Below, piece after piece: positions 1 through 64,000 of a DNA stretch of 64,000 nt (within the stretch, counting starts at the first letter, position 1; every line of letters begins with the position of its first letter). The stretch is from the NCBI GenBank assembly GCA_003215775.1, contig QCJW01000004.1:1-64000 (forward strand), read 5' to 3'. The position numbers were made by a program, and so were the translations under genes. This DNA comes from Prochlorococcus sp. AG-409-G20 (GTDB lineage: Bacteria > Cyanobacteriota > Cyanobacteriia > PCC-6307 > Cyanobiaceae). The notes under the pieces are model-generated. The model saw only the letters and a program-made list of their open reading frames with translations. It made no database searches and was not told the origin of the DNA.

Positions 1-69
1 CAGAAAGCTTTATCTTTTTTGAGAAAATCTCCAGATCAGTTATATTTTTATTTTGCAAGTTAGATAAAT

Positions 70-1785
70 CTAGGTAGGTAATGGTAAGAGGTTTCCTATT
101 AAATCAGCGGCCATTCTCTTTGGCCCAAACTTACTTCTTAGAAGCCTTAATAATTGCCTTATGTTTTTAGTGCTGAGTTTGTCGTTGTCAATTAATGTGA
201 GAAGTAAGCTCTTGCGAAGTGAATGACCACTAGATCCAAAGATCAATTTAAGTCCATCTTTGGCTATAGGAATTAGATTCCTTTGACTTTCTGATTCTTT
301 AGTAACTACTTCTATTAGACTTTCAATTCTTTCGATTCTAAGCTTACCTTTCTCATCAAAGATCACATCCAAAAGTATTTCTAACATTTCTTGAGTATCT
401 CCTGAAAGAAGACGTTTGGCTACATAGGGGTATGCAACTGCAATTATTTTGAAATTGGGATCAAGACGTAATGCTAACCCTTCTTGACTCACAACTGCTC
501 TTATAATTAATGCGAATCTAGCTGGAACTCTAAAAGGATAATCAAACATAAGTTCGGAAAACTTATCAGTAATTGCTTTGAAGTTAAAGGAACCGACTTC
601 TTCACCAAGAGTTCCACCTAAAACTTCTTCAAGAATCGGAATTAGAGGTTTAATATCTCTATTTTCGCAGAGAAAACCTAGACTCTGGAAATCTTTTGCT
701 AATCCTTCAAAATCTCTATTTATAAGGTTCACTACGGCACCTGTTAATGTAATCCTATCAGAATCAGATATTGAGTCCATCATGCCAAAATCAACATATG
801 CTAAATGACCTAATTCCCCGGTTTTATTATTTAATGCGAACATATTACCTGGATGTGGGTCAGCATGAAAATAACCAAATTCTAATAGTTGTTGTATGCC
901 ACTAACAACCCCTGTTCTGATAACACTTTCCGCGTCAATATGTTGTTTATCTAGCTCTTCCTTGTTGATTAACTTAGTTCCATTTATCCAGGTGGTAGTT
1001 ACAACCCTTCTGCTTGAAAGTAGCCTTTCTACTTTTGGTATTGTTACGGCAGGATTGTTTGAAAACAGTTGCGCAAATCTTTCTGCATTATTAGCTTCTT
1101 TTTCGTAATCTATCTCTTCAAATAAGTTTTTACCAAATTCGTCGATAATTTCGCCTAGACCGAATCCAAGATTAAGTGGAAGTAAGGGCGCGCTAATTAC
1201 TCCTAATAATCTTATGATTACTAGATCTCTTCTTAATATGAATGGTAAGTTGGGCCTCTGAACTTTGACAGCGACCCAATGATTTCCATTTAATTTTGCT
1301 TTGTAAACTTGACCAAGGCTTGCTGCTGCGATTGGTTCTTTAGGGAAATCGTCAAAAAGTTCATTTGCCTTTTCCCCAAGTTCTTCGTGGATAATTGATA
1401 ATGCTATTTTATGATTAAATGGTGGGAGATCGTCTTGTAACTTTGTGAGTTCGTCAAGCCAATGTCGATTAACTAAATCTGGTCTGGTTGATAATGCTTG
1501 GCCTAATTTTATAAAACATGGCCCTAGGTCTGTAAGACTCTCTAAAAGGAATTTTGCCAGTTCTTTCTGAACAGATTCTTCTCTACTATTTCCCTTTAAC
1601 AAAATTATAAATACTATAGATACTATTGAAGTGATTATTTGAAAAAGTCTAGGTATCCATATCAATGGCTTGGCTATTAGCCATAGAAAATCTACATCAG
1701 GTTCATACCCCATTGATGCTTGTACTGTTGTTGTTGGAGAAGTTCGAATTGGATTCTCCAGCAAGTTGTTGCTCAATTTTTTCAC
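70..1785 (-). CDS. ABC1/UbiB (ADCK) family atypical protein kinase
   Basis: A 571-residue member of the ABC1/AarF/UbiB atypical kinase family. Family hallmarks are visible: the KLGQALSTRPDL motif near residues 93-104, the Ala-rich nucleotide loop AAASLGQVY (about 153-161), the ATP lysine in VAVKVQRP (about 174), the catalytic-type HADPHPGN motif and the metal-binding YVDFGMM. Hydrophobic segments occur near residues 45-63 and at the C-terminus. In cyanobacteria and plastids such proteins are tied to prenylquinone/tocopherol metabolism and thylakoid lipid handling; the substrate here is not known. The gene diverges from the decarboxylase gene with a 27-bp gap if Met1 is used. Met25 (position 1713) is an alternative start that would leave more promoter room. 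Confident in family, not in role. Confidence 0.9.
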   Translation of the reverse strand: MKKLSNNLLENPIRTSPTTTVQASMGYEPDVDFLWLIAKPLIWIPRLFQIITSIVSIVFIILLKGNSREESVQKELAKFLLESLTDLGPCFIKLGQALSTRPDLVNRHWLDELTKLQDDLPPFNHKIALSIIHEELGEKANELFDDFPKEPIAAASLGQVYKAKLNGNHWVAVKVQRPNLPFILRRDLVIIRLLGVISAPLLPLNLGFGLGEIIDEFGKNLFEEIDYEKEANNAERFAQLFSNNPAVTIPKVERLLSSRRVVTTTWINGTKLINKEELDKQHIDAESVIRTGVVSGIQQLLEFGYFHADPHPGNMFALNNKTGELGHLAYVDFGMMDSISDSDRITLTGAVVNLINRDFEGLAKDFQSLGFLCENRDIKPLIPILEEVLGGTLGEEVGSFNFKAITDKFSELMFDYPFRVPARFALIIRAVVSQEGLALRLDPNFKIIAVAYPYVAKRLLSGDTQEMLEILLDVIFDEKGKLRIERIESLIEVVTKESESQRNLIPIAKDGLKLIFGSSGHSLRKSLLLTLIDNDKLSTKNIRQLLRLLRSKFGPKRMAADLIGNLLPLPT

Positions 1786-1812
1786 CAGACTTTAGAAATC
1801 AAGGGATGCTTC

Positions 1813-3213
1813 ATGGGATTTTTGAAACTACTCACAACTAAACGTGGACGAAGCTTATTCCTTCCAGCTCATGGGCGTGGAGCAGCATTGCCTAGTGAGA
1901 TGAGAAATCTGCTGAGGAATCGAGCAGGAATATGGGATTTGCCTGAATTAGAAGACCTTGGGAGTCCTCTTGATTCACAAGGGGCAATAGCGAGAAGCCA
2001 GGAAGAAGCTGCAGAAGCTGCAGGGGTCCTTAGGGCTTGGTATGGAGTAAATGGGGCTACTGGGCTCTTGCAGGCAGCCCTGCTGGGGATTTGCAAGCCA
2101 GGTCAAGTCGTATTAATGCCAAGGAATATACATTGCAGTCTGATAAATGCATGTGTTTTAGGAAACTTAAACCCCATTCTGTTCGACCTACCTTACAAAA
2201 CTGATAGGGGGCATTACATTCCACCTGATTATGATTGGCTTGAGAATCTACTTGATGAGTTAGATAGGTTAAGTATTGATTGTTCAATTATTGTTTTAGT
2301 TCACCCTACTTATCAGGGATATGCGAATAATTTAGAACCTCTTATAGAGTTATTACATAAAAGAAACTTTTTGGTATTGGTAGATGAAGCTCATGGTGCA
2401 CATTTTGCAAGCAATGTTGATTCAAAATTACCTTCATCTGCCTTAAAGGCAGGAGCTGACTTAGTTGTTCATTCTCTACATAAGTCTGCATTAGGTCTTG
2501 TTCAGACTGCTGTTCTTTGGTTGCAGGGAAATCAGGTTGATCCCTATTTAATTGAAAGGAGTATGCGCCTATTAATGACAACTAGTCCAAGTTCTTTACT
2601 TTTAGCATCTTGTGAATCTTCACTTAGAGAATGGAGAACTGATTCTGGTAAGCAGAAGTTGAAATCTCGACTTGATGAGGCAAGATTTTTGTTTGAAGAT
2701 CTTAAGAATGCTGGTGTTCCTTTAATTAAGAGTCAGGATCCATTGCGCTTGATATTTCATACTTCTAAGATAGGAATAAATGGTTTAGAAGCAGATTCGT
2801 GGTTTATATCTAAAGGTTTAATTGCTGAACTACCTGAACCAGGCTGTTTGACTTTTTGTTTGGGATTCGCTTCTCAAAAGGGATTGTTAGATTTGCTCAA
2901 AAGAAGATGGACAGAATTTCTCGATACTCAAAGTTCCTCTTTAGGATTGAATCCTTTTCCTATTCCTCCATATCCTCTAGTGTCCGTTCTTTCGATGAAT
3001 TGCTCCTCAGCCTTTCAGAGACAATCAGAAGAGGTGTTGATATCTAATGCTATTGGTAAAGTTTCTGCAGAATTTATTTGTCCTTATCCGCCCGGTATAC
3101 CTTTAGTTCTTCCAGGTGAATATTTGGATGATATTAAGATTGAATGGCTTCTTAGGCAGAGACAGTTATGGCTTAAACATATAGATAAAAAGATAAGAGT
3201 AGTTTCTATTTGA
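1813..3213 (+). CDS. Orn/Lys/Arg decarboxylase family PLP enzyme
   Basis: A fold-type I PLP decarboxylase of the Orn/Lys/Arg family, 466 residues from the ATG at 1813. The PLP-binding lysine lies in VHSLHKSALG (K224 from this start), preceded by the VDEAHGAHF motif (about 190-199) whose Asp contacts the pyridine ring. The HGRGAALP stretch near the N-terminus is typical of the cyanobacterial group. The open frame extends upstream to 1720, but those 31 residues are Cys/Trp-rich and overlap the divergent kinase gene, so 1813 is preferred. It may make a polyamine precursor (arginine or lysine decarboxylase); substrate cannot be read from sequence. The family's C-terminal domain is short here. Confidence 0.88.
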   Translation: MGFLKLLTTKRGRSLFLPAHGRGAALPSEMRNLLRNRAGIWDLPELEDLGSPLDSQGAIARSQEEAAEAAGVLRAWYGVNGATGLLQAALLGICKPGQVVLMPRNIHCSLINACVLGNLNPILFDLPYKTDRGHYIPPDYDWLENLLDELDRLSIDCSIIVLVHPTYQGYANNLEPLIELLHKRNFLVLVDEAHGAHFASNVDSKLPSSALKAGADLVVHSLHKSALGLVQTAVLWLQGNQVDPYLIERSMRLLMTTSPSSLLLASCESSLREWRTDSGKQKLKSRLDEARFLFEDLKNAGVPLIKSQDPLRLIFHTSKIGINGLEADSWFISKGLIAELPEPGCLTFCLGFASQKGLLDLLKRRWTEFLDTQSSSLGLNPFPIPPYPLVSVLSMNCSSAFQRQSEEVLISNAIGKVSAEFICPYPPGIPLVLPGEYLDDIKIEWLLRQRQLWLKHIDKKIRVVSI

Positions 3214-3431
3214 CATTAGATCATGTCCTTGAAAATATTGAAGGTTATTTATTCATCGATTCATGATTTCATAGGAAAATGAAGGCTAAATGTAAGTTTC
3301 TGATTTTCGTAAATATGGATTATACATCCTAATTATAATTTAAAGTCTTATTAGTGCAATTCTCTAAGCCTATTCTTACTATACTATTTGCATTCGCTAG
3401 AAGTTCTCGCTAACTCTAAGATGTTCCATTA

Positions 3432-4316
3432 ATGGTTTTAGCTTTCCCTCAAAAACGTATTTTTAGTGGTCTTGCTGCCGGTGCATTTGGCGTTTTGGTT
3501 GTAGGACTTGGTGGATGGTGGTTCACTCTTGCCTTATCAGTAATTGTTCACCTTGCTTTATTAGAGTTTTTTCGTATGGCTCAATTTACTGGAATTAGGC
3601 CAGCTACGAAAACAACTTTAGTTGCATGTCAATTATTACTTGTTTGTACACAGTGGAGTGCTAATGGAGGGATTGATGCTGACTTAGCTGCTGCAGTTTT
3701 ACCTTTATCAGGAGCCGCTATTTGTTGTTGGCTTTTATTGCAGCCTGTTACTGGTTCGATTGCGGATATTGCGGCCTCAATTTTTGGTTTGTTTTATTTA
3801 GGATTTTTGCCAAGCCACTGGTTAAAGCTTAGGAACTTAAATGACTTTGACTTGACTCCTGGCTTGGACTTATTGCCTGGGTCCTTCCCGGAAACAATAA
3901 GCTCTGGAATGGTTATAACATTTGTTGCCTGTTTGATAGTAGTTGCTAGTGATATAGGCTCATATGTCTTTGGAAGGACTTATGGGCGTCATTCTCTTTC
4001 CCCAATATCTCCTTCTAAAACGATAGAGGGAGCTATAGGAGGTTTTGTATCTGCAATGATAATAGGTGTCTTGGCGGGTGAATTATTTAATTGGAATTTA
4101 GGTTTTTTGTTTGGTGGATTGTTAGGAGGCTTTGTTGCTTTATTTGCATTAGTTGGTGATCTTACAGAATCAATGATGAAGAGAAATGCAGGGTTGAAGG
4201 ATTCAGGGGATGTCCTGCCAGGTCATGGAGGTATCCTTGACAGGATAGATAGTTACTTGTTTACCCCTGCAGTTGTTTATTATATGATTAAAATAATTTA
4301 TCCTCTTATTGTTTAA
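3432..4316 (+). CDS. cdsA: Phosphatidate cytidylyltransferase (CDP-diacylglycerol synthase)
   Basis: Integral membrane enzyme of 294 residues that makes CDP-diacylglycerol from phosphatidic acid and CTP, the branch point to phosphatidylglycerol, an essential thylakoid lipid. The C-terminal family signature is intact: SPSKTIEGAIGG around residue 196, then LTESMMKRNAGLKDSGD and LPGHGGILDRIDS near 240-275, with the conserved Lys/Asp and HGG...DR residues. Six or more hydrophobic segments precede and surround it. The start ATG at 3432 follows a 218-bp gap after the decarboxylase, so it probably has its own promoter. It converges closely on the DUF2993 gene (6 bp between stops). Confidence 0.95.
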   Translation: MVLAFPQKRIFSGLAAGAFGVLVVGLGGWWFTLALSVIVHLALLEFFRMAQFTGIRPATKTTLVACQLLLVCTQWSANGGIDADLAAAVLPLSGAAICCWLLLQPVTGSIADIAASIFGLFYLGFLPSHWLKLRNLNDFDLTPGLDLLPGSFPETISSGMVITFVACLIVVASDIGSYVFGRTYGRHSLSPISPSKTIEGAIGGFVSAMIIGVLAGELFNWNLGFLFGGLLGGFVALFALVGDLTESMMKRNAGLKDSGDVLPGHGGILDRIDSYLFTPAVVYYMIKIIYPLIV

Positions 4317-4322
4317 AATTAA

Positions 4323-4955
4323 TTATAGATTTACCTTGGCTTCTAGCGTTATACTAAGACATTCATCTTGATTGTATATTTCCTTGATTTTTATTAATCG
4401 ATCCATTGGAAGAAATTCTGATTTTGTGTTTTCATTATTAGTAAATTTAATTGTTCCATTGGAGGCTGAAATACTAAAAAGATCTGATTCAGAATAAGTT
4501 CTGTTATCAGTAAATAACCTTATTTTGCTACCTATGATTTCTATTTTAGATGGTTTATTTTGACCTGTCAGATTTTGTGATAGCCAGCATCCAAGCCAAG
4601 ACCATTTGCCATTTAAGAGACTTTCCTCTAAGGATTTGTTGTCTAGAGTTAATAGACCTTCAATTTTAAAGCCTTCTTTTATGTGTAATTTTCTATTTCT
4701 TATTGTTGAAAGAAAATTTATCTTGAAGGCATTACTTTTGAGATGAATGTATTTAATTTTTAGATCTTTAAAATCCACATTCTTTGCAGATAAATTCGCT
4801 CCACTTAGCTGACCTCTGCTTAGAGCAAAAGCCGAGCCATTGAGTTGGACTTTGATGTCTTCTGCTGCTTTGCATTTAGATGCCACCCATAAAGTAAGGT
4901 AATGAGAAATTAATTTATTAATTGGTGAGCTACTTTCGTAGCCTTTTTTATACAT
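4323..4955 (-). CDS. DUF2993 (LmeA-like) family protein
   Basis: A 210-residue protein that I place in the DUF2993 family, common in cyanobacteria and related to LmeA-type lipid/phospholipid-associated proteins. The visible pattern is an N-terminal amphipathic region with a CKAAEDIKVQLNGSAFALSRG stretch (split here by eye: CKAAEDI then QLNGSAFALSRG), then a repetitive beta-rich core (SGANLSAKNVDFKDLKIKYIHL region) and a weakly conserved C-terminus. No signal peptide is evident. It lies 3 bp downstream of the alpha/beta hydrolase gene, so it is probably co-transcribed with it and the dehydrogenase. Function is unknown; a peripheral membrane or lipid-binding role is inferred only from the family. 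Confidence 0.7.
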   Translation of the reverse strand: MYKKGYESSSPINKLISHYLTLWVASKCKAAEDIKVQLNGSAFALSRGQLSGANLSAKNVDFKDLKIKYIHLKSNAFKINFLSTIRNRKLHIKEGFKIEGLLTLDNKSLEESLLNGKWSWLGCWLSQNLTGQNKPSKIEIIGSKIRLFTDNRTYSESDLFSISASNGTIKFTNNENTKSEFLPMDRLIKIKEIYNQDECLSITLEAKVNL

Positions 4956-4958
4956 AAA

Positions 4959-5855
4959 TTACCATTCTGCGTTCCACATCATTGCAACTTCTTTTGGCTT
5001 ATCTAGATGTGGTAAGTGTCCGCATTCTTTCAGTTCTTGCCAATAGCTTTTAAGTAGCTCCTTGGATTTCTTCAATTGTTCTCCTTCGATGATTCTGTCA
5101 TTATCTCCCCAGAGAACCTTGATTGGCTGGGTTGGTAAAGGTGACCCACAATTTGCTAGACCTCCTGTTCTCGCAAATGCTGCCAATGAACTTCCCCATC
5201 CGTCAACATGAAGATGAAGTGAAGCTATTTGTTCTTCAGCTTCTCCAACACTATTTAGAGGGTCGTAAAATGCTTGCTTGCATATATTTTTTCTAACTAA
5301 TGGCTGGCTAAGAAACCAAACACCAATTTGATCAAGTATCATTGGTATTGGTTTGGGTTTGCCAGTCAATCCTGCAGGTGAAAGTAGTAATAACTTATTA
5401 ACTTTTTCAGGATTTTGTCGTGCAAGCTCCATTGCTAGAGCCCCACCCATTGAAGCACCTATAAGACCAACTTTTGCATTACCTGGTATAAGTGATAAAA
5501 CCTTATTTAAATGTTTTATTAAAGCTCTTGGACCATAATTAACATTTTTAGGTCTTGGACAGAAGCCAAATCCGTATAAATCTGGTATATAAAGTCTATG
5601 TGTTTTTTGTAATAGTGGTACCAAACGTCTAAATTCAAGAAAGCTACTATCAAAGCCATGGAGTAATAAAATAGGCGAGCCATTACCAGTAATAGCTATT
5701 GGATATTTTTCTGATTCTGTTTCTGAAAAAACATCTATTTTTAACCATTCTAGATGGTTACTAAGTTCAATTGCTAAAGGATCTATAAGATCCTTTCTTA
5801 GGTTCTCAAAGAGAACCTCTTCATTGGTTTGTGATTTAATCTTTGTTTTATTCAA
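4959..5855 (-). CDS. Alpha/beta-fold hydrolase
   Basis: A 298-residue alpha/beta hydrolase. The oxyanion-hole region LLLHGFDSS lies near residue 65, the nucleophile elbow GASMGGA (Ser about 139) is clear, the acidic residue is likely the Asp in VLWGDNDRII near 250, and the catalytic His lies in CGHLPHLDKP near 281. It resembles the cyanobacterial and plastid hydrolases often annotated as putative esterase or haloperoxidase-like. Its start overlaps the stop of the upstream dehydrogenase by 4 nt (ATGA arrangement), indicating translational coupling. Substrate unknown. Confidence 0.9.
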   Translation of the reverse strand: MNKTKIKSQTNEEVLFENLRKDLIDPLAIELSNHLEWLKIDVFSETESEKYPIAITGNGSPILLLHGFDSSFLEFRRLVPLLQKTHRLYIPDLYGFGFCPRPKNVNYGPRALIKHLNKVLSLIPGNAKVGLIGASMGGALAMELARQNPEKVNKLLLLSPAGLTGKPKPIPMILDQIGVWFLSQPLVRKNICKQAFYDPLNSVGEAEEQIASLHLHVDGWGSSLAAFARTGGLANCGSPLPTQPIKVLWGDNDRIIEGEQLKKSKELLKSYWQELKECGHLPHLDKPKEVAMMWNAEW

Positions 5856-6985
5856 AATGTTTTTCTTAGCTCTTTATTAGGTGAAAACATAGAAACAGTC
5901 TCTTTATTTACATCAATGATTGACTCCAATAGAATTTCGGAATTTAGACTGAATGGGATTTTCGTGATGTCTGCATTATGGATGCATGCAAAATCACAGG
6001 CTTTCTTTAGGTCTTTTAGACTAATTTCTGATAACCCAATTTGATTAAGATTTATGGGTAGATTTAGTTTTCTTAGAAAAGGAATAAGTTGATTTCTAGC
6101 CTGGCTGGCAAGTTTGTTGTATGAAACAATTTCTTCTAAGCGCAATTGAACCAGGATTCCAAAACCAACAATCTCGCCATGAATTGAATGATTAGTAGCC
6201 TCTAATTGAGTTAATCCATTATGTAGAGAATGGGCAATTGCAGTTCTACATTGAGAACCTCCAATACCTCCTATAAGACCAGCTGTAATTGCATTGCCCT
6301 CTATAACTCTTCTCCATGAGTCGCTACCTACATTTTTATAGGCTTCATAGCTATCTAGAAATAACTGATCTCTTAAGACTCTTGCCATTTGCAGAGCTTG
6401 CTGCACAAGGCCATCACTTGATTCGTTACTCGTTAATGCGGCTTCATACCATTTTGCGAGTGCATCTGCTACCCCACTTGAAATAGTGCGTCTAGGTGCT
6501 GTCTTGATAAAGCCATGATTAAATATAAACAAATCAGGGCAGGATGTTAGTGCAATATCTCTTTGAAAAAAACCTTCTGGACTATAGATATTAGCTAAAG
6601 CTGTCCAGCCTGCACAAGTTGCAGAACTGAGTGGGATAGTTATACAAGGAATAGAAAGATTTTGTGCTATAAGTTTCCCAGCATCTAATACTTTTCCCCC
6701 TCCAGTAGCTATTACACTGTCACAATTTTCTTTTTGAATAAATGCTTTTAGCCTTATAATGTCTGAATCACAGCAGTCATATTTTAATTCGTTAGGAATT
6801 GGATTTAATCCAAGATCCTTAAGATCTTGAATAATACTTTTCCTGGTTGAGTATGTTTCCTTGCTTCTACCTAGAACTAGAGGTCTCTTGGAAAGAGTAG
6901 GAATATAGACTTTTCCTTCTTCCCAAGCTGTATTACCCCTAAAAACTTTTCTGGGAGAGATGTTCTGATAATAGATTGACTCCAT
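5852..6985 (-). CDS. Iron-containing alcohol dehydrogenase family (glycerol-dehydrogenase-like)
   Basis: A 377-residue protein of the group III metal-dependent (iron-type) alcohol dehydrogenase superfamily, closest in layout to GldA. The NAD(P)-binding ATGGGKVLDAGK motif lies near residue 92-103. Metal ligands are plausibly the Asp in SGVADALAKWYE (near 170), the His in TAIAHSLHNGL (near 250) and the His in SIHGEIVGFG (near 267), all at the expected spacing. It heads a minus-strand operon with the hydrolase (4-nt overlap) and DUF2993 gene, and lies 13 bp from clpC. In picocyanobacteria its substrate is unproven; glycerol or a short-chain aldehyde/alcohol is only a family guess. Confidence 0.85.
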   Translation of the reverse strand: MESIYYQNISPRKVFRGNTAWEEGKVYIPTLSKRPLVLGRSKETYSTRKSIIQDLKDLGLNPIPNELKYDCCDSDIIRLKAFIQKENCDSVIATGGGKVLDAGKLIAQNLSIPCITIPLSSATCAGWTALANIYSPEGFFQRDIALTSCPDLFIFNHGFIKTAPRRTISSGVADALAKWYEAALTSNESSDGLVQQALQMARVLRDQLFLDSYEAYKNVGSDSWRRVIEGNAITAGLIGGIGGSQCRTAIAHSLHNGLTQLEATNHSIHGEIVGFGILVQLRLEEIVSYNKLASQARNQLIPFLRKLNLPINLNQIGLSEISLKDLKKACDFACIHNADITKIPFSLNSEILLESIIDVNKETVSMFSPNKELRKTF

Positions 6986-6998
6986 CTAGTATTTATTT

Positions 6999-9575
6999 TT
7001 ATACAGCAGCTTCTGCTAGTTTTGCTGATGGGTTATTAGAACTAAGGGCTTTTACATAAACTTGTTTGTTTTCATCAACATCTACTAGAACCTCGTCTCC
7101 ATCTTTAATTCTACCTGTTAAGACTTCTTCGGCGAGGCTGTCTTCAAGTAGTCTCATTACTGCTCTACGAAGAGGCCTAGCACCATAAGAAGGATTATAT
7201 CCTTCTTCTACAAGTCTTTCTTTGAAAGAGTCTGATACTTTTAAAGTTATTCCTTTACCTTGAATACGTGAGAAAACTTCTTTCAACATTATTTCGGCTA
7301 TATCTTTTACTTCATCTCGGGTAAGTTGACGGAAGACTATAATTTCATCAAGTCTATTAAGGAATTCAGGACGGAAATATTGTTTAAGCTCTTCATTTAC
7401 TAATGATCTAATTCTATTATATTGGCTGTCTTCTGCATTTTCTCCAGAGAATTCAAAGCCTAATCCACCACCACCTTTCTCAATTACTTTAGAACCTATA
7501 TTTGAAGTCATTATGATTAAGGTATTTTTGAAATCAACAGTTCTACCTTTTGAGTCAGTTAACCTTCCATCTTCTAAAAGCTGTAGCAATAAGTTAAATA
7601 CATCTGGATGTGCTTTCTCAATCTCATCAAAAAGAACAACTGTATAAGGTCTTCTCCTTACAGCCTCTGTTAGTTGTCCACCTTCATTAAACCCAACATA
7701 CCCTGGTGGAGAACCAATTAATTTACTTACCGTATGTCTTTCCATAAATTCGGACATGTCAAGGCGAATCATTGCTTCTTCACTTCCAAAGAAATAGGCT
7801 GCCAGAGCTTTTGTAAGTTCTGTTTTGCCAACACCCGTTGGTCCAGAGAATATGAAACTTGCTATAGGCCTATTTGGATTTTTGAGGCCAACTCTCGCTC
7901 TTCTGATTGCTTTTGAGACAGCTTTTACTGCTTCGTCTTGACCGATTAATCTTTGATGAAGGGTCTCTTCCATATGTAACAACTTCATTGATTCACTTTC
8001 AGTTAACTTCTGAACTGGAACGCCTGTCCATGAAGCAACAATATGAGCGATATCTTCTTCATCAACCAGAGGAGTTTCTATTTTATCAAGATTTAGATTT
8101 TCGATATTAGAGCTCTTTTTCTCATTGATAGGTTGATTGGTTTTATCTTTAGTTTTATCATCATCATCATCTTTTTCTTTTTTGTTTATTTGTAAAATAT
8201 TTCTTATTTTATCTCTTAACTCCACTTCCTTTTCTCTAAGTTCACCAGCTTGAGTGAAATTTTGATCTCTTACAGCTTCTTCCTTTTCTTTTTGAACAAC
8301 TCGAAGTTCTTTGTCTACTTCTTTGGCTTCAGGGGGTAATTTTGAATTTAGAAGCCTAACTCTACTTCCTGCTTCATCAATTAGATCTATGGCTTTATCT
8401 GGAAGATATCGATCGCTTATATATCTATCTCCTAAGTTTGCAGCTGCGTCAAGTGCTTCATCTGTGATTTTTAGTCTGTGATGTTGTTCGTAGCGTTCTC
8501 TTAGCCCACGTAAAATTTCAATTGTGTCCTCGATAGAAGGCTCACCAACCATTACAGGTTGGAATCTTCTTTCCAGAGCAGCATCACGCTCAATATGTTT
8601 ACGATATTCATCAAGTGTTGTTGCGCCAATACACTGTAGTTCCCCTCTGGCTAAAGCTGGTTTAAGGATATTTGCTGCATCTATTGCTCCTTCAGCTGCT
8701 CCAGCGCCTATCAAAGTATGTACTTCGTCTATAACAAGGATTACATTCCCAGCTGATTTAATTTCTTCCATTATCTTTTTTAATCGCTCTTCAAATTCCC
8801 CGCGATATTTAGTGCCAGCAACTAGTAATCCTATGTCTAAAGTTAAAACTCTCTTTTCTTCAAGAATATCAGGAATGTCTCCTTGTTGAATCCTCTGAGC
8901 TAGACCTTCTGCAATAGCTGTTTTACCTACACCTGGTTCGCCTATAAGTACTGGATTGTTTTTGGTTCTTCTTCCCAGTATCTGAATAACCCTATCTATT
9001 TCACTTTGTCTGCCAACTACAGGGTCTAGTTTTGACTCGCTAGCAAGTTTGGTCAGGTTGGTTCCAAATTCATCGAGAGTGGCTGTTTTTAAAGAACTTT
9101 TTCCGCTGGTTCCCCCTCCCCCACCAGCAGTGACTTCGGCAGTTTCTCCAAGCATTCTTATGACTTGTGTTCTGACTTTAGAGAGATCAACACCTAAATT
9201 TTCTAAAACCCTTGCTGCAACGCCTTCTCCTTCTCTTATAAGTCCTAATAAAAGATGTTCTGTGCCTATGTAATTATGACCAAGCTGACGTGCTTCTTCA
9301 AGTGAAAGCTCCAGTACTCTTTTAGCTCTAGGCGTGAATGGGATTTCTACAGCTACAAAACCTGAACCTCTACCAATAATTTTCTCAACTTCTACTCTTG
9401 CATCTTTAAGACTGACTCCCATTGACTTAAGAACTTTCGCGGCAACACCTGTTCCTTCGCCAATAAGACCCAGAAGTATCTGCTCAGTACCCACAAAATT
9501 ATGTCCAAGGCGCCTTGCCTCTTCCTGCGCAAGCATGATCACCTTAATAGCCTTTTCTGTAAACCTTTCGAACAT
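6999..9575 (-). CDS. clpC: ATP-dependent Clp protease, chaperone subunit ClpC
   Basis: HSP100/ClpC unfoldase of 858 residues that feeds substrates to the ClpP/ClpR protease, in cyanobacteria an essential cytosolic quality-control machine. Two N-terminal Clp repeats occupy residues 1-145 (paired [10 protein letters not shown] and [10 protein letters not shown]). The first AAA+ module has Walker A GEPGVGKT (212-219) and Walker B VIDEVH (281-286). A UVR/coiled-coil middle region spans about 415-465, and the second AAA+ module has Walker A GPTGVGKT (578-585). A low-complexity acidic/Lys insert (five Asp at about 469-473, then KTKDKTN) follows the UVR motif. The start at 9575 gives the canonical [10 protein letters not shown]-terminus. 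An inverted repeat lies upstream at 9612-9627. Confidence 0.97.
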
Positions 9576-9611
9576 GGTCTACGCCACTAGAATGTTTATC
9601 TAATTTATCAG

Positions 9612-9627
9612 CATTACGAATGTAATG
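9612..9627. promoter_or_regulatory. Inverted repeat upstream of clpC (possible operator)
   Basis: A perfect 6-bp inverted repeat with a 4-nt spacer, CATTAC-GAAT-GTAATG, lies 37 bp upstream of the clpC start in the 181-bp gap between clpC and rimI. Its size and place fit a dimeric repressor/activator site or a short mRNA hairpin in the clpC leader. I do not recognise it as a CIRCE or CtsR box. The rest of the gap shows no gene. Confidence 0.3.
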
Positions 9628-9756
9628 TGTGTCATTTGAACTTTTGCTGGCATAACTGATATCAACAGCCTTGATAGGCTTGTAAAGTTATTATAATCTT
9701 AAAGAAATTTAGGAATTATTAGGAGTTCAAGGAGATCAAGCCTCAATTATACAGAG

Positions 9757-10245
9757 TTAGCTAAGGGTTTTCTCTTCATTTAATGAATACCATTGAATTA
9801 ATGCATCACTTCCATTTTTGTAGTAACAAGGTCTGTTCCCTTTAGTTATAAAACCAACGCTTTTGTAAAGAGCCCTTGCGGCATGGTTAATGCTTGAGAC
9901 TTCAAGGGTGGCAAATCGCACCTTGTTCTCTCTTGCTTTCTCTAGCAGAGCCATAAGCAGTGATTTGGCAGCCCCTTGTCTTCGATGATTAGGATGAACA
10001 GCAATTGCAGTTATATGGATTTCATCGAAAATTATCGATCCGCAGGCAATAGCTAGCAATTTTTGACTTTTTATTATTCCTAGGCAGAGCTTTTCTTGAC
10101 TATTTAACTCTTTTTCCCACTGACCTCTACTCCAGAGTCCATTTAGTGCTATCAGGTCTAGTTCCAGACAGTTTTCAAGATGTCTATGGTTTAAGAGAAT
10201 AGCTTTTGGGAATTTGTTTTTTTTAGATGAATCTACTTTGTTCAT
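9757..10245 (-). CDS. rimI: Ribosomal-protein-alanine N-acetyltransferase RimI (GNAT family)
   Basis: GNAT acetyltransferase of 162 residues from the ATG at 10245. The acetyl-CoA pyrophosphate loop is seen as VHPNHRRQGAAKSLL, and the RimI-type C-terminal half as LEVSSINHAARALYKSVGF then ending near CYYKNGSDALIQWY. The frame stays open upstream to 10386, but that region overlaps the divergent lysA start at 10313, so the shorter form beginning MNKVDSSKK is chosen. RimI acetylates the N-terminus of ribosomal protein S18 in E. coli; the same enzyme class is widespread in cyanobacteria. Confidence in GNAT is high, in RimI substrate moderate. Confidence 0.85.
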   Translation of the reverse strand: MNKVDSSKKNKFPKAILLNHRHLENCLELDLIALNGLWSRGQWEKELNSQEKLCLGIIKSQKLLAIACGSIIFDEIHITAIAVHPNHRRQGAAKSLLMALLEKARENKVRFATLEVSSINHAARALYKSVGFITKGNRPCYYKNGSDALIQWYSLNEEKTLS

Positions 10246-10312
10246 AATATTCCCTATAAAAGGGGCATCGTTTATTAAATTACTAGTTAAATATTTGTAA
10301 GGTGTCTGTTTT

Positions 10313-11680
10313 ATGGCCAATAGCCGAATATATGAGTCAGGAAGGGACTCCCTTAGTCCTAATCGAAACCTCTCTCCAATTACCACGGAATTAGATTCTC
10401 AAGACAGACTTAAAATAGGTGGATGTCTATTAAGTGAATTAGCATTGCGATATCAAACACCTTTATATGTATTAGATGAAGTAACTATTAGGACTTCCTG
10501 CAAGGCATATAAAGATGCACTAGAAAAGTATTACCCAGGAGAATCTTTGCCTTTATATGCCTCTAAAGCTAATAGTTCCTTGGCAATGAGTAGCATAGTT
10601 AATTCTGAAGGCTTTGGTTTGGATGCAGTCTCAGAAGGTGAGCTTATGACAGCAATAAAGGGAGGAATTGATTCATCAAAAATAGTTCTTCATGGTAACA
10701 ATAAGTCTGAGAAGGAGTTGAATCTGGCATATACTAATGGCGTCACAATTGTCATTGATAATCAGCATGATATAGATAAACTTAAGTCACTAGTATCCTC
10801 TAACAAAGAGCCGGCAAGGTTAATGTTGAGATTTACTCCCGGTATTGAGTGTCATACTCATGATTATATTAAGACAGGACATTTAGATAGTAAATTTGGT
10901 TTTGATCTTGACAATCTAGAGAAGATATTGATCCAATTGAAAGATGCAAAATGGTCAAATTTAATAGGTCTCCATGCGCATATTGGTTCTCAGATATTTG
11001 AGCTTCAGCCTCATAAAGATCTTGTAGGAGTAATGATTGACGCTCTAAAGCTAGCAAGGGGAATTGGACATCCTATTGAGGATCTAAATGTTGGAGGAGG
11101 GTTAGGAGTGAGATATGTAGAAGCAGATGATCCTCCTTCAATAGATCAATGGATTAATACAGTAGCTACAGCTGTTAAAGAGTCGTGTGAAGAAAAGCAG
11201 GTTAAATTGCCTAGATTGTTGTGTGAACCGGGACGGTCATTGGTTGCGACTTCAGGAGTGACTCTTTATAAATTAGGTTCTCGTAAGGAAATTCCAGGTA
11301 TCAGAACCTATTTTTCTGTTGATGGTGGGATGAGTGATAACCCAAGACCTATTACTTATCAGTCTTTGTATAAAGCATGTTTGGTTGATCGTCCTTTAGA
11401 TCCACCTGTTCAGACAGTCACTATTGCTGGGAAGCATTGTGAATCAGGAGATATTTTGATTAAGAATCTCCCACTGCCGATCTGCACCAGTGGTGAGTTT
11501 TTGGTGGTTTTCGGAACGGGAGCTTATAATTTTTCTATGAGCTCTAATTATAATCGAATCCCTCGTCCAGCAGCTGTTCTGGTTCATTCAGGTCACGTTG
11601 ATTTGGTGCAGCAAAGAGAGCAGCCAGAAGATTTATTGCGATATGACGTTCTGCCAAATCGCCTTCTGGAGTTAGGCTAA
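10313..11680 (+). CDS. lysA: Diaminopimelate decarboxylase
   Basis: Fold-type III PLP enzyme of 455 residues that decarboxylates meso-diaminopimelate to L-lysine, the last lysine step. The PLP lysine is in LYASKANSS (K85). Other family motifs are DAVSEGE, HAHIGSQ, NVGGGLGVRY (phosphate loop), EPGRSLVA, and CESGD (catalytic Cys from the partner subunit) near the C-terminus. The first gene of a tight plus-strand run with cdaA (19-bp gap), uppS, bioB and trhO. It is divergent from rimI across 67 bp. Start at 10313 chosen as the first ATG after the divergent promoter region. Confidence 0.96.
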   Translation: MANSRIYESGRDSLSPNRNLSPITTELDSQDRLKIGGCLLSELALRYQTPLYVLDEVTIRTSCKAYKDALEKYYPGESLPLYASKANSSLAMSSIVNSEGFGLDAVSEGELMTAIKGGIDSSKIVLHGNNKSEKELNLAYTNGVTIVIDNQHDIDKLKSLVSSNKEPARLMLRFTPGIECHTHDYIKTGHLDSKFGFDLDNLEKILIQLKDAKWSNLIGLHAHIGSQIFELQPHKDLVGVMIDALKLARGIGHPIEDLNVGGGLGVRYVEADDPPSIDQWINTVATAVKESCEEKQVKLPRLLCEPGRSLVATSGVTLYKLGSRKEIPGIRTYFSVDGGMSDNPRPITYQSLYKACLVDRPLDPPVQTVTIAGKHCESGDILIKNLPLPICTSGEFLVVFGTGAYNFSMSSNYNRIPRPAAVLVHSGHVDLVQQREQPEDLLRYDVLPNRLLELG

Positions 11681-11699
11681 TAAATATTGGGGCATTTGA

Positions 11700-12605
11700 G
11701 TGAAATTGTGGGAGCTATTACAACCACTCCTACTTATAGATTTACTGTTTGCACTTGTATTAGGCGTATTGCTCTTTTCAAGAATTAAGGAAGCCAGAAC
11801 ATTATGGTTGCTTAGGGGATATTTATTTCTCGTATCTTTCGCTTGGGTTGTTCAGAGGTTTGGCAATCTTCCAATAACCTCAAAGTTTATAGATGCAATG
11901 GTGTTGGCATGTTCTCTTTCTTTAGCCATTCTCTGGCAGGGAGAATTGAGAAGGTTAATGGAATTGTTAGGTACAGGTAGGTTGGCAGTTCTACTTGGAA
12001 ATCCACAAAGAGAATTCAGAGCCTCTGCTAGTACAGTTGCACAGCTCGCAGATGCTGCAGGAAGACTTTCTCAAAGTAGACGAGGTGCATTAGTTGTTGT
12101 AGATCTTGGCAGTGATCTTCGTCCTGAGGACTTTCTTTATCCAGGTATTCCTATTGATGCACAACTGTCAACCGAACTACTTTTAAATCTTTTTGCTTCT
12201 GATACTCCTTTGCATGATGGAGCAGTATTGATAAAAGGAAATAGGATCCTCTCTGCGGGTGTTATTTTGCCATTGTCTCGTCAGGGAATAAGTAGGTACG
12301 GTACTAGGCATTTGGCAGCTCTAGGGATAACAGAGAGGTTTGATCGATGTATATGTGTTGTTGTGTCAGAAGAAACAGGAACTTTATCTCTTGCAAATCA
12401 AGGAAGACTCGAAAGGCCAATCACAAGTAGTAGGTTGTCTGATCTTCTGAAAGAATTGATAGGTGTTTCAATGGGGTCAACTTTGCAAAAGAATGTAGTG
12501 AGTTCTTCTACTAATACAAAGACTCCAACATTGTCTAAGTTGGATACTTCCTCTGCTAATAGGACTACTTTAAGCAACCCCAAATCTTCTAAGGAATCTT
12601 CTTAG
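11700..12605 (+). CDS. cdaA: Diadenylate cyclase, CdaA type (DisA_N/DAC domain)
   Basis: Membrane-bound diadenylate cyclase of 301 residues starting at GTG 11700. Three N-terminal transmembrane segments (about 8-27, 38-52, 62-78) precede the DAC domain, which contains the GALVVVDLG strand, the DGA motif in LHDGAVL (173-175) and the second ATP-site motif in GTRHLAALG (203-205). CdaA makes c-di-AMP from two ATP; c-di-AMP controls potassium/osmotic balance and night survival in cyanobacteria. The canonical second motif is RHR, here RHL, see findings. The Ser/Thr-rich tail of about 50 residues looks disordered. It overlaps uppS by 1 nt (TAGTG). Confidence 0.9.
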
Positions 12606-13402
12606 TGACCTGTCAATCTGCTATTGGTTCGGAGAAATCTCAGGTCCTGGCTCTTCCTCCAGGCTTGGATGTTAAACGGATGCCTGCTCATATTGCAGTG
12701 ATTATGGATGGGAATGGTCGATGGGCAAAAGCTCGAGGTCTTCCGAGAATGATGGGACATCGTGCAGGAGTTGAATCTCTCAAGACAATTCTTCGACTAT
12801 GTAGTGATTGGGGTATTGGGGTTTTAACTGTTTATGCTTTTTCTACAGAAAATTGGTCGAGGCCCCGCGATGAGGTTAACTTCTTGATGACTTTATTTGA
12901 AAATGTACTTAATCGTGAATTGCAATCATTGCAGAATGAGCAAGTTAAGATTTCCTTTTTAGGTGACTTGGATGCTTTGCCAGAAAACTTGACTGATCTA
13001 ATAACTAAGGCTACACACTCAACATCACTGAATACAGGTATTCATTTTAATGTTTGTACAAACTATGGAGGCAGAAGGGAATTGGTCCTTGCTGCTAAGA
13101 AACTTGCAGAACGATCAGCAAGAGGTGATTTAGATCCTGCTCTTATAGATGAAAATGTTTTCGCAGGAGAGCTTTATACTTCTAAAGAGTGTGATCCTGA
13201 TTTATTGATTAGAACAAGTGGTGAGAATAGAATAAGTAATTTCTTGCTTTGGCAATTGGCATATTCAGAGATACATGTTACTGATGTTCTTTGGCCAGAT
13301 TTTAATGATAAAGATTTGCTCAGGGCTTTATTTGATTATCAATCAAGATCTAGAAGATTTGGCGGATTAGAATCATCTTCTGCTAATCAAAAGGTCTCCT
13401 AA
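12605..13402 (+). CDS. uppS: Isoprenyl transferase (undecaprenyl diphosphate synthase family)
   Basis: cis-Prenyltransferase of 265 residues that extends farnesyl diphosphate with isopentenyl diphosphate to make the undecaprenyl carrier used for peptidoglycan and polysaccharide export. Clear motifs: [16 protein letters not shown] with the catalytic Asp near residue 36, MGHRAGVE, the [11 protein letters not shown] region, and [19 protein letters not shown] with the substrate-binding Arg residues; E in YSEI is also conserved. Start is GTG overlapping the cdaA stop by one base, so it is translationally coupled. The operon link with cdaA and lysA fits a cell-envelope theme. Confidence 0.95.
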
Positions 13403-13419
13403 AGAGGTATTAATTGCTA

Positions 13420-14421
13420 ATGACTCAAACTCAAGAGAAAATTTCAAAGTCAGAATTTACTACTCTTAGGCATGATTGGACCTTGGAGGAAATAGAGGGG
13501 TTGTTAAATCAGCCACTTATGGATTTGCTTTGGAACGCTCAATTAGTTCATCGGCATGCAAATCCAGGCTACAAGGTTCAACTTGCATCTCTTTTAAGTG
13601 TAAAAACAGGAGGCTGTGAAGAGGACTGTGCATATTGTCCACAGTCAATTCATAACGCTAGTGATATATCTAGTCAGAATGATCTTGGTATTGATCAGGT
13701 GCTTGAGGGGGCTAAGGCTGCCAAAAAGGCAGGTGCTGATAGATTCTGTATGGGATGGGCTTGGAGAGAAATACGAGATGGTGAGAAGTTTGAAGAAATG
13801 CTTGAAATGGTTAGAGGCGTAAGAGCTCTCGGACTCGAGGCCTGTGTAACTGCAGGAATGCTTTCCAATACTCAAGCTTTGCGTTTGGCAGATGCTGGTC
13901 TTACTGCCTACAACCATAATCTTGATACTAGCCCTGAGCATTATGGGCAAATAATTACAACTAGAACATATGAAGAACGTTTGGAAACGCTTCAAAGAGT
14001 TCGTTCGGCTGGAATCACAATTTGTTGTGGTGGGATTATTGGCATGGGCGAATCTGTGGCGGATAGGGCTTCATTATTGAAAGTATTAGCGAATTTGACT
14101 CCACATCCTGAAAGCGTACCTATTAATGCCCTAGTTGCTGTTGAAGGAACAAAGTTAGAGTCTTTTTCCCAAGTAGATCCTTTAGAGGTGGTTCGAATGG
14201 TTGCTACTGCAAGAATTCTTATGCCATATAGTCGTGTTCGCTTAAGTGCTGGAAGAGAACAACTTGGTAAAGAAGCACAAATCTTATGTCTTCTTGTAGG
14301 TGCAGATTCTATCTTTTATGGTGAAACTTTACTTACAACTTCAAATCCTTCAATTAATGCAGATAGAGAATTGCTAGAACAAGCTGGTGTTGAAGTTAGG
14401 TGGGAACTTGAATGCGAATGA
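13420..14421 (+). CDS. bioB: Biotin synthase
   Basis: Radical-SAM biotin synthase of 333 residues that inserts sulphur into dethiobiotin. The radical-SAM cysteine motif [11 protein letters not shown] lies near residues 66-76, and the family motifs [15 protein letters not shown] (near 165-173) and [11 protein letters not shown] (near 203-213) are present, including the residues that hold the [2Fe-2S] cluster. ATG 13420 is preferred. A TTG two codons earlier (13414) is nearer to the AAAGAGG ribosome site at 13402-13408, so it cannot be excluded. The gene lies 17 bp after uppS and its end overlaps the trhO start by 10 nt. Confidence 0.96.
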
Positions 14422-15356
14422 AAATGAATGAAGCTTTAATTGTTAAAGCAAAATATAAGTTAGCAGCATTGTATTTGTTTACCCCTATCACTGATAAACT
14501 TCTTTCAATCTTGTTGGAAAAGTTGGTTTCAGCTGGTAATAAATATGAAATTAAAGGAACTATCTTATTGGCTTCTGAAGGTGTAAATGGAACTATCTGT
14601 GGATCAGTTGAAGGAGTACAAAAATGTATTCGAATTTTAAATCAAAATATTAAAGAGGGAGTGTTAGAGGTAAAGTTTAGCTATTCAGAGAAACAAGCTT
14701 TTAGGAAGTTAAAAGTTCGTAGGAAGTCTGAGATAGTTACTATGGGAATTGAAGGAATAGATCCAAATATTTTTTCGAGAGATTATGTCGATCCATCTGA
14801 ATGGAATTCATATTTAGAAGATCCCCAGACTCTCGTTATTGATACTCGTAACAAATATGAAGTCTCTATAGGTAGTTTTTATGGAGCGATCAATCCTAAT
14901 ACTAATAGCTTTAGAGAATTTCCATTTTGGGCGAAAGAAAATCTAGATAAATTGATTGCCGATAATAACTACAAAAGAATATCAATGTTCTGTACGGGTG
15001 GTATAAGATGTGAAAAAGCAAGCTCATATTTGAAAAGCCAGGGCTATGAAGATGTACATCAACTCAAGGGAGGAATTCTTCGATACTTAGAAGAAGTTCC
15101 GAAAGCTAAAAGTCTTTGGGAAGGTGAATGTTTTGTCTTTGATCAGAGAGTATCTTTGAATCATGACCTTGTTCCTGGCGAGCATGCTCTTTGTTATGCA
15201 TGTGGCATGCCACTCTCCCTTGTTGATAGGGACAAGTCAAGCTATATAAAGGGAGTTCAATGTTGTTACTGTAAAGATATTTTCGATGATTCTGATCGTT
15301 TAAGGTTTGCTGAGAGGCAAAAACATTATGATCTTTTATCCAAGAAGTCTTACTAA
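14412..15356 (+). CDS. trhO: tRNA uridine(34) hydroxylase TrhO (rhodanese-related)
   Basis: A 314-residue rhodanese-related protein of the UPF0176/TrhO family, which in E. coli hydroxylates tRNA wobble uridine 34 using prephenate-derived chemistry. The layout is an N-terminal acylphosphatase-like domain (about 1-95), a central rhodanese domain with the active-site loop [12 protein letters not shown] (Cys near residue 197), and a C-terminal Cys-rich part with CYACGMPLS and CCYCKDIF (likely zinc-binding). Its start lies inside the last codons of bioB (10-nt overlap). Several ATGs lie close together at the start (14412, 14418, 14424); the first is given. Confidence 0.92.
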
Positions 15357-15376
15357 ATCCTAATTATCTACTAATC

Positions 15377-15904
15377 TTGACAGACCTATCTCTTTATCAT
15401 TTAGAAAAACAGGCCTCGGAGTTAGGCTTGTTATTAAGAATTCAGGTCAGAAGACCTCTTGACCTATGGACATTAAGGCTGGTAGTTGCAAGAAATATTG
15501 ATAACAATAAAATTGAAATTTTAGGTGAAATGAAAGGTTGGGCATATAAAGGCAAAAGTGGATTGCAATTAGATACTATGACGGTTTCTTCTAAAGCGCC
15601 TGCTGGGGTTGGTTACTTGATTTGGGCAGCTACTATGTCTTGGGCTTTAGAAGAAACTCCTTGCATTAGAGCAAGACTATTGGCTATTAGAGATGATGAT
15701 ACTCAGCATGAATTGTTAGTACGTTATTTCTGTCAACGTGGATTTAAGATTGAAAGGGAGGTAGGAGCTTCTCCATTGGACTTGCCGCTAAGGCTTGTTT
15801 GGGGAGGTGCTGGATCATTGATGGTTGCTAATTGTAGTGATGTGCTTGAGCTTACTTTTCGTAAATGGAATATCTTCAGATCTGATAAATTACAATTAAT
15901 CTGA
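15377..15904 (+). CDS. Conserved picocyanobacterial protein of unknown function
   Basis: A 175-residue protein starting at TTG 15377, 20 bp after trhO. The next in-frame ATG is more than 45 codons downstream, so TTG is the likely start. Composition and the mixed alpha/beta pattern (LLLRIQVRRPLDLWTLRLVV, GYLIWAATMSWALEE helix, then HELLVRYFCQRGFKI) recall a GNAT-like fold, especially the last motif which resembles the C-terminal Y-x-x-x-GF segment of acetyltransferases, but I see no acetyl-CoA loop. The 3' end overlaps the convergent lipA by 9 bp. I do not recognise a named family. Its place in the lysA-trhO operon suggests co-expression. Confidence 0.6.
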   Translation: MTDLSLYHLEKQASELGLLLRIQVRRPLDLWTLRLVVARNIDNNKIEILGEMKGWAYKGKSGLQLDTMTVSSKAPAGVGYLIWAATMSWALEETPCIRARLLAIRDDDTQHELLVRYFCQRGFKIEREVGASPLDLPLRLVWGGAGSLMVANCSDVLELTFRKWNIFRSDKLQLI

Positions 15905-16816
15905 TGATGCATGATAGCTACTTCTAACTAAAGGTCCGCTGTTGACTTTTTTGAACCCTAATTCTCTTGCAGTATTAGCAAAATTATCAAAATCTTCAGG
16001 CTCCCAATAATGTGCAACAGGTATATGAGCTAATGAAGGGCGTAAATATTGACCAAGGGTTAGATATTGGCAGCCCACAACACGAAGATCTTTTAAAGTT
16101 TGAATTATTTCACCCTTATTTTCTCCTAGTCCTAGCATTAGCCCCGATTTTGTAGGTATATGAGGTGCCAATTCTTTTGCTGATTTTAATAGTTGGAGAG
16201 AGTGGTTATATGTAGCACCTCTCCTGACAACTTTTTGCAATCTTTCTACTGTTTCAAGATTGTGATTGAAACATACTGGATTTTCACTAAGGACTTTTGC
16301 TAGACGATCTCTTTGATTTTTTAAAGAGGCAGAAGTCTCTTTAGATCCACCCCAGAAGTCTGGTGTTAGAACTTCGATCGAAATCAAAGGAGATTCTTTC
16401 CTGATCTCTTTTATTGTTTCAGTAAACAGACTTGCTCCATGGTCAGGAAGGTCATCTCTTGCAACAGATGTGATTACTACATAATTTAGATTCAGATATT
16501 TAACTGCTTCAGCAACTCTCTGTGCTTCATATTTGTCAAGAACTGGGCTTGGCTTACCTTTATCAACTTGGCAAAATGAGCAGCTCCGAGTACATATAGA
16601 GCCGCCAATTAGGAATGTTGCTGTGCCTGATGCATAGCATTCTCCTCGATTAGGACATCTACCTTCTTCGCAAATAGTATGTAGATTGTGCTTTTTGATC
16701 AACCTTTGAACCTCTTCTATTTGGGATACTTTCCCAATTGAAGGCCTGATCCATTTTGGCAATCTTTCTTTTGGAGCAATTGAGCTGAAGCTGCTTTTTT
16801 TACTTGTGGTAGGCAT
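15896..16816 (-). CDS. lipA: Lipoyl synthase
   Basis: Radical-SAM lipoyl synthase of 306 residues that adds two sulphurs to octanoyl groups on lipoyl domains such as PDH E2 and GcvH. The auxiliary-cluster motif CEEGRCPNRGEC is near residues 50-61, and the radical-SAM motif CTRSCSFCQV near 75-84. The VTSVARDDLPDHGA and NHNLETVERL motifs follow, and the C-terminal GPLVRSSYHA contains the conserved RSSY serine ligand. It is 20 bp downstream of recR, so probably co-transcribed. The 3' end overlaps the convergent gene by 9 bp. Confidence 0.97.
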   Translation of the reverse strand: MPTTSKKSSFSSIAPKERLPKWIRPSIGKVSQIEEVQRLIKKHNLHTICEEGRCPNRGECYASGTATFLIGGSICTRSCSFCQVDKGKPSPVLDKYEAQRVAEAVKYLNLNYVVITSVARDDLPDHGASLFTETIKEIRKESPLISIEVLTPDFWGGSKETSASLKNQRDRLAKVLSENPVCFNHNLETVERLQKVVRRGATYNHSLQLLKSAKELAPHIPTKSGLMLGLGENKGEIIQTLKDLRVVGCQYLTLGQYLRPSLAHIPVAHYWEPEDFDNFANTARELGFKKVNSGPLVRSSYHASSD

Positions 16817-16836
16817 GTTCTTGGGGTAAAAGTTTG

Positions 16837-17436
16837 TTATTCCATGTTTTGACGTCCTTCCAGGGCGCGGGAGAGAGTGACTTCGTCTGCATATTCCAAC
16901 TCACTACCCACTGGAAGGCCATATGCAATACGACTTACTTTTGTGAAAGGCTTAAGTAATTTCGCTAAATATAGACTTGTTGTGTCTCCTTCAACACTTG
17001 GTGTAAGGGCAAGAATTACTTCTTGAATAGAATTCTTGTCTACTCTTTTAATTAGGCTTGTGATCTGGAGCATTTCAGGTCCAATTCCATCCATAGGTGA
17101 TATAAGTCCACCTAGAACATGATACAAACCTTTGAATTCTCTTGTTCTTTCAAGAGCTAGAAGATCCCTAGAATCGGCTACTACACATATTTGCTCTCTA
17201 TCCCTGGAATCATTTCTACAGATTTCGCATTCACTCTCAGCACTAAGGTGGAAACAAGTTTTGCATTGACCAACTTTGCTTTTTGCTGAAAGTAGAGCGT
17301 TTGCAAATGTTTTGACTTTCTCTTCGGGTTGCCGCAATAAGTGTAATGCGAGCCTTTGTGCAGTTCGAGGGCCGATCCCTGGAAGTTGCTCGAACTGGTT
17401 AATCAGTCGAGCAAGAGGTTGAGTAAAGCCGTTCAG
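16837..17436 (-). CDS. recR: Recombination protein RecR, apparently with a CTG start codon
   Basis: RecR (199 residues), partner of RecF/RecO in loading RecA at gaps. The reading frame begins well upstream of any ATG/GTG/TTG. The N-terminal helix-hairpin-helix [20 protein letters not shown] is intact but is coded upstream of the first TTG (17337). The only plausible initiator giving normal family length is CTG at 17436, preceded by AGGA at a short distance (positions about 17440-17443). The Cys4 zinc motif ([16 protein letters not shown]) and the Toprim domain with [14 protein letters not shown] and [16 protein letters not shown] follow. A stop in frame at 17491-17493 bounds the 5' side. Starting at TTG 17337 would delete the HhH motif. 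Confidence 0.85.
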
Positions 17437-17529
17437 AGTTCCTAAGCAGTTAAGAGAATTAAAGCAGTGATGAATCGTTAGGTTTGATATTTAGAAGACT
17501 TCTGTCAGTAAGAACAATATTTAGGCAGA

Positions 17530-18114
17530 ATGGATAAAGGTCTAAGACTTCTATTAATGGTAAACCTTCTGCGATTAGCAAGGCACTCGTTTTTAGCTGC
17601 TGTACTGGCGCTTCTTCTTGTGGGTTGTAATGGAAACTCATCTGCTGGACTTAACGCTTTTCAAAGTCCTGATGGTCGATATGCTTTTTTCTATCCAACA
17701 GGATGGAGCAGAGTTGCTGTCAGCGGGGGTCCTCAGGTTGTTTTTCATGATCTAATTAATAGCGATGAAACTCTTAGCTTGGTCGTATCTGAGCTTGAGG
17801 AAAATTCTGATCTCACAAAACTTGGTAGCCCTGAAGCTGTAGGGGATAGATTGATTAATGAGGTGATTGCCCCAGAAGGCTCTGGTAGAGAGGTGGAATT
17901 GTTGCAAGCACGAGATAGAGAGAGTAATGGACATGAATTTTATGATCTTGAATATTTAGTCAGACTTCAAGAACGAGACCGACATGAATTTGCTACTGTC
18001 GTAGTTGATAGAGGATATTTATATACACTTGCTATGAGTACTAATGAAGATAGATGGCCTAAAGTGAAGAATTTATTTGCGAAGGTTATTGAATCATTCC
18101 GATTTCTAATTTAA
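17530..18114 (+). CDS. PsbP-like photosystem II lipoprotein
   Basis: A 194-residue lumenal PsbP-family protein. The N-terminus carries a signal peptide with a lipobox (LLLVGC, Cys near residue 33), then NGNSSAGLNAFQSPDGRYAFFYPTGWSRV, the typical PsbP opening, and the core ending in VIESFRFLI. In cyanobacteria CyanoP is a lipoprotein attached to photosystem II on the lumen side and assists assembly. Starts at 17530 or 17557 (MVNLLRLARH) are both possible; the second gives a more standard lipoprotein signal. Divergent from recR, with about 93 bp between. Confidence 0.85.
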   Translation: MDKGLRLLLMVNLLRLARHSFLAAVLALLLVGCNGNSSAGLNAFQSPDGRYAFFYPTGWSRVAVSGGPQVVFHDLINSDETLSLVVSELEENSDLTKLGSPEAVGDRLINEVIAPEGSGREVELLQARDRESNGHEFYDLEYLVRLQERDRHEFATVVVDRGYLYTLAMSTNEDRWPKVKNLFAKVIESFRFLI

Positions 18115-18170
18115 TTCAAGCCTGTCTTTTTTAATAGCTTTGCTAGTTATATTTTTCTTGATCTTATGAC

Positions 18171-19958
18171 TTAATTATTTCCTAATCCAGTTTGTACCTT
18201 CCATAAGTCATAATATGTTCTCTTGTTATTTATTAGATAGTTGTGATTTCCAATTTCAATAATTTTGCCTTTATCCATGACAACTATTTGATCTGCATTC
18301 CTTACAGTACTTAGCCTATGTGCTATTACAATTGTTGTTCTATCCTTAGTTATCTTTGCTAAAGATCGTTGTATGGCAGCTTCTGTTTCATTGTCAACAG
18401 AAGCTGTTGCCTCGTCTAAGATCAGTATAGGGGCGCTTTTAAGGATTGCCCTGGCTAGTGCAATCCTTTGACGTTGGCCTCCCGAAAGTTTTTGGCCACG
18501 TTCTCCGATCATTGTTTCGAAGCCTTCAGGAAGATTATTTATAAATTCGGATGCCTCTGCAAGATTAGCTGCATTAATAATTTCCTCGTTATGAACATTC
18601 TTTGTACCATATGAGATGTTGTCTCTTATGCTCCCATGGAACAAGTAAACCTCCTGACTTACTAATGCGATAGACCTTCTTAAATCTTCCAATTTATAGT
18701 TTTCTATGGGTTCTTTGTCTAATGTAATTGTTCCTTTATCTAAGTTGTATAGCCTTAGCAATAACTTCACTAAGGTACTTTTACCTGAGCCAGTTGCACC
18801 GACAATCCCAATTGTTTTTCCAGCTGGTATTTTTAAGTTAAAATTAACTAGTAGAGGTAATCTCTCTTGATATTTAAAAGATATATTCTCAAACTTTATT
18901 TCACCAGTTATCTGACTCGGACAAAGACTTTTTTTACCACTTGAGATGTTTATAGGAGTGTCAATTAGATCTAAAACTCTATTTGTTGAAGCCATAGATC
19001 TTTGATATTCATCTAAAGTATGTCCAAGGGTTGTTAAGGGCCATAAAAGCCTTTGAGTTATAAATACTAGAAAACTATATGAACCAACTGCTATGTCACC
19101 TCTCCAAGCTTTAATTCCGCCAATTATCAGTATTGCTAAGAAAGCAAAAAGAATTGCAAACCTTATTAGAGGGATAAATGCAGCAGAAAGTTTGATTGCC
19201 TTTCTATTGCTATCCCTATACGAATGACTTTCTCTTCTAAGTGATTCAAGCTCCCATGATTCAGTGGCAAAACTCTTTATGGTCAGTATCCCTCCTAGAT
19301 TGTTGCTTAATCTTGATGCAATATTCCCAGCTTTGTCTCTAACATCTTTATACCTTGGTGCGAGTTGCCTTTGGAACCGAATTGAGCCAACGAAAATTAT
19401 AGGTATAGGTATAAAAGCAAATAGAGCTACCCCTGGAGCAATCAATGCCATTGCTCCTCCAACTAGAAGAACTGTTACCAATAATTGAAGTATTTGATTT
19501 GCCCCATGATCCAGAAATCTTTCGAGTTGATTGATGTCATCATTAAGCACAGTCATTATTCGACCTGAATTGTCTTCTTCAAAAAATGCCATTTCGAGCT
19601 TTTGGAGATGTGCGTAAGCCTTGATTCGAAGAATATGTTGTGCTGTTTGGGCCAAATTTCTCCAAAGTAATCCATATAAATATTCAAATAATGATTCTGC
19701 GCTCCAGATTAAAAAAGATCCAACAGCTATGACTCCTAGCTGCATAGGCACTGAGGAAAACCCAAGTGAGCTAAGCCATGAGTTCTCTTCACGAACTACA
19801 ACATCCACAGAAAGTCCTATTAAGGCTGGAGGTGCAAGATCAAATAATTTGTTTAGTACTGAGCAAAAAGTTGCAGCAATTATCAGATGGTATTGCTGTT
19901 GCAGATTGCTTAACAGCCTTCTAAGAGAATTATGGCCAGGCCTGGTTCTTGAGGACAT
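18171..19958 (-). CDS. ABC transporter, fused permease/ATPase (MdlB/MsbA type exporter)
   Basis: A 595-residue half-transporter of the ABC exporter class: an N-terminal six-helix membrane domain (about 20-310) followed by an ATPase domain with Walker A GATGSGKST (near 382), the signature LSGGQRQRIALARA (near 490), Walker B ILILDEATASVD, and the H-loop IVIAHRLSTV. It would work as a homodimer. Orientation and substrate cannot be deduced; relatives move lipids, peptides or drugs. It converges on the PsbP-like gene (56 bp apart). The gene stands alone. Confidence 0.9.
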   Translation of the reverse strand: MSSRTRPGHNSLRRLLSNLQQQYHLIIAATFCSVLNKLFDLAPPALIGLSVDVVVREENSWLSSLGFSSVPMQLGVIAVGSFLIWSAESLFEYLYGLLWRNLAQTAQHILRIKAYAHLQKLEMAFFEEDNSGRIMTVLNDDINQLERFLDHGANQILQLLVTVLLVGGAMALIAPGVALFAFIPIPIIFVGSIRFQRQLAPRYKDVRDKAGNIASRLSNNLGGILTIKSFATESWELESLRRESHSYRDSNRKAIKLSAAFIPLIRFAILFAFLAILIIGGIKAWRGDIAVGSYSFLVFITQRLLWPLTTLGHTLDEYQRSMASTNRVLDLIDTPINISSGKKSLCPSQITGEIKFENISFKYQERLPLLVNFNLKIPAGKTIGIVGATGSGKSTLVKLLLRLYNLDKGTITLDKEPIENYKLEDLRRSIALVSQEVYLFHGSIRDNISYGTKNVHNEEIINAANLAEASEFINNLPEGFETMIGERGQKLSGGQRQRIALARAILKSAPILILDEATASVDNETEAAIQRSLAKITKDRTTIVIAHRLSTVRNADQIVVMDKGKIIEIGNHNYLINNKRTYYDLWKVQTGLGNN

Positions 19959-20093
19959 ATGTATTAAAGGGTTTCCCTCGGCTAAGTAGTAGAGGGAGTG
20001 GAATATGAATCAAATTTAGCTTTTTACTGTTCACATATTCCCCATTTTCTGATCTTTCAGCTAAAAAGAATATAGAGTCATTTAAATTCTTTT

Positions 20094-20291
20094 ATGTCTC
20101 GTTCCAGAGCTTTCAATAGATTTAATCGTCTAGTTGCAAAAAGACGAAGGATGTCTTTGCGTGCAGGCTTGCCTTCTATGAAAGATGGCTTTTTCAAAGA
20201 ATCGCAGACAATAGATAACTCTAAAGGGATGAAACTGGAGGTACTAGAAAAAGATATTCCTATTGATTTACTTGAATTAGAGGCAAATTAA
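20094..20291 (+). CDS. Small basic protein, unknown function
   Basis: A 65-residue protein with a highly basic N-terminal half (RAFNRFNRLVAKRRRMSLRAG) and an acidic C-terminal half ending LELEAN. The basic part suggests nucleic-acid or ribosome contact, but I do not recognise a family. It has a stand-alone position: 135 bp after the divergent ABC exporter start and immediately followed by a strong inverted repeat at 20293-20354 that probably ends its transcript. The clean domain split and the terminator at its stop support a real gene. Confidence 0.55.
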   Translation: MSRSRAFNRFNRLVAKRRRMSLRAGLPSMKDGFFKESQTIDNSKGMKLEVLEKDIPIDLLELEAN

Positions 20292-20292
20292 T

Positions 20293-20354
20293 TGTAATGA
20301 GAAATACCTATAAGTAAGTATTTTTAAGTACAGATAGGTATTTCTCAAATTACA
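20293..20354. terminator. Bidirectional terminator hairpin between two convergent genes
   Basis: Arms GAGAAATACCTAT (20299-20311) and ATAGGTATTTCTC (20334-20346) are perfectly complementary over 13 bp. Outer arms TGTAAT (20293-20298) and ATTACA (20349-20354) add 6 bp after a 2-nt bulge, with a 22-nt loop. The structure sits between the stop of the small basic gene and the stop of the RRM gene, with TTTATTT following on the plus strand. It is best read as a shared transcription terminator. Confidence 0.75.
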
Positions 20355-20359
20355 TTTAT

Positions 20360-20656
20360 TTACCAACGGTTGCCGCCACCGCCACCACCGTTTCCTCGTC
20401 CTCCGCCTGAGCGTTCACGAGGTGTCGCCTTGTTGACTCGGATCATACGGCCCATCCATTCAACATCTTGGAGATCATCTATGGCTTTTTGTTCGTCTTC
20501 ATCATTGTTCATTTCGACGAAAGCAAATCCTCGTTTCCTACCTGTTTCTCTATCGAGAGGGAGGCTACATTGCTTGACCTCGCCGTATTGGCTGAAAAGA
20601 TCGAAGAGGTCATCCTGTTCAGCTTGGAAAGATAAGTTTCCGATGTAAATGGTCAT
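20360..20656 (-). CDS. RNA-binding protein, RRM with glycine-rich tail (Rbp family)
   Basis: A 98-residue single-RRM protein of the cyanobacterial Rbp type. RNP2 is IYIGNLSF (residues 3-10) and RNP1 is KRGFAFVEM (about 42-50), both with the aromatic residues that stack on RNA. The tail after residue 80 is rich in Gly with Arg and ends NRW. In other cyanobacteria such proteins are induced by cold and help localise photosystem mRNAs to the thylakoid. The gene has a long upstream gap (20657-21287) with repeats that may form its leader, consistent with post-transcriptional control. Confidence 0.92.
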   Translation of the reverse strand: MTIYIGNLSFQAEQDDLFDLFSQYGEVKQCSLPLDRETGRKRGFAFVEMNNDEDEQKAIDDLQDVEWMGRMIRVNKATPRERSGGGRGNGGGGGGNRW

Positions 20657-21287
20657 TCCTAGAGGGACTGGTGGATTTTGATCAGAGAAGCGTTGGTCCT
20701 AAAAGGAAAGTCCTTTAATGCTGAAGCCGAGAAGCTGAAGCTGGGGATCGAGCCGTTTGGAGCCTAATAGCTGAAGCTGATGCTTTACCAAGCTACAGGA
20801 ATTATTTTGTAAATACAAAGAATTAGATAAATCAATATCCTTTTTCTGATTAATCAGTTGATGGAATCTTGCTTAATGATTTTCCGAGTTGGGTTTTTAA
20901 ATCTAAAATCTTTAAGAATTTGATTTTAGCGAAATCTAGAGTTTCCTTGGAGAATAGAAGATGTTGCTATCTAGATCAGAAGCAAAGCCTTCCTTAATAG
21001 AGTTAAAGTTCAGATTTCTTTCTGGTTTTTGTTTCGTAACAAACACTAGCATAATTAACTTTGATCCTATTATCATTTTTCTTATATGAACTAAGAATAT
21101 ACATGTCAGCATGCATCTTAGAGACTATGATCTTGAGACTCTTGGTTTTGACCTAAACTTTTCAATCTAATAGTAAGTTATTAGCTTTTGTTAGTAGTTT
21201 TACTATCTAGAACAATTGAAAAATAGGCTAGAATGAAATAGATGTTGAATGTAAATATTTTTCTATTAAAACTACAATATTTCTTTG
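20657..21287. other. 631-bp gene-free stretch; likely RRM-gene leader and promoter, with repeats
   Basis: No convincing ORF. Next to the RRM gene lies a short hairpin, AAAGG-AAAGT-CCTTT (20702-20716). Three copies of GCTGAAGC occur at 20720-20727, 20734-20741 and 20770-20777. A 12-bp palindrome CTGATTAATCAG is at 20846-20857. The region from about 20660 to 20800 is markedly richer in G and C than the AT-rich remainder, which suggests a transcribed structured leader for the RRM mRNA. The rest (about 20860-21287) holds the 3' flank of the DEAD-box gene, where I see nothing else. Confidence 0.4.
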
Positions 21288-23114
21288 TTAGGCTCTGTTT
21301 ATTTGCAACTCTTTGTTCATGACTCTTAATTTTTTTAGATCATTAAAGGTTTTTACTGGCATACCCTTTGGGAGATCCACAAAACTAAATGATTCATGTA
21401 TTTGAATTCGCCCAATCAGTTTTCCTTGTAGTCCAGCTTCATTAGCAATTGCGCCAACAAGATTTCCAGGTTTGACTCGATCTCGATGCCCTACCTCAAC
21501 TCGAAAGCGCTCCATATGGCTTTCAGGAGGGCGGCTTGACTCACGATCTCTATAACGACTGTTATGCCTATCTTCTCGTCTATCACTTCGACGATTCTTA
21601 GAAGGGTTGTATCTCAACCAGCTTTCGTCTTCTGTAGCAAGCAAAGGTTTGGTACCGATAGCAAGATTAATTGCAGCAAGGGCTAGTTCTTTGGGTTCTA
21701 ATGTCAATTCAGTCATAACATTGTCTAGGAGTTTTTCTAATAATTCTTTCTCTCCTTCATATTCCCTTTTCGTTGATGCTGCCTCTAGTAGACGTTTTTG
21801 GAGATTGGCTAATCGATTCTTGTTGATAGCCTCATTGTTTGGAATTTGCATCTCTTGAATTGACTGGCCAACAGCGCGCTCAAGATTGCTTAAGAAGCGT
21901 CTTTCTCTATGTGTAACAAATAGGATTGCTTCTCCTGTTCTACCTGCGCGGCCAGTTCTTCCAATTCGGTGGACGTATGCTTCGCTATCAAAGGGCATGT
22001 CATAGTTTATAACTAGTTCGATTCTTTCTACATCTAACCCTCTTGCTGCAACATCGGTAGCCACAAGTATATTTATCCCTCCATTTCGTAGACGTTCAAT
22101 TGTTCTTTCTCTCTGTGTTTGAGGAACATCACCATTTAATACAGCTACATCGTGACCACTAGCTTCTAAACCCTCTGCAATAGTCAAGGTAATTACTTTT
22201 GTGCGGGCAAAAATTATTACTCCTTCACTTGTAACAGCTTCAAGGACTCTTTTTAAAACTTCGAGCTTATGACTATTTTGTATGGTTATGAATTTTTGGC
22301 TAATTAGAGAAGGTTCCTTTGATTGAGGTTTAATAGTTATCTCAGCAGGTGAATTCAGATAACGTTTGGATAGTCTTCTTATCTCCGATGGCATGGTTGC
22401 TGAAAGTAAGATCATTTGTCTTTCATTAGGTAACTTGTCTAATATCCATTCGACGTCGTCAATAAAGCCCATCCTTAGCATCTCATCAGCCTCATCTAGA
22501 ACGAGACTTTGTAGTTGTGATGTGTTTATGGTTTCTTGTCTCATGTGATCCATAACACGTCCTGGGGTACCAACTATTACGTCAACTCCTCTTCTGAGTG
22601 TATTTATTTGAGATCGAAAATCAGCTCCTCCATATACCGCTAAAACTTTCAATTTTGGATGCCCGGCTGCATATGCACGAAATGAATCTGCAACTTGCAT
22701 TGCTAATTCTCTGGTTGGGGCCAGAACTAAAACCTGGGGAAGTTTTGAGCCTCCTTTAATCCTTTCTAATAAAGGGAGAGCGAATGCAGCAGTTTTCCCA
22801 GTTCCTGTTTGGGCTTGGCCAACTAGATCACGGCCTAGCATCAATTCTGGGAATACAGCTTTTTGTATTGGAGAAGGCTCTTGGTATCCTTTCTCTTTGA
22901 GTGTTTTTAGTAACGCATTGCTGAATCCAAACTCTTTAAACCCGGAAGGGATAGAAGATTGTTTTTCTTTGATTTCAGAAGAAATTCCCTGAGTTTCGGA
23001 CTCGTTTTGATCTTGTCCTAAAGATTCTTGCGCTTCCATTGAAGTGGAGTCCACTTTGGGAATTTTTATATCTTCGGGAGAAGAGATAGATTCGTTTTCT
23101 TTTGTAGTAGTCAT
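21288..23114 (-). CDS. deaD: DEAD-box ATP-dependent RNA helicase (DeaD/CsdA-like)
   Basis: A 608-residue RNA helicase. After a charged N-terminal extension of about 55 residues come the Q motif (GYQEPSPIQ), motif I AQTGTGKT (101-108), PTRELA, the DEAD box in VLDEADEM, SAT, and the C-terminal domain motifs ending in HRIGRTGRAGR. A DbpA-type RNA-binding domain (about 535-603) follows an Arg-rich linker with RRSDRREDR. Such helicases remodel structured RNA in ribosome assembly and cold adaptation; cyanobacterial CrhR is the comparable redox/cold-regulated case. It is near the RRM gene on the same strand, a cold/RNA theme, but separated by 631 bp. Confidence 0.95.
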   Translation of the reverse strand: MTTTKENESISSPEDIKIPKVDSTSMEAQESLGQDQNESETQGISSEIKEKQSSIPSGFKEFGFSNALLKTLKEKGYQEPSPIQKAVFPELMLGRDLVGQAQTGTGKTAAFALPLLERIKGGSKLPQVLVLAPTRELAMQVADSFRAYAAGHPKLKVLAVYGGADFRSQINTLRRGVDVIVGTPGRVMDHMRQETINTSQLQSLVLDEADEMLRMGFIDDVEWILDKLPNERQMILLSATMPSEIRRLSKRYLNSPAEITIKPQSKEPSLISQKFITIQNSHKLEVLKRVLEAVTSEGVIIFARTKVITLTIAEGLEASGHDVAVLNGDVPQTQRERTIERLRNGGINILVATDVAARGLDVERIELVINYDMPFDSEAYVHRIGRTGRAGRTGEAILFVTHRERRFLSNLERAVGQSIQEMQIPNNEAINKNRLANLQKRLLEAASTKREYEGEKELLEKLLDNVMTELTLEPKELALAAINLAIGTKPLLATEDESWLRYNPSKNRRSDRREDRHNSRYRDRESSRPPESHMERFRVEVGHRDRVKPGNLVGAIANEAGLQGKLIGRIQIHESFSFVDLPKGMPVKTFNDLKKLRVMNKELQINRA

Positions 23115-23303
23115 GTTAAAAGTCCTTGACCTGATTGATCCTTCAAATCAGGCAGGCAACTTACAATCGGTATATAACCGCTAACGTGTTGACGCGCCTT
23201 ATTAAAGGTTTCGATTCCAATTTATCATCTCATCATGCATATCCACTTGTTTTCTAAAACAAGTCTTCTTTGGATCGTACAAGATTAATAAAAATCTCTA
23301 CTA

Positions 23304-24989
23304 TTAGATCTTAGGTATAATTAGATCTAATTTCTTTCTCGCTCGTGTAATAGCTGTGTAAAGTAATTTTATCTGAAGATCTTTTTCCATTGAAGTTTCA
23401 TTTTTAAGTTCAGAGACCTTTTTTGGTTCTTCTGGCCATAGAACAACTACCTTGTTTGCTTCACTTCCCTGTGCTTTGTGAATTGTAATTGCGAAGGCGG
23501 GTTCAACTATGCTTAATCGAGCTGGGTTGATCAGCTTTGTTATTAGCTTGTTGTCTTCAGAAAGGACTGCAAATAGTAACTGACGGTTTTTTTCATTTTG
23601 AATGACTACTCCAATATCACCATTAGCAAGTCCCAAATCGTCTCGATTCTCTCCGCAAATTACGGGAGTACCTATTGGCCATTGTGTAATACCTTCTGTA
23701 AAATCTTTACCTAGTAGGGTTTTATGAATATGGTTTACACCCCATAGTCCATTCCTTTTGGGACACAATACTAAGAACTCTTCTAGGCAATTTATAAGTT
23801 TTTCGGCAACATAGGATTCTTTGATTGTTGGATTGTTAGTTTCTTTTGTTGAATCTTTGTATAAGCTGCTGATACTTTCAAGTTTTTTGTGGTGATTTTT
23901 AAACTCTTCAATAAGAAAACTTGGGAGTTGATTTGGATTGCCTTGATGCTTTTCTACATTTCCTTTGTTATTGTTTTGCTCGAGTTCGTCCCAGAAGTGA
24001 TACAAACCATTAATACGAAGACTATTACTCAATAAGGCGAGTGCACCATTGTTTCGATAATGCTTTTCAAGGTGAATGGCTCCAGTACTAAAACTTCTTA
24101 CTATATTTTTATCTTGTAGCTTATGCCATATGGCTCCACTACCAATAGGAGGTAGTTGATTGGGATCACCTATCAAGATTAATTGAGTTTTTTGAGGTAA
24201 TGCTAAGAGTAGGACTTGTAGTAGTTCAACTTCAACCATTGACATCTCATCTATAACTAATAAGTCAAGTTCTAGAGGGTTGTCTTTGTTCCGACCGTAT
24301 CCCCCTCCTTTTGATTGAAGCCACCTATGAAGTGTCTTAGATGGGATCTCGTTTAAAAACTCAAGCTCAAAAGAATTTAATTTACTAAGACTTCTTTGAA
24401 TACTATCTTTTAATCTCCTTGAAGCTTTCCCAGTTGAGGCTGCAAGACCTATTTTGATTTTACCCCTATGAGAAAGTGCTTTTTGAAGCATTGCCGAAAC
24501 AGTACTGGTTTTTCCAGTTCCAGGCCCACCGCTAATTAAAATAACACCATGTTTTTGTACTGCTTGAACAGCAGATATTTGCTGACTATTAAGTTGATCC
24601 TCTAAATTATTATTGGATAATTTGATGGGAGAATTTAGACATTTAGGCTTAATTTTAGATCGATTCAATAACTCATTAATTACTTCATACATTGTGTTAT
24701 GCCAACGTCGCCAGCTTATATGATTGTCTTTTAGAATTATTGGTGAGAATTCCCCTTCAAGCCATCCACTTTGTACTAGCGCTTCTTTGTGGGAGTATGG
24801 CCATCCAGAAGTTTTCAATTGATCTTGTAGTTCATATGAATCTAGATTTACCTCAACTTCTCCACGAGATAATGCATTCATTAAGACATTCACTATATCT
24901 TCAAGGTGAGGCGAGATTTTTCTAGGAGGAATACGTTTTAACAAAGTTCCATATAAAGCCTTACTTATGTCATTATTAGTTTCGCTCAT
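23304..24989 (-). CDS. recD: Exodeoxyribonuclease V alpha subunit RecD
   Basis: Superfamily 1B helicase of 561 residues, the fast 5'-3' motor of RecBCD. Walker A is GGPGTGKTST (154-163), Walker B/motif II is LLVIDEMSMVE, motif III is LILIGDPNQLPPIGSG, and the C-terminal UvrD-like motifs are AITIHKAQGSE and YTAITRARKKL. The start lies only 2 bp downstream of the recB stop, so the two are co-translated. Length is close to the family norm; all helicase motifs are intact. Confidence 0.95.
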   Translation of the reverse strand: MSETNNDISKALYGTLLKRIPPRKISPHLEDIVNVLMNALSRGEVEVNLDSYELQDQLKTSGWPYSHKEALVQSGWLEGEFSPIILKDNHISWRRWHNTMYEVINELLNRSKIKPKCLNSPIKLSNNNLEDQLNSQQISAVQAVQKHGVILISGGPGTGKTSTVSAMLQKALSHRGKIKIGLAASTGKASRRLKDSIQRSLSKLNSFELEFLNEIPSKTLHRWLQSKGGGYGRNKDNPLELDLLVIDEMSMVEVELLQVLLLALPQKTQLILIGDPNQLPPIGSGAIWHKLQDKNIVRSFSTGAIHLEKHYRNNGALALLSNSLRINGLYHFWDELEQNNNKGNVEKHQGNPNQLPSFLIEEFKNHHKKLESISSLYKDSTKETNNPTIKESYVAEKLINCLEEFLVLCPKRNGLWGVNHIHKTLLGKDFTEGITQWPIGTPVICGENRDDLGLANGDIGVVIQNEKNRQLLFAVLSEDNKLITKLINPARLSIVEPAFAITIHKAQGSEANKVVVLWPEEPKKVSELKNETSMEKDLQIKLLYTAITRARKKLDLIIPKI

Positions 24990-24991
24990 AA

Positions 24992-27900
24992 TTAAATTAT
25001 GTAGTTTCCACCTTTCTTGAATAATTCATCAAGTTGTAAAACAAGCTCAACGGGAGCCGATTCAATAAATAATCCTGGTAGATTATCATGATGTAAACTA
25101 CTATCAATAGTAGTCATATCGGGAATACCTCTTAGGAAGAAATAAATGTAGCCTCCTAAGTGTTTAGATGGTGAATAGTCAGGAAGCCTCCATAAAAGAA
25201 ATCTATGCAGTGCAACTAGATATATGTGAGCCTGAAGAAGATAATGGTGTTTGAACATCTGTCTTCCCATTTCTTCTTGAGAATAATTAATGGGACCGCA
25301 ACTCATGTCCTTTGCATTCGAATTACTTTTACCAATCCAGTTGCTTTTCCAGTCGGCCACCCACCAGCGAGCTTTAGAAGTATCTTCTTTATCAGTAAAT
25401 ACAAGGTCAATTGAACCTGTTAGGAAGCCTCTGCTAACAAAGTTTAGTTCTTCTATTGCTTTAGAATAACTCCCACCAAGCCTTGAACTTGAGAAATTTT
25501 TAAATATCTCAGCGATACTTTTTGCTGTAATTGTAGATCCTTCTAGCGCAATAGGCATATCAAAAGTAAGTTCGGGTATCCTACGTTTTTCATCTAATTC
25601 ATTGAGTTTTAGATCTCCAAGTAAACCTCCCATAGATAGTTTAAGCAATCTATCGAAACCACTTTGAATAGATTTTAGGTGAGATAATTCTAAACCAGCT
25701 CTAAGCAGTTCTTCGGTAATTAATCTAGTTGATTCTTCACTTGTGGTTGATTTTTTAAAATCTAATTTCTCTAGTATTTTGTGAAGACATTCTCCAGCCA
25801 AAGTACCTCTTGGAAATGTTTCTAGTGGACCACTTTCCGGAAATAAATACTCCTTTGTATTTTTAATATTAAAATATGAGTCTTTAAACTCTTCTTTAAG
25901 AGATGAGCTTTCATCTTCAGAATACTGATCTCTATCTTTGCTTTCACTTATATCATAAGTAAGAATGTTTTCACTAAGAGAGTTCGTATGATTTGTACTA
26001 ATCCATGAGGAGTAACTACTTCTTCCCCAACTTTGATCTAATTTTAGGGAAGGAGTTGGACCAAGGGATAGAACTTCTTTTGATTTCTTGGGATTCCACC
26101 TTCTATTTATAGCGTTGGAAGAAACTAGGCGAATTGATATTGGAATTTCATTTTTGTTGAACCATCTAGTCATTTTTTCTTTCTTAAGCTCTTGAATATT
26201 GCTTTTAATTCCTGCTGGCCCAAAAAGAAGACTGGTAAGGGGGTTCCCTTCTTGTTTTAGACCTCTAGCCCAAAATATAATTAACTTATCGCTAGCTCTT
26301 GTCAGAGCTACATAAGCTAACCTTTCAGCTTCTTGAAGAGATTCTTTCTTGGAATTCTTGAAAATCTTCTGGTCATTACTCCATGCACTATTAAGCGAAA
26401 TAATCCATTTTTGATTCTCGCAAGATCTCCATAATGGTCCTTGGTGATCTGGAGGGGATTGCCATAAATAAGGACATATGACTATTCGATACTCCAGACC
26501 TTTGCTTCTGTGAATCGTTACTACGTTTACTGCACTTTCTGCGATGTCACTATGTGGTTTCCGTCCTTCTGGTATTGAGTTGGTTGGCTGAAGACGTTGT
26601 TGTTTAAGCCAATGAGCTGCTCCAATTGCATTTAAGCCTTGGAGGTGTCTTGCTTCTTCGATAATTTGTGCTGATTGTTGTAAATCCCCTAGCATCCTCC
26701 CTCTGATTGACAGGTCAGCTATTTTTTCGCCTTCTAAAAGGTTTGCTAAGCACCCCAAAATTCCCAATGACTCAAAATTTCTCGACCAATATTCAAAACG
26801 AATTGCCAATTTATCTAAATCACCATTAATTTCAGCACTTTGAAGTTTCTCAGCAGACCATTGCATTAGAGGAGAACACGCTAGAAGACGTAGCTTCCCT
26901 GAGTTTGATGGATCTGCTAGGCAATTTAAAAACCTTTGCAAAACATTTGCTGATTCACTTGATAAAACGTCTCCCTGATTAATTAGTCGGCTGGGAATAC
27001 CTACAACCGTTAGTCCTTGTCGAATCTCATTAGCCTGGTCATGCCTACCTACGAGAATACATATATCGTCAGCTGATATTTCATTGATGTCATCTTCTAG
27101 TAGTTCGAGTACCCTGTTTGCTACTGCAGTTGGGATTATTTTCTCAAGCTTACTTTTAGAACATAAAGTCTTTTCTTTATTCTCATTGTGTGAATCTAGC
27201 TCTTTAGGTATGAGAACTTCAAGAGGGTCTTTTATGTCTTGTAATAATGACTCTTCTTGCTCGATACGAGGCGTTAATATCGGGATGTAGAGGTTTGAAT
27301 GTATTAAGCCAGTCTTAAATAGTTGATTAATTCCTTTCATAAGTGAGGGAGATGCGCGGAAGTTTTCTAATAGTTCATCTATTCGGTCGACCTTTGCTTT
27401 AGCCATAATATATGTATTCAAATCACCCCCTCTAAATCTATAAATTGCTTGCTTTGGATCACCTACCATAAGCAGAAGATGATTTGAACTATTCCCAAAT
27501 ATTGTTTCTAGAAGACGCCATTGAAGCGGATCCGTGTCTTGAAATTCATCTATTAACGCTACCTTGTAACGTTGCCCTAATTTTTGAAAAAGTGATAAGC
27601 TTTGACTTCTTTTATTATCTTGGTTGATTAATTTATTGTTTTTAGGGTCTAATGCTTTAATGATTTCACTATAACTAATTAGGTTTAGTTGCTTTCTTCT
27701 CTTGGATAGTATATTTGATGTCCAGTAAAGTGCATGTTTCCATACTTCTTCAGCTGGACCATCCCAAAGCTCTGTTATTGTTTGTTGCAACTTTGGCTTT
27801 GGCAGATGAAAATGGATTTTGTTAGATCTACTTGATGCCTCGAATAATTTCTTAGGATGAAAATAATCAATTAAAAGTTTTTGCTGCCTAATTTCTTCAT

Positions 27901-28822
27901 AAAGTGGAATTATATTTGAAGTAACCATTGCTTTATTATTATCAAATTTTTGTAGCCATAGATTTATTTCTTTGTAACGGTTCTTATTGGGTTTCGGGCT
28001 AAATGGCTTAGTATTTGTAACTCCATTTAGGCGCCATTCCTTGGCAAGATTGCAAAGATCTTCTTCAAGTTCTTTCCCCTCTATCTCCCAATAAGTAATA
28101 AATTCTTTCCAGTAATGGTTTAATCTGTCTTCAAAATAGTCTTTGAGAGTTGCTGATTTTATTAATTCATCTAACACAAGTTCGAGATTAGGTTCGCTAT
28201 CGACCTTTTCAAGTTCGCGACATAAACTATCTATTGTTATTCCTGCATCCTTCAGACCACTTAGATGTCCTGGATTGAGAGATAACATATGATGATTCCA
28301 GTATTCATGAACAACTTCTAAAATCAACTTCTTAGGATCTTTTTCTAATTTAGGATCTATTGGTATGGAACTATCTAGTGTTTCCCTTTTTAAGTTTCGC
28401 ATGCAGAAACCATGAATTGTTGTTATGTCTGAGCGGTCTATCTCTTCTAATGCTATAAGTATTAAACCTATAAGTCGTTTATTTCTCTTTTTATCATTGC
28501 CTTCTTTCTTTAACCATTCCTCAAGTACTTCATCCGGTGGATTTATTTCATTGTTATTAACTATAGATTCTAGACATTGTAATGTAAGTTCGAGACGTTT
28601 ACTTATTCTTGCTTTTAATTCTGCTGCACTAGACTTTGTGAAGGTTACTACTAGGATTTCTTTAAGAGCATATTCTTTTTCTGTTAAAAGGCGTAAAACA
28701 AGGTGAGCTATAGCAAATGTCTTTCCAGTACCTGCACTTGCCTCTAGTAATCGCATGCCTGGAGAAAGTGGGTATGCATTAGCTACAAATCTTTGATTTA
28801 TTTTTCGATTAGATTCTCTCAT
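24992..28822 (-). CDS. recB: Exodeoxyribonuclease V beta subunit RecB
   Basis: RecB helicase-nuclease of 1276 residues, a 3'-5' SF1A motor with the single nuclease site of the complex. Walker A is LEASAGTGKTFAIAH (from residue 26), motif II is ALIDEFQDTDPLQW, and later motifs are VTIHRSKGLEYRIV and YVALTRASDKL. The C-terminal nuclease domain is intact: a catalytic His upstream (GECLHKILE), an Asp in GSIDLVF, and the ADWKSNWIG motif (E. coli DYKSNWLG), followed by the QAHIYLVALHRFL helix. Immediately upstream of recD. With RecC and RecD it resects double-strand breaks and degrades foreign linear DNA. Confidence 0.95.
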   Translation of the reverse strand: MRESNRKINQRFVANAYPLSPGMRLLEASAGTGKTFAIAHLVLRLLTEKEYALKEILVVTFTKSSAAELKARISKRLELTLQCLESIVNNNEINPPDEVLEEWLKKEGNDKKRNKRLIGLILIALEEIDRSDITTIHGFCMRNLKRETLDSSIPIDPKLEKDPKKLILEVVHEYWNHHMLSLNPGHLSGLKDAGITIDSLCRELEKVDSEPNLELVLDELIKSATLKDYFEDRLNHYWKEFITYWEIEGKELEEDLCNLAKEWRLNGVTNTKPFSPKPNKNRYKEINLWLQKFDNNKAMVTSNIIPLYEEIRQQKLLIDYFHPKKLFEASSRSNKIHFHLPKPKLQQTITELWDGPAEEVWKHALYWTSNILSKRRKQLNLISYSEIIKALDPKNNKLINQDNKRSQSLSLFQKLGQRYKVALIDEFQDTDPLQWRLLETIFGNSSNHLLLMVGDPKQAIYRFRGGDLNTYIMAKAKVDRIDELLENFRASPSLMKGINQLFKTGLIHSNLYIPILTPRIEQEESLLQDIKDPLEVLIPKELDSHNENKEKTLCSKSKLEKIIPTAVANRVLELLEDDINEISADDICILVGRHDQANEIRQGLTVVGIPSRLINQGDVLSSESANVLQRFLNCLADPSNSGKLRLLACSPLMQWSAEKLQSAEINGDLDKLAIRFEYWSRNFESLGILGCLANLLEGEKIADLSIRGRMLGDLQQSAQIIEEARHLQGLNAIGAAHWLKQQRLQPTNSIPEGRKPHSDIAESAVNVVTIHRSKGLEYRIVICPYLWQSPPDHQGPLWRSCENQKWIISLNSAWSNDQKIFKNSKKESLQEAERLAYVALTRASDKLIIFWARGLKQEGNPLTSLLFGPAGIKSNIQELKKEKMTRWFNKNEIPISIRLVSSNAINRRWNPKKSKEVLSLGPTPSLKLDQSWGRSSYSSWISTNHTNSLSENILTYDISESKDRDQYSEDESSSLKEEFKDSYFNIKNTKEYLFPESGPLETFPRGTLAGECLHKILEKLDFKKSTTSEESTRLITEELLRAGLELSHLKSIQSGFDRLLKLSMGGLLGDLKLNELDEKRRIPELTFDMPIALEGSTITAKSIAEIFKNFSSSRLGGSYSKAIEELNFVSRGFLTGSIDLVFTDKEDTSKARWWVADWKSNWIGKSNSNAKDMSCGPINYSQEEMGRQMFKHHYLLQAHIYLVALHRFLLWRLPDYSPSKHLGGYIYFFLRGIPDMTTIDSSLHHDNLPGLFIESAPVELVLQLDELFKKGGNYII

Positions 28823-28924
28823 TAGTAGTTATTAAAACCTTAGCTGATTTTCAATAAATTTTAAACCACCATGTTTATCTGAGTTTTTCAGCCATAGTTA
28901 TTGACTGACAATTCGTAATTTGAT

Positions 28925-29488
28925 TTAAGAACGCCAATCCAGAAAAGGTATGCTTGGTAAAATAGCAGGAGTTGTTTCTAAATAATTATTATATTCAGGG
29001 TGAATTTTTCGTAATTTATTTTCCTCCCTTAGTGCTTTTCCTTTGAGCAGAATTATAAGTCCAATCAAAAGGAAAAGATGCGTAAGACTCTTGAAGAATA
29101 TTACACTACCTGATGAGCAAATTATTAGTGCTTGGTATAGAGGGTGACGGCAGTGTTTATAAGCTCCACTGGTAATCAATAAAGCTCCAATCTTTGGTTC
29201 AGGAAGAGGACTTAGGCTTGGACCAAGTTGTACAAATGCTCTAATAGCAAGTAAAGTTCCTATAGTTATAAATACTATTCCTATAGATGTCAAAAACGTA
29301 TCAATATTTTGCTCTAGATATGTTGAATTTGGCCAGGGATTAAGAAGATGCAGTCCAATAACTAATAATTGGCCTAGTAACCACCATTCTCCTTTCTTGT
29401 TGTCTAAGAGACCTTTCCAGCTGAATCCCCATCCAGAAAATGCTAATAAAAGCATATTTTTGACTTTCTTAGTGTTTGTTGAATTCAA
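28925..29488 (-). CDS. Small membrane methyltransferase-like protein (isoprenylcysteine carboxyl methyltransferase/PEMT family)
   Basis: A 187-residue protein with four to five hydrophobic segments and the C-terminal SAM-binding signature of the ICMT/PEMT family: SGAYKHCRHPLYQALI (near 105-121) and ALREENKLRKIHPEYNNYLETTPAILP (spanning about 150-178, with the Arg-Glu pair and E-Y-x-x-Y). Family members methylate carboxyl groups or lipids at membranes; the substrate here is unknown. It lies between recB and recC, with 102 bp and 87 bp gaps, and shows no evident link to DNA repair. Confidence 0.75.
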   Translation of the reverse strand: MNSTNTKKVKNMLLLAFSGWGFSWKGLLDNKKGEWWLLGQLLVIGLHLLNPWPNSTYLEQNIDTFLTSIGIVFITIGTLLAIRAFVQLGPSLSPLPEPKIGALLITSGAYKHCRHPLYQALIICSSGSVIFFKSLTHLFLLIGLIILLKGKALREENKLRKIHPEYNNYLETTPAILPSIPFLDWRS

Positions 29489-29575
29489 TTTCTATTGATT
29501 GGTTGTAAACACTTTGATTTTAAGTTGATTCTAATATTTTGATTATTATTTTTACTAATATTATTACTAAGGAGA

Positions 29576-32500
29576 CTATCCATTGATTCTAATTTTTCCT
29601 ACGCAAGAAATAATAGGATCATATAGTAATGAAAAAGCATTTTTAAATGATTCTGATCTTGTAATCTCTAAAGTAGAACAATTGCCAAAACATAATTGCA
29701 TTTCACTTCTCTCACGTTCTCCTTTGTGCTTATAACCACCTTCCCATACTGATTGAAATGACTCTACAGTCTTATTGTTTCCTTGAATGGCTGCTTTAGC
29801 AAATGCCCATCCGCTTTCTGGTGGAATTGGCCAGCACTCTGTCAATCCAAAATATGATATCTGTTTTAGTTGGACTAGCAATTCTTGAGCTGTTAATGAA
29901 TTTATTTCTTTAAAACATAGCGATATTTCAAACTCTTCCTTTTTTTGATTTGATGCTTTCCTGGTTATAAGAAATGATCTGATTGGTTGGTTTATATTTA
30001 TTGAGGCATTAAGATGAGTTAGCCAAGCCATCATTACAGCTTTCGAATTTAATTTTCCTAGCTCTATAGTTATTGGAGATTCTCCTGCAAATAAGATCTC
30101 TTCGATATGGTTCTCAGACATAATTTCTTTTTTCATTAAGTCTCCTATATTTCCAAGTGTATTTCTAAGACTCTCCCAGCGATTTCTTAAGATCTTGTAT
30201 TCAATTTCTCCGGCAGCTTTTGAAGGGAAAATGCCTTGTCCTGCGTAATTGTTTTTCCATTCTGCAGTAGATATTGGTCTTAAAGTACCAGATTGACTCT
30301 CGTTTAGGCATGCTACGAAATCGTTTAGATTAGACTTCATTATATTTTTACGTTGAAATTCTTTTAGTTCTACTTTGTCTAAATCTTCTAATGGATTAAA
30401 CCATTCACCAGGTTTTATTTTAAGTTGCTCAAGCCAAACTAATTGAGGTGATTTTAACCATGATCGGATCTTCTCATTTGTTATATCTGCAGAGGTCTCT
30501 TTGTGGAGATAATTCCATTTGAGAGGTAATGCAAGACCTAAAGGTTTTGAACTATGCTGTTTATCAAGCCATTTTCGTGCTTCTAAATTTCTACGATCGC
30601 AACTGGGTGGATAAAGATTTCCATTCGTTAGAAAATTGTTTCGATCAAGAGGGTTGGTTGGTGGTTCTCTAATGACTTTTTTCAATTGTGCTGAATCTAG
30701 CTCATCTGCTAATTGTCCTAACCAAATCTGGATAGGACTAGCGGGTGGGATGAATTCTCCTGATAGTTCATTTTTATTATTCCAAGTAATCATTAAATGT
30801 TTTCTAGCAGACATTATTGCTTCCAGTACTGAATAACGGTCTTGCTTGCAGATAGATGGGTCACCTAAATAACATTTTTGTTCGAGTAAATTAAAACTAG
30901 GCCTGTATTCACTCCGAGGGAATACTTCTGAATCAATTCCCATTAGTATTATTATTTTATGAGGTATTGCTCTCATCGGCTCAAGAGCGCTGATTGTTAC
31001 CTTTCCGCTTCGATGACCGATACGTCCTGTTTCTTTAGAAAAAGCTTCATTTAGTATTTCATAAACAACATCTACATTGATATCAGAAGTGTAATTATGA
31101 GCAGCCTCTTTCCAACTTTCAAGTGCATCTAATAATGACTGCTTTTCCCATACCCATGTGCCACAATCACCAAAGAGTTGATTTATAGAAAATTTTATAA
31201 GTTCTATCCATTCTCTACATTTATGTTTATTACGTAGCTTTGTTAATATAGAACATATTTCTGAAAGTAAAGGCCACCATCTTAGTACTTGTTCAGTCTT
31301 TATTTTATCGTTGAAGGGTGCTATACCACCAGGTGCAAGTCCTGGAGTACTAGTCAGTGATAGACCTAATAGCCATCTGTCTAGGCACCAACTTAGGGTA
31401 TGAGTTTCATTGCCATTTTTATCTGTGGCATCGATTCCCCATGTGAATCCAGTTTCTTGCAGTAGTTCAATTATGTTTAAACATTCTTCTTGGGTTAGTC
31501 TCTTTTGTTCTTGAAGTGCTGGATTTGTTAAAAGTGATTTTAGTGATGATAATGTAAATCTATTACTTGCTAAATCTAGTAACTCTAATGTTAGTTTAAT
31601 TATTCCAGGGTTTTCTTGTTGGCTGCGGTCAGTAATTTTCCATGGTAATTCTACATTGGTAGCATCCTTATCACTAAAGATAGATGCTATTAGAGGCGAG
31701 AATTCCTTGACTTGTGGTGTCATTATTAGTATATCTCGCGGATTAAGTGTTTTATCAATTGACAGCCACTGGATGATTTGATCGCGTATTAATTCAACTT
31801 GCCTCTTTTTGTTTGGGCATGGCAGAAAAGTTAATGATGTGTCATCTTCACCTAGTCTAAGTTGTTCGTTATTAGAGGTGACTAATTGTTCTTGAAGTTG
31901 TTCTAAAAGTGTAGGCTCACGTCCTGATTCCTTTGCAATATTTATAGGACTAGCAAATAAATTATGTTCATTGCATTCACCTAATTGACTTTCTCCACTT
32001 CCTTCTAGTAATTGCTGAAACTCAGCTCCCATCCTACCTAAATGTGCCTCTAGTTTATGAGACTTATAAAGCCAACTTCCTTCAATTGGATCTTTCCAGT
32101 TAATACCTAACTCTTCTCGTCTACTTGTGCAATGTTGCCATAAATCAGGACACGGAGTTAGAAGAAAAATGTTTACATTCGTTATCCCAGAGATTGCTTG
32201 GATTAATTCAATCTGAAGAGGAGCAAGACTAGTTATTCCAAAAAAGAAAAGCTCTGATGGAATTTTTTGTTTGGGTTCAATTCCCTCTTTCAGTAATGCA
32301 ATAGCTTCTTTGACTTGCATTCCAAAAGGATTAACTTCAATCTTTTTGCTTAATAACCTTATTAATTTAATCTGCCATTCTGAGTCTCTAGGTATATATT
32401 GATTTTCAACTAATGATTCATCTCTAGCTTCTAACCAATTAATAATGGTTTCTATTCTATACATAACATAATCATCAAATGTCTTTGAAATACTTCGAGC

Positions 32501-32896
32501 AAGTTGCCATTCGCTTTTAGTAAGAACTCCTTCTTCGTATGGGTATTGACTTAGCCAGTTTCCTAATGCCTTTGCTTCCTCTTCTTTGATTAGATTGGGA
32601 AGTAAATCTAGTATCTGCCATATTAATTGCTTGGCATCCCATGGGTCAGAATATGAGACATTATTTCCCAGGATTTTCTTTAGAATTTGTTTAAGGTAAG
32701 ATCCTGGAAATGGGAAACTAACTAGAGCATTTACTCCATTGACAACAGCTATTTGTTCGCTTAGCCAGCGACTAGTAGGCCATGTATTCACTACAACATC
32801 TATTTTCTCAAATGCTTCTGGTGGCTTGACGCGAAGTTGTTCTGCAAGAACTTTCGCGAGCCATTCTGATCGATTGCTCCTATATACGTTTAGCAA
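29576..32896 (-). CDS. recC: Exodeoxyribonuclease V gamma subunit RecC
   Basis: RecC of 1106 residues, the non-catalytic helicase-like subunit that holds the complex together and, in E. coli, recognises Chi. The N-terminus LNVYRSNRSEWLAKVLAEQL is characteristic, as are NTWPTSRWLSEQIA, FPFPGSYLKQIL, LFFFGITSLAPLQ and the dead-helicase motif VTISALEPMRAIPHKIIILMG. The degenerate Walker site is expected for RecC. The order on the minus strand is recC, methyltransferase-like gene, recB, recD. Chi specificity cannot be read from the sequence. Confidence 0.95.
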   Translation of the reverse strand: MLNVYRSNRSEWLAKVLAEQLRVKPPEAFEKIDVVVNTWPTSRWLSEQIAVVNGVNALVSFPFPGSYLKQILKKILGNNVSYSDPWDAKQLIWQILDLLPNLIKEEEAKALGNWLSQYPYEEGVLTKSEWQLARSISKTFDDYVMYRIETIINWLEARDESLVENQYIPRDSEWQIKLIRLLSKKIEVNPFGMQVKEAIALLKEGIEPKQKIPSELFFFGITSLAPLQIELIQAISGITNVNIFLLTPCPDLWQHCTSRREELGINWKDPIEGSWLYKSHKLEAHLGRMGAEFQQLLEGSGESQLGECNEHNLFASPINIAKESGREPTLLEQLQEQLVTSNNEQLRLGEDDTSLTFLPCPNKKRQVELIRDQIIQWLSIDKTLNPRDILIMTPQVKEFSPLIASIFSDKDATNVELPWKITDRSQQENPGIIKLTLELLDLASNRFTLSSLKSLLTNPALQEQKRLTQEECLNIIELLQETGFTWGIDATDKNGNETHTLSWCLDRWLLGLSLTSTPGLAPGGIAPFNDKIKTEQVLRWWPLLSEICSILTKLRNKHKCREWIELIKFSINQLFGDCGTWVWEKQSLLDALESWKEAAHNYTSDINVDVVYEILNEAFSKETGRIGHRSGKVTISALEPMRAIPHKIIILMGIDSEVFPRSEYRPSFNLLEQKCYLGDPSICKQDRYSVLEAIMSARKHLMITWNNKNELSGEFIPPASPIQIWLGQLADELDSAQLKKVIREPPTNPLDRNNFLTNGNLYPPSCDRRNLEARKWLDKQHSSKPLGLALPLKWNYLHKETSADITNEKIRSWLKSPQLVWLEQLKIKPGEWFNPLEDLDKVELKEFQRKNIMKSNLNDFVACLNESQSGTLRPISTAEWKNNYAGQGIFPSKAAGEIEYKILRNRWESLRNTLGNIGDLMKKEIMSENHIEEILFAGESPITIELGKLNSKAVMMAWLTHLNASININQPIRSFLITRKASNQKKEEFEISLCFKEINSLTAQELLVQLKQISYFGLTECWPIPPESGWAFAKAAIQGNNKTVESFQSVWEGGYKHKGERERSEMQLCFGNCSTLEITRSESFKNAFSLLYDPIISCVGKIRING

Positions 32897-32999
32897 CTTT
32901 GAACTGCTCCATTTTTCTTGTATACCTTGCTGGTAAGTTTTTCTTTCAATCGGAGAATAGCTTCGGATCCTAAAGTGAGAGCTATGAAATATTTAAGAA

Positions 33000-33749
33000 T
33001 TAATCTTCTTGTGGTTCATAGAATGGCTCGTTTCTTGGATTTTGAATTAAATACTTCATTTCTCTTACTGCTTCCTTTAACCCAACAGCTATGGAGCGAG
33101 AAATAATTGTATGTCCGATATTAAGTTCTTCCATGCCCTTAATTGTCGCAATATGTTCAACATTTTGATATGTCAATCCATGACCTGCATTTAAACGAAG
33201 ACCAAGAGATTTTGCTAAAAAAGATGCCTCTTGGATTTTCGCAAACTCTAATGATTGATTTACTAACGTAGCTTCAGCATAACTACCTGTATGAAGTTCT
33301 ACCCATTTTGCTCCAACTGATTTGCTTGCTTCTATTTGCTCGGAAATAGGGTCAATAAATAGGCTTACAGGGATACCAGCTCCCTGAATTCTTTCAATTG
33401 ATATCTTGAGATTATTTCGATTTCCTTCTATATCCAGCCCACCTTCTGTAGTGATCTCCTCTCGTCTTTCTGGTACGAGAGTAACCATGTCTGGTTTTAT
33501 TTTTATTGCCATTTCGATCATCTCTCTAGTTGGAGCCATCTCGAGATTTAGTCGAGTCCTAATTGTCTCTCTGAGTAAAAACACGTCACGGTCTTGTATA
33601 TGCCGCCTGTCTTCTCTTAGATGGACCGTAATGCCATCAGCTCCTCCAAGTTCTGCCAGTAATGCCATTGTCACTGGGTTTGGTTCAACAGCCTTACGGG
33701 CTTGTCTCACATTGGCGATGTGATCAATATTTACACCTAGACTTGCCAT
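33000..33749 (-). CDS. pdxJ: Pyridoxine 5'-phosphate synthase
   Basis: PdxJ of 249 residues, a TIM-barrel enzyme that condenses 3-amino-2-oxopropyl phosphate (the PdxA product) with deoxyxylulose 5-phosphate to make pyridoxine 5'-phosphate. Motifs: [15 protein letters not shown] at the N-terminus, [14 protein letters not shown] with the conserved His/Arg cluster, ELHTGSYA and [10 protein letters not shown]. The length is normal. It is upstream of recC by about 100 bp on the same strand. Confidence 0.96.
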
Positions 33750-33896
33750 GAATAAGAAGAGGTTGAATAAATTTTATTTTCTAAAAGGTCAATCTCGAAA
33801 AGAATTGAAATTTAGACCGCAAGGTTAACTGCCCAATCAATCAATTTAAAATCTATTCTCACCTATAGGTTTATGTGGTTGGTCCTTAGATAATCG

Positions 33897-34589
33897 GTGC
33901 CCTCGGCCCTAGCAACCCGCGAAACAAATTTGTGTCTTGGTGTGGATCCATTTTGGAGCCCACTAGCCATGGTGACCACACAAGACATGGTCTTGAGTAA
34001 TTATTTTCGTGAGAGGATTGTTATTGGAAGTGAAAATCTACCTAAGAATGGTCCTGTTGTTTTGGCTCCTACGCATCGTTCAAGATGGGATGGCTTGATG
34101 TTGACGATGGCTGCAGGAAGAAGGGTTACTGGTCGAGATTGTCGATTTATGGTTACTAGAACAGAGATGGAAGGATTACAGGGATGGTTCCTTCAAAGAC
34201 TTGGTTGTTTTCCTGTTGATCAATTAAGTCCATCAATGACAACTTTGCGCTTTGCAATAGATTTGATGCTTGACGGACAGCAATTGGTTGTATTCCCTGA
34301 AGGGAGAATTAATAGATCTCAAAAACCTATTCGACTTAAGCAAGGTTTGGTCCGATTAGCTCAACTTGCTGACAGAAAGGGTGTTGATGTTCTAATAGTT
34401 CCAGTGGGAGTTGGTTATAGCGAAATTTCACCAAAGCCATTTGGGCGTGCTGCAATTTGTTTTTCTGAACCAATGAGAATCTCTGAATTAGGTAGAGCTG
34501 CTGCTTCTGATTTTAATGAAAAACTATCAATGAGTATGCATGCAGCTGAACAGGCTGCTCTTCTGTCTGTAGGTAGGAAAAACAAATAG
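33897..34589 (+). CDS. plsC: 1-acyl-sn-glycerol-3-phosphate acyltransferase (PlsC family)
   Basis: Acyltransferase of 230 residues for the second acylation step to phosphatidic acid. The catalytic HX4D motif is APTHRSRWD (near residue 60), and the glycerol-phosphate-binding motif is VVFPEGRINRS (near 130). A hydrophobic membrane-association region precedes the active site. Start GTG 33897 is preferred because the region just before the first ATG (33969), FWSPLAMVTTQD, looks like part of the conserved N-terminus. It diverges from pdxJ (147-bp gap), and is followed 33 bp later by a signal-peptide protein on the same strand. Confidence 0.9.
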   Translation: MPSALATRETNLCLGVDPFWSPLAMVTTQDMVLSNYFRERIVIGSENLPKNGPVVLAPTHRSRWDGLMLTMAAGRRVTGRDCRFMVTRTEMEGLQGWFLQRLGCFPVDQLSPSMTTLRFAIDLMLDGQQLVVFPEGRINRSQKPIRLKQGLVRLAQLADRKGVDVLIVPVGVGYSEISPKPFGRAAICFSEPMRISELGRAAASDFNEKLSMSMHAAEQAALLSVGRKNK

Positions 34590-34622
34590 AATTAAAGTTT
34601 GGTTCATATCTAATCGAATTTT

Positions 34623-35144
34623 ATGAGGTTTCGTTTCTCGTTGGCAGCCTTTGCAGTAGTTACTTGCTTGGTATTGTCACCTCTGCCTTTTGTGGCAGGT
34701 GAAAACTCTAATGAATACAGAGTATTAGCAAAGAAGGGTAGGGGTGGATATAACGTGTCGGCGGTCCAAGAATTTCTTGATAAGGGAGATGCTGCGATAT
34801 CAAGAGGGAATTTAGTTGCAGCAAGAAAGCATTACGACAAAGCTCGTGATGTTGCTAAACAACTGTTGTCTTTTTACAGAGACCTTGGAGGTGCTTTTAG
34901 AGGGCTTGATGCTCGTATTCCAAGAGAAATGGACACAAAAGGTCGGGAAGCTCTTGTTTTGCTTGCAAAGGTTAATCTTAGATTGGCAGCGGTTTTTAGA
35001 AGGCAAAATCAGCCCGAGATTGCAGTGCCACTTTTGGTAGAAGTTTTACGCCTTATGACTCCTGCTAAAGAAGAAGGACAAAAGGCTTATCAGAGCTTGG
35101 TTGAGTTGGGATTTGTTGAAACTCCTTATGCAGGAAGTCGATAA
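34623..35144 (+). CDS. Exported helical-repeat protein, unknown function
   Basis: A 173-residue protein with a Sec signal peptide (MRFRFSLAAFAVVTCLVLS, cleavage after about residue 25), then helical TPR-like content: FLDKGDAAISRGNLVAARKHYDKARDVAKQL (spanning about 48-78), an amphipathic middle and a further helix pair with LAAVFRRQNQPEIAVPLL. It is conserved-looking in style with other cyanobacterial exported proteins, but I do not recognise a name. A periplasmic or lumenal scaffolding role is an inference. It lies 33 bp after plsC and upstream of a hairpin at 35166-35188. Confidence 0.65.
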   Translation: MRFRFSLAAFAVVTCLVLSPLPFVAGENSNEYRVLAKKGRGGYNVSAVQEFLDKGDAAISRGNLVAARKHYDKARDVAKQLLSFYRDLGGAFRGLDARIPREMDTKGREALVLLAKVNLRLAAVFRRQNQPEIAVPLLVEVLRLMTPAKEEGQKAYQSLVELGFVETPYAGSR

Positions 35145-35165
35145 TGTTCTTTAATTGTTTGGACA

Positions 35166-35188
35166 GCGAATAATTTCTCTTTATTCGC
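35166..35188. promoter_or_regulatory. Perfect 8-bp hairpin before bolA
   Basis: Arms GCGAATAA (35166-35173) and TTATTCGC (35181-35188) with a 7-nt loop. It follows the exported-protein gene by 21 bp and precedes bolA by 19 bp. A T-run occurs only about 10 nt later, so it could be a weak terminator or an mRNA hairpin in the bolA leader. Confidence 0.4.
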
Positions 35189-35207
35189 ATGAACTATTTT
35201 TTTACAT

Positions 35208-35441
35208 ATGGCCCTACCTGAGGATCTAATTATTGCTATTCAGCGTGTACTACCTGATGCGAAAGTTACTGTAGAGGACTTGAAAGGTTCTGGAGATCAC
35301 TTTGAAGTCAATGTGATTTCAAGTAAATTTGATGGTCTTTCTTTAGTTCGTCAACATCAATTGGTATACAGTGCTCTCAAGAACCACTTGGCTACTGAAG
35401 CTATTCACGCATTGGCATTAAACACTTCAATCCCTAAATAG
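35208..35441 (+). CDS. bolA: BolA family protein
   Basis: A small BolA-fold protein of 77 residues. The family pattern is visible: an N-terminal helix, a [19 protein letters not shown] beta segment (about 21-39), then the helix-turn [17 protein letters not shown] and the C-terminal ALALNTSIP strand with a conserved helix start. In the known pairing, BolA proteins bind CGFS monothiol glutaredoxins through a shared [2Fe-2S] cluster; the adjacent gene (21 bp on) is exactly such a glutaredoxin, so an operon and a complex are strongly suggested. Confidence 0.92.
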
Positions 35442-35462
35442 ACTATTCATCACTTTTAGAAA

Positions 35463-35786
35463 ATGGACCCAACTACACGTGACCGTATTGAGCTTTTAAT
35501 TAACTCTTATGACATTATGGTTTTTATGAAAGGTACTAAATTGATGCCTCAATGTGGTTTTTCAAATAATGTTGTCCAGATCCTTAACTCATTAGGTCTG
35601 AATTTCGAGACATTTGATGTGCTTTCAGATATGGATATAAGACAAGGAATTAAGGAATATTCAGAATGGCCAACTATCCCTCAGGTGTATGTAAAAGGAG
35701 AATTTATAGGTGGATCAGACATACTTATTGAAATGTATAACTCAGGAGAATTACGAGAAAAGATTGAAATCGCTTTGGCATCATGA
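35463..35786 (+). CDS. grxD: Monothiol glutaredoxin, CGFS type (Grx4 family)
   Basis: A 107-residue CGFS glutaredoxin. The active-site motif is QCGFSNN with Cys about residue 31, the preceding KGTKLMP is the usual glutathione-contact Lys, and the TIPQVYVKGEFIGGSD segment (about 71-86) carries the cis-Pro and GG glutathione motifs. Such proteins transfer [2Fe-2S] clusters rather than reduce disulphides, and partner with BolA, encoded immediately upstream. It converges on the 90-aa gene downstream with an 7-bp gap. Confidence 0.95.
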   Translation: MDPTTRDRIELLINSYDIMVFMKGTKLMPQCGFSNNVVQILNSLGLNFETFDVLSDMDIRQGIKEYSEWPTIPQVYVKGEFIGGSDILIEMYNSGELREKIEIALAS

Positions 35787-35793
35787 TGCTTGC

Positions 35794-36066
35794 TTAGCTA
35801 CCCATTTCTTTTTGATAGAAAAGGGAGTTGATGTCACCATCAGGCCCTACAAAACTTGACGGGTCAAGTATCCATCTTTCGATAAGTTCTTCCAGTTTAT
35901 TTTGATCTCGTTGACCTAATTCACCTGATTTCCTTAAAGCGTGCAGATAGCCATCTGCGTATAGTCTTAGCTCTGAAACAGTATGGTGACGACTTGTGAG
36001 TTCCTGGCAGGCATCACAAATTGATTGGAAATGGCTTATTGCTTGTGGGTTTTCAAGTGATGTCAT
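35794..36066 (-). CDS. Small conserved cyanobacterial protein (possibly DUF6761)
   Basis: A 90-residue soluble helical protein. Visible features are an N-terminal helix with ICDACQELTSRHHTVSEL, a central LYADGYLHALRKSGELG and a C-terminal LIERWILDPSSFVGPDGD segment. I believe this matches the DUF6761 family of cyanobacteria, but I am not certain of the accession. No membrane segment and no catalytic motif. It diverges from the pseudo-receiver regulator gene (77 bp between starts), a spacing that allows shared control. Confidence 0.65.
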   Translation of the reverse strand: MTSLENPQAISHFQSICDACQELTSRHHTVSELRLYADGYLHALRKSGELGQRDQNKLEELIERWILDPSSFVGPDGDINSLFYQKEMGS

Positions 36067-36143
36067 GGTTCTCCAAGGAAGGCAGCCTTTCTCTCATAAT
36101 CTGCCAAAGATTCTTTTAGCTTAAGGGAGTTCTGCTATGGCAT

Positions 36144-36911
36144 GTGAAATCTCTTTCAACAGAATTGCTTACTAGGGTGCCGGAATTGGAATCTGCTTCA
36201 GGGTCACTTTCTTCTATGCAAGCTACTTCTCCTAGTCCATCTAAGGTGCTTGTAGTAGAGCCTCATCCAACTCTTCGCACAGTGTTGGTTCAACGTTTGC
36301 GACAGGATGGTCATTTGGCTGCTGCTGTAGCCACTGCCTTGGAAGCCGTTGATCTATGTAGAGATCAAACTCCAGATCTCTTGATTAGCGCAGAATTGCT
36401 AGAGAAAACCTCTGCTATTCGTCTTTCACAACAATTAGGTTGTTCAGTCATTGTTTTGACAGCTCAAACTGGAGTTGAGCCTTTGGTCGCACTCTTAAAT
36501 GAAGGTGCTGATGATGTTCTCAGAAAGCCCTTTGGTCTTGAGGAGTTAGCTGCTCGCTGTAGAACTCTTTTGAAAAGAGGGCGCATAGGATTGCAAGAAC
36601 GAGTGGCTGTAGGACCTCTTGAAGTTCATTTGCTCCTTCGCCAAGTAACACTCAGGGAGAAGCCTGTTGAATTAAGTCCACGAGAATTCGCACTTCTTTG
36701 TGCACTCCTTATGCCTCCAGGGATGGTTAGGAGCCGTCAGGAGCTTTTGAGGATGGCTTGGCCACCATTTAGCGGAGGTCCGCGTTCAGTTGATACTCAA
36801 GTCTTGACTTTGAGAAGGAAACTTGAGCAGGCTGGTTTAGGAGAAGGTGGAGGGATAACTACTGTTCGTCAGCAGGGTTATCGATTTAGTTTGGATAATT
36901 TGCAATCTTAA
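36144..36911 (+). CDS. OmpR-type DNA-binding regulator with a phospho-acceptor-less receiver domain
   Basis: A 255-residue response-regulator-like protein. The receiver domain (about 33-145) lacks the usual acidic pair (VLVVEPHPTL at 35-44 where a DD pair is expected) and the phosphorylatable Asp (TPDLLISAELLEK, Ala83 in its place), but keeps Thr106 (VLTAQTG) and Lys128 (LRKPF). The C-terminal winged helix (about 150-250) is intact with LSPREFALLCALL, DTQVLTLRRKLEQ and TTVRQQGYRFS. It should bind DNA independently of classic phosphorylation. The start is GTG 36144; an internal ATG at 36216 could also serve. Target genes unknown. No kinase is nearby. Confidence 0.85.
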   Translation: MKSLSTELLTRVPELESASGSLSSMQATSPSPSKVLVVEPHPTLRTVLVQRLRQDGHLAAAVATALEAVDLCRDQTPDLLISAELLEKTSAIRLSQQLGCSVIVLTAQTGVEPLVALLNEGADDVLRKPFGLEELAARCRTLLKRGRIGLQERVAVGPLEVHLLLRQVTLREKPVELSPREFALLCALLMPPGMVRSRQELLRMAWPPFSGGPRSVDTQVLTLRRKLEQAGLGEGGGITTVRQQGYRFSLDNLQS

Positions 36912-36934
36912 AAATATTATTTTGTAATTTACCT

Positions 36935-38497
36935 TTATTTAGGAAGCGACCAGCTATTCATCCCTAATTCAGAGCCTATTTTGTGAGCACATGCAAAGCC
37001 ACTGAAGGCAACAGCATTAAGCCCTTGCCCAGGGAAACATGAATCTCCTACGCAATAGAGATTTTTTATTGCCGTTGTATTAAATGGCATTCTTAATAAT
37101 CCTGGGAGTTTCCTAGCAGGTATCGGGCCATAACTTCCTTGAAAACGCCCTAGAAAGCGTCGATGGCTTCGAGGTGTTCCAACTTCTTTAAGACTTATTG
37201 CGTTACTTATTCCTGGAATTACTCTTTCAATCTTTTTAATAAGAAGATCTGAATCCTTTTTCTTTTTGTTGGCATATTCAGATGGAGAAAGGTTCTCCCA
37301 ATTTGACATTGAAGAAGGAGTGAATGTGTGGACAATATGATTGCCTTTTGGGGCTAGTGAAGGATCTAGAAGGGTAGGTATAGATATAAATATCACAGAT
37401 TGTTCTTTATCCATATCTTCCCACCTATCTAGAATTAGGTGATGGCAATCAAAAGTCTTAGGAATTACTTCATCCTTTACTCCTAAATGAAGTGAAAGAA
37501 ATGAAGGTGAAGGAATATAATGTTTTCTCCATTCTTTCTCGGATTTGGGAACATTAGGTTTCTCTACAAGAGATTTCTTTGAATTGTCACCACCAAAAGT
37601 ATCCCATCTTGTGGCATTAGAAATGATTTTCTGAGCATAGATTCGTTCTCCACTAGAAAGCTCTACTCCGACAGCTTTATTCTTTTCTATTAAAATCTTA
37701 CTTACGTTTGATTTATATCTTATTTCTCCTCCATGTTTTCTTAATCCGTTCACAAGTTTCTCAGCTATAACACCAACTCCACCTTTTGGATAGTTTATTC
37801 CTCCAGCATGTCTATCAGAAAAGACCATGCCAGCATTTATCATCGGAGTCAAAGGTGCTGGCATTACAGACCAACAGAAACATTCGATATCAATAAATTT
37901 CAAAAGTAGAGGATCTTGGATATATTTCCTTGCCACTTCCCCAGCATTAGTTGGTAGCCACCGCGCTAAACCAAGACATGCCAATGGTGATTTGAAAAAT
38001 ACCTTAGCTAAATAAATGGGGTCTTCAATTGAAAGCAAAGGCATTGAATCTAGACAATTAAATACATTCCAACAGGTATCATAAAATTTTCTTATTCCTT
38101 TTTCTTCATGAGGAAATATTTCAGTTAGATTGTTTATAAATAAATCATAATCTCTTGCTACACTAATATTTAAGTTGTTTGGTAAATGGTATGATAACTG
38201 AACTGGATCTGGTATCGTTTCGCATTTCTCTTTAACATCATTTAAAGCACGTGTTAATAAGTTTGTATAACCTTTTTCTCCAAAGCCAAAAATCATAGAA
38301 GCTCCTACGTCGAATGTATAACCTTTCCTTGAAAAGGAGCCTCCACTGCCACCAGGTATAAGGTAACGCTCTAGAACAAGCACTCGTGCTCCTTTGGCGG
38401 CAAGTTGAGTTGAAGTTATAAGGCCGCCAAGGCCAGAACCTATAACGATCGCATCCCAAAGTTCGGGTGTTGAGTTTTTATCTCTTGGAGAATCCAT
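36935..38497 (-). CDS. crtH: Carotene isomerase CrtH (CRTISO)
   Basis: FAD-dependent carotenoid cis-trans isomerase of 520 residues that converts poly-cis-lycopene to all-trans-lycopene. The dinucleotide-binding motif is VIGSGLGGLITSTQLAAKG (near 17-35), followed by LERYLIPGGSGGSF and DVGASMIFGFG. The C-terminal FAD/substrate motif is CVGDSCFPGQGLNAVAFSG. The similarity to CrtI-type desaturases is general, but PGGSGGSFSRKGYTFDVG is the CrtH pattern. It lies on the minus strand next to trmFO and converges with the regulator gene. Confidence 0.92.
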   Translation of the reverse strand: MDSPRDKNSTPELWDAIVIGSGLGGLITSTQLAAKGARVLVLERYLIPGGSGGSFSRKGYTFDVGASMIFGFGEKGYTNLLTRALNDVKEKCETIPDPVQLSYHLPNNLNISVARDYDLFINNLTEIFPHEEKGIRKFYDTCWNVFNCLDSMPLLSIEDPIYLAKVFFKSPLACLGLARWLPTNAGEVARKYIQDPLLLKFIDIECFCWSVMPAPLTPMINAGMVFSDRHAGGINYPKGGVGVIAEKLVNGLRKHGGEIRYKSNVSKILIEKNKAVGVELSSGERIYAQKIISNATRWDTFGGDNSKKSLVEKPNVPKSEKEWRKHYIPSPSFLSLHLGVKDEVIPKTFDCHHLILDRWEDMDKEQSVIFISIPTLLDPSLAPKGNHIVHTFTPSSMSNWENLSPSEYANKKKKDSDLLIKKIERVIPGISNAISLKEVGTPRSHRRFLGRFQGSYGPIPARKLPGLLRMPFNTTAIKNLYCVGDSCFPGQGLNAVAFSGFACAHKIGSELGMNSWSLPK

Positions 38498-38577
38498 AAA
38501 GAAATGTCAGGAAGGAAATAATCGAGATTCTGTTTCCAGTTGGTGATTTGAAATTGTTTTAATAGAAAGCAATATAT

Positions 38578-39948
38578 CTAAGTCAGTGCTTCTTTTGTCT
38601 CTGAAATAGCATTTAGTGCTCTATCTCTGTATGCCCCGTAACGAGAACGTTTATTACGAATCTTTTTCTTGAGTTCAGGCAAGATTCCGAAATTGGCAGG
38701 CATAGGTTGGAAATCTGTTTTTGCATTTCTAGATTTGTCGCCATCAGTAATGAAATTAGTTAGTGCTCCTATCATTGTTGTTTGAGGGAGTGATATTGGT
38801 TTTTTGCCCATAGCAATAAGTGCTGCATTTCTGCCTGCAAGCCATCCTCCTGCAGCTGCTGCAGCGTATCCTTCTGTTCCTGTTATCTGACCTGCGGCAA
38901 GAAGATTAGAACGTTCTATAAATTGAAGGGTTGGTTTTAAAAGTTTTGGTGATTCAAGAAATGTATTTCGATGCATTACCCCAAATCGAACAAATTCTGC
39001 ATTCTCAAGTCCTGGAATCATTTTGAAAATACGTTTTTGTTCGCTCCATTTCAGATTTGTTTGAAAGCCAACCATGTTCCAAAGCCTGCCTGACTTGTCT
39101 TCTTGTCTTAGTTGAACTATTGCGTGTGCTCTTTTGTTTCGTCTAATTACTAAATCATTCAGATCACCCCAACGAGGATCCCATATGCCAATTGGTTTCA
39201 TTGGACCAAATCTCATTGTTTCTTCTCCTCTTCTTGCTAGCTCTTCAATTGGCAAGCAACCTTCAAAGAATTTTGCAGATTCTTTCTCAAATGCTTTTAG
39301 ATCACATTGGTTTGCTTCTAGTAATTCATTTCGGAAAGTCTGGTATTGATCTTTGTCTAAAGGGCAATTTATGTAGTCTGCATCCCCTTTGTCATATCTA
39401 CTAGCTCGGAAAGCTTTTGATAAGTCTATGCTTTCACCTTCAATAATTGGACTAGCAGCATCAAAAAAATGGCATTCGTCAAGCCCCGTAAATTTTCTAA
39501 GATTCTGCGCTAAGTCTTCACTGGTAAGAGGACCAGTCGCAACTATTGCGACTTCGTCTTTGTTAGGTAAAGCTTTGAATTCTTCTCTTCTAATCTTTAT
39601 TAATGGATTTGAAGAAAGTTTTTGAGTTAGTTCTTTGCTGAATTGTCCTCTATCAACAGCCAGTGCTCCCCCAGCAGGCACAGCATGTTTATCTGCGGTA
39701 TTAATTATTAATGAATTTAAAGACCTAAGTTCCTGTTGTAATAGCCCAGCAGCTCTATCACTGCTTTTTGAGCCAAAGCTATTGCTACAAACAAGCTCTG
39801 CAAAATCAGTGCTGTGGTGAGCAGGGGACTTTTTTGCAGGGCGCATTTCATAGAGTGTTACACGTACACCAAGACTTGCGGCTTGCCAGGCTGCTTCTGT
39901 ACCAGCCAAACCTGCGCCAATTACAACTACTGATGGTTCTGAACTCAA
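38578..39948 (-). CDS. trmFO: Methylenetetrahydrofolate-tRNA-(uracil-5-)-methyltransferase TrmFO
   Basis: FAD-dependent enzyme of 456 residues that makes ribothymidine at position 54 of tRNA with methylene-THF. FAD motif [19 protein letters not shown] (near 7-25), [22 protein letters not shown] with the Cys proposed in catalysis, and the C-terminal [18 protein letters not shown]. Length and motifs are typical for the Gram-positive/cyanobacterial type. It is 80 bp upstream of crtH on the same strand. Confidence 0.95.
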
Positions 39949-40055
39949 GAGAAAGTCAGGTTTTCTTTCTAGAGCCTAATAATTAATTTGGTTTCCAACC
40001 CAACAAAGGTCTTTTGCAGGCGGATTTAGCTTCATTTTTGAATTAGTTAGGCAGA

Positions 40056-40175
40056 TTAGTTGAAGGGGTTTTTGCCATCAAAGAACTTGTTAGCTTGCTG
40101 TCTAGCAGGCTTTTGAATGTTGAAGGTCGCCCATGCAAGAGCTGCAACAACAGGTAGAAGAACAAAAAGGATCAT
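40056..40175 (-). CDS. psbY: Photosystem II protein PsbY
   Basis: A 39-residue single-span membrane protein. The hydrophobic span begins at residue 2 ([19 protein letters not shown]) and ends in a charged stroma- or lumen-facing tail ([19 protein letters not shown]). The [14 protein letters not shown] motif, with the Trp and the Asn-Ile at the membrane edge, is the PsbY pattern as I know it. PsbY is a peripheral PSII subunit near cytochrome b559. Too short for routine gene calling; start at 40175 from the first ATG. Confidence 0.75.
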
Positions 40176-40389
40176 GATTGATCAGGGAGCGTTGCTGAGA
40201 GAGTTTAGATAATAATGCCTTGAAAGCGCTAATGACTTAAGCAGTTGACCTAATTCCCTTAATAGATATATGCAGCTATTGGGCCAGCCTGCTGACTGTC
40301 TAACTGTGATCAAAGTCACGCATGCTTTAAATGAAGATCATCAACGTGATAATTTTCTTCAGGGTGTTTAATAGGCATCTTCAAATTAA

Positions 40390-40461
40390 GGGTCGCTAGC
40401 TCAGCGGTAGAGCATCCGGCTTTTAACCGGCTGGTCCTGAGTTCGAATCTCAGGCGACCCA
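40390..40461 (+). tRNA. trnK: tRNA-Lys (anticodon UUU)
   Basis: A full cloverleaf can be folded: acceptor stem GGGTCGC / GCGACCC, D arm with AGCTCAGCGGTAGAGC, anticodon arm CCGGC-TTTTAAC-CGG... giving loop CT-TTT-AA (anticodon UUU, Lys), and T arm CTGAG-TTCGAAT-CTCAG. Position 40461 is the discriminator A. CCA is not encoded. It marks the left edge of the accessory-looking region 40.5-50.7 kb. Confidence 0.95.
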
Positions 40462-40484
40462 TATTCATTTGATTCAATAATTAA

Positions 40485-40604
40485 ATGATTTTTGGACTAA
40501 CAAAGAAACAATTGATTGGTTGGGGAATTTTTGCAACGACTTTGAAAATAGTTGTTGGGTATTGGCTGATTAGTCATTTAGGTTTTCACCTCACCGGAAC
40601 TTAG
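40485..40604 (+). CDS. Small membrane protein, unknown function
   Basis: A 39-residue ORF starting 24 bp after the tRNA: MIFGLTKKQLIGWGIF start, then one hydrophobic span (about 12-33, ending with WLISHLG) and a short tail. Basic residues at 7-8 before the span suggest inward N-terminus. There is no Shine-Dalgarno, which is common in this genus. Coding status rests on its clean single-span design, so it could still be chance. Confidence 0.4.
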   Translation: MIFGLTKKQLIGWGIFATTLKIVVGYWLISHLGFHLTGT

Positions 40605-40879
40605 AACTCTTATCACTATTCAATAATTGTTTAAATATAGATTCCAAATTTTAAGATACTTAATAGTAGTAATGTTCTTACTTTTTGAAAGAGGATTTAA
40701 TTATTCCCTTGACTAACCTTGCTAGTGGACGCTTATTGCTATAACATTGATGGTTGATTATGGCTATTGAATTAAGACTCAAAGTTTTAATTTATGATAT
40801 TTTGAAGATCTATTTGTAGTATTTTGTTTTTAATTAGACATTAACAAATGATGATCTAAGTTAAAGAAAGATAAGTTTC

Positions 40880-41071
40880 TTAAGGTAAATTCATATATTC
40901 GTTAAATGTACGATTTGCCCAATGATTTATAGAGATAGATCGGTTGATTGAATCGTCTCTATTAGATATCGTTCTCTCTCGGAGTTCCTTGGGCTTGTGA
41001 CCTAATACATTTGAGAAACCTTTAACAGAAGGTCTTTGGGGCCAAAATTTGCTCATGCAAGAATGATTCAC
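40880..41071 (-). CDS. Small basic protein, unknown function
   Basis: A 63-residue ORF (57 residues if the internal Met6 at 41056 is used). Composition is balanced, with SKFWPQRPSVKGF, KPKELRERTISNRDDS and a C-terminal SISINHWANRTFNEYM. It is not low-complexity and is rich in Arg, Asn and Trp, which argues for a real small protein. I do not recognise a family. The gap on its left (40605-40879) shows no gene or clear structure. Confidence 0.45.
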   Translation of the reverse strand: MNHSCMSKFWPQRPSVKGFSNVLGHKPKELRERTISNRDDSINRSISINHWANRTFNEYMNLP

Positions 41072-41165
41072 TTCTTAAATTAAGCAAGTAATTCCGTTTA
41101 AAGCCATCCCAATAGAGTGGAAATGTCTCTAATTAAACACATATTTTCTTATCTTTATACTTTTT

Positions 41166-41924
41166 TTAGATGATTACACGCATAAGCAGAGAGGCGCCCA
41201 TTAGTACAGATAAGACCTCAAATGATGTTTTTACTAACTTACTTCCTTTGACTAGTGAGAAATGTGCACCCAGATATCCTCCTATTATTGAGCCTGTGAT
41301 TAATGCTGGCAGCCACATCCACTTTATATCTCCGTTAATCCCAAATACTATTGCACCTGTTCCATTCCAAAAAAGTCCAACTAAAATAAGTGTGTGTGCT
41401 ACGGCCTTCGCATAAGACAAGCCGAACCAACTGACCAGCCAAAGAGTTACAAACAAACCAGTGCCTGAGCTTAAAGAACCATTAAGTAAGCCAATAATAA
41501 ATATAACTATTCCTCCTATTGTTTGCCTTTTGATATTCTGCCTTACTTTTAACTCATGAGTCCCTAGATTAGGTCTCCCTATGGAATATAATCCAATTAA
41601 AAGTGTTAATAGTCCTAATAATGTTGTTGTTATATTCTCGGGAATTGACAATACAATTTTAGCACCTATCCAAACTCCAGGCAGTCCAGTAATTAGTAAT
41701 ATAAATACTAAATTTGGGTCGATTTCTTTTTCCTTGGAGTGTCGAAGTGCTGCTCCTAGACCAAGAGCAACACTTGCGATTTTATGTGTACCAAGTGCAA
41801 TTGGTAATGGGAGTCCTAAGAGAATTAATGCTGGCAGTTGAACTAAACCAGCTCCTCCTCCTGCAATTGCTGATAGAAGATTTGCAAATAATGAAATAGT
41901 TAATAGATATAATTGAATTGTCAT
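41166..41924 (-). CDS. TSUP family (TauE/SafE) membrane permease
   Basis: A 252-residue integral membrane protein with about seven to eight hydrophobic segments in two halves. The family-typical N-terminal motif is SAIAGGGAGLVQLPALILLGLP (split: AIAGGGAGLVQLPAL at about 19-33), repeated in the second half as GLLNGSLSSGTGLFVTLWLV. TauE/SafE proteins export sulphite, sulphoacetate or other organic anions; the substrate here cannot be inferred. It stands alone, with 65-bp flanks to the small ORF on its right. Confidence 0.88.
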   Translation of the reverse strand: MTIQLYLLTISLFANLLSAIAGGGAGLVQLPALILLGLPLPIALGTHKIASVALGLGAALRHSKEKEIDPNLVFILLITGLPGVWIGAKIVLSIPENITTTLLGLLTLLIGLYSIGRPNLGTHELKVRQNIKRQTIGGIVIFIIGLLNGSLSSGTGLFVTLWLVSWFGLSYAKAVAHTLILVGLFWNGTGAIVFGINGDIKWMWLPALITGSIIGGYLGAHFSLVKGSKLVKTSFEVLSVLMGASLLMRVII

Positions 41925-41993
41925 TTCTTGATCATATAATTTAAGAATTTATTTTTATGTAAACTATTTAATTTGGTTGCTAATATTAATAGA

Positions 41994-42128
41994 TTATCTT
42001 TTTACATCATGAGCACAACCATCTCCCTTATAGTCTTCACTATCGTAATATCCATTCCTAGTACCGAAATAAACAGTTACAAGTACAAAAGGAACAGAAG
42101 CCCATAGTAAGAAATTTGATAGAATCAT
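41994..42128 (-). CDS. Small membrane protein with YFGTRNGYYDS motif
   Basis: A 44-residue protein: one N-terminal span (ILSNFLLWASVPFVLVTVYF, residues 2-21), then a polar tail GTRNGYYDSEDYKGDGCAHD. The tail composition, with repeated Tyr, Asp and Gly, looks selected and is reminiscent of conserved picocyanobacterial small proteins I have seen, though I cannot name it. Start at 42128 from the first ATG; ends TAA at 41994. It points away from the following 297-bp gap. Confidence 0.55.
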   Translation of the reverse strand: MILSNFLLWASVPFVLVTVYFGTRNGYYDSEDYKGDGCAHDVKR

Positions 42129-42425
42129 GCGCAGGCTTCTGATCTTGATTGTTTGTCCAAATAATGTACACGCTTTCCAAGAGAAAAACTAGTTTTATTT
42201 TTATTTCCTTTTAAAAAGATTTGTTATCTCTTTTATAAGCCCTTACAAGTGATGAGTTACTTAGAGGAATCTTCTTAAAATCAATCTCTGGAAAAGAGAT
42301 TATTCTCTTTACTCTAATCTTGTTCTGAATGACATAATTTAGAAATTACTTTATAATTATTTTACTTTGAGATATCTATTTTGGAGTTTTAGCACTCATA
42401 ACAATCACTTCAGAACATCTAAAAA

Positions 42426-42752
42426 ATGGAAAGGAATAATCCAAAGCAAGCAATTACCAAGACCAAATCTCCTCGGCTATGGAAATGGACTGAGCCATTA
42501 TCTTCCTTAACTGTTATCCCTCCTTCAAAGACTCAAAGGCTGTCTCAACAAGCGAAGTTAGCAAATATTGATGCAGAGAGAGCTATGGCTAGAGCTTATC
42601 AGTCAGAATTAGTTAGAGTTCGAGATATTTGTGAGGCTCTCTTTAAATCAGGAAGAGCGCTTAGGTTTAGCTTGGCAAGTTCATTAAGGCAGATTTACTT
42701 GAGAGTTGAGGCAGGTCGCCGAGATTTTGAACCAGGTTACAGAAACAGGTAA
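42426..42752 (+). CDS. Small basic protein, unknown function
   Basis: A 108-residue protein, basic throughout. Charged or polar N-terminus (MERNNPKQAITKTKSPRLW), then a long amphipathic helical part (ERAMARAYQSELVRVRDICEALF) and SLRQIYLRVEAGRRDFEPGYRNR at the end. No signal peptide or membrane span. The helix-rich basic nature suits RNA/DNA or complex binding, but I do not recognise a family. Preceded by a 297-bp AT-rich gap with a 7-bp hairpin at about 42283-42301. Confidence 0.6.
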   Translation: MERNNPKQAITKTKSPRLWKWTEPLSSLTVIPPSKTQRLSQQAKLANIDAERAMARAYQSELVRVRDICEALFKSGRALRFSLASSLRQIYLRVEAGRRDFEPGYRNR

Positions 42753-42934
42753 TCTTTCAGTATTTGTTTTGATTACTTTTCTGATCAAAGAATGGTTTTA
42801 TTGGGAATGCTAAACATTTCAGATTTATTTCTTTGAATTTACTTGGTTTTAAGCCAATCTAGTTTTCTTTTATCCTCGGACTCTTGTCTATTGGTGTTCA
42901 TTTGCGCTAAAAAGAACTGATAAACACTTAAAAG

Positions 42935-43153
42935 ATGACTATGACACCAAGAGAGATGATTCGGGCTCATGCATATCCTGTCCTTGCAACTATTAGCACC
43001 GTGAGTTTGGTAATGATCTCTGCTTCTCTAGTCCCAGTATCCAAATGGACACGTAGTCAAAATGACTGTATTGAGAGAACTTTCAGAATCGATGGGAAAA
43101 ACAATGCGGGCATCCCCACTAAAGTCTGGAGCTGCAATGGTGGAGGAGATTAG
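42935..43153 (+). CDS. Small membrane-anchored protein, unknown function
   Basis: A 72-residue protein with one hydrophobic stretch (AYPVLATISTVSLVMISASLV, about 13-33; longer than usual written here as AYPVLATISTVSLVMISAS) and a polar outer part containing two Cys (DCIERTF and WSCNGGGD). The pairing of Cys after the membrane span suggests a lumenal or periplasmic disulphide. MTMTPREMIRAHAY start at 42935. I do not recognise a family; the composition is not random. Confidence 0.6.
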   Translation: MTMTPREMIRAHAYPVLATISTVSLVMISASLVPVSKWTRSQNDCIERTFRIDGKNNAGIPTKVWSCNGGGD

Positions 43154-43264
43154 GACCACAACTAATGACTACATTAAGTATTGCTGACTTTTAGTTTTAA
43201 ATTTCAGAATTTAAATTTTTAGATGTAAAAATTACGTTAAAGTAAATGTAGGTAGGAATCCAGG

Positions 43265-43615
43265 ATGAATAACAAACAATCTTTAGTTAAAGAGAAGGTT
43301 GATTTACTTGTTAAGTCACTTGATGGAGCTGAAACAACAAATCAGGCCTTAGCTGATTGCGACTCTGCTGAGAGAATGATAGATCTACTATTAGACCAAG
43401 CTCGAAAGAATGAGCTTAATTTAACCAAAGATGACTTATTAAAGACACCACCTATTCGTGATTGGATTTGGTATAAAAATGGTGGAGCATTAGTTACTGT
43501 TGGTGATGGAATTCCTCGTTATCAGCAAGACAAGAACTCAGGCAATCTTCTCTATATAGGAGGTGGACTTGTAATAGCTCTTCTTTTTATATTTGGTATG
43601 ATTGCAGGATTCTAA
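43265..43615 (+). CDS. C-terminally anchored small protein, unknown function
   Basis: A 116-residue protein: an N-terminal helical, charged part (VKEKVDLLVKSLDGAE, ERMIDLLLDQARKN), a middle with TPPIRDWIWYKNGGALVTVGDGIPRY and a single C-terminal membrane span (YIGGGLVIALLFIFGMIAG, about 95-114). It is tail-anchored in layout. The helical N-part faintly recalls Nif11-type leaders but lacks the family motif, so I do not assign it. A short hairpin with T-run follows at about 43630-43649. Confidence 0.6.
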   Translation: MNNKQSLVKEKVDLLVKSLDGAETTNQALADCDSAERMIDLLLDQARKNELNLTKDDLLKTPPIRDWIWYKNGGALVTVGDGIPRYQQDKNSGNLLYIGGGLVIALLFIFGMIAGF

Positions 43616-43970
43616 CTAAAAGATAGTTTCTCAGAGTGAGTTATTTTTTGTATTTATAATAGATCTTTAAGTCTTATTCCAAGCGGTAATTCACAAATAA
43701 AAGAAACTTAATTCTTACTATAAATTATCTATTTCTCTAGTAGACCTTACTCAAATTATAAACTGATATTGCTCAGTACTTTTTATCTTCATGTTGAAGT
43801 TTTAACTAATAGCTAGATTTAACCTCTTGACTTTCTATTATAACCTTTTTATTGGATTCTTCAGTAGTTACTTGCCAAATGTTATAAAGTTGTTAATTAT
43901 TCAACTCATAGCATTTTATCTTTCCATTTGAACTATAATAAAAAAATATAGATACTTTGGTTCATAGGAA
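43616..43970. other. 355-bp AT-rich stretch without a recognised gene
   Basis: No convincing ORF. A weak terminator-like element (CTCA-GAG-TGAG then TTATTTTTT, 43630-43649) directly follows the tail-anchored protein gene. The remainder is AT-rich with no strong repeats or hairpins that I can see. Confidence 0.4.
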
Positions 43971-44126
43971 ATGTCCTTTGCAACTTCTGTTGTTGTTTGG
44001 TTAATGATCATTTTTCTTTTTGCGTTGCTAGCTTCTATTTTTTTGATATACCGCAATCGTATTACATCAATACGAGAACAAAATAACTCATATACAAATA
44101 ATAGTATTGATAAAAGAGGATTTTAG
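43971..44126 (+). CDS. Small membrane protein, unknown function
   Basis: A 51-residue ORF: MSFATSVVVWLMIIFLFALL gives a strong membrane span (about 4-26), then IYRNRITSIREQNNSYTNN as a polar tail. A GGAA sequence lies just before the ATG. The sharp split between a span and a basic tail, typical of picocyanobacterial mini-proteins, supports it, but nothing else does. Confidence 0.4.
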   Translation: MSFATSVVVWLMIIFLFALLASIFLIYRNRITSIREQNNSYTNNSIDKRGF

Positions 44127-44623
44127 TAAATCCCCTAAGGAGCAAGTTTCTCTATTCAGTCAGTCAACCTTTCCTAAGCTAAAGCCATACTTTAATCACT
44201 CTAGACCAGTAATTATTATTATAATGATAGCTTTTTCCTACCTATATAAAATCATAGAATCCATTAAAATACAAAGTCAGATACTTATTGCAATATACAT
44301 ATGCTTTATAACTTGATCATAAAAATATTTTACAAAAGCTAGTATAAAGTTATTGAAATCTAATTTTAAATTAGCTAATTCCTGGAATTATTTACTTGTT
44401 ACTGTTTTTTACTTGTTTTGAATAGCTTTTCTTTCGTCACCTGCTTCTTTACAACTTGTGATTCTTTTAAGGCTATGGCAAAGCAGCAAATGCGTTGCTA
44501 TCTGTTCGTTTGCTTGCTACTCAAAATCAAGACTACTCAATAAGTCATGTGAAATCGCAGAGATTATTAGCAATCCTTTCCTCTCCCTAATAAAGTAAGC
44601 GAATAATTTGCAAGGAAAACGCT
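44127..44623. other. 497-bp stretch without a supported gene
   Basis: One short TTG-started ORF (44107-44316) is not accepted (see rejected items). A palindrome CTAATTT-T-AAATTAG occurs at 44360-44374. Otherwise the stretch is AT-rich with no tRNA, no repeat array and no clear promoter that I can assign. The right end carries the AAGGAAAA ribosome site for the next gene. Confidence 0.35.
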
Positions 44624-44917
44624 TTGGTTAATGACAAGGCCCTGCTCAAGGAAGTAACTAAAGAGCTTTGGCAATCAGTTAAAAAACTCCGCCCTGATCT
44701 AGAAAAAGAACCTAGGATGCAACTCGTCCTCAAAGCTTTGATCACTATTGGCGATCTCCCCAACCCTATTGAGGCCGCAATGGTGGTAGGGGTTTGCTTA
44801 GAAATGGAAGATGAGCAAACTACTAGTAAGCAAGTAGAAAGTAAGACTGCTTCGCAATCCAGTGAAAGTAGTGATGGTAAAAGAATAGTTAGGAGACGTT
44901 CAACGGCATCGAGTTAA
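44624..44917 (+). CDS. Small protein with disordered basic tail, unknown function
   Basis: A 97-residue protein that begins with TTG at 44624, preceded by a good AAGGAAAA ribosome site at about 44611-44618. The N-terminal two thirds is helical (LLKEVTKELWQSVKKLRPDLE, then MQLVLKALITIGDLPNPIEAAMVVG), and the tail is Ser/Lys/Arg-rich, ending RRRSTASS. No ATG is in frame nearby, which makes TTG likely. Not a family I recognise. The disordered basic tail suggests nucleic acid contact. Confidence 0.6.
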   Translation: MVNDKALLKEVTKELWQSVKKLRPDLEKEPRMQLVLKALITIGDLPNPIEAAMVVGVCLEMEDEQTTSKQVESKTASQSSESSDGKRIVRRRSTASS

Positions 44918-44973
44918 GGCATTTAGTATTCCCAAAATAACTTTTCTATAGAGCATATAGCCTAATCTAACTT

Positions 44974-45093
44974 ATGTTAATACAACTTGTAAGTCACTCA
45001 CTGCCTTTTATCTCTTTTATTTTGCTACTTATTATAGTTATCTATGGCAGGCGGTTATTATTAGAAAAAAGTGATAATAATAATATTTCTTGA
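44974..45093 (+). CDS. Possible small membrane protein
   Basis: A 39-residue ORF, MLIQLVSHSLPFISFILLLI, one membrane span then GRRLLLEKSDNNNIS. It could be a real mini-protein or chance in AT-rich sequence. No ribosome site or promoter is evident. Confidence 0.25.
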   Translation: MLIQLVSHSLPFISFILLLIIVIYGRRLLLEKSDNNNIS

Positions 45094-45167
45094 CATATCG
45101 ATTAGTGATTCGTCAACTTAGGATTGTCTTTTTGCTTACAACTTTATAGTCTACATATACCTACTAT

Positions 45168-45344
45168 TCATTGATAATTGTCAAAAATCCTTTGCTGTGT
45201 CGCAATGCCTAGTAGATCTTCTTTAGTCATTTGGTTGAAATAATTCTGGATACATATTCGAGAGTTCAGTCCTTTATATATCCAAGAAGTATCTTTTTGT
45301 AAAAGGCTTTTGGAAAGTTCAATCACAATTTCTTCTTTAGTCAT
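45168..45344 (-). CDS. 58-aa protein translationally coupled to the DUF1651 gene
   Basis: A 58-residue soluble protein, MTKEEIVIELSKSLLQKDTS onward, with ILV-rich helices, a WIYKGLNSRICIQNYF middle and a Gln/Ile-rich end. Its ATG overlaps the stop of the upstream DUF1651 gene in an ATGA arrangement (4 nt), so the two genes are co-translated. This coupling is the strongest argument that it is a real gene. Not seen in a family I know. Confidence 0.6.
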   Translation of the reverse strand: MTKEEIVIELSKSLLQKDTSWIYKGLNSRICIQNYFNQMTKEDLLGIATQQRIFDNYQ

Positions 45345-45655
45345 GCTGCTGCCTCCTCTGTGTAGTCAAGTTCATTTATGGCATTCAATTTGTGATTGAG
45401 CTTTCCCCATCCATCCATAAGCATCTGCCCGCACAATTCAAGTGCGTCATCTAAAGGCAACTTGTGTCTGCTTTCTAATTCCAAGGGGGTTCCATTTTGT
45501 TGGATACTCCATTTGTCTACAAAAACCAAAGAGTTCTTTATTCGGGATTCTTGGTCGCTATGGAAGTGATAGCAATATTTTTCAGTTTGGCTGACCAACC
45601 ATCCACTCAGCTTTTGACTAGATTCGGTTTTCACGGCTTGAATGCAAGTACGCAT
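45341..45655 (-). CDS. DUF1651 domain protein
   Basis: A 104-residue protein in which I recognise the DUF1651 pattern, a family confined as far as I know to Prochlorococcus and marine Synechococcus: GWLVSQTEKYCYHFHSDQES, then SLVFVDKWSIQQNGTPLELESR and a helical LPLDDALELCGQMLMDGWGKL. Function unknown; the family often occurs in multiple copies in variable regions. The start is the first Met at 45655. Co-translated with the 58-aa gene downstream (ATGA). Confidence 0.75.
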   Translation of the reverse strand: MRTCIQAVKTESSQKLSGWLVSQTEKYCYHFHSDQESRIKNSLVFVDKWSIQQNGTPLELESRHKLPLDDALELCGQMLMDGWGKLNHKLNAINELDYTEEAAA

Positions 45656-45775
45656 GTACTAGCTACTTATCGTCTGTCTGTCAATAACGATTGAGTCTTA
45701 ACAAAGTTCTTGCTGTTCAGTTAAGAAATAGATAAGAATGGCACATCTTCGTTTTTGTAAGTAAGGGAAGTTTTT

Positions 45776-47068
45776 ATGAATCAAATTAATTGCCCTGAAT
45801 GTGGAAAGGTTTTTAAGATAGATGAGAGTGGTTATGCAAATATTGTCAAGCAAATAAAAGATGATGAATTTGAGAGTGAATTGAGTAAAAGACTGGATTT
45901 GGCTGAGCGAGATAAGATTAAATCAATTGAGATTGCTAAAAGAACTTTAAAAATGGAGATGCTTGAGTCTATTGCATTAAAAGATAAAAAATTGCAGAAC
46001 TTGCAAGCAAAACTAGAAGTAGCTGATGTTGAAAAGAATTTAGCAATAAATAAGGCAAAAGTTCTAGTCGAAAAAGAGCGTGACACACTCGCTTTTAACT
46101 TTGACAAGTTTAAAGCAAATACAGAAGCTGCTAAAAAACTTGCAATTAATGAAGCAGTTAGACAGTCCCAGAAAGAGCGAGACGAGATAAGAGCTAGCTT
46201 AGATAAGGCATTGTTAATGCAGCAGCTTTCTGAGAAAACTTTGAAAGAGAAATATGAATTTCAACTTAAAGACCGTGACCATGCTATAGAAAGACTTAGA
46301 GATATGAAATTAAGACTTTCTACTAAGATGATTGGTGAATCTCTTGAAAAGCATTGTGAGAATGAGTTCAATAAGATGCGGGCAACAGCTTTTCCTAAAG
46401 CTTATTTTGAGAAAGATAATGATGTTTCTAATGGAAGTAAGGGTGACTATATTTTCAAGGAAAATGATTCGTCTGGGACAGAGATAGTTTCAATAATGTT
46501 TGAGATGAAAAACGAAAATGATGCTACAGCTACCAAGAAGAAGAATGAAGACTTCTTCAAAGAACTTGATAAGGACCGTTTACAAAAAGGTTGTGAATAT
46601 GCCATCTTAATCTCCCTATTGGAGCTAGACAATGATTTATATAATTCAGGAATTGTAGATGTATCACATCGTTTCCCTAAAATGTTCGTTGTCAGGCCCC
46701 AATGTTTCTTATCAATAATAACACTCTTGAGAAATGCAGCAATGAAATCTCTTGAATACAAATCTGAATTAGAATTAGTGAAATCACAGAATATAGATAT
46801 TACTGATTTTGAAAAGAACCTTGAGTTATTTAAGACTGCATTTGATAAGAATTATTCTTTAGCCTCAAGAAGATTTGAATTGGCGATACAAGAGATTGAC
46901 AAGTCGATAGATCATTTGCAGAAAACAAAAGAAGCTTTAATTGGCGCAGATCGTAATCTTAGACTGGCTAATGATAAGGCTCAGGATGTTTCCGTTAAAA
47001 AGTTAACTAGATATAACCCTACAATGGCTGCGAAGTTCAAGGATTTGAAGGAAGATAAAGCTGCCTAG
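45776..47068 (+). CDS. DUF2130 family protein with long coiled coil
   Basis: A 430-residue protein. An N-terminal zinc-ribbon half motif ([10 protein letters not shown], residues 6-15) is followed by about 160 residues of predicted coiled coil (rich in Lys, Glu, Ala; e.g. [18 protein letters not shown]), and a C-terminal domain of about 190 residues with [30 protein letters not shown] and [14 protein letters not shown], which is the DUF2130 pattern and may be a restriction-like (PD-(D/E)XK) fold. Function unproven; the family is patchily spread in bacteria and often travels horizontally. The acid residues in the EMKNE motif fit a metal site. Confidence 0.8.
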
Positions 47069-47163
47069 ATTAAACTTTTATATTCTTATTATTAGATCAA
47101 GCTATTAGAACATAATAGTTTACGAAATATTAGGTTTCTTAGATACTGTATCTTTTTCCAGGG

Positions 47164-47850
47164 CTAGCATAAAGCATAGGCCCAATTGACATAGCCATCG
47201 ATTTCTCCAAGCTGTCTTTGTAATCTTTTGCTATTTACTTTAATGATAATGCCATTAGTCGGATAGCTTTTGAAGAGTTTTCCTTCAGACCATAGATCTT
47301 TATATAGGTCCACCTCGTTAACATTTAATCTTGTATATTCATTTTCTGGAATTTCAAAAAGTAATTTCTTTAACTCTGTTAGTTCAGATAGATGGTTTAG
47401 AGTACTATTAATTATTTGAAAACAGCAAAGTTTTAATTGCGGTAGGTGTATTGTTTTATTTTTTAGGTAGTTTGATATAAAGTTTTTACAGGTTTCGGGA
47501 TTCAAATTATTGGAATAAAGTTGACCTCTGATCATAATATCTTTTTTTATAGGAATTGATAAAGGAATTATATTTGTAGATTTTAAAATCTCAATACTAA
47601 TAGAATATGATCGGTGAAATGCTTTTCTAAGAGAACCTTCTTGATAGACTAAAACTATTGATTCACCGATTATCTTTGGTTCAACTATTAATCTTGTATT
47701 GCCGAGTAAGTTTTCTTCAATCCATTTCTTATAGTAATCATTTGTATCAAATATTTCATTCTTTACTCTAATTCTAAACTCCTTTTTCGCATTCTCAATA
47801 CTAAGAGTGTGTAGGTTGTTTACTAGATGAATGTATTTATTATTCATCAC
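47164..47850 (-). CDS. Stand-alone, degenerate NAD-dependent DNA ligase (LigA) adenylation-domain homolog
   Basis: A 228-residue protein that matches only the nucleotidyltransferase domain of LigA. The adenylation motif KxDG appears as VEPKIIG (K59-I-I-G62), so the nucleophilic Lys is kept but the Asp is lost. RGDG is degenerate (HRSYS), RGEV is IMIRGQLY (Glu to Gln110), and DGVVIKV is TNGIIIKVNS with the Lys at 204 kept. The C-terminus ends WAYALC, just before the last lysine motif (AYKFP in ligases). No OB-fold, zinc finger, HhH or BRCT part follows. The Ia NMN-binding region may be present in residues 1-45. A functional ligase is unlikely; altered nucleotide binding or regulation is possible. 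AT-rich, not a normal core gene. Confidence 0.7.
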   Translation of the reverse strand: MMNNKYIHLVNNLHTLSIENAKKEFRIRVKNEIFDTNDYYKKWIEENLLGNTRLIVEPKIIGESIVLVYQEGSLRKAFHRSYSISIEILKSTNIIPLSIPIKKDIMIRGQLYSNNLNPETCKNFISNYLKNKTIHLPQLKLCCFQIINSTLNHLSELTELKKLLFEIPENEYTRLNVNEVDLYKDLWSEGKLFKSYPTNGIIIKVNSKRLQRQLGEIDGYVNWAYALC

Positions 47851-47992
47851 CTTCTCCTTTGTTAATCATTTACTTTAAGGATGAATATTATTCGGATATC
47901 TTTTTTCCTTTTTCTTACAATTTTTGATGAGTAAAATTTACTGATTTTATAGTTATGTCAATTATATCTTGCCAAATCTAATTTAAGGAATT

Positions 47993-48172
47993 CTATAGTG
48001 GTTTTCCTGTAATAAAAGTATGAAATGTCGGATGTAACCAATACATGCCGACAAATAACATTAATCCAAAATTTATCGCTAGAAGAGTGAAGCTAGATAT
48101 TACAAATTGCAAATTATGATCTTTATTTTTCGGAGATTCATCAGAAGTCTGATTAATCAGTTGTTTTTTCAT
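47993..48172 (-). CDS. Small membrane protein, unknown function
   Basis: A 59-residue protein: polar N-terminus (MKKQLINQTSDESPKNKDHN), one span (LQFVISSFTLLAINFGLMLF) and an end with GMYWLHPTFHTFITGKPL. The aromatic HPTFHTF motif after the span looks selected. Not a HLI protein. It is 267 bp downstream of the hli array on the same strand, with a perfect hairpin in between (48287-48322). Confidence 0.5.
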   Translation of the reverse strand: MKKQLINQTSDESPKNKDHNLQFVISSFTLLAINFGLMLFVGMYWLHPTFHTFITGKPL

Positions 48173-48286
48173 AAATACGAAATACTAAAAGTTGGTTAAA
48201 TTCTTTAGCAATCAACTAATTTACTAAGTTCCTGTTAAAAGCTTGTAAAAACTTCTTAAAATCAGTTTGTTTAATAGTTATCCAGA

Positions 48287-48322
48287 CTATTTCTTCTAGA
48301 ATGCTTGCTCTAGAAGAAATAG
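48287..48322. repeat. Perfect 14-bp inverted repeat (hairpin)
   Basis: Arms CTATTTCTTCTAGA (48287-48300) and TCTAGAAGAAATAG (48309-48322) are perfectly complementary, separated by the 8-nt loop ATGCTTGC. No T-run follows on either strand. It is downstream of the hli array (minus strand) and upstream of the 59-aa gene, so it may be a Rho-type or processing element, or a 5' leader hairpin. Confidence 0.7.
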
Positions 48323-48439
48323 TGGCTAGATATAAACATTGTGATTGTATAGACAGGTTTCAATTGGTTAGTAATTGGCTCTTTTGTAGAAGCCTTTTAC
48401 AAATTGCTTTAACGGCTTAAAGGGGTTTAGTTCCATATT

Positions 48440-48547
48440 TTAGAAAATCCCTGGAATAATCTGTCCAGTAAATGCATATGTGCTAAGAGCAGCAAATATG
48501 CCAATCATGGCCCAACGACCATTGAGAAGTTCAGCTTTTTCGTTCAT
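48440..48547 (-). CDS. hli: High-light-inducible protein (HLIP), 35 aa
   Basis: A very short HLI protein: MNEKAELLNGRWAMIGIFAALSTY start, with the chlorophyll-binding motif AELLNGRWAMIG (E5...N9-G-R11) and a TGQIIPGIF end, a full single-helix HLIP core. HLIPs bind chlorophyll and carotenoid at photosystem II assembly sites and dissipate energy under light or nutrient stress. It is the last of a four-gene array, all on the minus strand, 54 bp downstream of the 51-aa member. Confidence 0.9.
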   Translation of the reverse strand: MNEKAELLNGRWAMIGIFAALSTYAFTGQIIPGIF

Positions 48548-48601
48548 GATTTTAGGATAAGTTTGCTTTTAGAATTAGATGTGAGTGAGCTTAATGCAAT
48601 T

Positions 48602-48757
48602 TTAGGTAATGCCGGGAGAGATAATATCTGCTGTTAAGTATGCACCAAATGCAAAAACGAAACCTACCATTGCAGCTCTACCAATTAGTACATCAAATGG
48701 AACATTTAAAGAACTATTTGATGTCTTAGTTGCCTTTCTTTGGAATGTTTTCTTCAT
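48602..48757 (-). CDS. hli: High-light-inducible protein, divergent 51-aa member
   Basis: A 51-residue HLI-like protein. The core helix is LIGRAAMVGFVFAFGAYLTAD, ending in IISPGIT. The Asn of the chlorophyll-binding motif is replaced (DVLIGRAAM), while the Glu/Asp and Arg positions keep charge or Arg. The N-terminus (MKKTFQRKATKTSNSSLN) is long and basic. The start is at 48757, where its ATG shares a base with the TAA stop of the next hli gene upstream (TAATG), so they are translationally coupled. An in-frame extension upstream to 48832 is spurious because it overlaps that gene. Confidence 0.85.
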   Translation of the reverse strand: MKKTFQRKATKTSNSSLNVPFDVLIGRAAMVGFVFAFGAYLTADIISPGIT

Positions 48758-48963
48758 TAAAAGATCCCTGGAACTATTTGCCCTGTTGTCGCATAGGCAC
48801 CTAGAGCGGCTATGAATCCGATCATGGCCCAACGTCCATTTGCCTTCTCGGCTTCAACTGCATGAGAGGTGTAGTTCTCTACTACCTGAGGTGCAGCTTC
48901 TGTGGCGAACATGTTCTGACGTCCACCTGTTTCTGTAGTTATGAATGAAGATGATTGTGTCAT
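48757..48963 (-). CDS. hli: High-light-inducible protein, 68 aa
   Basis: A 68-residue HLIP with a polar N-terminal extension (TQSSSFITTETGGRQNMF), then AVEAEKANGRWAMIGFIAAL containing the full ExxNGRxAM chlorophyll motif, and TTGQIVPGIF at the end. The stop is coupled to the next gene's start (shared A). The long N-terminus may place it differently within photosystem or chlorophyll-synthesis complexes, as known for different HLIP classes. Starts 12 bp after the 47-aa member. Confidence 0.92.
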   Translation of the reverse strand: MTQSSSFITTETGGRQNMFATEAAPQVVENYTSHAVEAEKANGRWAMIGFIAALGAYATTGQIVPGIF

Positions 48964-48975
48964 GATTAAAAGAAC

Positions 48976-49119
48976 TTAGATAACGCCGGGAATAATTTGG
49001 CCAGTGGTTAAGTAAGCACCTATTGCAGCGAAAAATCCCAACATTGCTGCCCAGCCATTGACGCGTTCGGCTAGAACCTTCTGAGGCTCGACTGTTGGTG
49101 TCTTAGATTCCTGTTTCAT
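48976..49119 (-). CDS. hli: High-light-inducible protein, 47 aa, first gene of the array
   Basis: A 47-residue HLIP: MKQESKTPTVEPQKVLAERV then NGWAAMLGFFAAIGAYLTTG, ending QIIPGVI. The chlorophyll motif reads ERVNGWAAM, where the usual Arg is Trp, a difference worth noting. It is the promoter-proximal gene of the array; upstream lie a short terminator-like hairpin (49150-49168), a 13-bp hairpin (49235-49264) and a candidate non-coding RNA (49441-49599). Confidence 0.9.
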   Translation of the reverse strand: MKQESKTPTVEPQKVLAERVNGWAAMLGFFAAIGAYLTTGQIIPGVI

Positions 49120-49149
49120 TTAATTAGGCTTTTTGGATTCAAAGGGAAA

Positions 49150-49168
49150 AGGCCACGTGTCTTGGCCT
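49150..49168 (-). promoter_or_regulatory. Leader hairpin with short T-run before the hli array (possible attenuator)
   Basis: Arms AGGCCA (49150-49155) and TGGCCT (49163-49168) with a 7-nt loop. Reading the minus strand toward the hli genes, the hairpin is followed by TTTTCCC, 31 nt upstream of the first hli start. That resembles a weak intrinsic terminator or attenuator in the leader, though T-run quality is poor. Confidence 0.35.
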
Positions 49169-49234
49169 GTAAAGAACTGTAACACATAATATTACGAAGT
49201 GTGTAGGTCCTTGTTTGGATCAGAGGGTAGATAC

Positions 49235-49264
49235 TTATCAAGTATTCCCCAGAATACTTGATAA
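49235..49264. repeat. Perfect 13-bp inverted repeat upstream of the hli array
   Basis: Arms TTATCAAGTATTC (49235-49247) and GAATACTTGATAA (49252-49264) are fully complementary around the 4-nt loop CCCA. This lies 116 bp upstream of the first hli gene. No T-run is adjacent, so it is more likely an operator, RNA-processing element or leader structure than a terminator. Confidence 0.6.
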
Positions 49265-49440
49265 CACAGACATTCTGTATGTTGATTTGAGTTGATATAA
49301 ATTTTTATACTTGTACTATATGTATATTAGCCAGTGCTATAGCGCGTATATAGTTATTCATCGATATGAAGACTTCCTGTTATTGTTGATATAAAAGAAT
49401 ATGATGTGTTTATTGATTGTATTGTTTATATCTTTAATAT

Positions 49441-49599
49441 AGCCCGGATTGCTTTCTTGTATGTTAGTTCGCGTTTGGTTTCTTGGCACTAAACCAGTAT
49501 GTCAATGTATAGGAAGTTCTAAATATGCTTTGAGGTATAACCTCTTGTTAACTTCATCTATATTGACTTCTTTACAGATTAAGACCCGGGCTTTTATTT
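49441..49599 (+). ncRNA. Candidate structured non-coding RNA, uncharacterised
   Basis: About 150 nt of the 629-bp gap between the hli array and the 49749 gene folds into one nested structure. The closing stem is AGCCCGG (49441-49447) with CCGGGCT (49586-49592), then TTTATTTG. Inside are: hairpin TGGTTT (49476-49481) with AAACCA (49491-49496); long arm GTCAATGTATAG (49501-49512) with CTATATTGAC (49558-49567); extension GAAGTT (49513-49518) with AACTTC (49550-49555); and apical GAGGT (49532-49536) with ACCTC (49540-49544). TTTAATAT just before the 5' stem may be part of a promoter. The overall layout (closing stem, long helix with side hairpin) resembles a regulatory RNA, maybe 6S-like, but I do not recognise the family. 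Confidence 0.55.
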
Positions 49600-49748
49600 G
49601 CTATGTAGGATTCTGTTGAACTCTTGTGTCAGTCTAGAGTCTGCAAGTTGTATTTAGATCTAGGGATTACACTTCTAGGATAATCACCAGTATTGTTGAT
49701 GACTTTGCCTTAGGTAAGAAGTATGCTTTTAATCAATCAGAGGCTCTT

Positions 49749-50018
49749 ATGCATTTCTTTTTAGCAGTATATTTTTGTGTTGCTTTTATTCTATTAGCTT
49801 CAAATGGTACAGCTATGTCAGAATCTATCAATATAGACGATCTATTAATTCCTGAGGTTAAAACTTCAACTTCAAATATTGGTAAATTGAATAATACTTT
49901 ATTTGATAAGGATAATCAGGAAATAGATATAGATGAAATCCTTGGACCTCCAGATAATTTCCCATTCCTTCCTGATAACCATAGAGATGCAGGTACGGGA
50001 AAGTTCAATAGCTACTGA
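49749..50018 (+). CDS. Small exported or membrane-anchored protein, unknown function
   Basis: An 89-residue protein with a hydrophobic N-terminus (FFLAVYFCVAFILLASNGTA, about 3-22) that is either a signal peptide (possible cleavage after AMS or TAMS) or an anchor, followed by an acidic, low-complexity tail (ESINIDDLLIPEVKTS, then DIDEILGPPDNFPFLPDNHR). The Pro/Asp-rich tail ends GTGKFNSY. I do not recognise a family. It follows the candidate non-coding RNA by 150 bp. Confidence 0.55.
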   Translation: MHFFLAVYFCVAFILLASNGTAMSESINIDDLLIPEVKTSTSNIGKLNNTLFDKDNQEIDIDEILGPPDNFPFLPDNHRDAGTGKFNSY

Positions 50019-50111
50019 AATTTATTTTATATTTGTTTAGGCTTGCTATATTGCAATAAACTTTCTAACTAGACTCTTGAAATTCCTTTATCTACCTTTT
50101 TGACTCTCTGC

Positions 50112-50402
50112 CTAAAAACGAAAACAAGCATCTCCAACAACCCTTAGCTTTTCGATTGGATCAAGCTTTTCTGCTTTTAATAATGTTCTAGGAGTAATAG
50201 CAGATGTCAGTTTTAACTTTCTTTGTATATCTTCAAGAATTGATTTTGTATCGTTAGGTTCTTTGTTCAAGTTGAATATTATGTCCTTTGCGCATTCCCA
50301 ACCTTTGCTAGTTGCTATTCCTGGCCATGCAAGCCATAATCCGCAAAATATGCCAACTGAAATAAACAATGATGCCTTAATCATAAACGTTTTAGAATTC
50401 AA
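50112..50402 (-). CDS. Small protein with signal peptide, unknown function
   Basis: A 96-residue protein. The N-terminal segment (FMIKASLFISVGIFCGLWLA, about 6-25) is a signal peptide or anchor. The rest has two Cys (WECAKDII and GDACFRF at the end) that could form a disulphide in the lumen or periplasm, and a helix-rich middle with ILEDIQRKLKLTSAI. Not recognised as a named family. It faces the 49749 gene with convergent stops 93 bp apart. Confidence 0.55.
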   Translation of the reverse strand: MNSKTFMIKASLFISVGIFCGLWLAWPGIATSKGWECAKDIIFNLNKEPNDTKSILEDIQRKLKLTSAITPRTLLKAEKLDPIEKLRVVGDACFRF

Positions 50403-50547
50403 GGTAATTATACGTAAATATGAGTGATTATCTATCTGATTTAAAATCCAGATTTTTATATTGTTAATCTCGTTGATGTGACTTCTTCTTGGTTTTTACA
50501 GGTTCAATTTTGTACGTTCTATTATTTAGATTGATTTATATTGCTCT

Positions 50548-50721
50548 TTATTGATTATAGTAACTTATTACATCGTATATTAAATATATAACAAATGCAA
50601 TTCCTAAGTAAATACCAAGTCTGGGATATCTTGCTAATATATTTAGGTTGTCTGATGTCGTTTCTTTTTTAGTGGTCTTTGGGGCTAGTCCAGCTTCTTT
50701 CCTTCTTTTGGCTTCTCCCAT
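50548..50721 (-). CDS. DUF2839-like small protein
   Basis: A 57-residue protein. The MGEAKRRKEAGLAPKTT start is the recognisable hallmark of cyanobacterial DUF2839 proteins, which begin MGEAKRR. After a polar linker there is a single membrane span (YPRLGIYLGIAFVIYLIYDV, about 32-51). Function unknown. Not called by routine ORF length limits. It lies 67 bp upstream of the convergent... same-strand rlmH gene (50789-51226). Confidence 0.7.
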   Translation of the reverse strand: MGEAKRRKEAGLAPKTTKKETTSDNLNILARYPRLGIYLGIAFVIYLIYDVISYYNQ

Positions 50722-50788
50722 TCGACTATTGCATCTTTTTCTATTATGAACCTTTAATTTGATTTGCCGTTAAATTCCTTAATTATTT

Positions 50789-51226
50789 CTAATTTCTATG
50801 ATATGGAGTGTTTTGTAATATAGTATGAGCTCTATATATTTGCTCTATAAGTAATAAACGAGCTATTTCATGAGGAAATGTTAGTACAGATAAGCTTACT
50901 TTAAGATCGGCTGAGTTTCTGATTTCCGAGCAGAGTCCTTCCGATCCACCGATTATGAAAACTATTCGTTTGGAATTCAATTTTTGCAAATGATCTGCAA
51001 ATTGATGTGAGGTTAGTGTTTCCCCTTCTTCGCTAAGGGCGATAGTGACTTCATCTTTTTTGATCGCATTTTTAATTGCTTTCCCTTCACTTGTAGGAGA
51101 GCTGGAACGTAATTCGTAAATTTCTAATCCTGGTAATCTTTTGAGATACATCTTTATACCATTTAGGATCCAAGTCTTACGTACTTTTCCTACAGCTAGT
51201 ATCCTAATTCTTGAAGTATTTAACAT
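50789..51226 (-). CDS. rlmH: 23S rRNA pseudouridine(1915) N3-methyltransferase RlmH
   Basis: A 145-residue SPOUT-class methyltransferase. The motif region IIGGSEGLCSEIRNSADL and the C-terminal LLIEQIYRAHTILQNTPYHRN, with the conserved terminal Tyr-His-Arg, identify RlmH, which methylates pseudouridine 1915 of the 23S rRNA at the subunit bridge. N-terminus RILAVGKVRKTWI is typical. Followed downstream on the same strand by the DUF2839-like gene; preceded by two small cyanobacterial genes. Confidence 0.95.
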   Translation of the reverse strand: MLNTSRIRILAVGKVRKTWILNGIKMYLKRLPGLEIYELRSSSPTSEGKAIKNAIKKDEVTIALSEEGETLTSHQFADHLQKLNSKRIVFIIGGSEGLCSEIRNSADLKVSLSVLTFPHEIARLLLIEQIYRAHTILQNTPYHRN

Positions 51227-51243
51227 TCGTGGATTGTAGAGGT

Positions 51244-51639
51244 CTAGATATCTTCCTCAAGAAGTAAATTTTCAAATGCAATATATAGACTATAATTTTC
51301 ATCCTTAACACTTGTATTTGATATATTACTATTTTTAAAACTATTGGAACCAGACTCTGTAGCTATTGGACCTTTGTTTTGGTTAATGCTTTCCCTAGTG
51401 ATTTTCTTTTTTTCTACTTCTCTTAATCGATCAATCAAATGTTTTGGTATCTTCCCGTCTTTACTCGCTTTTACTAGCTCTTTAAAGAGAATACTGGGAT
51501 CTTGTTCTGTTTCTATTGGGTGCCTTTTACTTTCAATTTTATTCTTTAAATTACATTCCTTTTGTGGAGTTGTTATTGGTTGAGGTAGTTCTCTTCCTAA
51601 TTGCTTCAGTCTTTCAAGACTACGTGAATCAAAATTCAT
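51244..51639 (-). CDS. Conserved-looking cyanobacterial protein, unknown function
   Basis: A 131-residue charged protein. SLERLKQLGRELPQPITTPQ at the N-terminus and ILFKELVKASKDGKIPKHLIDRLREVE in the middle are helical (the latter spanning about 49-75). The Asn/Ser-rich stretch and acidic end (YIAFENLLLEEDI) look disordered. It has an ATGA 4-nt overlap with the upstream signal-peptide gene and lies 17 bp before rlmH, so these form one operon. I do not recognise the family. Confidence 0.6.
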   Translation of the reverse strand: MNFDSRSLERLKQLGRELPQPITTPQKECNLKNKIESKRHPIETEQDPSILFKELVKASKDGKIPKHLIDRLREVEKKKITRESINQNKGPIATESGSNSFKNSNISNTSVKDENYSLYIAFENLLLEEDI

Positions 51640-51896
51640 CGGATCAATAGATTGTATTTTTTAGAAGAGTATGGAGAAGAACCTTTCTGAGGACCTAACT
51701 CGACTTCGTCTCTAAGTGCTTGACGCAACTGTTCGAAAGGAAGATCAGCGAAACTATCATCATCTGCTAGTGCAGCGGGCAGCTCACTCTCTTTGAGTCC
51801 TGGCATTTCTTCTGGATTGACTACTGCAGCCCAGCTTGGGTGGCAATATAGAAGAATAATTATGGCAGAAGCTGTGACCAGTAGGCGCGCTAACAT
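51636..51896 (-). CDS. Small exported protein, unknown function
   Basis: An 86-residue protein with a clear signal peptide (LARLLVTASAIIILLYCHPS, cleavage near WAAVV) and an acidic mature part (PEEMPGLKESELPAALADDD, then FADLPFEQLRQALRDEVEL). The mature part is Leu/Glu-rich and amphipathic. It overlaps the following gene by 4 nt. An exported role at the cell envelope or lumen is likely; no family recognised. Confidence 0.6.
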   Translation of the reverse strand: MLARLLVTASAIIILLYCHPSWAAVVNPEEMPGLKESELPAALADDDSFADLPFEQLRQALRDEVELGPQKGSSPYSSKKYNLLIR

Positions 51897-52049
51897 TTGT
51901 TCTCGAAATTAATTCCTAAACATTAGTCCCACTTCAGAGACAAATAGGCTAGTTAAGAATATTTGATGCATATTTATGTAGTGAAAATTGGGATTGCACT
52001 TGTTTAAGCAAATATTATTCAGTCAGTTTGGTTTGAATGAGCCATTCAC

Positions 52050-52451
52050 TTAGAAGACGTCTTTAAGTGAATATATTAGCCAATGAATAAAATTAAATGG
52101 GTTTACTAATTCTTTAATAGCTTTAATCCTTTTAGGTTTTTTTTGTTTCTGAGATGAAGATAGGATATTGTAACTCTTCTGTAGATCAGCTTGTTCAGTA
52201 AATTTTTTATCTAATAGATTTTCTGATTTTGACGAGATGATTTCACTATCAAAGAACCAGCTTTGTGACTTGTCTCTTAGCTCGACTACAACTCCAATAC
52301 CATTTCCATCAGTCATTTTGTATTCTAATACAGTTCCTATAGGATCATCTTTGAGTAAGTTGACTAGATCATCCGGGATCCGATCTTTGACCAAATCAAG
52401 ATCTATATTGACTTTTGAGCCGATTTTTAAAAGAGAGAGACTCTGGTACAT
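52050..52451 (-). CDS. DUF2862 (PetP-like) protein with C-terminal extension
   Basis: A 133-residue protein. The N-terminal half matches the DUF2862/PetP SH3-like pattern: IGSKVNIDLDLVKDRIPD (10-27), GTVLEYKMTDGNGIGVVVEL (about 39-58) and SQSWFFDSEI. PetP is a small regulatory subunit bound to cytochrome b6f in other cyanobacteria. Here the C-terminal half (about 55 residues, Lys-rich, ending LIYSLKDVF) is extra compared with PetP of about 70 residues and has a weak amphipathic end. Whether it binds b6f is unproven. Confidence 0.7.
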   Translation of the reverse strand: MYQSLSLLKIGSKVNIDLDLVKDRIPDDLVNLLKDDPIGTVLEYKMTDGNGIGVVVELRDKSQSWFFDSEIISSKSENLLDKKFTEQADLQKSYNILSSSQKQKKPKRIKAIKELVNPFNFIHWLIYSLKDVF

Positions 52452-52588
52452 GAACTAGAGAGTTTTGAAGTGAAGTTTTTTGTTAAGTAACAGATGCTGC
52501 ACTTTAATAAGTAATGGCCCAAAAGTTTGGATTGGAATTTGTGTTTTTCTTTGTGGGAAGAAAATTGAGACAAAGAGGAAGATGACAC

Positions 52589-53422
52589 ATGGTTTTCTCA
52601 GGACACACAGCACGTAAACGTTTTGGACAGCATTGGCTTAAGGATTCATCAGTCTTAGAAGAGATTTTGAGAGCAGCTGATCTCAAATCTGAAGATTTTG
52701 TTCTTGAAGTTGGTCCAGGAAGAGGGGCTTTGACAAATTTGTTGCTTGCTTCGCGAGTTTCCTTTGTGCAAGCTGTAGAAATAGATAGAGACTTGGTTGA
52801 AGGCTTGAAGAAGCGTTTCTCTAATCATCCTAGATTTTCTGTAAGGGAGGGTAATGCACTTTCAGTTTCATTAAAAACTCCTGAAGGTCATTCCCCTAAT
52901 AAAGTTGTAGCAAATATTCCTTACAACATTACAGGGCCTCTCCTTGAACGCTTATTAGGGAGACTTGAGAGTGTCAATGAAACCTCTTATGAGCGTTTAG
53001 TACTTCTTTTGCAGAAGGAGGTTGCAGATCGAATACTTGCTATTCCAGGTGATAGCCAATTTAGTTCTCTGAGTGTTCGAACTCAGCTGATGGCTAAATG
53101 TAAGAGCGTTTGCCTTGTTCCTCCTACCTGTTTTAGACCACCTCCTAAGGTTTACTCAAAGGTAATTGTTCTTGAGCCTTTTAAGGGTGACGAGCGAATA
53201 CCCGCCCAATTGGCAAGATGCGTAGATCAACTTTTAAGATCTGCATTTGTTTCTAGACGCAAAATGCTTAGGAATACTCTTGGGAGATTATTTAACATTG
53301 ATTATTTGGACTCTTTATCAAAAGATATAGGCATTAGTCTTAATCAACGACCTCAGGAATTGTCCCCTTCACAATGGGTAGATCTGGCAGGAGGGCTAAT
53401 CCAACTCAATCAAAAATCTTAA
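52589..53422 (+). CDS. rsmA: 16S rRNA (adenine(1518)-N6/adenine(1519)-N6)-dimethyltransferase
   Basis: KsgA/RsmA of 277 residues, which dimethylates A1518 and A1519 late in small-subunit assembly. Motifs: RKRFGQHWLKD (N-terminal), VLEVGPGRGALT (SAM binding, about 39-50), and NIPYNITGPLL (motif IV, about 106-116), all intact. The ATG at 52589 has AAAGAGGA upstream. The stop is 5 bp before ispE. Confidence 0.96.
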   Translation: MVFSGHTARKRFGQHWLKDSSVLEEILRAADLKSEDFVLEVGPGRGALTNLLLASRVSFVQAVEIDRDLVEGLKKRFSNHPRFSVREGNALSVSLKTPEGHSPNKVVANIPYNITGPLLERLLGRLESVNETSYERLVLLLQKEVADRILAIPGDSQFSSLSVRTQLMAKCKSVCLVPPTCFRPPPKVYSKVIVLEPFKGDERIPAQLARCVDQLLRSAFVSRRKMLRNTLGRLFNIDYLDSLSKDIGISLNQRPQELSPSQWVDLAGGLIQLNQKS

Positions 53423-53427
53423 AAGAA

Positions 53428-54387
53428 ATGAAAAAAAGTAGAACTCAAGAAAATATAGATCATTCTCTAACGGTAATTGCTCCTGCAAAGATTAACCTTC
53501 ATTTGGAGATTCTTGGTTTAAGAACTGACGGATTCCATGAATTGGCTATGGTTATGCAAAGCATTGATCTTTGTGATCAAATTAAACTAGTTGCAAGGAA
53601 TGACAACATAATTTCGTTGAAATCTGACAACTCTAATCTTAGCAATGATGACGATAACTTGATCGTTAAGGCAGCAAAACTTTTACGTTCTGAATCTGGT
53701 AATCTTAATCTTGGAGTTGATATGTTTCTGAAAAAGTGTATTCCCATTGGTGCTGGACTTGCAGGTGGTTCTACCGATGCTGCAGCTACCTTTCTAGGAC
53801 TTAATAGTCTTTGGAATTTAAAATTCTCATTATCTGAACTAGAGAGGTTTGCTGCCAAAATTGGTTCTGATATTCCATTTTGTTTGAAAGGTGGAACACA
53901 GCTTTGTTTTGGGAGAGGCGAGCTATTAGAACCTTTAAATTACGAGTATGAGCCTTTGGCAGTTGTTTTGGTCAAAGATCCAAATGTGTCTGTTTCAACT
54001 CCATGGGCTTATCAACGCTTTCGAGAGAAGAATAGTTTTAGTTATTTAAACTCTGAAGTTGAATTTAATTTGCGGAGAGAATGTCTTAGGAAAGAACCAC
54101 GTTTAAGGCCCTTGTCCTCAAAGAATCCTCCTTCACTTCGTAATGATCTTCAATCTGTTGTTTTTGAAGACAATCAGTCGGTAAGAAAATCGTTGAAGCT
54201 GCTAAATGAATTCAAAGGAGCCTTGAAAGTCGCAATGAGTGGTTCAGGACCTAGTTGTTTCGCATTGTATTCAGATTTGCAAGCAGCAAAACAGGATGTT
54301 TTAGCAAATAAACAAAGACTTGCTCAGACAAATTTAGATGTCTGGTGTTGTTCTTTTCTAAATCACGGAGTGCAATTAAACTCATGA
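53428..54387 (+). CDS. ispE: 4-diphosphocytidyl-2-C-methyl-D-erythritol kinase
   Basis: GHMP kinase of 319 residues in the MEP isoprenoid pathway, supplying carotenoids, chlorophyll side chains and quinones. The start is placed at ATG 53428 (MKKSRTQENI), since the frame upstream of it lies within the rsmA end. Motifs: APAKINLHLEIL (about 18-29), KKCIPIGAGLAGGSTDAAA (about 101-119, ATP-binding loop) and VAMSGSGPSCFALYS (C-terminal phosphate loop). It ends with ATGA overlap to the next gene. Located with rsmA, as in many cyanobacteria. Confidence 0.96.
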   Translation: MKKSRTQENIDHSLTVIAPAKINLHLEILGLRTDGFHELAMVMQSIDLCDQIKLVARNDNIISLKSDNSNLSNDDDNLIVKAAKLLRSESGNLNLGVDMFLKKCIPIGAGLAGGSTDAAATFLGLNSLWNLKFSLSELERFAAKIGSDIPFCLKGGTQLCFGRGELLEPLNYEYEPLAVVLVKDPNVSVSTPWAYQRFREKNSFSYLNSEVEFNLRRECLRKEPRLRPLSSKNPPSLRNDLQSVVFEDNQSVRKSLKLLNEFKGALKVAMSGSGPSCFALYSDLQAAKQDVLANKQRLAQTNLDVWCCSFLNHGVQLNS

Positions 54388-54749
54388 GCGATATAAACCC
54401 AAAAACTTCTAAGAATCAAGAATCAGAAGATTCTGTTCCATCACCAGAAGAAATAGCAACTAATCAAGGACCTCCTAGAAAAGGTCCAGCTAGCTTCTTT
54501 TCAGGATCTCTCACAAGTATTTTGTTCGCTTGGATATCCCTCATCCTTAGTAGAAAAGTTGTTGAATATTTCATGATTCACCCACAGCATTACAGTTCGC
54601 CCATCGCTCAAAGTGCTGCTTCTGGTTTTAAAACTCTTGTTATAGGAACGTGTTTCTTGAGTACTTTCACCTTTGCTTTCATTGGACTAGGGCTATTAGT
54701 TGTATTTGTTCGAAGTTTGTTTAGTGCAAATTATCCTTTGAGTGACTAG
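54384..54749 (+). CDS. Membrane protein of the DUF3082 type
   Basis: A 121-residue protein starting at ATG 54384, whose start overlaps the ispE stop (ATGA). A disordered Pro/Ser/Glu N-terminus (SDINPKTSKNQESED) is followed by two or three hydrophobic segments (ILFAWISLILSRKVVEYF, then LSTFTFAFIGLGLLVVFVR). This matches my recollection of DUF3082, a cyanobacterial and plastid membrane family found beside ispE. Function unknown. The earlier in-frame ATG (54345) lies inside ispE and is rejected. Confidence 0.65.
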   Translation: MSDINPKTSKNQESEDSVPSPEEIATNQGPPRKGPASFFSGSLTSILFAWISLILSRKVVEYFMIHPQHYSSPIAQSAASGFKTLVIGTCFLSTFTFAFIGLGLLVVFVRSLFSANYPLSD

Positions 54750-54790
54750 CCTTTAGCTATGTTCTTCTGAAGAACCTAAGGGCTATTTAC

Positions 54791-54886
54791 ATGACAGTGC
54801 ATGATCTTGGCATTCTGGTCTTATTGCTAAGTCCAGGAATGCTTTTATCCGTTTTGTTGCTTACTACATTTGCAGCAGGGGGCTGA
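54791..54886 (+). CDS. 31-aa small hydrophobic protein before pdhB
   Basis: An ORF of 31 residues that is nearly all one membrane span: MTVHDLGILVLLLSPGMLLS, then VLLLTTFAAGG. It lies 41 bp after the DUF3082-type gene and 51 bp before pdhB on the same strand. Single-span proteins of about 30 residues are typical of photosystem and cytochrome complexes, but I do not recognise this one. The sequence has no charged residue apart from H4-D5, so membrane insertion with short ends is likely. Could be a real conserved mini-protein. Confidence 0.5.
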   Translation: MTVHDLGILVLLLSPGMLLSVLLLTTFAAGG

Positions 54887-54937
54887 TTTGGTCACTTTCT
54901 GAGATAGTTTGTCCTAGGTTGGGATTATTAAAAGACT

Positions 54938-55921
54938 GTGGAAGGGACACTTTTATTCAACGCACTTCGTGAAGCCATCGATGAAGAGATGGCAAAAGAT
55001 CCTCATGTTTGCGTCATCGGAGAGGATGTTGGCCAGTATGGCGGTTCTTATAAGGTCACTAAAGATCTGTATGAAAAGTATGGAGAGTTAAGAGTCCTTG
55101 ATACTCCTATAGCAGAAAATAGTTTTACTGGAATGGCCGTAGGAGCTGCAATGACAGGTTTGCGGCCAATTGTGGAGGGTATGAATATGGGATTCTTGCT
55201 TTTAGCCTTTAACCAGATTTCAAACAATATGGGAATGCTTAGATATACAAGTGGTGGAAATTTTAAGATCCCTGCAGTAGTAAGAGGACCAGGAGGTGTT
55301 GGTAGACAGCTTGGAGCAGAGCATAGTCAAAGATTAGAGGCTTATTTTCATGCAGTTCCTGGGATAAAAATTGTTGCTTGTAGTACGCCTACAAATGCGA
55401 AAGGTCTAATGAAAGCTGCAATTAGAGATGATAATCCAGTTTTATTCTTTGAGCATGTTTTACTTTATAATTTGAGTGAGAAGTTACCTGAAGATGATTA
55501 TATATGTGCTTTAGACCAGGCAGATCTTGTCAAAGAGGGTAAAGATATAACAATACTCACTTATTCAAGGATGCGTCATCACTGCCTGAAAGCTGTTCAA
55601 CAATTACAAGAACAAGATATAGATGCAGAGCTAATCGATTTAATTAGCCTGAAGCCTTTTGATATGGAAACAATAGCAAGATCTATCAGGAAAACTCACA
55701 GGGTTATTATTGTTGAAGAATGCATGAAAACCGGAGGAATTGGTGCAGAATTAATTGCATTAATTACTGAGCAATGTTTCGATGATTTGGATTCGCGCCC
55801 AGTTCGTTTGTCTAGCCAAGATATTCCAACTCCTTACAATGGAAAACTTGAGAATCTGACTATTATCCAACCTCATCAAATTGTTGAGATGGCAAATCAA
55901 ATTGTTAATGAGGGGAAATAG
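54938..55921 (+). CDS. pdhB: Pyruvate dehydrogenase E1 component, beta subunit
   Basis: Transketolase-type E1 beta of 327 residues, partner of PdhA in the pyruvate dehydrogenase complex that supplies acetyl-CoA. Start GTG 54938. Motifs: [13 protein letters not shown] (thiamine-diphosphate interface), [35 protein letters not shown], and [16 protein letters not shown]. The length is typical. It is immediately followed by secD (3 bp from stop to ATG). The complex needs lipoyl groups from lipA, encoded 38 kb upstream in this window. Confidence 0.96.
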
Positions 55922-55924
55922 TTG

Positions 55925-57403
55925 ATGCCAAGACAACAAGGGTGGTTTGCATTAATACTTGCATTAGTAATAGCTGCTGGCACGGTAGTATTTAACTTTC
56001 CTCTTCTCTTAGGGCTTGATCTAAGAGGAGGGAGTCAGCTTACACTTGAAGTTCAACCAACTGAAGAGATAGAAGAAGTAAAAATAGAACAAACTGAAGC
56101 AGTTAAGTATGTCTTAGATAGAAGAATAAATGGCCTGGGTGTTTCAGAATCAATCCTTCAGACTATAGACAATAATAAACTTGTTTTGGAATTGCCTGGT
56201 GAACAGGATCCCACAAGAGCTGCACGTGTACTTGGGGAAACTGCACTTTTAGAATTTCGATCTCAAAAGATAGGATCAGATGTAAAATTTAAGGAACTTA
56301 AGGAAGAAAGAGCAAAAGCAAGAACTCTGCTTAACTATTATCAATTACTTTATAGAGGAAAATCATCTCCCAATTCATTTACTCTCAATAATGATCAAAT
56401 AAAGCAATTAGAATCTAACTTTGGTATATCAAATGGTCCAGAAGAATTGTTACCTCAAGTTGAGGAGGTCTTGACAAATATTAATAAGAAAATTGTTGAT
56501 TTATTTGAACCTGCTTATCTCACGGGTAAGGATCTAATATCAGCAGGGCGTCAGCAAGAGCAGAACAGTGCAAGTTGGGAAGTAACGCTTGCATTCAATA
56601 AAGAAGGTTCAGAGAAGTTTGCAAAATTAACGCAATCTATAGCTGGTTCTAATAGGTTGCTAGGAATTGTTTTAGATGGACGTTCTATAAGCGAAGCAAG
56701 TGTTGGAGATCAATTTAAAGTAGCTGGAATAACAGGAGGTGCAGCAACCATAAGTGGAAATTTCTCTGCTGAAGCGGCAAGGGATTTGGAGGTTCAACTG
56801 AGAGGAGGCTCATTGCCGCTGCCAGTAAAAATCTTAGAAGTTAGAACTGTCGGGCCGAGTTTAGGCGCTGAAAATATTCGGGAAAGTATTTTGGCATCTA
56901 TTTCAGGACTTATTTGTGTTGCATTGTTTATGCTAATTATTTATCGATTGCCAGGTTTTGTAGCTGTAGTAGCTTTGAGTTTATATGCACTTTTTAATAT
57001 CTCATTTTATGCACTCATACCTGTCACTTTGACTCTTCCTGGTATAGCTGGCTTTATTTTAAGTATAGGTATGGCGGTTGATGCAAATGTGCTCATTTTT
57101 GAGCGCATTAAAGATGAATTACGAAGTGGTAATACATTGATACGGTCTATCGATACGGGATTTTCTCAGGCATTCTCATCAATACTTGATGGACATTTAA
57201 CTACACTTATAAGCTGCATTGCATTGTTTTCTTTTGGAACTGGATTTGTTAAAGGCTTTGCTGCAACACTTGGAATAGGTGTAGTTATGAGCCTTTTTAC
57301 CGCATTAACTTGTACACGTACTTTATTGAGATTCTTGATGAGTTATCAGGCTCTAAGAAGACGTACTAATTTCTTGCCAGTCAATCAATTGCCTTCTTTA
57401 TAG
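55925..57403 (+). CDS. secD: Protein translocase subunit SecD
   Basis: SecD of 492 residues from ATG 55925 (a TTG one codon earlier, 55922, is possible). One N-terminal membrane span (residues 6-25), the LDLRGGSQLTLEV motif, a periplasmic or lumenal P1 domain of about 250 residues, then five membrane spans from about 325 with GMAVDANVLIFERI(K)DEL (about 388). SecDF uses proton motive force to pull translocating proteins across the cytoplasmic or thylakoid membrane. Adjacent to secF (7-bp gap), the usual pair. Confidence 0.96.
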   Translation: MPRQQGWFALILALVIAAGTVVFNFPLLLGLDLRGGSQLTLEVQPTEEIEEVKIEQTEAVKYVLDRRINGLGVSESILQTIDNNKLVLELPGEQDPTRAARVLGETALLEFRSQKIGSDVKFKELKEERAKARTLLNYYQLLYRGKSSPNSFTLNNDQIKQLESNFGISNGPEELLPQVEEVLTNINKKIVDLFEPAYLTGKDLISAGRQQEQNSASWEVTLAFNKEGSEKFAKLTQSIAGSNRLLGIVLDGRSISEASVGDQFKVAGITGGAATISGNFSAEAARDLEVQLRGGSLPLPVKILEVRTVGPSLGAENIRESILASISGLICVALFMLIIYRLPGFVAVVALSLYALFNISFYALIPVTLTLPGIAGFILSIGMAVDANVLIFERIKDELRSGNTLIRSIDTGFSQAFSSILDGHLTTLISCIALFSFGTGFVKGFAATLGIGVVMSLFTALTCTRTLLRFLMSYQALRRRTNFLPVNQLPSL

Positions 57404-57410
57404 ACTCTAT

Positions 57411-58418
57411 ATGAATAATTATTCATCTATCAGTAATCAAAAATATCGACCTAACTTTAAGTTAAGCCGAAATAGAAGAAGAGTTTTAGGATTATCTCTA
57501 ACCCTTGTTCTTGTTAGTATATTAGGGTTGGCTCTAAGTTCACTTAATCCTTCTATACATAAACCATTGAAGCTAGGACTTGATTTTACTGGAGGTACTC
57601 AAATTAGGTTGGAAAGAAAATGTGATAATAAATGTGGTCAGATTAATTCATCAACAATTTCAATGTCTTTGACGACATTATCTAAAAGTAAATCTCTTTC
57701 TTTCCCGAATTTCGACAATGTAAAAGTTCAACTACTAGATAATTCAAAATCAATATCTGTAAGGCTTCCATTCTTGTCTGCACAACAAGGACAAATGGTT
57801 ATAGATAATTTGAGTACACTTTTAGGACCTCTTAAAGAAGGTAGTCAGGAGGTAAATACAATTGGTCCAAGTTTGGGAGGACAATTACTAAAAAGTAGCT
57901 TGCTATCTCTTTTGGTAGCCTTTACAGGTATATCTGTATACATAAGTTTTAGATATGATAGGAAGTTTGCTTTTATCGCATTAGTTGCACTTGCTCATGA
58001 CGTTATCATCGTCTGTGGTATTTTTGCTTGGTTAGGGTTACTTGTTTCCGTAGAAGTTAATAGTTTGTTTGCAGTAGCGTTGTTAACCATAGCTGGTTAT
58101 TCCGTTAATGATACAGTTGTAGTATTCGATCGTATTAGGAAGAGGAGTAATGAGAATCTTTCTGAGAATATTATTGATCAAGTAGATAATGCTGTCGCTT
58201 CCACACTTACACGAACAATATATACAAGTGGTTCAACACTTCTTCCACTTGTTGCCTTGATTATTTTTGGAGGAGCAACTCTTTATTGGTTCGCAGTTGC
58301 ACTTGCAATAGGTGTTTTAGTAGGAAGTTGGTCTAGTATTGTACTTGCTCCGTCATTAATATGTCTTTGGGATAAAAGTCAACCCGATACATTGACTGAT
58401 CCACAAGATATAACTTAG
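57411..58418 (+). CDS. secF: Protein translocase subunit SecF
   Basis: SecF of 335 residues: first span at about 25-45, the GLDFTGGTQIRLE motif (about 56-68), a smaller lumenal domain with two Cys (RKCDNKCGQI), and five C-terminal spans with VNDTVVVFDRIRKR (about 233-246), the SecF signature. It partners SecD, coded 7 bp upstream, and is followed directly by a small gene whose GTG starts at the base after its stop. Confidence 0.96.
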   Translation: MNNYSSISNQKYRPNFKLSRNRRRVLGLSLTLVLVSILGLALSSLNPSIHKPLKLGLDFTGGTQIRLERKCDNKCGQINSSTISMSLTTLSKSKSLSFPNFDNVKVQLLDNSKSISVRLPFLSAQQGQMVIDNLSTLLGPLKEGSQEVNTIGPSLGGQLLKSSLLSLLVAFTGISVYISFRYDRKFAFIALVALAHDVIIVCGIFAWLGLLVSVEVNSLFAVALLTIAGYSVNDTVVVFDRIRKRSNENLSENIIDQVDNAVASTLTRTIYTSGSTLLPLVALIIFGGATLYWFAVALAIGVLVGSWSSIVLAPSLICLWDKSQPDTLTDPQDIT

Positions 58419-58676
58419 GTGAGAAAGCCCTCAAATAATACAACTATATACTTTGATGTTTGGATACCCGTTTTGTTAGTAATACTTTCTTTATGGGATC
58501 TTAGAGTTGAGATTAGATTGTTGACCGAAAACTTTACCCTGACAGCACTATTTTTTACAGTTCGTGATCACCCGTTATCTATATTTATCCTTTGCTCTAG
58601 TCATTCTATCTTTCAAAGATATGGTATAAGTAAATATTTAATTTCCATGCGATTCAAAATCTTCGATTCACATTAG
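58419..58676 (+). CDS. Small membrane protein linked to secF, unknown function
   Basis: An 85-residue protein starting with GTG at 58419, the base after the secF stop, so translational coupling is expected. A hydrophobic first half with FDVWIPVLLVILSLWDLRVE, followed by ENFTLTALFFTVRDHPLSIF. I recall that a similar small protein follows secF in marine picocyanobacteria, but cannot name it. The final residues (from about 66) look less conserved. Possibly a SecDF accessory; this is inference only from position. Confidence 0.6.
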   Translation: MRKPSNNTTIYFDVWIPVLLVILSLWDLRVEIRLLTENFTLTALFFTVRDHPLSIFILCSSHSIFQRYGISKYLISMRFKIFDSH

Positions 58677-58759
58677 CGCCAGGTTATCCATTATCTTCTT
58701 GACAAAGGTCTTCTTAGAAATAACTGTTGATATAAATGAAAACAATAAGCATCAAGCAT

Positions 58760-59839
58760 TCATCTTGCTAGGCGCTTGTTTTTCCATTGATTAAGTACGT
58801 CTATTACGAGAACCTCTCTAATTATTACTTGGAGAATAACTGTTAATGGAAGTGCCAAAATAAGTCCAATCGGACCAAAAAGAATCGTAAATGAGAATTG
58901 AGCAATTAGTGTTAGTCCAGGGAGTAATTTTACTTGATGATGCATTATTGATGGCGTTATGAGATAACTTTCTAGATTCTGAATTACTATATAAAGTAAA
59001 ATTACTGCAATTCCTTTCCATGGGTCATCAATGATTGCCACGGAAAAGGGAAAGATCGTGCTAATAGCTGGCCCTACATTTGGTATGACATTAAGTAGAC
59101 CCGCAAGAATTGCATTGGCGATAACAAGCTTTACTCCAAGAATAGAAAGTCCTATGCCAGCTATAAACGCAACAAATAATGAGCTAATTAGCACTCCAAG
59201 CATCCAATCGCTAAGTGCTTCTCCACATTTTAGTAGGATAATTCTAGCTCTTTTTCTGTAAAATGAAGGTATTAAAATAATAGCTATCTCTCTATAGGCA
59301 ACTGGTTGTGAAGCTATCATTATTCCTATAGCTGATACAAACAAAATCTTTGCCAATCCAATACCTAAATCACCTGCTAGACCTAGTATTTTCTTGATAC
59401 CATCTCCAACTCCATTGGCTAAACTAACTCCATCAGGTAATGGGATGAATCCATTCAGGAATACTTCTTGATCCCAAAGTGGTTTTGAATTTTCTGAATA
59501 TATTATGTTAGAAAAGTAATCAATCAGTCCTATGCAGATAATCCATAGTTTCCTTGCAGCAGTAGGTAATTGAACTATTAGTTGTTGGAATTCTTGAGTA
59601 AAAGGAGGTACTAGTGTTATGAATAATATACTAAAGATTGCTATTAGAAATATTAAACATATTCCTAATATTATAGGACGCGGAATGGATAGCTTAGAAC
59701 GTACTTTCCCTACTAAAGTACACAAAGCCATCGCAAGAATAATGGCGGCAAATATTTGAATTACTAGGTCTTTTAGACTCCATAATATGTAAAGAGCGGA
59801 TAGTATCCCTATTAGGGCGAACCAATTATGAAATTTCAA
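58760..59839 (-). CDS. AI-2E family transporter (PerM/YdiK type)
   Basis: A 359-residue integral membrane protein with about seven to eight spans in the AI-2E (UPF0118) layout: spans at about 10-48 and 60-80, a large loop (about 90-160), and the C-terminal part with IGLSILGVKLVIANAILAGL, NVIPNVGPAISTIFP (near 254-268) and PIGLILALPLTVILQ. The GP-x-x and NVIPxxGP motifs are typical. Proteins of this family export small molecules; the name refers to the autoinducer-2 member and does not show quorum sensing here. Confidence 0.9.
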   Translation of the reverse strand: MKFHNWFALIGILSALYILWSLKDLVIQIFAAIILAMALCTLVGKVRSKLSIPRPIILGICLIFLIAIFSILFITLVPPFTQEFQQLIVQLPTAARKLWIICIGLIDYFSNIIYSENSKPLWDQEVFLNGFIPLPDGVSLANGVGDGIKKILGLAGDLGIGLAKILFVSAIGIMIASQPVAYREIAIILIPSFYRKRARIILLKCGEALSDWMLGVLISSLFVAFIAGIGLSILGVKLVIANAILAGLLNVIPNVGPAISTIFPFSVAIIDDPWKGIAVILLYIVIQNLESYLITPSIMHHQVKLLPGLTLIAQFSFTILFGPIGLILALPLTVILQVIIREVLVIDVLNQWKNKRLAR

Positions 59840-59859
59840 AAGCTTTACCCCACTGGTTT

Positions 59860-60222
59860 TTAGCTTTGTGCACTGTCTGAATAACCAAGTCCATGGGATT
59901 TTGCATAGCGTTCCGCAAAGCGCATAAAACGTTGGAAATCGGTTTCATTCTTCCAAATATATTTTGCTTCTAGAGCATTTGGACTTCCATTTACAAAGCG
60001 AGCACTAACTTCTCTGGTGACAAGCTCTCCCTCCTCATCAATCATTATCATCCCGACGATCTCACCCATTGCTTCAGGATCTAAGGCTTGAGGCTGTTCA
60101 AAGAGAAAAATAGCTTGACCCATTCTTCCATCTCTACTTCTTGTAAGTCTTATTTCTGGCACAGTTGGTTCGTCAGTGCCTCTGAAAAATTGGATAGTCG
60201 CCTGATGGGTTGAATTGTTCAT
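59860..60222 (-). CDS. psb28: Photosystem II reaction-centre Psb28 protein
   Basis: Psb28 of 120 residues, a soluble factor that binds PSII assembly intermediates (RC47) and is linked to chlorophyll and CP47 biogenesis. Characteristic sequence: [52 protein letters not shown], and [20 protein letters not shown]. Length normal for the main Psb28. Its minus-strand position places it downstream of mnmH by 50 bp. Confidence 0.97.
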
Positions 60223-60272
60223 TGTTTATGCGACAAGGTTTTGATCTTAGGCTCCTTTTGTGCTTTTTGTGA

Positions 60273-61346
60273 TTAGTGAATTTCCTTAACGAGCCCTGAT
60301 TTTATCAATTTGATTGTTGACTCCTCAATATTTAGACCTGAGATGTCAATACTTCTAAGCTTTACTGCAGTTTTAAGCTCATATTCATAACAGCGATCGT
60401 AATAATCAAGAATCGCCTTACAAGCATCTGCCCAGTTTGCTTTTGAAATTGCATCAATAGCCACCTTGGTCCTCTGAGGTCCAAGCCTGCGACTTATTCG
60501 CATGGTTGCTTCTTTTAATTTTTCAGATCCTTTATCTCCGTAAACCTTTACAAGTTGAGAAACTCTTTCTTCTATAGAGCGAGTTATTTCTAGGACAGGA
60601 GCATTTTGCATCTGATCAAAAAATGCCTTTGGTATTCTGCATTTTCCTAAATTTGCACTTTCTGCCTCGAGCCATATTTCATTATTGTTTTTGTTTGTAC
60701 AATTTCTCAACGCCTCTGCAAGTAGGTTTTCGTAATGTTCGTTAGTAGGTTGGTTTGGTAACCCAAGGGAGCCAAAGCTGCTGCCTCGATGATTTGCAAT
60801 CCCTTCCAAATTTATTGTTGAATAACCTTTTTTTTCTAAAGCTAATAGGAGATCAGTTTTTCCTGTCCCAGTTTTACCTCCAATTAATCTGAGTGGGAGT
60901 TTCTCGACAAACTTATCTCTAACCCATTTGCGATAGGATTTGTAACCACCTTTTAGAATTATTGGGTTCAAATCGTAAAGTTCAGCAAGCCAGGCAATAC
61001 TTAGAGATCTCATTCCCCCTCTCCAGCAATAGATCCTGAGAAATTTGTTCGGACTTTCTTGTTGATCTGCTTCAATTTCCAAACTTGAATTTTCTAATGA
61101 TCTTTTTAGAGACTCAAGCTTTGGATAGATATAATTAAGCCCTAAGAGAATAGCCTTCTTTCTTCCAACTCTTTTATATATTGTGCCAATATCTGATCTC
61201 TCTTCATTAGAAAATAGTGGAATGTTTTTAGCTCCTGGCCAATGTCCTTGTTGGAATTCCACTGGGCTTCGTATATCCAGAAGAGGACCTTTTAGGTCTT
61301 GGAAGATTTCGACTGATGTTTGTTGCAGAATTCCCATGCCTGACAT
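60273..61346 (-). CDS. mnmH: tRNA 2-selenouridine synthase MnmH (SelU)
   Basis: A 357-residue enzyme with an N-terminal rhodanese domain (active Cys107 in IYCWRGGMRS) and a C-terminal P-loop domain (GGKTGTGKTD, 156-165). In other bacteria it geranylates and then selenates 2-thiouridine at tRNA wobble position 34 with selenophosphate. The intact Cys and P-loop suggest a working enzyme. Whether selenophosphate is made depends on selD, which is not in this window. Starts at 61346; the divergent gun4 is 40 bp away. Confidence 0.93.
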   Translation of the reverse strand: MSGMGILQQTSVEIFQDLKGPLLDIRSPVEFQQGHWPGAKNIPLFSNEERSDIGTIYKRVGRKKAILLGLNYIYPKLESLKRSLENSSLEIEADQQESPNKFLRIYCWRGGMRSLSIAWLAELYDLNPIILKGGYKSYRKWVRDKFVEKLPLRLIGGKTGTGKTDLLLALEKKGYSTINLEGIANHRGSSFGSLGLPNQPTNEHYENLLAEALRNCTNKNNNEIWLEAESANLGKCRIPKAFFDQMQNAPVLEITRSIEERVSQLVKVYGDKGSEKLKEATMRISRRLGPQRTKVAIDAISKANWADACKAILDYYDRCYEYELKTAVKLRSIDISGLNIEESTIKLIKSGLVKEIH

Positions 61347-61386
61347 AGTGGGTATAGGCCGGTATTTTTAGACCGGTAAATTTTCC

Positions 61387-62103
61387 ATGTCTTCTGATAC
61401 ACCTCATTCAAGCAACGAGTCAGTCAAAGAGCTACTGGAGAAATTTTCTGGTTGCTCAGATAGACAGCGTAAATCTCTTGTAAAACCTATTGAGGGTATA
61501 GCTAAAGAGATTTCTGATATCGGATCTGCAGTTCTTGATCCATTTGATTCAAATGGAGATGACTGGGCTGCTGGTTGGATCTTGCAAGTTGTAAAAAGGC
61601 ATTGTCCAGATTCTTTGGAGAAATTTATTCCAGATGATTCAGAAGGATGGTTTTCTACTTGTTCAACCATAGGAATTGACTTCCATAAGCTTCAAGGATA
61701 TTTGTTGGCGGAACGATTTGAAGAGGCTGATCGATTTACTAGTTCAGTATTACGGCAATTAGCTGGCTCTTCTGCTGAATCAAGAGGTTACGTATATTTT
61801 AGTGAGGTCTCCGAAATGCCGGGTGAAGATTTAGTCACTATTGACAGACTATGGAACGCATATTCCCAAGGTAAGTTTGGATTCTCTGTTCAAGCTCGTC
61901 TCCTAAAAAACTTGGGAGGAGCTTATGAACGTCTATGGCCAAGAGTTGGATGGAAGAACAATGGTGTCTGGACAAGATATCCCAAGGCTTTTACTTGGTC
62001 CTTGTCGGCTCCAGAGGGGCATATGCCTTTAATTAATCAATTGAGAGGAGTTCGGCTAATGGATGCTCTATTGAATCATCCATCTATAAAAGAACGCTAT
62101 TAG
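61387..62103 (+). CDS. gun4: GUN4 domain protein (tetrapyrrole-binding regulator of Mg-chelatase)
   Basis: A 238-residue Gun4. The N-terminal helical domain (about 1-85) carries QRKSLVKPIEGIAKE and the C-terminal GUN4 domain (about 95-230) has the DFHKLQGYLLAERFEEADRFT start, the central VTIDRLWNAYSQGKFGFSVQ (with the loop that holds the porphyrin) and WTRYPKAFTWSLSAPEGHMP. Gun4 binds protoporphyrin IX and Mg-protoporphyrin and stimulates Mg-chelatase in chlorophyll synthesis. Divergent from mnmH. Confidence 0.95.
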   Translation: MSSDTPHSSNESVKELLEKFSGCSDRQRKSLVKPIEGIAKEISDIGSAVLDPFDSNGDDWAAGWILQVVKRHCPDSLEKFIPDDSEGWFSTCSTIGIDFHKLQGYLLAERFEEADRFTSSVLRQLAGSSAESRGYVYFSEVSEMPGEDLVTIDRLWNAYSQGKFGFSVQARLLKNLGGAYERLWPRVGWKNNGVWTRYPKAFTWSLSAPEGHMPLINQLRGVRLMDALLNHPSIKERY

Positions 62104-62172
62104 TGAATATTCTGTTGTGATAACTAAAAGTTCTAGCTTAAAACTATTGATTTATGGAGACTATCTTTAGAG

Positions 62173-62625
62173 ATGATCTATATAAGTAAGCTGAGGTTAG
62201 GTAAGACTTTGTTAAAGCAATTTAGTGGGACAAAATATTCAGAGTTTAAATGGTCAGAATATAATTTTCCTTCTTCTTTACAACTTTCTGAATATCTTGA
62301 GACTTTGTTAACTCCTCTCCAAGAACATAAAGCCTTTAAGAAGTTAGAACTAGGCCTTCATGAAGCATTAATAAATGCTGTTAAACATGGAAATTTGGAA
62401 GACTCAAGAAAATATCTAAGGGTTAGGAGAATCGTTACGCCTAATTGGTTTGTTTGGCAGATTCAAGATGATGGTCAGGGAATTCCTCCAGAAAAAAGAA
62501 TTTTAAGTCTGCCCAAAAAGATAGACGCTCAATCAGGCAGAGGTCTTTTTATTATTTGTCAGTGTTTTGATGATATTCGTTGGAGTAATAAAGGAAATAG
62601 ACTACAAGTTGCTTGTAGAAGATGA
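62173..62625 (+). CDS. Anti-sigma-factor-type ATPase (HATPase_c, RsbW-like)
   Basis: A 150-residue serine-kinase-like ATPase of the GHKL superfamily. N-box ELGLHEALINAVKHGN (about 58-72, with the Glu and Asn for Mg-ATP), the G1 box IQDDGQGIP (about 97-105), and the G2 box GRGLFIICQCFDDIRW at the end. This layout matches RsbW/SpoIIAB-like anti-sigma regulators or related switch kinases. No anti-anti-sigma partner is seen next to it. Target sigma factor unknown. Stops convergently at the 87-aa gene with no gap. Confidence 0.85.
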   Translation: MIYISKLRLGKTLLKQFSGTKYSEFKWSEYNFPSSLQLSEYLETLLTPLQEHKAFKKLELGLHEALINAVKHGNLEDSRKYLRVRRIVTPNWFVWQIQDDGQGIPPEKRILSLPKKIDAQSGRGLFIICQCFDDIRWSNKGNRLQVACRR

Positions 62626-62889
62626 TTATTTAGCCAAGTGAGTAGGGCATTTTGGTGGGCAGATTTCTCTTTTTAGCCATAGGATTGCTTGTTGGGTAAT
62701 GTTCTGGACTTCAGATCTTTCAGCTCCATGGAGTAATTGAATAATTGCACCAGCTAGTTGTTCAGCTGCTCTTCGATCTGGGTCGCCTTTCAACTTATGC
62801 CAATCTTTTTCTGTGATCCTAAGCTCATAAAGCAATTCTCTAGAGAGTTCTTTTGCCTTAGCTGACCATTTTGATTGAGATTGTTTCAT
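62626..62889 (-). CDS. Small conserved-looking cyanobacterial protein, unknown function
   Basis: An 87-residue basic, helical protein. WSAKAKELSRELLYELRITE, then DWHKLKGDPDRRAAEQLAGA, and a helix with ITQQAILWLKREI, ending in a Cys-Pro rich CPPKCPTHLAK. It may be a family limited to cyanobacteria; I cannot give a secure name. Stops directly against the anti-sigma-type ATPase gene (abutting convergent stop codons). Confidence 0.6.
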   Translation of the reverse strand: MKQSQSKWSAKAKELSRELLYELRITEKDWHKLKGDPDRRAAEQLAGAIIQLLHGAERSEVQNITQQAILWLKREICPPKCPTHLAK

Positions 62890-63086
62890 TAAGATGGCCC
62901 TTAAGAAGTAAGTTGTAAAATGAATTTTGTTAACATGCTACTAATTATTGTAACTAAAGTAAAATGGTTGTTAACAGAAAAATTAAGTTCTCTTTGTGGA
63001 GTTTTCTTAGGATAATAGTTCCTGTGTTGTTTATCCTTATTAAATCAAGAAACTAATCAGATTTATAAAGAGTTATTTAGTTGCTC

Positions 63087-63986
63087 TTATGTTTTGTTTT
63101 CTATAGGCTTTATAGCTGACCATACTCTTGTCATGAAGTGAGAGTTAGCCTCTATGGATATAAAGCCACTATTTGACAACTTTTCTTCTATATTATCGGA
63201 AACATAGTCGTTGTAATATGGCTCGTGAAAGGCTTTGGGAAAGTTCTCTAAGACAGTTTCAAACTTTGGTGAATCTTCTTTTTGAATCGAATCTGCAAGA
63301 ACAAAAATACCCCCTGGTTCTAATACTCTCATGCACTCATTAATAACTTTTTGACGTGACCCTTTGGGTAATTCATGAAGTAAATATACACATGTAACAC
63401 CTTGCATGCTATTGCTTTTGAAAGGTAGGTTCTCTGCATTGCCTCTTATTAGTTGAGCTATATCACTACCTCTCTTGTTTAAGTATCTACTTGCTTGGCG
63501 AAGATAAGCTGCTGATAAGTCTATTCCTATCAATTCTACATCAGACATTGAGCTACGTATTTGTTTTAATGTTCTACCTGTTCCAGTTGCTACATCAAGT
63601 ATCCTTAAGGTTGATTGATTACGATCTTGGAAATTCTTTAGACCTTTTTTTAAAGGAGATATTATTCTTCGTCTCATGGAATCGGCAGTTCCATTGAATA
63701 GAATTTCTACTTGTAAGTCATATAAACCAGCTGAGAAATCACTAAAATAACCATCAGTTTGATGATGAAAGTTCTGCAAGTAGTAATCAGGATACTTTTG
63801 ACGATTTATCTTGTTTGGAATATCCCTTGTATTTCTTTTTCTTCTTCGATCCCAAGTAAATGGAAGATCCAACCAGATAAGTGGATATCTTCTGGCCCAT
63901 TCAATCCAAGGGGCTTCAAAAAGTTGTGAAATTGGATAAATTCCTTGCTCTGCTTCTTGCCAATCGACTTTCTCTAGTTCCTCCAT
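63087..63986 (-). CDS. SAM-dependent methyltransferase (class I)
   Basis: A 299-residue protein. N-terminal about 120 residues precede the SAM domain (SDFSAGLYDLQVEILFNGTA). The core has motif I ILDVATGTGRTLKQIRS (near 148-164), LIGIDLSAAYLRQASRYL (motif II), IRGNAENLPFKSNSM, VYLLHELPKGSRQKVI and MRVLEPGGIFVLAD (motif post-II). UbiE-like in the core but with an extra N-terminal domain, as in some quinone or carotenoid methyltransferases of cyanobacteria. The start at 63986 is close to the window edge, so an upstream start outside the window cannot be excluded. Confidence 0.8.
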   Translation of the reverse strand: MEELEKVDWQEAEQGIYPISQLFEAPWIEWARRYPLIWLDLPFTWDRRRKRNTRDIPNKINRQKYPDYYLQNFHHQTDGYFSDFSAGLYDLQVEILFNGTADSMRRRIISPLKKGLKNFQDRNQSTLRILDVATGTGRTLKQIRSSMSDVELIGIDLSAAYLRQASRYLNKRGSDIAQLIRGNAENLPFKSNSMQGVTCVYLLHELPKGSRQKVINECMRVLEPGGIFVLADSIQKEDSPKFETVLENFPKAFHEPYYNDYVSDNIEEKLSNSGFISIEANSHFMTRVWSAIKPIENKT

Positions 63987-64000
63987 TGATTTTTTTAAAT

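What the first reader, a model, noticed from the sequence alone, without database searches (positions are those of the whole stretch)
47164..47850. Stand-alone, degenerate NAD-dependent ligase adenylation domain
The sequence shows a protein that ends just before the last lysine motif of LigA and keeps only the adenylation domain. The reactive Lys (K59 in VEPKIIG) and the distal Lys in GIIIKVN are retained, but KxDG has lost its Asp, RGDG is gone and RGEV is RGQL. Established knowledge: these residues hold NAD/AMP and are needed for ligase activity. Inference: the gene has been repurposed (nucleotide sensor, decoy, adenylyl-transfer to a non-DNA target) or is a decaying phage or mobile cargo. 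It sits in the accessory part of the window opposite the DUF2130 nuclease-like gene. This is the most unusual protein in the window.
Basis: partly seen in the sequence, partly recalled or inferred. Interest (0 to 1): 0.75.

Follow-up and report, generated by a model that had tools for sequence, protein, structure and literature searches.

The report
Dead stand-alone DNA-ligase-like protein
A small protein in this marine picocyanobacterium (Prochlorococcus lineage) is a DNA-ligase catalytic domain that stands alone and has lost its catalytic residues, yet it belongs to a family kept under selection, whose intact relatives sit on mobile elements and phages; some of these genes are listed as 'DNA ligase' in the literature.

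Summary
The ORF at 47164-47850(-) encodes the nucleotidyltransferase (NTase) fold of NAD+-dependent DNA ligase and nothing else; Pfam, PDB sequence, profile and fold searches agree. It keeps Lys59, Arg80 and Lys204 but has lost the S-L, KxDG-Asp, RGE-Glu, DGxxxK-Asp and motif-V Lys positions. It is not a broken ligA: it is intact, has a good ribosome site, and no ligase OB domain was found in the genome.

It is not unique. Relatives of 200-260 aa occur in many Prochlorococcus genomes, some Synechococcus-like ones and two viral contigs. Some keep every core catalytic motif up to motif V; these abut a tRNA-Pro site, overlap a tyrosine-integrase gene (ATGA), or in phage overlap rusA. Catalytic residues were lost at least four times. 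In the query's clade the catalytic columns are relaxed while a different set is fixed; four sampled members lack even the nucleophile Lys. The degenerate pair of the LLI-type genus evolves under constraint (median dN/dS 0.13 and 0.36); Yan et al. 2018 list such a pair as 'DNA ligase' genes.

Best reading: a selected, non-catalytic pseudo-ligase derived from a mobile-element NTase core; its ligand (DNA nicks or a nucleotide) is inferred. New variant of a known kind.

The parts
47164..47850 (-). Stand-alone degenerate NAD+-ligase NTase-core gene (228 codons from GTG 47850; probable start ATG 47847, 227 aa)
   Evidence: ORF; Pfam PF01653; fold
47854..47860 (-). Shine-Dalgarno-like AAAGGAG, 6 nt before ATG 47847
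   Evidence: sequence
47674..47676 (-). K59, position of the ligase nucleophile Lys (VEPKIIG), retained
   Evidence: alignment
47668..47670 (-). I61, position of the KxDG Asp, lost
   Evidence: Asp in all intact stand-alone relatives
47611..47613 (-). R80, position of the RGDG Arg, retained
47521..47523 (-). Q110, position of the RGE Glu (motif III), lost
47254..47256 (-). N199, position of the DGxxxK Asp (motif IV), lost
47239..47241 (-). K204, motif IV Lys, retained and invariant in the query's clade
47167..47169 (-). C228, last residue, at the motif V Lys position, lost
45776..47068 (+). Convergent DUF2130 gene; marks a flexible region shared with relatives of the query in other genera; not shown to be a functional partner
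   Evidence: distances

Best explanation
The gene encodes a non-catalytic pseudo-ligase. It descends from a stand-alone NTase core of NAD+-dependent DNA ligase that travels on phages and integrative elements of marine picocyanobacteria, and it is kept under selection in Prochlorococcus flexible regions. SHOWN: fold and homology, absence of the other ligase domains, loss of most catalytic residues in the whole clade, repeated loss within the family, purifying selection in the LLI-type relatives, and linkage of intact relatives to an integrase/tRNA-Pro site and to phage rusA. INFERRED: it acts by binding rather than by adenylyl transfer. The most likely ligand is a DNA nick, end or recombination intermediate, or a nucleotide, held by the retained NTase groove and the K204-x-N-S-x(3)-Q211 segment. 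It could modulate or compete with ligases of the cell or of its mobile elements. The confidence given here is for 'selected pseudoenzyme of mobile-element origin'; for the DNA/ligase-competition step alone I would give about 0.25.
For: Homology and fold. No ligase OB domain (PF03120) and no other PF01653 in the genome (genome 83% complete). Of seven core residues (K115, D117, R136, E173, D285, K290, K314; E. coli numbering from memory) the query keeps 3 and the query clade mostly 1-4, while intact relatives keep 7. Columns fixed at 100% in intact relatives (K59, D61, R80, R108, E110, D199, K228 positions) fall to 32-76% for their commonest residue in the query clade, while N12, T52, Q145, N152, L163, F193, K204, N206, S207, Q211 and L214 are 100% there. 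Tree: the query pairs with L005 (SH-aLRT 91) inside a degenerate clade next to intact L004 and L025; at least 4 changes of state. dN/dS in LLI degenerate copies is 0.13 (105 pairs) and 0.36 (325 pairs), against 0.16 in intact HLII-type copies. Mobile linkage: one intact copy overlaps an upstream integrase gene by ATGA (L035); intact copies abut the 44-bp 3' half of tRNA-Pro (L035, L050) or the whole tRNA-Pro (L036); viral contigs L051 and L120 carry it overlapping rusA. Ribosome site.
Against: No close relative of the query exists in the collections (best about 44-49%), so selection on the query itself could not be measured. Low dN/dS comes from the LLI relatives, and the very closest LLI 228-aa pairs are near 1. 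The query keeps Lys59, Arg80 and the motif IV Lys, so weak catalysis cannot be ruled out. Gene GC is 29% against 37% for the window, with little codon-position contrast. No ligand, partner or phenotype is known.
Confidence: 0.7

Rival explanations
1. A rewired adenylyl-transferase: the retained Lys59, Arg80 and Lys204 still take AMP from NAD+ or ATP and pass it to a protein, RNA or small molecule, using other acidic residues.
For: K59 is present in the query and in most of its clade (76% of 25 rows); K204 is invariant; selection acts on relatives.
Against: Asp of KxDG, Glu of RGE, Asp of motif IV and Lys of motif V are all lost in the query. Four members replaced the nucleophile itself with Ser or Asp, and two LLI members have Arg or Glu there. 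The NMN-binding Ia segment of intact relatives (YR-G...SD..FD) is missing from the query.
Confidence: 0.12
2. Decaying cargo: a remnant of a mobile-element ligase-like gene with no present function, caught before its frame broke.
For: Long branch in the tree (0.75), low GC, a mobile-element family, one relative with five stop codons (G134) and fragmentary copies.
Against: Full-length frames without stops at about 55% divergence in many genomes, constrained dN/dS in relatives, clade-specific invariant residues shared by the query, a strong ribosome site.
Confidence: 0.13
3. One subunit of a split DNA ligase of the T5 or PR1 phage kind, with a second gene supplying the OB and DNA-binding domains.
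For: T5-like phages split the enzyme (large subunit NTase + OB, small subunit HhH + BRCT), and the PR1 heterodimeric ligase is among the fold matches.
Against: In 17 genomes searched, including the window's, the only ligase OB domains lie in LigA-sized frames; the window's genome and the HLII-type carriers have none at all. No conserved neighbour across the family; catalytic residues lost in the query.
Confidence: 0.05

Closest known systems
NAD+-dependent DNA ligase LigA, adenylation (NTase) domain, PF01653
   Same: Fold, order of elements, positions of Lys59, Arg80 and Lys204, C-terminal WAxA segment
   Different: No Ia domain in the query, no OB, Zn, HhH or BRCT domains; Asp of KxDG, Glu of RGE, Asp of motif IV and Lys of motif V lost
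T5-like phage split NAD+ ligase (subunits A and B) and PR1 phage heterodimeric ligase (PDB 9hu3, 9i5i)
   Same: NTase carried on a polypeptide separate from most of the other ligase domains; phage setting
   Different: The T5-like large subunit carries an OB domain and is followed by the small-subunit gene; the cyanobacterial family ends at motif V and no partner was found
Two LLI-clade-specific 'DNA ligase' genes of Prochlorococcus NATL2A, 955315-954713 and 959226-959912 (Yan et al. 2018, PMC6102989, Table 2)
   Same: Same lengths (200 and 228 aa), opposite strands and about 3.9 kb spacing as the degenerate pair found here in the LLI-type genus g56
   Different: Listed there as DNA ligases and discussed with DNA repair; residue tests here show the g56 copies lack most catalytic residues. 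Matched by layout, not by sequence of that strain
Prochlorococcus ATP-dependent DNA ligase (PDB 6ras; PMC6698739)
   Same: Same NTase superfamily; distant fold match
   Different: A complete ATP-dependent ligase of another family; not an orthologue

Membership tests
NAD+-dependent DNA ligase (LigA, PF01653 and following domains) | Adenylation-domain fold and sequence similarity | tested here: met
   PF01653 45.4 bits against cut-off 27; Foldseek E 1e-13
NAD+-dependent DNA ligase (LigA, PF01653 and following domains) | KxDG motif with nucleophile Lys and Asp | tested here: not met
   K59 kept, Asp replaced by Ile61
NAD+-dependent DNA ligase (LigA, PF01653 and following domains) | Motif III Glu, motif IV Asp, motif V Lys | tested here: not met
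   Q110, N199, C228
NAD+-dependent DNA ligase (LigA, PF01653 and following domains) | Ia domain for the NMN half of NAD+ | tested here: not met
   No Ia region in the query; intact relatives keep a short form with Y, D, F, D
NAD+-dependent DNA ligase (LigA, PF01653 and following domains) | OB fold and downstream DNA-binding domains | tested here: not met
   Only PF01653 in the protein; no PF03120 in the genome
NAD+-dependent DNA ligase (LigA, PF01653 and following domains) | Nick sealing or AMP transfer from NAD+ | not testable with these tools
   Needs biochemistry
Split phage ligase (T5 or PR1 type) | Companion gene with the remaining ligase domains | tested here: not met
   None recurring near members; no OB domain outside full-length LigA in 17 genomes
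Picocyanobacterial stand-alone NTase family described here | 200-260 aa, NTase core only, ends at the motif V position, separate from LigA in the tree | tested here: met
   stand-alone rows form one side of a branch with support 100
Pseudoenzyme | Catalytic residues lost in a clade that is still under selection | tested here: met
   selection measured on LLI relatives, not on the query itself
Anti-phage defence proteins in PADLOC | Match to a PADLOC model | tested here: not met
   No match for the query, DUF2130 or intact relatives

The most novel reading that the evidence does not exclude
The intact stand-alone relatives are one-domain NAD+-dependent nucleic-acid adenylyltransferases or joining enzymes used by integrative elements and phages, working without an OB domain. 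The degenerate clade, including this gene, is the host's domesticated dead copy that interferes with them or with phage recombination.
Probability: 0.12. Interest if true: 0.8.

Novelty: new variant of a known kind. Interest (0 to 1): 0.5.

Why it matters
Every characterised DNA ligase that I know of uses an NTase plus an OB fold (own knowledge). This family comes in an intact form that ends at motif V, tied to mobile DNA, and in a dead form kept by selection in genomes known for streamlining, which makes two direct questions testable. Can an OB-less NAD+ NTase act on nucleic acid, and why does a minimal genome keep a dead one? It also suggests that annotations which count these genes as LLI-specific DNA ligases and discuss them under DNA repair (PMC6102989) need revising.

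Tried and rejected
Close relatives of the query by single-protein scans of genome and viral contigs: none. Whole alignment A1 as a viral query: no stretch conserved enough. Broken or split ligA in the same genome: rejected. Replacement of LigA by this protein: rejected, because several genera carry both and HLII-type genomes use ATP-dependent ligase. Defence-system model match: none. Conserved operon partner across the family: none; SRAP, DUF938 and DUF2130 recur near members only in some genera. Other cyanobacteria: in 292 genomes across the phylum the listed hits outside the family are all in long, LigA-sized frames, though the list is truncated. Draconibacterium and most viral hits turned out to be full-length ligases. 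Synechococcus phage S-CAM8 protein G8EY44: fold match only, not found with the sequence profiles. Papers on stand-alone NAD+-ligase adenylation domains: none found in the held library.

Full report
OBSERVATION. The ORF 47164-47850(-) is real and open. Its start is probably ATG 47847, because AAAGGAG lies 6 nt upstream. The protein matches one Pfam family above its cut-off, PF01653, at 45.4 bits against 27. A profile of the query and 33 relatives finds LigA crystal structures at E 5e-21. The AF2 model (mean pLDDT 88) matches LigA adenylation domains at Foldseek E about 1e-13. Aligned to the full-length LigA proteins of related genomes, the query keeps the nucleophile Lys (K59), the Arg of RGDG (R80) and the Lys of motif IV (K204). 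It has lost the S-L pair, Asp of KxDG (I61), Glu of RGE (Q110), Asp of motif IV (N199) and Lys of motif V (C228, its last residue). The E. coli numbers used for these positions are from memory; the columns come from the alignment.

NOT A BROKEN ligA. In the window's genome (1.5 Mb, 30 contigs, 83% complete) there is no other PF01653 and no ligase OB domain. A true ligA may lie in the missing part: most related genera have one. The sequence downstream is 95 bp of spacer and then the convergent DUF2130 gene.

A FAMILY, NOT A SINGLETON. In 201 genomes of the same taxonomic family, many carry stand-alone frames of about 200-260 aa at 30-47% identity to the query, often several per genome, distinct from LigA frames of about 700 aa that match only weakly. 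A named-genome scan shows that they are Prochlorococcus single-cell genomes. Two larger genomes, Synechococcus-like by size, carry intact ones (G044, G081). In 292 genomes across the phylum, every listed match outside the family is in a long, LigA-sized frame (list truncated). Two viral contigs, L051 and L120, carry stand-alone members.

TWO GRADES. Thirteen of 78 distinct stand-alone sequences keep all seven core residues and three keep six; the rest keep one to four. The intact ones also keep a shortened Ia region (YR-G...SD..FD) and end one or two residues after the motif V Lys. On a maximum-likelihood tree (quick search, SH-aLRT only) all stand-alones separate from LigA (100). The query pairs with L005 (91) inside a degenerate group beside intact L004 and L025, and the intact/degenerate state changes at least four times. 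Long branches make some inner placements unsure.

SELECTION. The LLI-type genus (g56) has two degenerate copies about 4-5 kb apart. Median pairwise dN/dS (Nei-Gojobori) is 0.13 for the 200-aa copy (105 pairs) and 0.36 for the 228-aa copy (325 pairs, the very closest pairs near 1), against 0.16 for an intact HLII-type copy. In the query's clade (25 rows, about ten of them from g56), columns that are invariant in intact relatives are relaxed: position 61 is 56% Ile, 80 is 64% Lys, 110 is 48% Val, 199 is 52% Asn, 228 is 32% Asn. Another set is fixed: N12, T52, I60, Q145, N152, L163, F193, K204, N206, S207, Q211 and L214 at 100%. Four sampled members have Ser or Asp for the nucleophile. This is the pattern of a pseudoenzyme with a new job, not of simple decay. 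The test was on relatives; the query has no close relative to test.

ORIGIN. Intact copies in g56 lie at tRNA-Pro: 37 bp from the whole tRNA in L036, and against its 44-bp 3' half in L035 and L050, with a large gene of an integrase-related cluster on the other side. That large gene itself had no Pfam or PHROGs match; it is linked to the integrase only through sequence clustering. The second intact copy in L035 overlaps by ATGA the end of a gene that does match an integrase (phrog_1, E 2e-15). In viral contigs L051 and L120 the gene overlaps the start of rusA, with a phage structural gene next and, in L120, terminase downstream. So the intact form travels with recombination genes. The DUF2130 gene is single-copy and lies within about 9 kb of a family member in genera g1 (window), g16, g4, g46 and g56. 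This marks a shared flexible region and does not by itself show a functional link.

LITERATURE. Yan et al. 2018 (PMC6102989) list two LLI-clade-specific 'DNA ligase' genes of NATL2A, 603 and 687 nt, on opposite strands about 3.9 kb apart. This matches the layout of the degenerate pair here. I matched by layout, not by that strain's sequence. No paper on stand-alone NAD+-ligase adenylation domains was found in the held library.

HOW IT WORKS. Most likely it binds and does not catalyse. Losing the acidic catalytic positions, the motif V Lys and the Ia region should abolish NAD+ adenylylation (established ligase chemistry; own knowledge). What is retained and fixed around motif IV (K204, N206, S207, Q211) points to a phosphate-bearing ligand such as DNA or a nucleotide; this step is inference. 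Competition or cooperation with ligases of the cell or its mobile elements is the reading I favour, at about 0.25. Rivals are a rewired adenylyl-transferase, decaying cargo, and a split-ligase subunit.

VERDICT. New variant of a known kind; interest 0.5.

Noticed in passing
Genomes G016, G066, G094, G116, G135, G151, G166, G178, G190 (genus g17): Nine complete or near-complete genomes, probably HLII Prochlorococcus (G116 has the length I recall for MIT9312), show no full-length LigA; all have a 444-452 aa ATP-dependent ligase frame, while related genera keep LigA.
   Followed up: partly
L051:7333-8058 and L120:56-775: Viral contigs with an intact 239-241 aa NAD+-ligase NTase core overlapping rusA, with no OB-domain gene seen in the contig.
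   Followed up: partly
L035:14749-16727: Tyrosine-integrase gene overlapping an intact stand-alone NTase gene by ATGA.
   Followed up: yes
L069:8729-10207, L068, L067: An SRAP (HMCES/YedK-like) gene lies next to or near family members in two genera.
   Followed up: no
HLII-type genomes, e.g. G116:C1:685501-689499: DUF2130 lies about 3 kb from a second, 546-559 aa ATP-dependent ligase frame in seven HLII-type genomes.
   Followed up: no
Synechococcus phage S-CAM8, UniProt G8EY44: Uncharacterised 193-aa cyanophage protein matches the query's fold (TM 0.71 on its own length) but not by the sequence profiles.
   Followed up: partly
L043 (G134:C26:6749-7399): A pseudogene copy of the family with five in-frame stops in one Prochlorococcus single-cell genome.
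   Followed up: no
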